Source of the DNA: an uncultured Pelagibacteraceae bacterium
Lineage (GTDB): Bacteria; Pseudomonadota; Alphaproteobacteria; Pelagibacterales; Pelagibacteraceae
Length of the DNA stretch: 36,961 bases
Reading direction: 5' to 3'
Assembly: GCA_902578525.1 (NCBI GenBank)
Contig: CACHDJ010000011.1
Location: 1-36,961 of the forward strand
Shown: positions 1 to 36,961 of the stretch, in pieces
Layout: every line of letters begins with the position of its first letter
Numbering within the stretch: position 1 is the first letter of the stretch
Notes under the pieces: model-generated
The model's database searches: none
What the model saw: only the letters and a program-made list of their open reading frames with translations
Told to the model about the DNA's origin: nothing
Program-made: the position numbers and the translations under genes

Positions 1-1738
1 TATTCCTAATATAGTCAATATCTAATTGATTAAGAGCACTTACAATAAAATATAATGTATCCTCATCAAGTAATTCTAATTCATCTTGTCCAATAACCTC
101 TATTATTCTCAGCAATACAGAGCCCATTTCATTATTATTAATCATTACCTGAATGTCTGTTGGCATTTCTGCATCATTAATTTCATAAAGATCATCATAT
201 TTTTTAGAAATATTAATTCCATCAGATTTAATGGACTCAATTAAAATAATATCTTTTTTAGAAATCAAATATTTTTTATCTTTTTTAATTTTTTTTAAAA
301 AATTATTTAAATCTTTTTCAATCTTAGATTTAGAAAAATCTCCATTAAAATAATTAACTAACTTAGATTGATGTAAAATATCTTTATTAAACTTAATATT
401 CTTTGTTTTTTCATTACTATCATCCAAATAATTAAAATAAAATGTTGTAAAATTTGAAGGTACTTCTTCTGGATCAATTTCCTTCAAGAAATTTTTAAGC
501 TCATTATCAAATGCATTGGAATAATTATCTTTAATAAATAAATCCTTTAAAATTTTAATTAATTCTAGTCTTTTATTAACATCAGACTCTAAGAGTATTC
601 TTTGATAAACTAATGCACGAGCTTCAATATTTGATAATCCTTTATAAGATTTTGATGCATTTATAAGTTGATTTATATTGAATTGAAATCTTTTATATAA
701 AGAAAATAAATCTTCTTCCGAATAATTTTTATCATTTGTAGCTTTTTCAATTAATGAAATTTTATCTAATTCAGCAGTCTCTATTTCTTCAATATTATAA
801 AGTAAGTTTGAGGTAGCTAAATATTTCCATATTAGTTTGTCTGTATTTTTTTTCGGTTCAAAAAAAAATTCAGGATTGGTTCTGTGGGCAAGATGAAAAT
901 CTAAAATTGAGGCTTCTGAAATAGTTGGATCTGGTTCATTAGTAAAGCCAAAAAGATAATCTAATTTTTTTTCAAAATACTCATCTTTAAATCCAAGTTC
1001 TTTTTTAAGATCAAAAATTAATTGTGCCTCTTCAGCTTTATCATCATTAATTAAGCAATATAAATTAAATTTTGATAAATATTCATTATAAATTACTTCT
1101 GTATTTTTTGAAAATAGCTCACATGCTTTTTCAATATTTGACTCTGATAAATATTGATCAATTAAATATCGGCTAAGATCTGGATTTTGATTTAAAATTT
1201 TATTTTTAATTAAATATTTCTCTATTAAATCTCTATCTTTGTTCTTTATAAGCCAGTCAGATTTGATCTTTAAAAATTCATTCTCTGTAATATTAATTTC
1301 TGGATAATAAGAATTGGTCAACATTGCTATATTCATTAAGTTTGAGGCATCATTAGATAAATCAAATTTTGTGAGATTGGCAAAAAGGTATTTAAGCTGA
1401 TCACCATTTGAATTAGACCACATATCGATTTTAAGATCATAATCTTCTGGGTCATAAAGCCCAATTATTTTTATTTCCTGAGAATCTAATGATGAGTCTA
1501 CTTCAACAGTATCAATTTTTTTTTGGGACTGCATTTTATAAATACTAGACTCAGTTAATGACTCTCCAACTGACTCTTTTACATTTTGAGTATTATTTAA
1601 CTCTGTTTGATTATTTTCATTTTTATCAATATTCCAAATATCTATTGGTTTGTCTTCTGCCTTAGCATAAAAAATTAATAAAAATGTAAAAAATAGAATT
1701 GATAAATATTTTCTATTTAACAATCTTAAAATTTTCAT
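1..1738 (-). CDS. Exported helical (possibly TPR-like) protein, C-terminus beyond window
   Basis: An open minus-strand frame runs from the ATG at 1736-1738 to the left edge without a stop, giving 579 visible residues. The N-terminus is a classical signal peptide: basic residues K2, R5, R9 and K10, a hydrophobic core at about 11-24, and an A-K-A cleavage motif at 25-27 followed by Glu-Asp. A Ser/Thr/Asn/Gln-rich linker follows (about 30-75). The rest is helical with many Leu-Tyr-Asn-Lys repeats, suggesting a TPR-like or solenoid protein of the periplasm or envelope, but I do not recognise the family. Its start lies 26 nt inside the upstream small membrane-protein gene (1713-1892), so the two are probably translationally coupled. 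It diverges from aroK-aroB. The function is unknown; the coding call is firm and the TPR suggestion weak. Confidence 0.85.
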   Translation of the reverse strand, partial: MKILRLLNRKYLSILFFTFLLIFYAKAEDKPIDIWNIDKNENNQTELNNTQNVKESVGESLTESSIYKMQSQKKIDTVEVDSSLDSQEIKIIGLYDPEDYDLKIDMWSNSNGDQLKYLFANLTKFDLSNDASNLMNIAMLTNSYYPEINITENEFLKIKSDWLIKNKDRDLIEKYLIKNKILNQNPDLSRYLIDQYLSESNIEKACELFSKNTEVIYNEYLSKFNLYCLINDDKAEEAQLIFDLKKELGFKDEYFEKKLDYLFGFTNEPDPTISEASILDFHLAHRTNPEFFFEPKKNTDKLIWKYLATSNLLYNIEEIETAELDKISLIEKATNDKNYSEEDLFSLYKRFQFNINQLINASKSYKGLSNIEARALVYQRILLESDVNKRLELIKILKDLFIKDNYSNAFDNELKNFLKEIDPEEVPSNFTTFYFNYLDDSNEKTKNIKFNKDILHQSKLVNYFNGDFSKSKIEKDLNNFLKKIKKDKKYLISKKDIILIESIKSDGINISKKYDDLYEINDAEMPTDIQVMINNNEMGSVLLRIIEVIGQDELELLDEDTLYFIVSALNQLDIDYIRN

Positions 1739-1892
1739 TTGGAATGATTTTTTCTATTTGTTTTTTTGGTGCTGGGAAGTCTATTTTACTTAAAAAAAAA
1801 GTTGCTCCAAGGAGTATAGCTATAACTAAACCTAGTTTTATAATTAAACTTAATACTTTTTTACTGGAACTTGTATTTCTAGTTAATTGCAT
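1713..1892 (-). CDS. 59-residue single-pass membrane protein
   Basis: ATG at 1890-1892, TAG at 1713-1715. The protein has a short polar, basic N-terminus (about 1-12), one strongly hydrophobic segment at about 13-34 rich in Leu/Ile/Val/Gly, and a basic tail of about 25 residues beginning IDFPAPKK. This suggests one transmembrane helix, or an uncleaved signal anchor, with a short soluble tail. It overlaps the start of the exported-protein gene by 26 nt in another frame, as coupled genes in compact operons do. The start sits in the 57-bp divergent spacer facing aroK. A plus-strand open frame covers the same bases (1699-1896), but the minus frame fits the operon layout better. No family is recognised. 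A membrane partner for the exported protein is inference. Confidence 0.68.
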   Translation of the reverse strand: MQLTRNTSSSKKVLSLIIKLGLVIAILLGATFFLSKIDFPAPKKQIEKIIPNENFKIVK

Positions 1893-1949
1893 ATAACGTT
1901 AGTTAAAATCAAATTAAGACATATTTGTGTTTTTTCAATACAGAAACTT

Positions 1950-2462
1950 ATGAAATCAAAAGAAAATTTAGTTTTTTTAGGCATGATGGGTTCGGGTAAG
2001 TCTTCAATAGGATCAATTGTGTCAAAAAAACTTAATCTTAATTTTGTTGATATAGATGAGGAAATTGAAAAAAAATTAGGAATTAAGATTTCAAAAATAT
2101 TTGAAATTCATGGCGAAGAATACTTTAGAGAAATTGAAGAAGATATTACTCTCAAAATCTTAAAAAAAAATAACACAGTAATCTCTCTTGGTGGAGGTGC
2201 TTTTATGAATAATAAAATTAAAAAAGAGATATTGGAGAATAATATTTCTTTTTGGTTAAATTGGGATATTAAAACTTTAGTAGATAGAATTAAAGATAGT
2301 AAAAAAAGACCTATCGCTTTTAATACTTCTAAAAATGAATTAATAAAATTAATCAAAAAACGTTATATTGTTTATTCGAAAGCTATGTATAAAATTGATT
2401 GTGATAATCTTACAAAAAATGAAATTGTTAAAAGAGTAATGAACATATATGAAACCCATTAA
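1950..2462 (+). CDS. aroK: Shikimate kinase
   Basis: AroK phosphorylates shikimate to shikimate-3-phosphate with ATP in the cytoplasm, the fifth step of chorismate synthesis. The 170-residue protein has the P-loop GMMGSGKSS at 11-19, the conserved Asp pair of the DIDEEIE segment near 35, the HGEEYFREIE region that aligns with the shikimate-binding Arg, and the GGGAF Walker-B-like loop near 77-81. The length is normal for AroK. The frame is open upstream to 1887, but the start at 1950 puts the P-loop the usual distance from the N-terminus; the extra 21 residues do not look like AroK. The gene overlaps aroB by 14 nt, so the two are almost certainly cotranscribed and coupled. This pairing is common in proteobacteria. 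Confidence 0.95.
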   Translation: MKSKENLVFLGMMGSGKSSIGSIVSKKLNLNFVDIDEEIEKKLGIKISKIFEIHGEEYFREIEEDITLKILKKNNTVISLGGGAFMNNKIKKEILENNISFWLNWDIKTLVDRIKDSKKRPIAFNTSKNELIKLIKKRYIVYSKAMYKIDCDNLTKNEIVKRVMNIYETH

Positions 2463-3555
2463 ACTTAAAGTTAAAACTTTATCAGATAATTATTCTATTA
2501 TAATAGGTTCAAACTTAGTTAAAGATTTGCCTAAATATTTTAATGAAAATTCAATCAATTATGAAAAATGTCTTTTGGTTATTGATAAAAGAATTCCAAA
2601 AAAAATGATCTTTAAAATTAGTAAATCATTAAATAAAAGAAAAGTTTATAAATTTCTATTTAATGCAAATGAAAAAAATAAAAATCAAAAAAGTGTAAAT
2701 AATATTTTAAAATTTTTACTTAATAAAAACTTTTCTAGACAAGACTGTTTGATAACTGTTGGAGGTGGAATTACAGGTGATGTTGGAGGCTTTGCAGCAA
2801 GTTTATTCAAAAGAGGAATGCAATTTATTAACATACCTACAACTTTATTATCACAGGTAGACTCTTCAATAGGTGGCAAGACAGGGATCAATACTAAGGA
2901 AGGGAAAAATCTTATTGGAAGTTTTTATCAGCCAAAAGTTGTAATTAGTGATACAGATTTTTTAAAATCATTACCTAGAAGAGAAATTATTTGTGGATAT
3001 GGTGAAATTTTTAAACATTCACTTATATTAAATAAAACTTTTTATAAGTACTTAAATAAGAATGCTAAAAGTATTTTAAATTTAAAATCACCTTTTATGG
3101 AAAGAGCAATTTTTGAAAGCTGTAAAATTAAAAAATTAATTGTTGAAAAGGATGAAAAAGAAAAAGGAATTAGAAAAATACTAAATCTTGGTCATACTTT
3201 TGCACACGCTTATGAAGCGGCACTAGGATATTCAAGAAAATTAAATCATGGAGAAGCTGTAATTCTTGGAATAAATACATCGCTGAAATTTAGTTTAGAT
3301 AAAAAAGTTATGAAATTTAAAGAATATAAATTAATTACAGATCACATTATAAAAATGAGACTTCCTTTTGATATTAAAAATTATTTTTCTTTGAAAAAAT
3401 TAAATGTAATCTTATCTTTTATGATTAAAGACAAAAAAAATACTTCAAATAAAATTAACTTAATTATATTGAAAAAAATTGGTACTGCTATTATTGATAA
3501 TCAATATGATATTTTAAAAGTTCGAAAATTTTTAAAAAAAGAATTAGCTAATTAG
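2449..3555 (+). CDS. aroB: 3-dehydroquinate synthase
   Basis: AroB converts 3-deoxy-D-arabino-heptulosonate 7-phosphate to 3-dehydroquinate, using NAD+ and a divalent metal, as the second step of the shikimate pathway. The 368-residue length is typical. NAD-binding motif GGGITGDVGGFAAS is at 105-118 and the substrate loop TTLLSQVDSSIGGKTG at 131-146. The metal ligands are visible as E186 (GYGEIFKH), H249 (LGHTFAHA) and H267 (LNHGEA). The start overlaps the end of aroK by 14 nt. Its 3' end overlaps the convergent bolA-like gene by 12 nt, leaving no room for an intrinsic terminator. Nothing unusual is seen in the protein apart from a Lys/Asn-rich composition in keeping with the genome. Confidence 0.97.
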   Translation: MKPIKLKVKTLSDNYSIIIGSNLVKDLPKYFNENSINYEKCLLVIDKRIPKKMIFKISKSLNKRKVYKFLFNANEKNKNQKSVNNILKFLLNKNFSRQDCLITVGGGITGDVGGFAASLFKRGMQFINIPTTLLSQVDSSIGGKTGINTKEGKNLIGSFYQPKVVISDTDFLKSLPRREIICGYGEIFKHSLILNKTFYKYLNKNAKSILNLKSPFMERAIFESCKIKKLIVEKDEKEKGIRKILNLGHTFAHAYEAALGYSRKLNHGEAVILGINTSLKFSLDKKVMKFKEYKLITDHIIKMRLPFDIKNYFSLKKLNVILSFMIKDKKNTSNKINLIILKKIGTAIIDNQYDILKVRKFLKKELAN

Positions 3556-3804
3556 AATTTGTAAAGAATGAATATGTTCTTTAAGTTCTACATCAAGAAT
3601 TTTATATATTTTTTTATTACTTTCTACTCTATTTAATTTACTAAGTTCAGCTGAATTAATTGAGAGTTTTAAATGATATTTCCCCTCTTTATTACCTGGA
3701 TGATTTTTATGAAGAAAAGTTTTATCCTCAATATTAATTTTTTCAATTAAAATTTGATCTTGTAATTTTTTTTTTACGATTGCAATTAATTTATTTATAT
3801 TCAT
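3544..3804 (-). CDS. BolA-family protein
   Basis: An 86-residue protein with the BolA fold signature: a variable loop with His residues (FLHKNHPGN, 30-38), the KYHLKLSIN beta strand at about 42-50, and the invariant C-terminal His in the HSLQI motif (H79). BolA proteins commonly pair with monothiol glutaredoxins to bind or deliver [2Fe-2S] clusters; H79 and a loop residue are the family's cluster ligands. No glutaredoxin gene is in the window. It converges on aroB with a 12-nt overlap. It diverges from the J-domain gene with only 19 bp between the two start codons, so promoter elements must lie partly inside coding sequence. From memory, BolA next to the J-protein/cobS/cobT group recurs in alphaproteobacteria, which would suggest a functional link. 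The subfamily is uncertain. Confidence 0.85.
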   Translation of the reverse strand: MNINKLIAIVKKKLQDQILIEKINIEDKTFLHKNHPGNKEGKYHLKLSINSAELSKLNRVESNKKIYKILDVELKEHIHSLQILIS

Positions 3805-3823
3805 AAATATTACATACTATATC

Positions 3824-4369
3824 ATGAAAAATATCTGTGACTGGAATAATTGTAAAAAAATTGGAGAATATAAGGCACCTGTTGAGAAAGATAATAGCAA
3901 AAAATATAGAATGCTTTGTTTGGAACATGTAAAAGAATTTAATAAAAATTGGAATTATTTTGCTGGTATGAATGATAGTCAAGTTATGAATTTTTTAAAA
4001 TCTGATATGATTTGGCACAAACCTACCCAAAGTTTTAGTTCCTCAGATAATTTTTTTAAAGTTCTTTGGAACAATACTTTAAGAGATGAATTAGATAAGG
4101 ATAAAATTAATGGAGATTATGATCATATGCGTCAATTTAAGTTTAATCATAAAGATATTAAAGCCTTCGGTATATTGGGGATTTCTATAGGTTTAAAATG
4201 GGAGAAAATACAAGACAAGTTCAAATTGCTTGTCAAAAAATTTCACCCAGATATAAATGCTGGTAATAAAAAATACGAAGAAAAATTAAAACTAATCACG
4301 TTAGCTTATACACAACTAAAAAAGACATATAGAGAAAAAATTGACACCAAATCTAAACATACAACCTGA
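3824..4369 (+). CDS. J-domain protein with N-terminal Cys/His zinc-finger-like domain
   Basis: A 181-residue protein with a C-terminal J domain, the module that stimulates DnaK/Hsp70 ATPase. The diagnostic HPD tripeptide is H141-P142-D143 in KKFHPDIN, preceded by the amphipathic helix that normally contacts DnaK (about 123-138). The N-terminus is not DnaJ-like: C5-x4-C10 and C32-x2-H35 form a potential metal site, followed by a conserved-looking [13 protein letters not shown] segment. There is no Gly/Phe linker, no CxxCxGxG zinc domain and no client-binding domain, so this is a specialised J-protein (type III) rather than DnaJ itself. The 3' end overlaps cobS by 29 nt, and cobS and cobT follow in the same transcript. 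I infer that it recruits Hsp70 to, or assembles, the CobS/CobT complex. The metal site is inferred only from residue spacing. Confidence 0.87.
4331..4343 (+). promoter_or_regulatory. Weak ribosome site and TTG start of cobS inside the upstream gene
   Basis: AGAG at 4331-4334 lies six bases before a TTG at 4341-4343. The cobS frame has a stop at 4317-4319 and no ATG or GTG until codon 25 (4413). The 24 residues before that ATG resemble the normal CobS N-terminus ([16 protein letters not shown]), so TTG is the most probable start. Translation would then begin 29 nt inside the J-protein gene and be coupled to it. Confidence 0.5.
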
Positions 4370-5315
4370 TATTAAAGTTTCATTAAAACAAAGTTTTGGA
4401 ATTGATTCTGAAATGGAAGTAGATGCTTTTTCAAAAAAGAGCGAATATGTTCCAGAATTAGATAAAAGCTACAAGTTTGATAGAGATACTACATTAGCGA
4501 TCATATCTGGGTTTGCTTATAACAAAAGAGTTTTAGTTCAAGGATACCACGGAACTGGAAAATCTACTCATATAGAACAAATTGCGGCAAGATTAAACTG
4601 GCCTTGTATTCGTGTTAACTTAGACAGTCATGTAAGTAGAATAGATTTAATTGGTAAAGACGCAATTGTTCTTAAAGATGGAAAACAGATAACTCAATTT
4701 AATGAAGGAATTTTACCTTGGTCTATTCAAAATCCTGTAGCTCTTGTTTTTGACGAGTATGATGCTGGAAGGCCAGATGTAATGTTTGTTATTCAAAGGG
4801 TTTTAGAATCTGAAGGCAGCTTTACGTTACTAGATAAAAACAAAATTATTAAACAAAATAAATTTTTTAGATTATTTGCTACATCTAATACTATAGGTCT
4901 TGGCGATACAACTGGTCTTTATCACGGGACACAGCAAATAAATCAAGGGCAGATGGATAGATGGAATATTGTAACAACTCTAAATTATCTTAGTCTTGAA
5001 AAAGAACTAGATATAATTTTAGCTAAAAATAAAAATTTCAATAATGCCAAAGGTAAAGATAAAGTAGTAAATATGATTAAAGTAGCTTCTTTGACAAGAA
5101 AAGGTTTTATTGCAGGAGATATTTCAACTGTAATGAGTCCAAGAACAGTTATGCATTGGGCAGAAAATTCAGAGATTTTTAAAGATATTGGTTATGCTTT
5201 TAGGGTAACTTTTCTTAATAAATGTGATGATATAGAAAAAAATACTATCGCAGAATATTACCAAAGATGTTTTGGAGAAGAATTACCAGAATCACTGGTA
5301 AATATTCAAATCTAA
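4341..5315 (+). CDS. cobS: CobS-like AAA+ ATPase (cobaltochelatase small-subunit family)
   Basis: CobS is a MoxR-type AAA+ ATPase. In aerobic cobalamin synthesis it forms a ring with CobT and drives cobalt insertion by CobN into hydrogenobyrinic acid a,c-diamide. The 324-residue protein matches the family throughout: Walker [10 protein letters not shown] (68-76), the [15 protein letters not shown] segment (93-107), Walker B ALVFDEYD (134-141), sensor-1 ATSN (180-183), [14 protein letters not shown] (186-199) and [12 protein letters not shown] near 265. The TTG start gives the usual N-terminal length. It sits between the J-protein gene (29-nt overlap) and cobT (no spacer). No cobN or other cobalamin gene is in the window, and SAR11 bacteria are generally regarded as unable to make B12 de novo. 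The family is firm, but the chelatase role here is doubtful; remodelling another metal enzyme is an alternative. Confidence 0.92.
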
Positions 5316-7115
5316 ATGAGTAACAAAGAAACTAATTTAAAAGAGAAATTCAGAGTTGCTTTAACATCAACAGCAAAAGTTATTGCAGATGATTTTTCTA
5401 TTAATGATAAATTTGCTGAAAACAAAAAATTAAAAGAGTCAAATCCTTTTGAAATTGATAATTTATCAAATCCAAGTGACTTCATTAGGTTGCGAGCTGA
5501 GTCAGACTCAGAGGCTTTAAAAAGAAGGTTTTCTAATGAAACTATATATAAAAAAAATTTACCTTCTAATCCCTCATCAAGATCTCTTTATAATATTGCT
5601 GAAAAAATTAGATACGAGCAGTTAGGAGGAAAAATGCTTAAAGGGATAGAAAAAAATTTTAGTGAAAATTATGTACAAATAATTGATAGAAAAAGAAAAG
5701 ATCAATTAAAAACAAAAGAGGATGTGTCAGTTGTAGAAGCTTTTGAGCTTTATATGCTTAAAAATTTTCATCATATAAAATTAAACCCTCTAGCTTCAAA
5801 AATGTTAAATTTCTGGGAAAAAGACTTTAAAAAATCGATAGATAAACACAAAAAATTTTTACAGGAAAATTTAGAAAATCAAGACAATTACAATTTAAAA
5901 TTTTCTGAAATTTTAGCTGAAATGGATATATTTCAAAGTGAAGAAGCTGATGAAAAAAAAGAGGAAAACCCAGATCAAGGTCAAGATAATCCCTCAAATG
6001 ATGAACAAGATAGAGAAACTGAGGATGATAAAAATCAAGATAATGAACAAGAAACTCATGCAACCTTAGATGCAGATTATAGTGTTGACGAATTCAATTT
6101 AGATGAGCAACTTTTAGATAGTGAGGCTGAAGATCAAAATTCAGAACAAATAATTCAAAAAAATATTGAAAATATTAATCTTGATTACAAAATTTTTACT
6201 ACTCAATATGATGAAGTCACAAAAGCTGAAAATTTAGAAAATCAAGAGGAAGTAACAAAACTAAGAAAAAACTTAGACCAACAATTAATAGGCTTTCAGG
6301 ATGTAATAACTAAACTTGCAAATAAACTTCAAAGACAATTACTTGCTAAACAAAACAGGTCTTGGGAATTTGATTTAGAAGAGGGATTGCTTGATAGCTC
6401 TAAACTACCTAGAATTATAATGGATCCTTATAATTCTCTGTCTTTTAAAAAAGAAAAAGATTTAGAATTTAAAGATACTGTAGTGACTTTATTGATAGAT
6501 AACTCTGGTTCAATGAGAGGTAGACCAATTACTATTGCAGCAATTTGTGCAGATATATTGTCTAGAACTTTAGAAAGATGTTCAGTTAAAGTTGAAATTT
6601 TAGGTTTTACAACAAAAAACTGGAAAGGTGGTAACAGTAGAGAATTATGGAATAAAAATTCAAAACCCAAAACGCCTGGAAGATTAAATGATTTAAGACA
6701 TATAATTTATAAAAGTGCGGACACTCACTGGCGCCAAGCAAAAAAAAATTTAGGTCTTATGCTTAAAGAGGGTTTACTTAAAGAAAATATAGATGGAGAA
6801 GCAATCTCATGGGCTTATAATAGAATTAAGAAAAGGAAAGAAGAAAGAAAAATATTAATGGTTATTTCAGATGGAGCTCCAGTAGACGACTCTACCCTTT
6901 CGGTTAATTCTGGTGACTTTTTAGAAAAACATCTTAAAAAAATAGTTAAATTTATAGAAAATAAAACTGAAATAGAAGTTTTAGCAATTGGCATTGGCCA
7001 TGATGTTAGTAGATATTATGATAAGGCAATAAAAATTACAGATGTAAACGAGTTAGGTGATGTAATGATATCTCAATTAAGTTCCTTATTTGAAACAAAA
7101 AAAAAAATGCACTAA
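5316..7115 (+). CDS. cobT: CobT-like VWA-domain protein (cobaltochelatase family)
   Basis: CobT is the VWA-domain partner of the CobS AAA+ ring. The 599-residue protein has an N-terminal helical region (about 1-205), a highly acidic Glu/Asp/Gln/Asn-rich linker (about 208-250), and a C-terminal VWA domain. The metal-ion-dependent adhesion site motif DNSGS is at 395-399, and a later Asp lies in the [10 protein letters not shown] segment near 517-526. This order matches authentic CobT. The ATG directly follows the cobS TAA with no spacer, so the two should be made in fixed ratio. The end overlaps the convergent regB-like gene by 4 nt, with CTAA holding both stops. MoxR-VWA pairs often act as metal-cofactor insertion machines. 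Without CobN its target in this organism is unknown. Confidence 0.92.
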
Positions 7116-8392
7116 ATATTAAATAAATCTTTGTTATTCCATTTAATTATAATTTCAGCTCCACTTCTCGTTTTAGAATTTCTACAGTTAATAGATGCAA
7201 AATTTTTTTCTAAGAGTGTTTTTCCAATAAATAATCCAAGTCCTAGACCCGTTTTTGATTGTTCATTTACATAATCTGATTTTAAATAAGGTTCTCCAAT
7301 TTTTGACAAAATATCTCTAGAAAAACCCTCACCATCATCCTCAATTATAATTTCTGTTATTAAACTATCGCTCTTTAAGTTTATATAAACTGTTTTTTTT
7401 GAAAATTTATTAGCATTGCCAATAAAATTTCTTAAGCCATAAACAATTTCAATGGACTTTGATATTTTCTTTTTATTAGAGTACTGTTCATAATTTAAAA
7501 CAAAATTTTTTTTACTTGTTTCCTTAAAGGAAGTAATAATTTCTGTTAAATAATCTTTAATAGTAAGATCTTTATCTATAAAATCATCCTCTACCGAAGG
7601 GTTAAGACTTAAGCGTTTTAAGATTTGATTACATCTTTCTACTTGGCTGGATAGTAATTCTATATCCTTTTGAATTTCTTTTTTTCCTTTAAATTGCTTT
7701 AATAAGTCTTGAGTAATTATTTTAATTGTAGATAAAGGTGTACCCAAAGAATGAGCAGCAGCAGCAGCCTGGCCACCGAGAGATAGGAGTTCGTGCTCTG
7801 TTGACATAACTTGCTCCATTTTCGCTAAAGCCTCTTTTCTCAGTCGGGATTGTGTTCCAAACGATATTGCAAAATAATTAAGGAAAATTAAAGCAATTAT
7901 TAAGGCAACAGGGATTGAATAATAATAATATGGACTAACATGAAAATGATCACCAATTGGAGAGGGTAAATTTTTAGAATAGAATGTAAGAATAATAATT
8001 ACAGTTATGGTAATTGAGACTAATAAAAGATTGGTTCTAAAACTTAAGTTTGACGATGAAAAAACACTCGGTATCAATAAAAAAACAGCAAAAGGATTTA
8101 CAACACCTCCAGTTAAATAAAGTAAAGCACCTAATTGTAATATATCTATCAATAAAAATATGAACGCTGACCTATCCGATAATTGTGTCTTACCATAAAT
8201 AAAAATTAAATATAAATTGCTTAAAACACCAAAAAAAATAATTACATTTGATGTAATAAAATCAAAATTAAAGTTTAAAAAAAGGTATACAAAATTTACT
8301 GATATTAATTGTCCAATTATTCCTATCCATCTTAAACTTATATAAGTAGATTTTTTAAAGAAATGATATTCTGAAGTTTTAAAAAACTTCAT
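7112..8392 (-). CDS. regB: RegB/PrrB-like redox-sensing histidine kinase
   Basis: A 426-residue inner-membrane sensor kinase. About six hydrophobic segments fill residues 20-178 and include the RegB quinone-site motif GGVVNPF (95-101). The phosphoacceptor is H214 in [10 protein letters not shown], followed by the redox-active Cys position of RegB, C254 in QVERCNQIL. The ATPase domain has N-box residues N322 and N326, G1 EDDGEGF (351-357) and G2 TGLGLGL (381-387). RegB/PrrB normally responds to quinone and oxygen state by phosphorylating RegA/PrrA; no response regulator is in the window. One departure stands out: the residue after the phosphoacceptor is Ser, where RegB and most HisKA kinases have Glu or Asp. 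The gene starts 2 nt after the gyrB stop, so it is probably cotranscribed with it. It converges on cobT. Confidence 0.9.
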
Positions 8393-8394
8393 AA

Positions 8395-10461
<2,067 letters not shown>

Positions 10462-10543
10462 TTATGGAAAGATTAATCATAACATTTTTTTATAAAATTG
10501 CTTAATTTTAAATAAATAAATGTAATCTATTAGTTCAAATAAG

Positions 10544-10569
10544 CCTTAAAAAATAACAATAATTTAAGG
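10544..10569 (-). terminator. Weak inverted repeat after the methyltransferase gene
   Basis: CCTTAAA (10544-10550) and TTTAAGG (10563-10569) form a 7-bp stem with a 12-nt loop, 5 nt beyond the methyltransferase stop codon in the 121-bp spacer before gyrB. With only two G-C pairs and no clear U-run after it, this is a weak terminator candidate at best. The rest of the spacer (10453-10543) should hold the gyrB promoter: a TATGAT-like hexamer reads leftward at about 10483-10488, but no convincing -35 box goes with it. Confidence 0.25.
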
Positions 10570-10573
10570 TCAA

Positions 10574-11770
10574 CTAAATTTTAATATGTGCAAACCACTT
10601 TGTTTTTTTTAAAATCTTTTTTTCTTTCAAAAAAATCTCTTTTTTATGGTTCCAAGCAAAAAGAAATGTGTAGTCTGGTATATTCTTTTTATAATGGTCA
10701 ACTGAAACAATTGGAATATGTGTACCTGGTGAAAAAGTGTTTATTTTATTTGGCGTAGTATCACATATAAAATCAATATGCTTATAATTTATTCCACAAT
10801 AATTTAATATTGTAGTGCTTTTTGATGTTGCAGCGTAACCTGCAATATTTTTTCCTTTTTTTAATATATTGGATATTTTTCTTTTTAATTTTTTTTTCGA
10901 AATTTCACATTTTTTTTTAAAGTTAAGACATCCTTTGATTGAGTCAATTTTTTTTTTCTTTTCACTTTTTAATAATCTTAATACGTTTTTATTTATTTTA
11001 TGTTTACCTAGTCTGCCAATAACATAACGCATCGACCCACCATGGGTTTTTTGTGGAATTGCATTTATCAATTCAAGGTTAAATAATCTAAATACTTTTT
11101 TAACAGAACTCACAGAAAACATAAATATATGTTCATCATAAATTTGATCATATGATGTTTTTTTAAACATTGATCCTAAGTATGGTTCTTCAAATATAAA
11201 AAGGCCATTATCATTTAATAGATAATCAACGCCCTTGATAAGATCAGTTAAATTTGGAACATGACAAATGACATTGGCTGCAGATAAAATATCTGTATTA
11301 TTTTTTAAATTTTTAATTTTTTTAACGTTTTTGAGGGTAAAAAAACAATTCATGGTTTTAATACCTTTTGCTTTTGATACTTTCGCTACGTTAGAAGATG
11401 GTTCAATCCCTAAGGTTTTAATCTTACTATTCTTAAAATTACTCAAAAAAGTTCCATCATTAGATCCAATTTCAATTAAATTATTGTTCTTTTTTAAGTA
11501 ATTTTTTTTTATCCAATTCGCATATTTCTTAAAATGTTTAATCATTCCCTTAGAGCTTCCTGTAAAAAAAGGATAGTTTTTATTAAACATTAATTTTGGC
11601 TTAGGATGATTGTTTAATTGAAACAAAGAAATTTTATTTGAGAAACCAACTTCCATCTCAAAAAAATATTCTTTTTTAAAATACTTCTTTTTTAAAAATC
11701 CATTTGCAATTGGCATTTTCCCAAATGTCATAAATGGTTTTATTTTTTTTTTTGTTATCTTACAAATCAT
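10574..11770 (-). CDS. SAM-dependent sugar C-methyltransferase-like protein
   Basis: A 398-residue protein with the layout of the NovU/TylC3-type C-methyltransferases: a short N-terminal domain (about 1-60), a central SAM-binding Rossmann domain with motif I NLIEIGSNDGTF (97-108) and FIFEEPYLGSMF near 200, and a C-terminal domain containing GYAATSKSTTILNYCGI (about 310-326). Such enzymes methylate carbon 3 of NDP-4-keto-deoxysugars. In the usual family the N-terminal domain binds zinc through two CxxC pairs. Here only C3 remains: CKIT replaces the first pair and FSNKI stands where the second would be, so the zinc site seems lost. It directly abuts the epimerase gene upstream (no spacer). The substrate is not determined; O-methylation or a deoxysugar of surface glycan are options. 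Confidence 0.8.
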   Translation of the reverse strand: MICKITKKKIKPFMTFGKMPIANGFLKKKYFKKEYFFEMEVGFSNKISLFQLNNHPKPKLMFNKNYPFFTGSSKGMIKHFKKYANWIKKNYLKKNNNLIEIGSNDGTFLSNFKNSKIKTLGIEPSSNVAKVSKAKGIKTMNCFFTLKNVKKIKNLKNNTDILSAANVICHVPNLTDLIKGVDYLLNDNGLFIFEEPYLGSMFKKTSYDQIYDEHIFMFSVSSVKKVFRLFNLELINAIPQKTHGGSMRYVIGRLGKHKINKNVLRLLKSEKKKKIDSIKGCLNFKKKCEISKKKLKRKISNILKKGKNIAGYAATSKSTTILNYCGINYKHIDFICDTTPNKINTFSPGTHIPIVSVDHYKKNIPDYTFLFAWNHKKEIFLKEKKILKKTKWFAHIKI

Positions 11771-12694
11771 TCAAATATTTTTTAACAGTTCTATTGTTTC
11801 TTTAATATCTTTTTCAATATTTGATTTTAAAACTAAACCTTCATTATTCAATTTTTTTTGACTTACATGGTAAGAAAGTTGATTCATAATTGCAGAAGTG
11901 ACAAATTTAACTTTAATTTTTTTTTTATACTTTTTAATTTTTTTTAGTATTTGTTTTACTGTGAAGTTTCCTGACAAAGCATTAAAAATATCATTTTTAA
12001 AAAAATCATTTTCAATCGAAAATTTAAATACCTTAAAAGCATCTTTGAGAGATAAATATGGCCTGTACTGATTCAATGCTGTTTTATATACATTTATGTC
12101 TTCATTAATTGCAGCATTAAAACAAAACTTATTAACTGCAGTATGAAATCTTATACCTTTAGATACCCCTGAAATAGTCCCAAAACGAAAAGTATTATAA
12201 GTTAAAAATTTTGTTTCTTTTTTTAACATTTTTTCTTCTATCAATTTTATATCTGCATATGGAGATTGAGGTTTTAAATACTTTTCTTCGCAATTTTCAT
12301 CTACAATTTTTGTCTGCTTGCCGTAAACACTCGTTGAAGAAATATGAATTAATTTAGCTTTTCTTTTTTTGCAGAAATTTATAATTGTTCTCAAACACTG
12401 AATATTATTCTTATACATTTTATCTTTTTTTCCAAAACTTTTTTCAGCATTTGTCATTGAAGCTAAATGAATAACATAATCAATATTTTTTAAACTGTCT
12501 AAACTTTTTGGATCATTTAAATCTTTTATTAAAAAATTTAAATTATTTTTTTTTTTTGTGTCAAAAATTGAATAAAATCTATTTGACTCAAGATTATCAA
12601 CTATGAAGGTCTTTTTTATTTTCTTAATTTTATGTACGTGCTCGGCTAAATAAGAGCCTATATGACCACAACAGCCAGTAATTAATAAGTTCAT
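11771..12694 (-). CDS. NAD-dependent sugar epimerase/dehydratase (extended SDR)
   Basis: A 307-residue extended short-chain dehydrogenase/reductase. The cofactor motif TGCCGHIG is at 6-13, an acidic residue for NAD ribose follows (D33 in IVDN), LASMTNAEKS is near 78, and the catalytic set is S122 region / Y146-x3-K150 (YADIK), with an HISSTSVYG segment at 117-125. Members act on nucleotide sugars as 4-epimerases, 4,6-dehydratases or reductases; the exact reaction cannot be read from the sequence. The start overlaps the end of the cupin gene by 1 nt, and the methyltransferase gene follows directly, so the three form one transcription unit. That setting points to deoxysugar synthesis for a surface polysaccharide. 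Composition is Lys/Asn-rich like the neighbouring genes. Confidence 0.85.
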   Translation of the reverse strand: MNLLITGCCGHIGSYLAEHVHKIKKIKKTFIVDNLESNRFYSIFDTKKKNNLNFLIKDLNDPKSLDSLKNIDYVIHLASMTNAEKSFGKKDKMYKNNIQCLRTIINFCKKRKAKLIHISSTSVYGKQTKIVDENCEEKYLKPQSPYADIKLIEEKMLKKETKFLTYNTFRFGTISGVSKGIRFHTAVNKFCFNAAINEDINVYKTALNQYRPYLSLKDAFKVFKFSIENDFFKNDIFNALSGNFTVKQILKKIKKYKKKIKVKFVTSAIMNQLSYHVSQKKLNNEGLVLKSNIEKDIKETIELLKNI

Positions 12695-13089
12695 TATTTT
12701 TTTTTAATTATTCTTAAAAATTGATTATAATTTTCTATATAGTCACTGTATTCATACTCTCTATCACAGAAAACCATTAGAATACTATTATTTGTTTTAA
12801 ATCTTATTTTACACCAAGTTTTAGATTTTAGTAAAATTCCTTTTTTTTTTTTATAATTAATATTTGTTTTATATTTTTTATGTTTATCCTCAATTTCAAT
12901 TTCCATTACACCATAAATAGGGACCAAAAATTGTTTACATTTAAAATGCGCATGATCTCCACGTGTAAAATTTTTATTCCCATAAATTAAAAAAATTCTT
13001 TTAGTTTTAAAGGGAATATCGGAATTTAAAGAAAAGGGTATTAATGTTCCACTTTTTTTAGTAAATTTTTTAAATACATATTTTTTCAT
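12694..13089 (-). CDS. FdtA/QdtA-like sugar 3,4-ketoisomerase (WxcM-like cupin)
   Basis: A 131-residue single-domain cupin. The signature RGDHAH (43-48) followed by CKQFLVPIYGVMEIEIED matches the RmlC-like 3,4-ketoisomerases FdtA and QdtA and the WxcM C-terminal family. These convert dTDP-4-keto-6-deoxy-glucose to the 3-keto sugar, using the His of the motif in the active site. It is the first gene of the cupin-epimerase-methyltransferase unit and lies 86 bp downstream of the tRNA-Ser on the same strand. No aminotransferase (the usual next step to Fuc3N or Qui3N) and no dTDP-glucose synthase or dehydratase is in the window, so precursors must come from elsewhere, or this is a relative with another substrate. 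Confidence 0.8.
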   Translation of the reverse strand: MKKYVFKKFTKKSGTLIPFSLNSDIPFKTKRIFLIYGNKNFTRGDHAHFKCKQFLVPIYGVMEIEIEDKHKKYKTNINYKKKKGILLKSKTWCKIRFKTNNSILMVFCDREYEYSDYIENYNQFLRIIKKK

Positions 13090-13175
13090 AAAATAATTTT
13101 TTTATATATAGATTACAAAATATAACTACTATTTTTTTACTTAATATTTAAATAGTAAATTTATTATATTTCATC

Positions 13176-13264
13176 TGGCGGAGAGAGTGGGATTCGAACC
13201 CACGGTACCTTAACAGTACACACACTTTCCAAGCGTGCGCTTTAAACCACTCAGCCATCTCTCC
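13176..13264 (-). tRNA. tRNA-Ser (anticodon GGA)
   Basis: On the minus strand the sequence folds as a class II tRNA: acceptor stem GGAGAGA/TCTCTCC, D-arm with TGAGTGGTTTAAAGC, anticodon stem CACGC/GTGTG with loop TTGGAAA (anticodon GGA, reading UCC and UCU), a long variable arm with GTAC/GTACC-type pairing typical of serine, and T-arm GTGGGTTCGAATCCCAC. The discriminator is G, and the 3' CCA is encoded at 13176-13178. The 5' end is 5 nt from the stop codon of the GT17 gene, so it may be processed from that transcript or use a promoter inside that gene. No copy of the tRNA 3' end was seen elsewhere in the window. Confidence 0.97.
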
Positions 13265-13269
13265 AAAAT

Positions 13270-14076
13270 TTATAATATGTATAATTTATATTTTTCATGA
13301 TTAGACACAATGTAGTCTGGAAAACTTTGATTAATTGAGACTTTTTCATATTTATGACCTCTTTCAAAAAGGTCGACCCTTTCTTCGATCTTTTTTTTAA
13401 TTATATTTATATTTGAGTATCTTTCTCCACTAAATTCTGAATGAGCAAAAGTTTTTAACTTAAGTGATATTTTTTCTGGTTCCATGACATTATTAAAATG
13501 CCAACCTCCATTATGGAAAATTTCAATATTTTTTTCTTTATCAATTCTATAAAAATTATATTTAAGATTTTTGGATCTTACTTTTTGGCGCATAAAATCA
13601 ATAGATTTTAGGTTTTTTTTTTTACAAGCTCTAGTTCCCTCCCATGGAGTTTCATGAGGATTAAATAGATTGAATTTGTAGTTAAAACATTTTTGAAAGA
13701 AAATGCCATATTTATTTTTTAATTCAAAATTTTTTAAAATTTTTGGATTAGGTATCTCATCAGGATCAGAAAAAAATATAAAGTCATCTGGATCTGCAAA
13801 GGATGTTTTTTTTAATAAAAATTCTCTTTGTATAGCTTGATTTTCCCATAAATTATTATTTTTTGGGAAGGGTTCTTCCATCACCTCATATCTAATTTTT
13901 TTATCATTAAATAATTTATGATTAAAATTTAATTTTTTTTCAAAGTTTCTATGATCATACTTTGACTCACATATAACAAAACTATCTACGTAGTCCTTGA
14001 GAATATTAAATCTTAAATCAAAGATAAAATTATTATCAAAAAAAGTTATACAATCTATAATCTTATTTTTTTTCAT
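13270..14076 (-). CDS. Family 17-like glycosyltransferase
   Basis: A 268-residue protein resembling glycosyltransferase family 17, whose best known member is the eukaryotic beta-1,4-mannosyl-glycoprotein GlcNAc-transferase. Supporting features are the opening IIDCITFFDN, the DYVDSFVICESKYDHR segment (28-43), an acidic metal/nucleotide-sugar site FFSDPDEIPNP (101-111, a D-x-D variant) and HNGGWHFNN near 188. Bacterial relatives occur in polysaccharide loci, where donor and acceptor are generally unknown. There is no signal peptide or membrane segment, so it is probably cytosolic. The start overlaps the end of the Gfo/Idh gene by 14 nt, showing coupling. The stop is 5 nt from the tRNA-Ser. It probably adds a sugar to a lipid-linked surface glycan, by context. 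Confidence 0.78.
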   Translation of the reverse strand: MKKNKIIDCITFFDNNFIFDLRFNILKDYVDSFVICESKYDHRNFEKKLNFNHKLFNDKKIRYEVMEEPFPKNNNLWENQAIQREFLLKKTSFADPDDFIFFSDPDEIPNPKILKNFELKNKYGIFFQKCFNYKFNLFNPHETPWEGTRACKKKNLKSIDFMRQKVRSKNLKYNFYRIDKEKNIEIFHNGGWHFNNVMEPEKISLKLKTFAHSEFSGERYSNINIIKKKIEERVDLFERGHKYEKVSINQSFPDYIVSNHEKYKLYIL

Positions 14077-15097
14077 TTTTCCAATAATCTAATATTTTTG
14101 AATTAATCAAAATTTCTTTTCTAGTCATACCGGGGTAACTTGCTTCAATTTTTTTATTTATAATATCATTGCTTATATTTTCAATTCCCAAAGAATATAT
14201 GTTATTACTATTGCTGAAATTGAATATTTCTTCCTTTTCGCAAAATATTTTTATTTTTCCTTTCTCAGGATTCCACGTATTTTCAATAATTATTTTTCCT
14301 TTTTCACCAAAAATAGTTGTTTTACTCCCAATATTTTCTGAGAAAGAAACCTGTAATTTTACTTTAAACATATTATCAAAAGCAATATCTACAGTACTAT
14401 GAACATCAATATCTTCCAATTCATAAGTCTTATTTAAGTTTTGAAACTTAAAATTTTCAAGATCTATATTTTTTACTAATCCAGCAATAAGTAAAGCCAT
14501 TGATAAAGTATGTGAACCTAAATCAAAAATAACTCCACCACCTAATTCTTTATTAAAAATTCTTTTTTTTTTATCTATTTTCTTTTTAAAGAAACCGAAA
14601 AATTTTTTTTTATCAGTTAAATTCATTCCAAGATTAGAGTTCATTGAAATGACTTTGCCAATTTTGTTTTTTTTAATTAAATCAACTACTTTTACAATTT
14701 GAGGATGATATCTAAACATGAAACTTTCTCCAAAAAAAATATTTTTAAGAGATGGACTAAGAAAAACTTCTTCAGCTTGCTTAAAGTCAATAAAAGCTGG
14801 TTTTTCTACTAAAATATTTTTATTAAATTCAATACATTTTAATATCCATTTCTGATGCAGAGAATTTGGTAAAGCAATATATACAATATCTATGTCTTTA
14901 TTTTCTATAAGGCTTTGATAATCACTATAAGAATTTTCAGACGAAATATTATAATCTTTTTTAAACTGGTCTAGTTTTTTTTTAGTATTACTAGCAATTG
15001 CAAACAACTTAGCATTTTTTGTTAATTTTAGACATTTGGCAATTTCTTGGGCTATATTTCCTAAGCCAATAATTCCCCAATTAATGTTATTATTCAT
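14063..15097 (-). CDS. Gfo/Idh/MocA-family oxidoreductase
   Basis: A 344-residue NAD(P)-dependent oxidoreductase. The N-terminal Rossmann fold has GIIGLGNIA (8-16), a conserved IALPNSLHQK segment (74-83) and the family's catalytic EKP (98-100 in NILVEKPAF). The C-terminal half has the GGGVIFDLGSH region near 190, typical of the GFO_IDH_MocA C-terminal domain. Members reduce or oxidise sugars, nucleotide sugars or inositols; the substrate cannot be assigned here. It is the first gene of a short minus-strand unit with the GT17-like gene (14-nt overlap) and diverges from the GT61 gene across only 23 bp. A role in making a modified sugar for surface glycan is inferred from context. Confidence 0.87.
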   Translation of the reverse strand: MNNNINWGIIGLGNIAQEIAKCLKLTKNAKLFAIASNTKKKLDQFKKDYNISSENSYSDYQSLIENKDIDIVYIALPNSLHQKWILKCIEFNKNILVEKPAFIDFKQAEEVFLSPSLKNIFFGESFMFRYHPQIVKVVDLIKKNKIGKVISMNSNLGMNLTDKKKFFGFFKKKIDKKKRIFNKELGGGVIFDLGSHTLSMALLIAGLVKNIDLENFKFQNLNKTYELEDIDVHSTVDIAFDNMFKVKLQVSFSENIGSKTTIFGEKGKIIIENTWNPEKGKIKIFCEKEEIFNFSNSNNIYSLGIENISNDIINKKIEASYPGMTRKEILINSKILDYWKNEKK

Positions 15098-15120
15098 GTT
15101 ATAAAAACAATCTATAACAA

Positions 15121-16227
15121 ATGTTAAAGAAAAAAATAAAATTATATTATAAAAAAAGTATAAGAGTATTTTTTAAACTTATCTATGGTAAAGTACTAGT
15201 ACCTAAAAAGAATACTAAATTACCTATACAAATATCAGTATTAAATAACAGTAGATTTAAAACTTTTTCAGGAAAAAAATATAAACTTTATTCAGTTAAT
15301 AAAGCAAGAATATATACTGATAATAATGAAAATGTTGCAATAATAAAAAATAATTTTATTGTTCCTAGAGCCTCATTTCAACAATTAAATGGCTTTTTAA
15401 AAAATGAAAAATTTAATAGCACTGTCTATTATGGCACCCCTTCATTTTTAAAAAAATTTAATGGAACTGTATTTAATTTAGCTCAGGGAGGAAGTGGTAA
15501 TAACTATTTTCATTTCATTTTTGATATTGTTTCAAAAATTATTCTTGCCAAAAATAATCTAAAAAATTTTGAAAAAATTGATTTTTTTTATGTTACAAAT
15601 TTAAAGAACTGGCAAATAAGAATATTGAAAATAATTGGCATCAAGGAGAAAAAGCTTATCGATAGTAAAAAAAATAATCATATCTATGCAGATAAAGTAA
15701 TAACCTTAGATCATCCATGGTATTACAAAGGTAATATACAGTATCAATTAAGAAAAATTCCTCAATGGATAATTAATCAAAATAGAAAAATATTTCTTAA
15801 TAATTCAAAAAAGTTTTATTGTAAAAAAAAAATTTTTTTAGACAGATCAAATTCTAATTATAATCACTGTCAAATTGAAAATATTTTAGATATAAAAAAT
15901 TTTATACTCAAAAACAAATTTGGTATTTATAAACCTGAAATACTTTCTCTTGAGAAGCAAATTTATCTATTTAAAAATGCTTCTGTTATCTTGGGTGCTC
16001 ATGGTGCAGCTTTTACTAATATAATTTTTTGTAAACCAAAAACTAAAGTAATTGAATTAATTCCATCAGATCACCCCAATCGAAAATGTGAAAGAATATG
16101 TAAAATTTTAAATTTAAGATATTATAGAATTAAGACAAAAATAAATAACTCTGACAAAAACTTTCCTTATAAGATTTTGTTAGAAAAAAAACATTTAAAA
16201 CTAATTGACAAAATTATTAATCTTTAG
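15121..16227 (+). CDS. Family 61-like glycosyltransferase (DUF563)
   Basis: A 368-residue protein with the hallmarks of glycosyltransferase family 61 (EOGT/plant xylosyltransferase-like, DUF563): [13 protein letters not shown] (123-135), with the His typical of the N[YW]xHx signature; an [11 protein letters not shown] segment (239-249); and the C-terminal [15 protein letters not shown] (292-306) followed by KVIEL. The first 25 residues are basic and partly hydrophobic ([12 protein letters not shown]), more likely a membrane-association helix than a cleaved signal. It is the only plus-strand gene of the glycan block. It starts 23 bp from the divergent Gfo/Idh gene and overlaps the lepA tail by 11 nt. 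It probably transfers a sugar to a surface glycan; donor and linkage are unknown. Confidence 0.82.
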
Positions 16228-18022
16228 CTATTTTCAGTACACCAATAAAAGCTTCTTGAGGTATTTCAACTTTACCAAATTGTTTCGATCTAGCCTTGCC
16301 TTTTTTCTGTTTTTCTAAAAGTTTTCTTTTTCTATCTGTGGCTCCTCCACCATGAATTTTGGTCAAAACATCTTTTTTAAAACCTTTAATTGTTTCTCTT
16401 GCAATAATTTTTCCTCCTATTGCTGCCTGAACTGGAATCATAAAATTATGTCTTGGAATTAAATCTTTCAGTTTTTCACATACTTCTCTTCCTATTCTCT
16501 GTGCAAAATCTCTATGTATCATCATAGCTAAAGCATCAACGGGTTCAGTATTTACTAATATTCCTAGTTTTACTAGATCGCCTTCTTTATACTTGGCTAT
16601 CTCATAATCAAAGCTAGCATAACCACTTGTCATGGATTTTATTCGATCATTAAAATCAAATACAACTTCATTTAATGGAAGTTCATAACTTAAAACTGCT
16701 CTGTTACCCGAATAAGTTAAATTTATTTGAATACCCCTTTTGTCTTGGCATAACTTAATAATTGCCCCTAAATATTGATCTGGTGTTATTATAGTTGCTT
16801 TAATCCATGGTTCTTCAATATTTTTAATTAAAGTTGGGTCTGGTAGACTTGAAGGATTATGCAGATCTAAAGATTTACCACTATTTAAATTTACTTTGTA
16901 AACTACTCCAGGTGTTGTGGTTAATAAATTTACATCAAATTCCCTTTCAAGTCTCTCAGTAATAATTTCAAGATGAAGTAATCCTAAAAAACCACATCTA
17001 AAACCCAATCCAAGAGCTGAAGATGACTCTGCTTCAAACGAAAAACTTGCATCATTTAATTGTAGTTTTGCTAACCCATCTTTTAATTTTTGATATTCAG
17101 AGCTATCAACAGGAAATAATCCGCAGAATACTACTGGTTTACTTGGTTTAAATCCTGGCAAAGGTTCTATTTTTGATTTTGAGGCATCACAGATTGTATC
17201 TCCTACTTTAGTTTCTGATAAAATCTTAATTCCTGTAGTTATAAATCCTATTTCTCCAGAATTTAATTCATTCATATCCTTCGGCTTTGGTGTAAAAACA
17301 CCAACTTTTTCGACTACATAATCTTGATCGGTTGATAACATTTTTATTTTCATGTTTTTAGTAAGCTTTCCATTTATTACTCTAATTAAAATTACAACTC
17401 CAAGATAAGTGTCATACCAGCTATCAACTAACAAACATTTAAGTTCACTAGTTGGTTCACCCTTTGGACCAGGAAATAAGGTTACAATTTTTTCTAAAAT
17501 ATCTTCAATACCTTCTCCAGTTTTTCCAGAGCAAGGTACAGCGTTATCAGTTTCGATTCCTATTACATCTTCAATTTGTTTTTTTGTTCGATCAATATCA
17601 GATGCTGGTAAATCAATTTTATTTAATACAGGTATAATTTCATGATTAATGTCCATAGCCTGATAAACATTAGCTAATGTTTGTGCCTCTACTCCTTGAG
17701 TACTATCCACAATTAAAATAGATCCTTCACAAGCATATAATGATCTACTTACCTCGTAACTAAAATCTACATGCCCAGGTGTATCAATAATATTTATGAT
17801 ATAATTTTTACCATTTTTAGCTTTATAGTTAAGTTTTACTGTTTGAGCTTTTATTGTAATACCCCGTTCTCTCTCAATATCCATTGAGTCTAAAACCTGG
17901 GCTTTCATTTCTCGTTCAGTGAGCCCACCACATTTATGAATAATTCTATCGGCAATAGTAGACTTTCCATGATCTATATGAGCAATAATTGCAAAATTTC
18001 TAATATGATCGATAGTGCTCAT
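16217..18022 (-). CDS. lepA: Elongation factor 4 (LepA), ribosome back-translocating GTPase
   Basis: LepA/EF4 is a ribosome-binding GTPase related to EF-G that remodels stalled or pre-translocation ribosomes and helps 30S biogenesis. The 601-residue length is normal. GTPase motifs are G1 AHIDHGKST (14-22), G2 in RERGITIKA (51-59), G3 DTPGHVDF (80-87) and G4 NKID (134-137). EF-G-like domains follow, with the LepA-specific C-terminal domain at the end ([19 protein letters not shown] region near 560-580). The ATG lies 5 nt after the pheT stop, making lepA the last gene of the long thrS operon. Its tail overlaps the convergent GT61 gene by 11 nt, so the edge of the glycan block touches lepA coding sequence without disturbing it. 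Confidence 0.97.
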
Positions 18023-18027
18023 AATTT

Positions 18028-20436
18028 TTATGATCTAATTTTAGCACCAGTTTTATTTTCAACTGTTTTTATGATTAAATTATTAATATTTTCTAAGTCA
18101 CTCTCATTCAATGTTTTTTCAAAAGATTGAATTGTTACACTAATTGCTATTGATTTTTGATTTTGAGGAATATTTTCACCCTCATAAACATCAAAAACTT
18201 TTATGTTACTAATTAAGTTTTGATCTACATTTGAAATAACATTTATTAAATCTTGTGCTTTTACGTCCTTATTTACAATAAATGCAAAATCTCTCTCGGA
18301 TTTTTGAAAATCTGAAACATTAAATTTTATTTTTTGATCATTTAATGATTTTTTAGGAAGTTTTAAATTATCTAAAAAAATTTCAAAACCTATTAAAGAC
18401 TCTGTTTTTAAATCTAAATTTTTTAAAATACTAGGGTGAATTTCTCCAAAAAAAGCAGCCACATGATCTTTTTGTTTATTTAAGTATAATCTTCCAGACT
18501 TGCCTGGATGGTAGTAATTGGGCGTTTCACTATCTATAAAAAATTTGTCATAATTATATCCTGCCTCAACTAAAGTTTGAACTACATCTCTTTTAACATC
18601 AAATACATCAACATTTCTCTCTTTATCAATCCAAGACCCTCTTGATTTTTTACCTGCAGATAAACCACAAATTACTGTATTTTGTTGACCTGGATCGTAG
18701 CCAGTAAAAATTGGACCTATTTCAAATATTGATAAATCTTTAAAGCCTCTATCTAGATTTTTATTCATATACATAATTAGATTTGAAAATATTGAGTTTC
18801 TTAAAACTCCCAATTCTACGCTTATTGGATTTACAATTTTTATTTCTTTATTCGAGTCTCTAAAATAATTGTTATAATTTGAGTCTGTAAAAGACCATGT
18901 AATAACCTCTAAATATCCTTTTGATGCAACTGCTCTTTGTAAAAAATGAAATAATTTTTGAGATTGAGATAAAGTAGACTTGGTTCTTTCCTTAACAGGA
19001 TTTATAATTTTAATCTTATCATAACCATTTATTCTCACCAATTCTTCAACAATATCAACTTCTTGTGAAATATCGGGTCTCCAAGAAGGAATTGTCAATT
19101 TCAAATATTTTTTTTCCTTTTTATATTTAAAACCAAGATCTTCTAAAATTTTTAGCATTTCATTAATAGAGATTTTAAAACCTGTTATTTTTTCGAATAA
19201 ACTAGGGTTAAATTTTATATTTTTAGATTTATGTGTTTCAATTTTTTGAATATCTATTTTACTAATTTCTCCACCACAAATTTCTTTAATTAATGATGCT
19301 GCTTTTTTTAAACCATTTTCTATAGATAATGGATCTATACCTCTTTCAAATCTAAATTTTGCATCTGTATCAAGATTTAACTTTTTTGATGTATTTCTTA
19401 TTGATCCAGGTTCAAAATAAGCTGACTCTAATAATATATTTTTTGTATCTAATTCTGTCCCTGATCTAGTTCCTCCAATTATTCCGCCTAATCCTAAAAC
19501 ACCTTTATTATCACATATAACACACATGCCATTTTCTAATTTATAGTTTTTGTTATCAAGAGCTGTAAATTCCTCACCTAATTTAGAATTTCGAACTATG
19601 ATACCTTTGTCTATTTTGTCGGCATCATAGGCATGTAATGGACGATTAATATCAAGCATAACATAATTGGTAATGTCAACTATTGCAGAAATTGGCTTTT
19701 GACCAACTGAAACTAATTTATCTTTAAGCCACTGAGGGCTCTCAGAATTTTTTACATTAGTAATTAAACAACTTCCAAAAGCTCTACATCCTTGGCCTTT
19801 TTCTTTCTTTATTTTTACTTTTAGGGTTTGTTTATTTTTTACCTTAACTTTTTTTTCTTTTATATTCTTCATCTTACCAAAACCAGAAGCTGCAAGATCT
19901 CTCGCTATTCCTCTTATGCCAAGGCAATCTGGTCTATTGGGTGTTATTGATAAATCAATAAGATTTGAATTAGTTTTTGGAAAATAAGTCTTTCCAATAC
20001 TTTTACCATATTTTGCTAACGATAATTCTATTATTCCCTTACTTTCATCCGATAAATTTAATTCAGACTCCGAGCAAAGCATTCCATATGAGGTAATTCC
20101 TCTTATTTTAGCTACCACTAATTTTGTTTTAGTTTTTGGAATGACTGCTCCAGGAGGAGCATAAATCGTAATCAAACCTTCTCTAGCGTTATTAGCTCCA
20201 CATACTACTTTTTTAAGATCTTTTTCTCCAACATTAACATCACAAACTTTTAAACGATCTGCGTTAGGATGTTTTTTAGTTTTAATAATTTTTGCTACCT
20301 TAAATAAGTCAAGTTCAGCTGATAAGTTTTCTAAACTTTCGACCTCTAAACCAATATTAGTAAGTTGTTCTAAAAGTTTATCTTCTTTTAGATTGGTATT
20401 TAAATGATCTTTAAGCCAATCAAATGTGATCTTCAT
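18028..20436 (-). CDS. pheT: Phenylalanine-tRNA ligase beta subunit
   Basis: The beta subunit of the (alpha-beta)2 enzyme that charges tRNA-Phe. The 802-residue protein has the family's domain order: an N-terminal domain with the EMAP/OB tRNA-binding fold (about 40-150, including [17 protein letters not shown] at 54-70), the B3/B4 editing region (about 200-380, with [26 protein letters not shown] near 340-365), the B5 domain (about 400-470), a catalytic-like core, and a C-terminal ferredoxin-fold anticodon-binding domain (about 705-802, with [12 protein letters not shown]). Editing hydrolyses Tyr-tRNA-Phe in this family. The ATG overlaps the pheS TGA as ATGA, giving strict coupling of the two subunits; lepA follows after 5 nt. 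Confidence 0.97.
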
Positions 20437-21500
20437 CGACTTAAACCTCTATAGTTTGTTGGAAGATCCAATGGATCAAATCCAAAATGATTTAACCATC
20501 TGTAATCACAATCAAAGAATGCTCTTAAGTCATTAATCCCGTATTTGAGCATTGCCAGTCTATCTATACCAATACCAAATGCATATCCTTGAAAATTCTT
20601 TGGATCAACTTTTACATTTTTTAAAACATTAGGATGAACCATTCCGCATCCTAAAATCTCGAGCCATTGATTACCCTCTCCTATTTTTATCTTTCCATCT
20701 TTAATTTCGTATCCAATATCAACTTCTGCAGACGGTTCTGTAAAAGGAAAGTGGCTTGGTCTAAATCTCATTTTAATTTTTTTTACTTCAAAAAATTCTT
20801 TAATAAAATAATTTAAACAACCTTTCAAATGACCCATATTTATATCTTTATCTATATGAAGGCCTTCAACTTGATGAAACATTGGAGAATGTGTTTGATC
20901 ACTATCAGATCTATAAGTTCTCCCGGGGGCAATTATCTTAAAAGGTGGCTTATCTTTAATCATAGTTCTTATTTGAACTGGTGAGGTATGAGTTCTTAAA
21001 AGTCTTTCTTTTTTTTGATCTAAATAAAACGTATCATGCATATCTCTTGCTGGATGATTGTGGGGAGTATTTAATGCAGTAAAATTATTATATTCATTTT
21101 CAACATCCGGGCCCTCCTCAACACTAAAACCAATTTCAGAAAAAATAGAAGAAATTTCATCAATCGTTTGAGAGACTGGGTGAATTTTTCCTCTAACAAA
21201 AGTTCTCTCTGGCAATGTTACATCTATTTTTTCTTTATTTAATTTTTCATTAATTTCTGAATTTTGAATTTCGTTTATTTTAAAATCAATCAAATTTTGT
21301 AATTCATCTTTTATGTCATTTAAATCTGAAGCAAATTTTTTTCTTTCATTTTGAGCAATAGATCCTATCTTTTTAAATTGCGAGGATATCAATCCATTTT
21401 TTCCAAATAGATTGGATTTTATATCATTTATTTCTGATAAATTTATCTTGCCTTTAAGTTTTGAAAGAAATTCATCCCTTATTTTTTTAATATCAGACAT
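20433..21500 (-). CDS. pheS: Phenylalanine-tRNA ligase alpha subunit
   Basis: The catalytic alpha subunit of phenylalanyl-tRNA synthetase, a class II enzyme. The 355-residue length is typical. An N-terminal coiled coil (about 1-95, Lys/Glu/Asn-rich) that binds tRNA-Phe is followed by motif 2 ([21 protein letters not shown], about 194-214) and motif 3 ([15 protein letters not shown] near 314-328). The [12 protein letters not shown] segment near 144 is also diagnostic. It overlaps pheT by 4 nt (ATGA) and follows rplT after a 43-nt spacer that holds a palindrome (21510-21528). No pheM-like leader peptide or phenylalanine attenuator of the enterobacterial type is seen. Confidence 0.97.
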
Positions 21501-21509
21501 GATTACAGA

Positions 21510-21528
21510 TTATTTCTTAAAGAAATAA
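21510..21528 (-). promoter_or_regulatory. Perfect inverted repeat between rplT and pheS
   Basis: Arms TTATTTCTT and AAGAAATAA (9 bp each) flank a single central base in the 43-nt spacer, 10 nt before the pheS ATG. As RNA it could form a stem hairpin covering the pheS ribosome-binding zone; as DNA it could be an operator. No U-run follows, so a terminator is unlikely. With only two G-C pairs it could also be chance in such AT-rich DNA. Confidence 0.35.
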
Positions 21529-21543
21529 AAACAATAGCGAAGA

Positions 21544-21900
21544 TTAATTTAATGCAGATTGAGCTTTTTGTACTATAGTTTTAAATGCCTCAGGACTATC
21601 ATAAGCTATTTCAGCAAGAATTTTTCTATCGATAGTAATTCCACACTTATTTAGTCCATTAATGAACTTTGAATAAGTCAAACCTTCTGACCTTACACCA
21701 GCATTAATTCTTTGTATCCAAAGAGATTTAAATTCTCTTTTTTTATTCCTACGATCTCTATATGCATACTGCATAGCTTTTTCCATAGCTTGCTTAGCAA
21801 CTCTAATCGTATTTTTTCTTCTGCCCCACTGACCCTTAACAGCTTTTAATACTTTTTTATGTTTTGCTCGGCTTGTTACACCTCTTTTTACTCTAGCCAT
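21544..21900 (-). CDS. rplT: 50S ribosomal protein L20
   Basis: L20 binds 23S rRNA early in 50S assembly and, in several bacteria, represses its own infC-rpmI-rplT mRNA. The 118-residue protein is full length: a highly basic N-terminal tail ([19 protein letters not shown]), the [17 protein letters not shown] segment (24-40), then a globular C-terminal domain with [14 protein letters not shown] (58-71) and [13 protein letters not shown] (76-88). It starts 1 nt after the rpmI stop and is followed by pheS after 43 nt. A possible regulatory hairpin lies upstream at the infC-rpmI junction. Confidence 0.98.
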
Positions 21901-21901
21901 T

Positions 21902-22108
21902 TTATCCTCTTAAACTGTAAGGCATGTAAGACTTAACAATTTTTGAATCTTGTTTTGACAATGTCGTAGTGCCTCTTAATTTTCTGATTTGTGAATTAGT
22001 TCTTTTTATCATACCATGTCTTTTTCCAGCTTGGGCAGTAATCACCTTACCTTTTGCTGAAATCTTAAATCTTTTTTTTGCAGAGCTTTTAGTTTTAAGT
22101 TTTGGCAT
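21902..22108 (-). CDS. rpmI: 50S ribosomal protein L35
   Basis: The 68-residue L35 is recognised from [17 protein letters not shown] at the start, the [19 protein letters not shown] core (29-47) and the SYMPYSLRG ending. It is a small basic protein of the large ribosomal subunit. The gene lies between infC (53-nt spacer) and rplT (1-nt spacer), the conserved infC-rpmI-rplT order. The 53-nt spacer is longer than most junctions in this operon and carries an inverted repeat (22146-22173) that may control rpmI-rplT translation or transcription. Confidence 0.97.
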
Positions 22109-22145
22109 AATTCTGCGAGGTTATACAAAGAATGATTTAAATTTA

Positions 22146-22173
22146 CAACCTTAATTAAAGGCTATAAAGGTTG
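22146..22173 (-). promoter_or_regulatory. Hairpin at the infC-rpmI junction, possible L20 autoregulatory element
   Basis: CAACCTT and AAGGTTG (7 bp, 14-nt loop) span the infC stop codon at 22162-22164. A shorter hairpin, CCTT-TAATT-AAGG, uses part of the same bases, so two mutually exclusive folds are possible. In Escherichia coli and Bacillus, L20 binds structured mRNA near infC or upstream of rpmI. This position suits such a role, but the stem is short and no L20-site consensus was tested. A weak terminator is the alternative. Confidence 0.4.
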
Positions 22174-22707
22174 AATTACCATTATCATTTGCTTACCATC
22201 AAACTTAGGATGCAACTCTACCTTGCCTACTTCCTTCATATCTTCTTTAATCTTAGTCATCAATTCATTTCCTAAATGAGAATGTTGCAACTCTCTACCC
22301 TTAAATCTAATTGTAAATTTAACTTTATCTCCCTTTGAAATAAACTTTTTTGCATTTTTTACTTTAAATTCATAATCATGAGTTTCAGTCACTGGTCTCA
22401 TTTTGATTTCTTTTAATAAAACTAACTTTTGTTTTTTTTTTGCAAGATTAGCTTTTTTTTGAGCATCATATTTATATTTACCCATATCCATAATTTTACA
22501 TACGGGAGGGTTTGCATTAGGTGCAATTTCTATTAAATCTAATCCTTGATTTTTAGCCATTGATATAGCTTCATTAGTATTAAGGACCCCAAGGTTGCCT
22601 CCGTCACTTGATATAACTTGTACTTCAGGTGAGGAAATCCTATTATTTGATCTAGGACCCCTATCCTTGGTTCTTCTTTGAAAATAATTTTGTTTGAAAT
22701 CTGCCAC
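22162..22707 (-). CDS. infC: Translation initiation factor IF-3
   Basis: IF-3 binds the 30S subunit, prevents premature 50S joining and checks start-codon and initiator-tRNA pairing. The 181-residue protein has the N-terminal domain (SPEVQVISSDGGNLGVL at 27-43, then DLIEIAPNANPPVCKIMD), a Lys-rich linker (about 80-100) and the C-terminal domain with KVKFTIRFKGRELQHSHLG. The start is GTG at 22705-22707, immediately after the thrS TAA with no intervening base, so initiation is probably coupled to thrS termination. infC genes often use non-AUG starts (AUU in E. coli) that IF-3 itself discriminates against; GTG is milder. The GTG start gives a normal alphaproteobacterial N-terminus. Confidence 0.96.
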   Translation of the reverse strand: MADFKQNYFQRRTKDRGPRSNNRISSPEVQVISSDGGNLGVLNTNEAISMAKNQGLDLIEIAPNANPPVCKIMDMGKYKYDAQKKANLAKKKQKLVLLKEIKMRPVTETHDYEFKVKNAKKFISKGDKVKFTIRFKGRELQHSHLGNELMTKIKEDMKEVGKVELHPKFDGKQMIMVIQPL

Positions 22708-24624
22708 TTATTTTGAAGATACTTTATTTAAAGCAGAGAATGTTTTTAAAAATAAATTTAATTCCATATTTTCTTGTTTATTAGAATCCAATCTTCTAAT
22801 AGTTACTGAGTTACTGTCAACTTCTTTTTTACCACAAATTAATAAAAGAGGTATTTTAGCTAATGAATGATCTCTAATTTTATAATTTAAATTATGATTT
22901 TTTAAATCAACTATTGAACTTATACCTGTTTTTTTTATTTTTTCAGAAACTTTAATCGCATAATCATCAAACTCTTCTGAAATAGGAATTACTACAGTTT
23001 GAAGAGGTGAGATCCAAAAAGGAAATTTACCAGCATAATTTTCGATCAAAATTCCAATAAATCTCTCCAATGAACCAAATAGTGCCCTATGTATCATTAC
23101 TGGAACTTTTTTTGTTCCGTCTTTATCGACATATGATGCGCCTAATCTCCCAGGTAAATTAAAATCTACCTGTAAAGTACCACATTGCCAATCTCTTCCA
23201 ATAGCATCTCTTAAAACAAATTCAATTTTAGGTCCATAAAATGCACCTTCACCCTTATTTATACTATATTCTAATTTAGTTGCTTTCACTGCTTCTAACA
23301 AAGCTGCTTCTGCTTTATCCCATATACTATCATCTCCAACTCTTAAATTTGGCCTGTCAGAATATTTTAGGATAACATTTTTGAAACCTAAATCTTTATA
23401 GATTTCTAAAATAAGATTGGTTACTGTTAAACATTCTTTTGTAATTTGATCCTCTGTACAAAAAATATGTGCATCATCCTGTGTGAATGCCCTTACTCTT
23501 AATAAACCATGAAGCGCTCCTGAAGGCTCATAACGATGTACTTTCCCAAATTCAGACATTTTCAAAGGTAAATCTTTATAACTTTTAAGACCTTGATTAA
23601 AAACTTCTATACAACCTGGGCAATTCATAGGTTTGATTGCAAAAATCTTTTCATCTGGTGTTATAGAGGTATACATGTTTGCTCCAAATTTTTCCCAATG
23701 ACCAGATTTTTCCCATAATGTTCTATCTAAAACTTCTGGTGTATTTATTTCTTTGTAACCAGCGATATCTTGTTTCATTCTCATATACTCAATTAATTTT
23801 TGGAATAGCGCCCAACCTTTTTCATGCCAAAAAACAGATCCTGGACTTTCTTCCCTAAAATGAAATAGATCCATTTCCTTTCCTAATTTTCTATGATCTC
23901 TCTTTTCTGCCTCCTCAATTCTTTTTAAATATATATCTAAATCTTTCTGACTCGCCCAACTAGTTCCATAAATTCTTTGAAGCATCTCGTTATTAGAATC
24001 CCCTCTCCAATAGGCTCCAGAAACTTTTGTTAATTTAAAAAATTTACCTATTTTACCTGTTGAAGATAAATGAGGTCCTCTACAAAGATCATGCCATTTC
24101 CCATGAAAGTAAATAGACACTTCCTCCCCTTGAGGAATATTCTTAATCAGCTCTGCCTTATAAATCTCACCCTTTTTCTTAAAATGTTCTATAGCTTTGT
24201 CCCTTTCCCAAACTTCTCTTTTTGTAATTTCGTCTCTATCAACAATTTCTTTCATTTTTACTTCTATTTTATTTAGATCATCTTCTGTAAAAGGTTCTTT
24301 TCTTGCAAAATCATAGTAAAAACCATTTTCAATTACTGGACCAATTGTAACTTGGGTTCCTGGAAATAATTCCTGAACTGCCATAGCCATAATATGAGCT
24401 GTATCATGCCTTATTGTCTCGAGCCCTTCTTCATTTTTTGAGGTAAAAATTTTTACAGAGCAATCTTTATCTATAATAAAATCTAAATCTTTTAATTCTC
24501 CATCAACTCCAATTATCATTGCTTGTTTTGCTAATGACTTACTTATTTTCTCAGCTACCTCCAGACCAGTTACTTTCTTTTTAAAATCTAAATTTTTTCC
24601 GTCAGGTAATGTTATAATTGGCAT
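22708..24624 (-). CDS. thrS: Threonine-tRNA ligase
   Basis: ThrRS charges tRNA-Thr. The 638-residue protein has the standard bacterial architecture: TGS domain (about 1-62), the HxxxH editing motif HDTAH (73-77) in the second N-terminal domain, a class II catalytic core with the zinc Cys C335 in MNCPGC (333-338), motif 2 in RVRAFTQDDAHIF, and motif 3 near the VMIHRALFGSLERF segment, then an anticodon-binding domain from about 540. It lies between the GT4 gene (upstream, stop directly abutting the thrS ATG) and infC (GTG directly after the stop), so it sits early in a long operon. I see no T-box or operator-like cloverleaf, and no upstream spacer that could hold one. Confidence 0.98.
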   Translation of the reverse strand: MPIITLPDGKNLDFKKKVTGLEVAEKISKSLAKQAMIIGVDGELKDLDFIIDKDCSVKIFTSKNEEGLETIRHDTAHIMAMAVQELFPGTQVTIGPVIENGFYYDFARKEPFTEDDLNKIEVKMKEIVDRDEITKREVWERDKAIEHFKKKGEIYKAELIKNIPQGEEVSIYFHGKWHDLCRGPHLSSTGKIGKFFKLTKVSGAYWRGDSNNEMLQRIYGTSWASQKDLDIYLKRIEEAEKRDHRKLGKEMDLFHFREESPGSVFWHEKGWALFQKLIEYMRMKQDIAGYKEINTPEVLDRTLWEKSGHWEKFGANMYTSITPDEKIFAIKPMNCPGCIEVFNQGLKSYKDLPLKMSEFGKVHRYEPSGALHGLLRVRAFTQDDAHIFCTEDQITKECLTVTNLILEIYKDLGFKNVILKYSDRPNLRVGDDSIWDKAEAALLEAVKATKLEYSINKGEGAFYGPKIEFVLRDAIGRDWQCGTLQVDFNLPGRLGASYVDKDGTKKVPVMIHRALFGSLERFIGILIENYAGKFPFWISPLQTVVIPISEEFDDYAIKVSEKIKKTGISSIVDLKNHNLNYKIRDHSLAKIPLLLICGKKEVDSNSVTIRRLDSNKQENMELNLFLKTFSALNKVSSK

Positions 24625-25779
24625 TTAATTTACTAATTTTTTGTATTCTGAATAAGTAGAAAAGCACATTTTTTCAACATTAAACTTATTTACTATATTT
24701 TTTCTACCCTCAATACCAATTATTTTCAATGTAGTATCATCTAAATTTAATGCTTTAAGAATTTTTTCGCTTAATGATCTAGGATTGCCTGACTCAAATA
24801 AATATCCAGTTTTTTCATCAATAACAGTTTCTTTTGAGCCCCCTAAATTGCTTGCTATTATCAATTTTTCCATTGATTGAGCTTCTACGGCAACTCTACC
24901 AAAAGACTCAGGTTTAATAGAAGCTGATACGGCTATATCTGAAATTTTATATGCTAAAGCCATATCTTTACAGTGATCTATAAATTTTACTTGTTTAGTC
25001 AATCTATACTGCTCACTAAGTCGAATTAATTTTTTTTTATATAGCTCTCTTCCTTGATCACTACCAAGAATTACTGCATGGAACGCTTTATAGCCTAGCT
25101 GGATGTTTACTAAATTTATAGCCTCTAAAAATAATTCTTGGCCTTTCCAAGGGGTCAATCTTCCTGGTAAAATTATTATCTTTTTATTCTCCTCTATTTC
25201 CCAATCTTTAAGTAATTTTTTTTCTTCCTCCTCAGTTTTTGTTGATTTATCAAAATAATCTACATTTATTCCTCTAAAGATTACTAAGAATTTTTTTTTA
25301 ATATTTAAATACTCAGAATAATTATCTTTTATATGAGTAAAAATAAAATTTGAACCTGCAATAATTAAGTCAGATCTTACCATAACTGAATTATAAAACT
25401 TTTTAAATTTATTATTTAAATCATAAGTTCCATGGAATGTTGTAACAAATTTCCTGCCTGTAATTTTTGTTGCTAGCAAACACGACCAAGCTGGAGCTCG
25501 ACTACGAGCGTGAACAATAGAAATATTATAATAAAAAATTATAAATATTAGCATAATTGCATTTAATAGGATTAATAAAGGATTTTTACTTTGAACCGGC
25601 AGTCTAATTAATTTTACTTTTTCTTTATTGATAAATTTGGTTAGTCCTCCTCCGCTAGTTACTATAAACGATTTACAATTATTCTCTGGTAAATAATGCG
25701 CTATATCATAACAGCCTGTTTCTGCTCCTCCATAACCTAATTTTGGAATTACCTGCAAAACTTTTAAATCAGAAGACAT
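24625..25779 (-). CDS. GT4-family glycosyltransferase
   Basis: A 384-residue retaining GT-B glycosyltransferase. The N-terminal domain opens with LQVIPKLGYGGAET (8-21), the glycine-rich signature of GT4 enzymes. The C-terminal domain has PGRLTPWKGQELFLEA (205-220) and the nucleotide-sugar E-x7-E motif E291/E299 in KPESFGRVAVEA. A hydrophobic stretch at about 68-84 (LLILLNAIMLIFIIFYY) suggests monotopic attachment to the inner membrane. Members build lipopolysaccharide core, O-antigen or capsule; donor and acceptor are unknown here. It is the first gene before thrS, its stop abutting the thrS ATG, so envelope synthesis and translation genes would share a transcript. It diverges from the hydrolase gene over 42 bp containing a weak inverted repeat (25796-25815). 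Confidence 0.88.
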   Translation of the reverse strand: MSSDLKVLQVIPKLGYGGAETGCYDIAHYLPENNCKSFIVTSGGGLTKFINKEKVKLIRLPVQSKNPLLILLNAIMLIFIIFYYNISIVHARSRAPAWSCLLATKITGRKFVTTFHGTYDLNNKFKKFYNSVMVRSDLIIAGSNFIFTHIKDNYSEYLNIKKKFLVIFRGINVDYFDKSTKTEEEEKKLLKDWEIEENKKIIILPGRLTPWKGQELFLEAINLVNIQLGYKAFHAVILGSDQGRELYKKKLIRLSEQYRLTKQVKFIDHCKDMALAYKISDIAVSASIKPESFGRVAVEAQSMEKLIIASNLGGSKETVIDEKTGYLFESGNPRSLSEKILKALNLDDTTLKIIGIEGRKNIVNKFNVEKMCFSTYSEYKKLVN

Positions 25780-25821
25780 CTGCTATGATTATATATTAAT
25801 AGAATTAACTATTAAACTCTT

Positions 25822-26568
25822 ATGATAAAATACAAATACTATAAAATTTCAAATTCAAAAAAGATCAGATATTTAAAAAATTATCAAAAAAACCGTCCCT
25901 ATATTGTTTTTCTTCATGGATTCATGTCAGATCTAGAAGGGAAAAAACCTATAACATTTTTAAACTTTGCTAAAAAAAATAAACTTGGCTTTCTTTCGTT
26001 AGAGTATTCTGGTCATGGAAAATCATCAGGAAAATTTACAAGTGGCAATATCTCAAAATGGACAAAAGAAACGACTTTATTAATTAGAAAAAATATAAAA
26101 AAGAACAAAATTATTCTAATAGGTTCAAGTATGGGAGCTTGGATTTCTTTAAACCAATTTAAATTTTTTAAAAAAAAAATTATTAGCTTTTTAGGAATTG
26201 GATCTGCACCTGAATTTTTAGAAAATTTAATGTGGAATAAATTTTCTAAAAAAATGAAAAGAGAAATTAAAAGAAATGGAATTATCAATTTAAAACATGG
26301 TGATTATGAATACCCAATTTCTTTTCAATTAATTAAAGATGGTAGAAAAAATAAAGTCTTAAATAAAAAAATATACCAAAATATAAATATAACTATGGTA
26401 CATGGCAGTAAAGATAAATCAGTTCCTGTAAATTATTCAAAAAAAATTTTAAAGATTTTTCAAAAAGCTAAAAAAAAATTAGTGATCGTAAAAAATGGTG
26501 ATCATAGTTTATCTTCGGCTAAATACTTAAATCTATTAAAAAAAGAATTAAAACTAATTATTAACTAA
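25822..26568 (+). CDS. Alpha/beta hydrolase, ABHD10-like
   Basis: A 248-residue alpha/beta hydrolase. The catalytic triad is visible: nucleophile S103 in GSSMG (101-105), acid D198 in HGSKDKSVP, and H228 in NGDHSL. HGFMSDLEG (32-40) supplies the oxyanion hole. That loop, the LEYSGHGKSSG segment (60-70) and the overall spacing resemble mitochondrial ABHD10, a thioesterase/esterase, and its alphaproteobacterial relatives. There is no signal peptide, so it is cytosolic. An acyl thioesterase or carboxylesterase role is inference. It diverges from the GT4 gene (42 bp) and overlaps the end of gltB by 8 nt in convergent orientation. A Lys-rich composition is the only oddity. Confidence 0.83.
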   Translation: MIKYKYYKISNSKKIRYLKNYQKNRPYIVFLHGFMSDLEGKKPITFLNFAKKNKLGFLSLEYSGHGKSSGKFTSGNISKWTKETTLLIRKNIKKNKIILIGSSMGAWISLNQFKFFKKKIISFLGIGSAPEFLENLMWNKFSKKMKREIKRNGIINLKHGDYEYPISFQLIKDGRKNKVLNKKIYQNINITMVHGSKDKSVPVNYSKKILKIFQKAKKKLVIVKNGDHSLSSAKYLNLLKKELKLIIN

Positions 26569-29500
26569 CTTCTTGTATTTTAGACTTAAATGTAATTGGG
26601 TTTTCAAGTTTATTGATCATTTCTTTTGGACAAACTTGAACAAAATTTTTTAATTCTTCCTCAAAATTTTGAATTATATTTTTCGACAACACTGAGTCTG
26701 TTTCTTTTGAGTGTTCCAGAACCAATTTTTTTAAGAAATGTATCCAGTAATCTGTTTCGATATTTTGCCAAATCACAGAATCTGAGTTTATTTTTTTTTC
26801 AAATTCTTTTGATTTATCATAGATGAAGGCCATTCCACCAGTCATACCAGCAGCGAAGTTGTCACCTACCTCTCCTAGAATTACTACGGTTCCTCCAGTC
26901 ATATATTCACATCCATTAGAATCACATCCTTCAATCACTGAAGTTGCACCAGAATTTCTTACTGCAAATCTATCTCCAGCTTGACCTGCTGCAAAAAGTT
27001 TGCCTGATGTAGCTCCATAAAGAACTGTATTTCCAATAATTGTGTTTTCATTAGAAACTAAATTACTTTGATCTGAAAGTTTTATTGAAATAGTTGCCCC
27101 TGATAATCCTTTTCCAACGTAATCATTTGCGTCACCCTTGAGGTTAAGTTTTAATCCTTTTGAAGAAAAAGCTCCAAAAGATTGTCCAGCTGAGCCTTTA
27201 AAATTTAATGTTAGAAAATTTTCATCTAATTTTTCATAGCCATATTTTTTATAAAGTTGGTGTGAAATTCTTGTACCAACTGCTCGATGAGTATTTTTAA
27301 TAATAAATTCTTTTTTAATGGTTTCCGATGCATCTAAAGATTTTTCAATTTCCGGCCAAATCTCTTGGTCTAACGTATCAGGTACTTTGTTTATCTCTTG
27401 AACTTGGCAATATCTTTTGTTATTTCCTGGGTCTGCTTGAACAAACAATGGGTTTAAATCTAAATCATCTAAATTAGATGAGCCTTTATTAACCTGCATT
27501 AATAAATCAGTTCTTCCAATTATATCATTTAGCGATTTAAATCCCAATTCTGCTAAAATTTCTCTCACCTCTGAAGCAATAAATGTAAACAAGTTTACTA
27601 CTTTATCTGGAGTACCTGAGAATTTCTCTCTTAATTTTTCATCTTGAGTACAAACACCAACTGGACAAGTATTAGAATGACATTGCCTTACCATAATACA
27701 TCCCATAGCAACTAAAGCTGTTGTTGCAACTCCATACTCTTCTGCTCCCATCATTGCAGCGATAACAACATCTCTACCAGTTTTTATGCCTCCATCAGTT
27801 CTAAGAGTAACTTTATGTCTTAAATTATTAAGTGTAAGAACTTGGTTTGCTTCGGTAAGACCCATTTCCCATGGTATTCCAACATATTTTACACTTGTTT
27901 GTGGAGTTGCTCCAGTTCCTCCATTATGGCCAGAAATTAAAATAATATCTGCCTTAGCTTTAGCAACTCCAGCAGCAATAGTGCCAACTCCTGATGAAGC
28001 TACTAGCTTAACACCAATTCGTGCCTCTGGATTTATTTGTTTTAAGTCATAAATTAGTTGAGCCAAATCTTCTATTGAATAAATATCATGATGTGGTGGA
28101 GGAGAAATTAATGTTACTCCTGGAGTTGAATGCCTTAATTTTGCAATTTCTTTTGTTACTTTAAAACCTGGTAACTGACCGCCTTCTCCAGGCTTAGCTC
28201 CTTGGGCAATCTTAATCTCTATTTCATTACAATTATTTAAATAATTTATTGTTACGCCGAACCTAGCAGATGCAATTTGCTTTACTCTGGAATTTGCACT
28301 ATCCCCACTATCCATAACTCTAAACCTATTTTCATCCTCTCCACCTTCTCCACTGCATGAAGCTCCTTTTATCCTGTTCATTCCTATCGCTAAAGTTTCA
28401 TGAGCTTCTTTTGATAATGCTCCATGAGACATACTTCCACTACCAAATCTTTTTAATATCTTTTCTATAGGTTCAACTTTAGATATTTCTATTGATGGGC
28501 CAATTTTTTTTCTTTTAAAATTAATTAAATCTCTTAAATTAATTGGTGGTAAATTATATATTCCCTCAACATATTTCTTATAAGCTGAATAAGAATTTGA
28601 ACCAACTGCACTCTGTAATAAATGAATTAATCTTCCTTGATATTGATGAGTCTCACCATTTTTTCTATATCTATAAATCCCACCTATAGGCAAAACTGTA
28701 TCTGTACTTTCAAATGCTTCTTTATGGATCTGACGTATTTTTTTTTCAATACCTGTCAATCCAATTCCAGAAATTTTAGATATTACTCCTGGAAAATAAT
28801 CATCAACTATAGTTCTGCTTAAACCAACTGTTTCAAAATTACATCCTCCTCTATAAGAACTTAAAACAGATATACCCATTTTTGACATTATCTTTAATAA
28901 ACCTGCATTTACTGATTTGATATATCTCTGAATACAGTCATCAAAACTATACTGACCAAATAATTTTTTTTTATGTCTTTGATATAAACTATCAAATGCT
29001 AAATATGGATTAACAGTTGTTGCTCCAACACCTATTAAAGTTGCAAATGAATGAGTGTCTAAAGCTTCACCAGATTGTACGTTAATTGAGACATATCCTC
29101 TTAATTTTTTTTCAATTAAAAAGGTATTAATAGCACCTACACACAACAACATTGGCATTGGTAGCTTTTTAGAAGAAAGCTCTTTATCGCTCAAAATTAG
29201 TTGCGTAACACCTTGTCTAACTGCAATTTCTGACTCTTTCTGTATTCTTTCAATTGAACTTAATAAATTTTCTTCATCTGAGAATGTGCAATCTATAGAT
29301 AATGAATTTGTGCCAAAAAAATTAATAAATTTATTAAATTGTGAATTTGACAGTATTGGACTGTTTAGAACATAAATATTTTCTTTTGTTAAAGTGTCAA
29401 AATCTAAGATATTTCCTAAATTTCCAAACCTAGTTTTTAAACTCATAACTTTATTTTCTCTCAATGAATCAATTGGAGGATTTGTTACCTGACTAAAGTT

Positions 29501-31066
29501 CTGTCTGAAAAAATGATAAAGCGGTCTATATTTGTCTGATAATACTGCTAATGGAGTATCATCTCCCATTGAACCTGTTGCTTCTTTTGCGTCCTCAGCC
29601 ATAGGATGTAAAATTAATTCTAAATCCTCTAAACTTATTCCAAATGTGTGTTGTCTTCTTCTCAAATCTTCTCCCTCAAAATTATATTTCTCATTTAAAA
29701 TTGATAGTTTTTCGTCCAAATCAATTATTTGTGAATTAAAATGTTTAAATTCTTTTGCTAAATAATCTTTGATTTGATCATTAGAAAAAACTTTTCCTTT
29801 CTCAATTCTTACTCCTATAATTTCGCCTGGTCCTAATCTTCCTTTAGATAAAATCTTTTTTTCATTAAGTTCTATCATTCCAGTTTCTGAGCCAGCAAAA
29901 AGAAGTTTATCTTTGGTTATTGCATATCTAAGAGGTCTTAAACCATTTCTATCATTTGCTGCAATAACCCACTCATTATCAGTAGCAGCAATTGCAGCAG
30001 GTCCATCCCATGGCTCCATTGTGCTATTTAAAAAATTGAATAACTGCTGATGGCTCTTTGGAAGTGTTTTATTTTTTTTCGACCATGCATCTGGAATTAG
30101 CATTAATTTAGCTAAAGGCGCTGATTGGCCTGATTTATTAAGTAATTCAAAAACATTATCTAAAGCAGCCGAGTCAGAAACACCTTTTTGAATTACAGGT
30201 TTTAAATTATCTACGTTGTCAAAAAGAGGGCTGCTCATTTCTTGTTCATGAACTTTCATCCAGTTTTTGTTACCTTTGTAAGTATTAATTTCGCCATTAT
30301 GGGCTATTGCTCTAAAGGGTTGAGCTAAACTCCAACTTGGTGCTGTATTTGTTGAAAATCTTTGATGAAAAATAGCATATCTAGATATAAATCTTTGATC
30401 TTTTAAATCTAAAAAAAAATCAGATATAGCCTCTGCTAAAAACATTCCTTTGTAAATAATTGACTTTGAACTAATAGAACAAATATAAAAATTATTTAAA
30501 GATAAGTTAAAGGCTTTATTTTCAATTTTTTTCCTAGTCTCATAAATTTTTCTCTCTAGTTCCTTATCCAATAAATTTGCGTTATTAGATTTGAACAAAA
30601 CCTGAATAATTTCTGGCATTGTTTGAAAGGCTTTTTCTCCTAAAACTTTTGGATTGACTGGAACTTGTCTCCAACCATAAATACTGAAGTCATTTTTAGT
30701 TAGTTCACTTTCTACAATAGTTTTACAGCTTTCTTGGGAAGAATAATCGTTTCTAGGTAAAAAAATCATCCCGACACAAATTTCTGATCCATCATGATCG
30801 TGTCCTGTAACTTCTACTTTTTCTACAAAAAAATCTTTTGGAATTTCTAGATGTATTCCTGCACCATCACCTGTTTTTCCGTCAGCATCTACTGCCCCAC
30901 GATGCCATACAGCTTTTAAAGCTTCTATCCCATATTCTACAACTTCTCTTAATTTCTTTCCATCTGTAGATGCAATTAATCCTACCCCGCATGCATCGTG
31001 TTCCATTTCTTTTGAGTAAACATGATTTTTAGAGAGTAATTCTAAATTTTTTTTATAATTTTTCAT
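26561..31066 (-). CDS. gltB: Glutamate synthase (NADPH) large chain
   Basis: GltB with GltD turns 2-oxoglutarate and glutamine into two glutamates (GOGAT), the second half of ammonia assimilation. The 1501-residue length is standard. A 25-residue propeptide precedes the nucleophile C26 in HDACGVGL, which becomes the N-terminus after processing. The class II amidotransferase domain runs to about 430, then the central domain, then the FMN-binding synthase domain (about 800-1190) with GEGGEDENRFR and SGHNGGTGATPQTS segments. The [3Fe-4S] ligands are C1129, C1134 and C1139 in CHSNTCPVGVC. The C-terminal Gly-rich beta-helix (about 1270-1430) is clear. The ATG overlaps the gltD stop by 1 nt, so translation is coupled. 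The 3' end overlaps the convergent hydrolase gene by 8 nt. Confidence 0.98.
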   Translation of the reverse strand: MKNYKKNLELLSKNHVYSKEMEHDACGVGLIASTDGKKLREVVEYGIEALKAVWHRGAVDADGKTGDGAGIHLEIPKDFFVEKVEVTGHDHDGSEICVGMIFLPRNDYSSQESCKTIVESELTKNDFSIYGWRQVPVNPKVLGEKAFQTMPEIIQVLFKSNNANLLDKELERKIYETRKKIENKAFNLSLNNFYICSISSKSIIYKGMFLAEAISDFFLDLKDQRFISRYAIFHQRFSTNTAPSWSLAQPFRAIAHNGEINTYKGNKNWMKVHEQEMSSPLFDNVDNLKPVIQKGVSDSAALDNVFELLNKSGQSAPLAKLMLIPDAWSKKNKTLPKSHQQLFNFLNSTMEPWDGPAAIAATDNEWVIAANDRNGLRPLRYAITKDKLLFAGSETGMIELNEKKILSKGRLGPGEIIGVRIEKGKVFSNDQIKDYLAKEFKHFNSQIIDLDEKLSILNEKYNFEGEDLRRRQHTFGISLEDLELILHPMAEDAKEATGSMGDDTPLAVLSDKYRPLYHFFRQNFSQVTNPPIDSLRENKVMSLKTRFGNLGNILDFDTLTKENIYVLNSPILSNSQFNKFINFFGTNSLSIDCTFSDEENLLSSIERIQKESEIAVRQGVTQLILSDKELSSKKLPMPMLLCVGAINTFLIEKKLRGYVSINVQSGEALDTHSFATLIGVGATTVNPYLAFDSLYQRHKKKLFGQYSFDDCIQRYIKSVNAGLLKIMSKMGISVLSSYRGGCNFETVGLSRTIVDDYFPGVISKISGIGLTGIEKKIRQIHKEAFESTDTVLPIGGIYRYRKNGETHQYQGRLIHLLQSAVGSNSYSAYKKYVEGIYNLPPINLRDLINFKRKKIGPSIEISKVEPIEKILKRFGSGSMSHGALSKEAHETLAIGMNRIKGASCSGEGGEDENRFRVMDSGDSANSRVKQIASARFGVTINYLNNCNEIEIKIAQGAKPGEGGQLPGFKVTKEIAKLRHSTPGVTLISPPPHHDIYSIEDLAQLIYDLKQINPEARIGVKLVASSGVGTIAAGVAKAKADIILISGHNGGTGATPQTSVKYVGIPWEMGLTEANQVLTLNNLRHKVTLRTDGGIKTGRDVVIAAMMGAEEYGVATTALVAMGCIMVRQCHSNTCPVGVCTQDEKLREKFSGTPDKVVNLFTFIASEVREILAELGFKSLNDIIGRTDLLMQVNKGSSNLDDLDLNPLFVQADPGNNKRYCQVQEINKVPDTLDQEIWPEIEKSLDASETIKKEFIIKNTHRAVGTRISHQLYKKYGYEKLDENFLTLNFKGSAGQSFGAFSSKGLKLNLKGDANDYVGKGLSGATISIKLSDQSNLVSNENTIIGNTVLYGATSGKLFAAGQAGDRFAVRNSGATSVIEGCDSNGCEYMTGGTVVILGEVGDNFAAGMTGGMAFIYDKSKEFEKKINSDSVIWQNIETDYWIHFLKKLVLEHSKETDSVLSKNIIQNFEEELKNFVQVCPKEMINKLENPITFKSKIQEVS

Positions 31067-32505
31067 TATGCTACTTTAGTTTTTTTTAACTCTTTATTTG
31101 TAAGATAATTCTTTATTGATAAAGCAGCATCTCTTCCATCTTTGATTGCCCACACAACTAAAGAAGCCCCTCTAACAATATCCCCTGCAGCAAAAACACC
31201 TTTTAAATTTGTTTCCAAAGTATCAAAATCTGCTTTGATAGTTCCCCACTTTGTTACTTGGAGCTCTTGAGCATCAAATAATAACGGTAAATTTTCTGGG
31301 TCAAAACCAAGAGCTTTAATTACCATGTCTGCTTTAATCTCAAATTCTGAACCTATTTTAATTTCTGGTCTTCTTCTGCCAGAATCATCTGGTTTACCTA
31401 ATTTAATTTGATCAACTATTATATTTTCAATTTTATTTTTTCCTTTAAATTCTTTTGGGCTAGATAACCATACAAATTTAACTCCTTCTTCTTCTGCATT
31501 AAAAACTTCTCTAGCAGATCCAGGCATATTTTCTTTATCTCTTCTATAAAGACATTTGACTGATTTAGCTTTTTGTCGAACAGATGTTCTTACGCAGTCC
31601 ATAGCAGTGTCCCCACCACCTATAACCACAACATCTTTGCCCTCAGCATTTAAAGTTCCTTTATCAAATAATTCTACTTTATCACCCAATCCTTTTTTGT
31701 TGGAAGCAGTTAAAAACTCCATTGCAGGAAAAATATTATCTAAATCATTTCCAGGTAGATCAACTTCTCTGGGTTTATACACGCCAGTAGCAATTAAAAT
31801 TGCATCATGTTTTTTTCTTAATTGATCTAAAGTAGCATCTTTACCTATTTCAAAATTTTGAACAAATTCTATACCACCATCTTTTAAAAGTTTAGTTCTT
31901 CTTTGAACTACATGTTTTTCCAATTTAAAATTTGGAATTCCATAAATTAATAATCCTCCTGCTCGATCATATCGATCATAAACCGTGATCCTATAACCAT
32001 TTTTTCTCAATTGTTCGGCTGCAGCAAGCCCTGCTGGTCCTGCACCAATTATTCCTACACTTTGATTTTTTTCATATTTTATATCAATTGGTTTAATCCA
32101 GCCTTGTTCCCAGGCATTATCTGTAATATATTTTTCTACAGAACCAATGGTCACTGTTCCGTGACCTGATTGTTCTATTACACAGTTACCCTCACATAAT
32201 CTGTCTTGAGGGCATATCCTTCCACAAACTTCTGGCATGTTATTGGTGCTTTGAGATAATTCATAAGCTTCTTTAAGTCTTCCCTCAGCAGTTAACTTTA
32301 ACCAATCTGGTATATTATTGCTAAGCGGGCAATGAACTTGACAGAAAGGCACTCCACATTGAGAGCATCGGCTAGATTGTTCTTGGGCTTTTTGAGTAAT
32401 AAACTCATCATAGATCTCATTAAAATCGTCTTTTCTTTTACCGACTTCTCTTTTAGGTGGTGTTTGCTGACCTATTTTTACAAATTTAAGCATTTTATCG
32501 TTCAT
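31066..32505 (-). CDS. gltD: Glutamate synthase (NADPH) small chain
   Basis: GltD takes electrons from NADPH through FAD and two low-potential [4Fe-4S] clusters to the GltB FMN. The 479-residue protein has the N-terminal Cys sets C47/C50/C55/C59 (CSQCGVPFCQVHC) and C94/C98/C104/C108, the FAD motif GIIGAGPAGL (151-160), a second Rossmann motif VVVIGGGDTAMDC near 290 for NADPH, and a C-terminal AAGDIVRGASLVVWAI segment. It is the first gene of a gltD-gltB operon (1-nt overlap with gltB); many bacteria have the reverse order. Upstream is the largest divergent spacer of the window (183 bp), with nested inverted repeats at 32565-32592 that could be an operator and a TATATT -10 candidate at 32529-32534. 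Confidence 0.97.
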   Translation of the reverse strand: MNDKMLKFVKIGQQTPPKREVGKRKDDFNEIYDEFITQKAQEQSSRCSQCGVPFCQVHCPLSNNIPDWLKLTAEGRLKEAYELSQSTNNMPEVCGRICPQDRLCEGNCVIEQSGHGTVTIGSVEKYITDNAWEQGWIKPIDIKYEKNQSVGIIGAGPAGLAAAEQLRKNGYRITVYDRYDRAGGLLIYGIPNFKLEKHVVQRRTKLLKDGGIEFVQNFEIGKDATLDQLRKKHDAILIATGVYKPREVDLPGNDLDNIFPAMEFLTASNKKGLGDKVELFDKGTLNAEGKDVVVIGGGDTAMDCVRTSVRQKAKSVKCLYRRDKENMPGSAREVFNAEEEGVKFVWLSSPKEFKGKNKIENIIVDQIKLGKPDDSGRRRPEIKIGSEFEIKADMVIKALGFDPENLPLLFDAQELQVTKWGTIKADFDTLETNLKGVFAAGDIVRGASLVVWAIKDGRDAALSIKNYLTNKELKKTKVA

Positions 32506-32528
32506 ATTTTTTTATAAATTTTAGTTAA

Positions 32529-32534
32529 AATATA
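32529..32534 (-). promoter_or_regulatory. Candidate -10 box for gltD-gltB
   Basis: TATATT reads leftward, about 24 nt before the gltD start codon. No good -35 hexamer is seen at 16-18 nt spacing. The inverted repeats at 32565-32592 lie just upstream, a pattern fitting an activator-dependent promoter. In DNA this AT-rich such hexamers are frequent, so this is tentative. Confidence 0.3.
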
Positions 32535-32564
32535 CATTGTTTTTATTAGTAAAAGAATAATTTG

Positions 32565-32592
32565 GGTCAGTAATTATGACCTAAATTTAGGT
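32565..32592. promoter_or_regulatory. Nested inverted repeats in the gltD-uppP spacer, candidate operator
   Basis: Two dyads share bases. GGTCA at 32565-32569 and TGACC at 32577-32581 form an inverted repeat with a 7-nt centre. ACCTAAATTTAGGT at 32579-32592 is a perfect 14-bp palindrome. Together they hold most of the G/C bases of an otherwise strongly AT spacer. The distance to the candidate gltD -10 box (about 30-58 bp upstream) suits an activator site. Control of uppP instead is possible, since the centre lies about 110 bp from its start. No specific regulator is recognised. Confidence 0.5.
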
Positions 32593-32688
32593 ATTATTGC
32601 CGTTAAATATAACAATTTTAATTTTTGCATATCTATTATGATTTAATCGAATTGTTTAAAATGAAAATTTTTTAAGCTACGACATTGT

Positions 32689-33456
32689 ATGTTTCAAAAT
32701 TTAATAGAAATCTTTATTCTTTCAGCAATTCAAGGAATATCTGAATTTTTACCAATAAGTTCTTCTGCTCACTTAATACTAGTTTCAAACGTATACGATT
32801 TTAAAACAAGTTCGCTATTAATAGATATAAGCCTGCACCTAGGATCTTTGTTTGCAATAATATTTTATTTTAGAAAAGACTTATTTGATCTTAAACAAAA
32901 TCAAAAACTTTTAATTTTAATAATAATTGGTTCAATACCTCTAATTATTTTTGGATATATTCTGCATTCTACAGAACTTATTCATCTTCTTAGAAATATA
33001 AAAGTAATAGCATGGACAACTCTATTTTTTGGAATAATTCTTTTTTTTGCTGATCAAAGAAAAATTGATCAACAAATATCAACTAATTTAAATATAAAAT
33101 CTATATTATTTATAGGTATATTTCAAATCCTTGCACTTATACCTGGAGTTAGTAGAACTGGTATTTCTTTAACTGCTGCTAGATTTTTAAAATTTAATAG
33201 GGTTGACTCAAGTAAAATTGCTTTTTTATTATCTATTCCAGCTTTATCAGGTGCAAGTTTTCTCGGTCTCAAAGATGCTATTAAGCAATCTATTGAAATG
33301 AATTACTTATTAATTGTTGCAATTGTTTTATCTTTTGTATTTTCATTTATAACAGTTAAATACTTTTTAAAATATATTAATAAATTTTCTTTAAATTTAT
33401 TTGTGATATATAGAATTTTAATAGCTTTAATTTTATTTTTTATTATATATTTCTAA
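32689..33456 (+). CDS. uppP: Undecaprenyl-diphosphatase (UppP/BacA)
   Basis: UppP dephosphorylates undecaprenyl diphosphate at the inner membrane, recycling the lipid carrier for peptidoglycan and surface glycans; overexpression confers bacitracin resistance in other bacteria. The 255-residue protein is slightly shorter than the E. coli enzyme. It has the two reentrant active-site motifs: QGISEFLPISSSAHL (15-29, E19 and H28) and PGVSRTGIS (152-160, R156). About seven or eight hydrophobic segments fill the rest. It diverges from gltD across 183 bp. A TATGAT hexamer at about 32638-32643 may be part of its promoter, with no clear -35. Its stop overlaps that of the EamA gene by 4 nt (CTAA serves both strands). 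Confidence 0.95.
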   Translation: MFQNLIEIFILSAIQGISEFLPISSSAHLILVSNVYDFKTSSLLIDISLHLGSLFAIIFYFRKDLFDLKQNQKLLILIIIGSIPLIIFGYILHSTELIHLLRNIKVIAWTTLFFGIILFFADQRKIDQQISTNLNIKSILFIGIFQILALIPGVSRTGISLTAARFLKFNRVDSSKIAFLLSIPALSGASFLGLKDAIKQSIEMNYLLIVAIVLSFVFSFITVKYFLKYINKFSLNLFVIYRILIALILFFIIYF

Positions 33457-34343
33457 CTATTTTTTTTTATCAGTGGTAACAATTGAGATAACAAAACACC
33501 ACTTAATATAAAGAAACATCCTAATAAATTGTTAATATCTAATATTTGATTTAACAAAAACCAAGCTGCAATTGTTGCAAAAACACCCTCTAAAGAAAAA
33601 ATTATAGCTGCAGGTGCAGGTGTAATATTTTGTTGAGCATAAATTTGTAAAACGAAAGCAAAACCTCCTGATAAAACTCCAGCATATAAAATAGAATCTA
33701 TTTCATTTAAAATTTTATCAAATATAAATTCTTCATAAATAAGACCAATTATAAAAGAAAATAAAGCTACTAAAAATGTTTGAATTGCACCTAATGTTAA
33801 AGGTAAATTATATTTTTTAACGATAATACCTGTAAAAATAATATGAGTACTCCAAAATAAAGCTCCTAGTATTACAAGAGTATCCCCAAGTCGTATGGTT
33901 GCATCATGAAAATTTGTTAAAAGATATCCTCCAATTAAACATAAGATTACTGAGGGCCATACACTCCAATGAATAGATTTTTTTTTAAATAAAAAAATTA
34001 TTATGGGAACCATAGGAACGTAAAAAATTGTGAAAAAGGCTGCATTTGCAACATCTGTATAAAGTAGGGCAACTTGCTGTAATGCAGAACCTAAAAAAAG
34101 TGATAATCCAATTAAAAAAGAGAGAATTACAAAGGTTTTAAAATCTATTTTAAATGCTAATTCAAATTTTTTTAATTCGAACAAAATCGCTAATGGGACA
34201 ATTGCTAAAAATCCAACAAAAAATCTTACTGCATTAAATGTAAATGGACCAATATCATCCATACCAGTATCTTGTGCAATAAATGTTGTACCCCAGATAA
34301 ATGTACATAGGAATGCGCTTAACAATGAGAGAGTTTTTGACAT
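33453..34343 (-). CDS. EamA-family (drug/metabolite) transporter
   Basis: A 296-residue inner-membrane protein with about ten hydrophobic helices and the two-fold EamA repeat. The first half opens with the typical FIWGTTFIAQD segment (15-25) and NAVRFFVGFLAIVP (37-50). The second half repeats the pattern from about 155 (LVILGALFWSTHIIF) and ends with PAPAAIIFSLEGVFATIAAW (about 243-262), a conserved EamA stretch. Substrates range over amino acids, nucleobases and other metabolites, and none can be named here. It follows aceF by 8 nt on the same strand, so it is likely cotranscribed with the pyruvate dehydrogenase genes, in the place where lpd often sits. It converges on uppP with a 4-nt overlap. 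Confidence 0.88.
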   Translation of the reverse strand: MSKTLSLLSAFLCTFIWGTTFIAQDTGMDDIGPFTFNAVRFFVGFLAIVPLAILFELKKFELAFKIDFKTFVILSFLIGLSLFLGSALQQVALLYTDVANAAFFTIFYVPMVPIIIFLFKKKSIHWSVWPSVILCLIGGYLLTNFHDATIRLGDTLVILGALFWSTHIIFTGIIVKKYNLPLTLGAIQTFLVALFSFIIGLIYEEFIFDKILNEIDSILYAGVLSGGFAFVLQIYAQQNITPAPAAIIFSLEGVFATIAAWFLLNQILDINNLLGCFFILSGVLLSQLLPLIKKNS

Positions 34344-34351
34344 AATGTTAA

Positions 34352-35614
34352 TTATACTGCTAGTTTGTAAGCAAAATTTTTACCAAGATTTTCTTTCAAG
34401 TCATTATTAAAACGAGCAGCTTCTGCACCATCAATTATTCTATGATCGTATGATAATGATAATGGTAAAATTGTTCTAGTAACAAATTTTCCGTTAAAAA
34501 AAATTTGTTTTTTTTCAGATTTACCAATTCCTAAAATAGCAACTTCCGGATAATTTATAATTGGAGTGAAAAATGAACCTCCAATTCCTCCTAAGCTCGT
34601 AATTGTCATTGAACCACCAAATAATTCTTTTTTATCAATTTTTAAATTTCTGCATTTATCACTTAACTCTTTTAGCTCTTTACTTATTAAAGATATATTT
34701 TTATTATCAGCGTTTCTAAGTTTTGGAACCATTAAGCCATGAGGTGTGTCTACTGCTATTCCTACATGAAAATATTTTTTTATAGTCATTTTCCCTTTTT
34801 CAATTTCATCAATCGAAGAGTTAAAATTTGGAAATTTTTTTAGTGATGCTGTTAAAGCCTTAACTATAAATGCTAAAGGGGTAATTTTTTTCTTTTCTCC
34901 AGTATATATATCTGTAAGAGATATTCTAAATTCTTCCAACTCAGTTATATCAGCTTCATCATGATTAGTTACGTGAGGAATATTTGTCCATGAATTTACT
35001 AAATACTTTGATGCCAATCGTTTTACTCTTGGAATATCTTTTATTTCTACTTCTCCAAATGCAGAATGAGAATATTCTTGTTTTATTGTTTCATTATTTT
35101 TATTTTGAATTTTTAAATTTTCATTTGATCTAGTTGCTACAAATAACTTTACGTCACTTTCAGTTACTCTGCCTTGCCTTTCACTGCCATCTACTTTGTT
35201 AATATCTATATTAAGTTCTCTGGCAAATTTTCTTACTTTTGGAGATGCTGACTTTTTATTAGAAAAATTTTTGATTACTAAATTTTGGGTATCATCACTT
35301 TTTGAAGTTACAATTTGTTTTTCATTAGTATTTTTTTTTAAATCTTTTATTTTAGTTAATTTGGTTTCTTTATTTTCATTAGTTTGAATTTCTAAAATTT
35401 TATCATTTTCAGATACTTTATCCCCAATTTTAACATTTAAAGACGTTATAGTTCCTTCATCTGTAGAGGGTATTTCAACACTCGATTTATCACTTTCAAT
35501 AGTTATTAGCGGATCATTTTTTTTTATTTCTTCACCTTTTTTGACTAAAATTTCGATAATCTCTACATCCTTAAACTCACCTATGTTTGGAACTTTAATA
35601 TCTTTTTTTGGCAT
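34352..35614 (-). CDS. aceF: Dihydrolipoamide acetyltransferase (E2) of pyruvate dehydrogenase
   Basis: E2 is the core of the pyruvate dehydrogenase complex and transfers acetyl from lipoyl to CoA. The 420-residue protein has a single N-terminal lipoyl domain (about 1-78, lipoylated K43 in ESDKSSVEIP), a flexible charged linker (79-122), the peripheral-subunit/E3-binding domain (123-159, ASPKVRKFARELNI to GRVTESDV), a second linker, and the acyltransferase domain (about 195-420) with catalytic H391 in DHRIIDG. E. coli AceF has three lipoyl domains; one is a streamlined arrangement also found in other bacteria. The gene starts 1 nt after the aceE stop. Pairing with a homodimeric-type AceE marks it as pyruvate- rather than 2-oxoglutarate-specific. 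Confidence 0.95.
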   Translation of the reverse strand: MPKKDIKVPNIGEFKDVEIIEILVKKGEEIKKNDPLITIESDKSSVEIPSTDEGTITSLNVKIGDKVSENDKILEIQTNENKETKLTKIKDLKKNTNEKQIVTSKSDDTQNLVIKNFSNKKSASPKVRKFARELNIDINKVDGSERQGRVTESDVKLFVATRSNENLKIQNKNNETIKQEYSHSAFGEVEIKDIPRVKRLASKYLVNSWTNIPHVTNHDEADITELEEFRISLTDIYTGEKKKITPLAFIVKALTASLKKFPNFNSSIDEIEKGKMTIKKYFHVGIAVDTPHGLMVPKLRNADNKNISLISKELKELSDKCRNLKIDKKELFGGSMTITSLGGIGGSFFTPIINYPEVAILGIGKSEKKQIFFNGKFVTRTILPLSLSYDHRIIDGAEAARFNNDLKENLGKNFAYKLAV

Positions 35615-35615
35615 T

Positions 35616-36961
35616 TTATAATTTTGTTGGCATTGGTTTATCTATATCAATATTATATTTTTTGATTGCCTCTTTGGCATATTTTGATGTTATAAGCTGT
35701 TCTTTAGCTAATACACTCAATCCATAAGTAACTATATGTTCTTTATCAACTTCAAAAAATTTTCTTAGATTCTTTCTTGTATCACTTCTTCCAAATCCAT
35801 CTGTTCCTAGTGAGTAAAAACTTTTTTTAACATAAGGTCTAATTTGATCAGAATTCATTCTCATATAATCAGATGCAGCTAATATAGGTCCCTCAGCTTT
35901 AGCTAAGCATTCTTCAACATAGGGTTTTTTAGGGTCTTTATCGGGATTTAAAAGATTGTATCTCTCTATTTCTAGACCATCTTTTCTTAACTCATTGAAG
36001 CTCGTAACACTCCATATTTCACTATCTATTTGATATTCTTTTTGTAATATTTCAGCTCCAGCTATCATTTCTCTTAAAATTGTGCCAGATCCTAAAAATT
36101 GGATCTTAGTTTTTTTATAGTTATTAAATTCTTTTATTTTATACATCCCTTTCAAAATTCCTTCTTCACAAGACTTATCTTTAGGAATTGCTGGATGCGG
36201 ATAATTTTCATTCATAGTCGTTATATAGTAAAAAATATTTTCTTTTTTCTCATGCATTCTTCTTAATCCATCTCTAAAAATAACCGCTAACTCGTAATGA
36301 AATGTTGGGTCATAAGATATACAGTTTGGGATTGTTGACGCCATCAGATGACTATGACCATCCTGATGTTGTAAACCCTCTCCTGCTAAAGTTGTTCTTC
36401 CAGCAGTAGCACCTATCAAAAAACCTCTAGACTGACTATCTGCTCCAGCCCAAGCAAAATCACCAATTCTTTGAAAACCAAACATGGAGTAAAAAAGATA
36501 TATGGGTATCATTTCAATATCATGATTTGTATAAGAAGTTCCTGCAGCGATCCAAGAAGACATAGCACCTGCTTCTGTAATTCCTTCCTCTAAAACTTGC
36601 CCACTTTTTTCCTCTCTATATGAACTTAATTGCGCAGAATCTTCAGGTTCATATTTTTGACCTTCATGAGCATATATACCAACCTTTTGAAAAAAACCCT
36701 CCATACCAAATGTTCTTGCTTCATCAGGAATAATAGGCACTAATCTTGGAGCAACATTTTTATCTCTTAAAAGATTTGTCAACATTCTTACTAGTGCCAT
36801 TGTAGTTGACATTTCTTTTTTGCCAGTAGATTCTTTCATATTATCAAAAATATCTTTTGGAGGTGCTTTAATAGATTTTGCATAAGTAGTTCTTTCTGGA
36901 ATAAAACCACCTAACTGTAATCTTCTCTCTTTAATATATTTTATTTCTGGAGAGTTTTTAT
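35616..36961 (-). CDS. aceE: Pyruvate dehydrogenase E1, homodimeric AceE type, N-terminus beyond window
   Basis: E1 decarboxylates pyruvate with thiamine diphosphate and acetylates the E2 lipoyl group. The frame stays open through the right edge. The ATG at 36837-36839 is internal, since upstream codons read RRLQLGGFIPERTTYAKS, which matches the AceE sequence before that point. The 447 visible residues are about the C-terminal half of a protein of about 890. The visible region has IPDEARTFGMEGFF (containing the Glu that activates thiamine), FYSMFGFQRIGDFAWAG, GEGLQHQDGHSH and LGTDGFGRSD, all characteristic of homodimeric AceE. Most alphaproteobacteria use the alpha2-beta2 PdhA/PdhB E1 instead, so this type is worth noting. 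aceF follows after 1 nt. Confidence 0.96.
   Translation of the reverse strand, partial: KNSPEIKYIKERRLQLGGFIPERTTYAKSIKAPPKDIFDNMKESTGKKEMSTTMALVRMLTNLLRDKNVAPRLVPIIPDEARTFGMEGFFQKVGIYAHEGQKYEPEDSAQLSSYREEKSGQVLEEGITEAGAMSSWIAAGTSYTNHDIEMIPIYLFYSMFGFQRIGDFAWAGADSQSRGFLIGATAGRTTLAGEGLQHQDGHSHLMASTIPNCISYDPTFHYELAVIFRDGLRRMHEKKENIFYYITTMNENYPHPAIPKDKSCEEGILKGMYKIKEFNNYKKTKIQFLGSGTILREMIAGAEILQKEYQIDSEIWSVTSFNELRKDGLEIERYNLLNPDKDPKKPYVEECLAKAEGPILAASDYMRMNSDQIRPYVKKSFYSLGTDGFGRSDTRKNLRKFFEVDKEHIVTYGLSVLAKEQLITSKYAKEAIKKYNIDIDKPMPTKL

Follow-up and report, generated by a model that had tools for sequence, protein, structure and literature searches.

CobS and CobT are kept without CobN in SAR11 and many other Alphaproteobacteria and probably have a CobN-independent function

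Why would a SAR11 bacterium keep CobS and CobT, the AAA+/VWA motor of the aerobic cobaltochelatase CobNST, with no CobN to be driven? This question is raised by the stretch of DNA analysed here (36,961 nucleotides, hereafter the window), in which the two genes lie next to those of a J-domain protein and a BolA-family protein and in which no other cob gene was recognised when the open reading frames were read by eye. A preliminary description of the window had proposed that such a pair must have another target, and had suggested a metal or Fe-S cofactor machine that uses Hsp70 through the J-protein and Fe-S chemistry through BolA. The host was taken to be SAR11 because the closest named relatives, among the best 80 of at least 583, are Pelagibacterales records; within the same 80, CobS is 94% identical to that of SAG-MED49 and 90% identical to that of Ca. 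Pelagibacter ubique HTCC9565.

All four genes of the module were found where they had been described, each matching its domain profile. The BolA-family gene (positions 3544..3804, minus strand; PF01722, E = 1.7e-12, 47.9 bits against a cut-off of 25.7) is divergent from the gene of the J-domain protein (3824..4369, plus strand; 181 aa), and direct reading of the sequence leaves 19 bases between the two start codons (3805..3823). The J-domain (PF00226, E = 5.1e-9) occupies residues 115-168, with its HPD motif at 4244-4252, and is preceded by an N-terminal domain (3827..4045, plus strand). CobS, an AAA+ ATPase (4341..5315, plus strand), scores 573.3 bits with TIGR01650, above the cut-off of 558.55; taking its TTG start, the gene overlaps that of the J-protein by 29 bases, and it abuts, with a gap of 0, the gene encoding the von Willebrand A protein CobT (5316..7115, plus strand). 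Judging from this spacing, the J-protein, CobS and CobT genes probably form one transcript. CobT matches both PF11775 (316 bits) and PF06213 (115.6 bits) above cut-off, and aligns with TIGR01651 over residues 10-594 at 620.8 bits, below the equivalog cut-off of 759.05.

A PF02514 profile search detected no CobN in the window genome, which is 81.6% complete, nor in any of the 58 genomes of its order (E<=0.001), 39 of which are at least 90% complete, making it unlikely that a cobN gene is hidden in the part missing from the window genome assembly. CbiC/CobH, the second of the two markers on whose profile searches the absence of B12 synthesis rests, was likewise found in 0/58 genomes. The genome-wide search called for in the preliminary description, which had noted the absence of cobN from the window, did not turn up cobN in the genome, and neither of the two markers of a cobalamin pathway came to light in the order. 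The module has not been lost either, CobT being present in 55 of the 58 genomes and in 39/39 of those at least 90% complete, although one of the latter (G420) has just a fragment. It could be argued that CobST pairs with a very divergent CobN-like subunit that escapes detection and still makes a metallated tetrapyrrole: we know of no other proven partner of CobST than CobN, the three proteins occur in the same structure entries, and an extremely diverged homologue could go unnoticed by PF02514 and TIGR02257. However, such a subunit appears improbable in view of the empty searches for both CobN and CbiC throughout the order, and of a CobN search that does give matches in 5/14 control genomes.

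The pair was also described as motif-intact, which the alignments bear out. In CobS, residues 68-75 (4542..4565, plus strand), which we take to be Walker A, include G68 and H70-S75, invariant in 58/58 CobS compared (one of the alignments used 29 of 58 CobS), and D138-E139, presumably Walker B, is the same in all 58. The D-x-S-x-S motif of CobT at residues 395-399 (6498..6512, plus strand), which we take to be a MIDAS, has D395, N396, S397, G398 and S399 invariant in 61/61 CobT compared. Among SAR11 orthologues (pairs with 0.2<dS<1.2), the median dN/dS was 0.028 for CobS, indicating very strong purifying selection, 0.13 for the J-protein, 0.18 for CobT and 0.46 for BolA, the weakest constraint of the four genes. 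Thus, although the missing CobN and CbiC would suit a pair left over from a B12 pathway that has since disappeared, this explanation was rejected as extremely improbable because of the dN/dS values of CobS and CobT and the conservation of their catalytic motifs, besides the retention of CobT in nearly all of these small genomes.

The CobST module is not peculiar to SAR11. Among 385 alphaproteobacteria, 159 had CobT without a strong CobN match, 136 had both, 3 had CobN alone and 87 had neither, so that 159 of the 295 CobT-bearing genomes have no strong CobN match and 142 of these have no CobN-family match of any kind. The CobN-positive class (139 genomes) was defined by E<1e-130 and includes some fragments, 135 genomes being over the profile cut-off; 19 weaker CobN-family matches, most near 1e-90 and 17 of them in CobT-bearing genomes, were taken as BchH-like and scored as CobN-negative, and a few of these may be CobN pieces (e.g., G287, which has a genus mate with full CobN). 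When the count is limited to genomes with a completeness of 90% or more and a contamination of 5% or less, CobT occurs in 251/314 and any CobN-family match in 135/314, which leaves at least 116 with CobT and no CobN-family match. CobS tracks CobT, being present in 55 of 56 CobT-bearing genomes searched, and 12 CobT-less genomes gave a single 18-bit match. Caulobacter vibrioides, one of the control genomes, also has a CobT match and no CobN match. In a sample of the phylum, CobT was detected in 62/64 alphaproteobacteria versus 3/175 other Pseudomonadota, those three below cut-off, the split into 64 and 175 being derived from the order in which the genomes were listed.

On the CobT tree, which comes from a quick search without bootstrap and has 31 of 58 inner branches open and long branches that meet, the CobN state changes 14 times, at least 8 of these changes being forced by starred branches. 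Shuffled labels gave a mean of 19 changes, and 6/500 shuffles were as low as 14; CobN losses are therefore partly inherited. In a comparison of residues, window CobS keeps 124 of the 131 positions invariant among 24 CobS from CobN-positive genomes, and window CobT keeps 133 of 143 in the corresponding 24 CobT. Positions invariant in one group only number 15 in CobN-positive and 15 in CobN-negative CobS, but 32 and 14, respectively, in CobT, an imbalance equalled in 8/300 label shuffles that ignore relatedness, so that some of CobT may be conserved on account of CobN. Given the 159 CobT-bearing genomes without a strong CobN match and the 14 changes on the tree, CobST very probably does CobN-independent work and has been reused by B12 makers. 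Another target for the pair, as anticipated in the preliminary description, is made likely by the same 159 genomes and by purifying selection.

One candidate for this work is service to B12-dependent enzymes, such as methylmalonyl-CoA mutase (MCM), the cofactor of which CobST would load or repair in bacteria that do not make B12. The sister family of the window's family (f174) lends some support to this idea, since all of its 30 genomes have an above-cut-off B12-binding domain and MeaB adjoins CobT in 3/3 loci; in an f174 locus, CobT is followed in convergent orientation by MeaB (363 bits, cut-off 329) and MCM (1198 bits, cut-off 876). Across the class, 10/61 loci (6 CobN-negative and 4 CobN-positive) have MeaB at a distance of 1.4-5.9 kb from CobT, but in the other 51 no MeaB is clustered nearby. 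Moreover, CobST stays in the window's own family although 26/28 genomes gave no above-cut-off match to the B12-binding domain PF02310; both matches above cut-off are in frames with a radical-SAM-like CxxxCxxC, recognised by eye, and six more genomes had sub-cut-off matches (E from 1.1e-6 to 6e-4). A class II ribonucleotide reductase as a hidden use of B12 was rejected for the window genome, in which the TIGR02504 match is the class I NrdA (938.6 bits, cut-off 620) adjoined by NrdB (566.8 bits, cut-off 237). TIGR02504 has matches in 57/58 genomes of the order and exceeds its cut-off in 29, every one in f174; the class of the reductase was identified in the window genome alone among the 28 of its family. 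Within these tests (B12-binding domain, and ribonucleotide reductase of the window genome), the window's family is without a clear B12-dependent enzyme. Reloading of such enzymes was thus discarded as a general role of CobST despite the MCM and MeaB genes of f174, and we regard this service as distinctly unlikely.

The gene order of the module is strongly conserved. In named Pelagibacterales loci the four genes keep the same order and strands in 54/55 cases (the remaining locus is at the end of a contig and lacks BolA), and the order is also kept in 3/3 loci of f174, where BolA is present by profile search and divergent from the J-protein gene. All four genes are within ~7 kb of one another in 45/61 loci of the class, and the synteny comparison suggested in the preliminary description found them together in 17/20 CobN-negative and 16/20 CobN-positive loci. 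These loci were viewed over ~7 kb and comprise 40 main ones hand-picked from listed places and 20 more from low-scoring genomes; 1 and 5 loci lacking the full motif were dropped from two of the sets tried. Conservation in 54/55 Pelagibacterales loci and 45/61 class loci implies that the arrangement is not due to chance and, together with the presence of the J-protein in 283/295 CobT-bearing genomes, would be consistent with BolA, J-protein, CobS and CobT acting as one Fe-S or metal cofactor machine. Nevertheless, the J-protein outlasts CobT, its N-terminal domain being kept in 51/90 CobT-less genomes, and in 14 of the 15 such loci examined neither BolA nor CobS was adjacent to it (of the 15, L122 is on a short contig that ends in CobS, and L121 and L123 both start no more than 0.6 kb from the end of a contig). 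BolA, in turn, is the least constrained of the four proteins and was not found within ~7 kb of the module in 15/61 loci. Hence the kept gene order speaks for the Hsp70/Fe-S machine of the preliminary description and the findings on the J-protein and BolA speak against it, and a four-protein machine seems unlikely.

The J-protein has features of its own. Its N-terminal domain has invariant C5, C10, C32, H35 and N40 (C-x4-C ... C-x2-H) in alignments, for one of which 38 of 48 usable sequences were taken, 2/50 having failed the motif search, and the four C/H residues form a putative metal-binding site; in the J-domain, K138, H141, P142 and D143 are invariant in 45 aligned rows. The DnaJ family was the only Pfam family matched at E<=0.01, the HscB C-terminal domain not being reported, and the N-terminal domain had no significant sequence match in PDB or Pfam (best E 0.21 and 0.019, respectively). 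In AF2 models (mean pLDDT 76 for the whole protein and 70 for the domain alone) this domain is a hairpin followed by a helix, which in our own reading of the secondary structure may be treble-clef-like. Foldseek and VIA-align searches with these models (pLDDT 70-76) returned J-domain matches or nothing significant for the N-terminal domain, with none at E<=0.001 for the domain model. The domain was detected in 63/64 alphaproteobacteria and 0/175 other Pseudomonadota, a split likewise derived from the order of listing. The protein thus resembles J-domain proteins that share just the J-domain with DnaJ, which we take to be those termed class C, in having an HPD J-domain, and differs from them in the C-x4-C/C-x2-H domain.

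Neighbouring genes were considered as possible clients. The conserved neighbours in 61 clustered loci are aroK, aroB, a CNNM-family protein, L28, a phytase-like protein, MeaB and two unassigned or regulator-like families, none of them convincing in this role. A scan of ten proteins flanking relocated or detached CobST pairs revealed no shared client candidate; they are a DNA methylase, AlaS, an aldehyde dehydrogenase, a cation efflux protein, a nucleotidyl transferase, a chorismate mutase, a nitroreductase, an esterase, a methyltransferase and one protein without a family.

Our preferred explanation, to which we give a probability of roughly 0.6, is that CobST is an AAA+/VWA motor whose widespread job concerns a client that is independent of CobN and encoded at another place in the chromosome, that B12 makers drive CobN with the same, usually single-copy, pair, and that the J-protein is no obligate subunit. 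By homology to the solved CobST and CobNST complexes and to NorQD, the CobS ring would remodel this client through the MIDAS-bearing CobT adaptor in an ATP-driven manner, the most likely result being that a metal or another cofactor is inserted or reloaded, while the J-protein would be an ancient operon neighbour with its own role, perhaps holding clients with DnaK. More tentatively, and at somewhat under even odds, CobST may be less a component of the cobaltochelatase than an ancestral, Alphaproteobacteria-specific AAA+/VWA cofactor-insertion machine with a probably important client, for which the CobN role is a second use, and the J-protein (zinc-site-like, often in the same operon) may be a second, equally class-specific chaperone that has outlived CobST in small-genome lineages.

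CobS and CobT serve as markers of B12 synthesis, being named among its key components in excerpts of PMC2667541; if the proportion of 159/295 holds, this practice would miscount B12 makers, above all in the ocean. A further implication is a so far unrecognised machine for cofactors or remodelling that is retained in SAR11 and, judging from the control matches, in the laboratory organism C. vibrioides. Excerpts of PMC5513736 report that Rhodobacter sphaeroides genes needed for growth are enriched in B12-related categories, and in these excerpts the essentiality of cobS or cobT by name was not seen. Among the papers listed from one open-licence library, from which most subscription papers are missing, none was seen to report a CobST pair lacking CobN in any alphaproteobacterium, SAR11 included.

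Compared with the aerobic cobaltochelatase, for which CobST and CobNST structures exist, with CobN in some of the same entries, the window pair is alike in that CobS exceeds its equivalog cut-off, CobT has both Pfam domains and the CobS and CobT chains of solved structures can be matched to the pair over its length, and is different in that CobN and CbiC were not found in the order and CobT falls below the TIGR01651 cut-off. Viruses carry CobS and CobT-like genes together (excerpts of PMC8651126 and PMC11288001), and viral cobST has been proposed to hijack host CobN (excerpt of PMC8651126). Window CobS is nevertheless distant from viral CobS, 448/448 matching phage records having less than 60% identity (26.5-33.2% among the 25 matches listed), as is CobT from viral CobT-like proteins, 26 phage records matching it with about half of the protein covered among the 15 matches listed. 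ChlI/ChlD pairs without the large subunit, whose occurrence is described in an excerpt of PMC9227772, are similar to CobST as AAA+/VWA chelatase motors without ChlH or CobN, but belong to another motor family, whereas CobST extends across much of one class and comes with a J-protein gene. MoxR-type AAA+/VWA pairs (NorQD, RavA-ViaA and CbbQO) differ from CobST, which in the phylum sample hardly occurs outside Alphaproteobacteria and has no client gene recognised beside it among the neighbours clustered and scanned. On the other hand, they share with it the adjacent AAA+ (AAA_5) and VWA genes and the kept MIDAS; CbbQ is a distant match of CobS (E 4.9e-6), a nearer one being midasin (E 4.9e-25), and NorQD is reported, in an excerpt of PMC13036017, to drive metal insertion.

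The aroK-aroB pair of the window is followed by a divergent BolA gene on the reverse strand and by forward-strand genes encoding a J-protein, CobS and CobT (the four genes together at 3544-7115), and the ends of the last three genes overlap or abut. CobS scores above its equivalog cut-off, and CobT above both Pfam cut-offs and below the NCBIfam cut-off. Convergent with CobT, and overlapping its end by 4 bases, there is a gene for a RegB/PrrB-like redox histidine kinase (7112-8392; NF033792, 377 bits), beyond which lies gyrB, identified by eye. Between gyrB and lepA, at 10574-15097, lies a gene block that by eye appears related to sugar or surface functions.

The expectation that CobN, the large subunit of the aerobic cobaltochelatase CobNST, would be missing from this genome was borne out. 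Profile search of the window genome, an 81.6% complete assembly of 34 contigs totalling 1.008 Mb whose nearest named relatives are SAR11, gave no match to PF02514, which covers CobN and Mg-chelatase large subunits, and neither TIGR02257 (CobN) nor PF02570 (CbiC/CobH) was matched in any of the 58 genomes of the order, 28 from the window's family and 30 from its sister family f174, where profile searches likewise found neither protein. CobT is kept in these relatives without either marker of B12 synthesis: it was found in 55 of the 58, including all 39 genomes at least 90% complete (in G420 only as a fragment), among which CobN and CbiC were each found in none.

CobT without CobN is a class-wide pattern. 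Among 385 alphaproteobacteria, CobT was detected in 295 and a strong CobN match in 139, with both in 136 genomes, CobT only in 159, CobN only in three (all draft assemblies, 78 to 93% complete) and neither in 87. Of the CobT-only genomes, 142 have no CobN-family match and 17 have a weaker one, taken as BchH-like. The distribution of CobS tracks that of CobT, CobS being present in 55 of 56 CobT-containing genomes searched and represented in 12 CobT-less genomes only by one 18-bit match. Because CobT is matched once in 280 of the 295 genomes and twice in 15, a single pair would have to serve both CobN and the proposed other client in most B12 makers. In a phylum sample of 239 genomes, CobT was found in 62 of 64 alphaproteobacteria versus three of 175 other Pseudomonadota (G506, G595 and G609), each with a CobT-like VWA protein below the cut-off. 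Five of the 14 control genomes gave a CobN match, all five of them lacking CobT, and in the control Caulobacter vibrioides CobT was detected and CobN was not. A B12-binding domain was also matched in C. vibrioides.

A tree of 61 CobT sequences shows 14 changes in the CobN label, eight or more of them forced by starred branches, compared with 19 on average for shuffled labels, indicating that the label is partly inherited. Gene order was the same with and without CobN, all four genes being present in 16 of 20 loci from CobN-containing genomes and 17 of 20 from CobN-less genomes. In one locus (L113) CobS and CobT are separated by two genes (7954-10072), one for a C-5 cytosine methylase and one with no assigned Pfam family.

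Sequence conservation indicates that the function of the module is maintained. Median dN/dS, computed on 54 or 55 SAR11 orthologues of each gene, was 0.028 for CobS, 0.13 for the J-protein, 0.18 for CobT and 0.46 for BolA, the least constrained of the four. Of the positions that do not vary across 24 sequences from CobN-containing genomes, the window retains 124 of 131 in CobS and 133 of 143 in CobT. Positions invariant in only one group were equally numerous in CobS (15 with CobN versus 15 without), and in CobT they numbered 32 versus 14, a difference matched in 8 of 300 shuffles that ignore relatedness. This combination fits a motor common to two clients, with the adaptor more constrained in genomes that have CobN.

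With respect to B12 use, the B12-binding family PF02310 was above the cut-off in 32 of the 58 order genomes, namely all 30 of f174 and two of the 28 in the window's family, where the two matches fall in frames that also contain CxxxCxxC and are read as radical-SAM enzymes; six further genomes of this family have matches below the cut-off. The ribonucleotide reductase of the window genome is assigned to class I from the adjoining NrdA (938.6 bits, cut-off 620) and NrdB (566.8 bits, cut-off 237). All class II (TIGR02504) matches in the window's family were below the cut-off, and NrdJ was above it in 29 of 30 f174 genomes. By these profiles the window's family has no clear B12 use and f174 uses B12, so CobST is retained in both situations. 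In the f174 loci read, MeaB and MCM come after CobT; in L144, from this CobN-less family, they lie directly beyond CobT and convergent with it (3537-6662). Across the class, 10 of 61 loci have MeaB less than 6 kb away from CobT.

The N-terminal domain of the J-protein (3827-4045 in the window) has invariant C5, C10, C32, H35 and N40 in the alignments, and Pfam and PDB sequence searches returned no significant relative. It was found in 334 of the 385 alphaproteobacteria (283 of 295 with CobT, 51 of 90 without), and in the phylum sample in 63 of 64 alphaproteobacteria versus none of 175 other Pseudomonadota. With its C-x4-C/C-x2-H pattern it looks like an Alphaproteobacteria-specific signature. 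The domain is retained even in 0.9 Mb genomes such as G068. In 14 of 15 fetched J-protein loci from CobT-less genomes, two of them near a contig end, neither BolA nor CobS adjoins the gene; the remaining locus, on a short contig, has BolA, and CobS at the contig end. The J-protein therefore probably has a separate job. BolA is divergent from the J-protein gene in 54 of 55 Pelagibacterales loci and three of three f174 loci, and across the class it was found at a distance of up to about 7 kb in 46 of 61 loci. The proposed Hsp70/Fe-S machine, with the four proteins acting jointly, was not supported by the data beyond the conserved gene order.

Structures of CobS and CobT have been solved, some entries including CobN. 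By homology, CobS would be an ATPase ring and CobT a MIDAS adaptor, and we infer that the pair would act as a motor, in the manner of NorQD, on a client other than CobN, probably in cofactor insertion. No client emerged from the neighbours of relocated CobST genes. Viral relatives of CobS are distant from the window protein, all 448 records being below 60% identity. For NorQD, a pair of the same type as CobST, twisting of the partner has been reported to admit a metal (PMC13036017).
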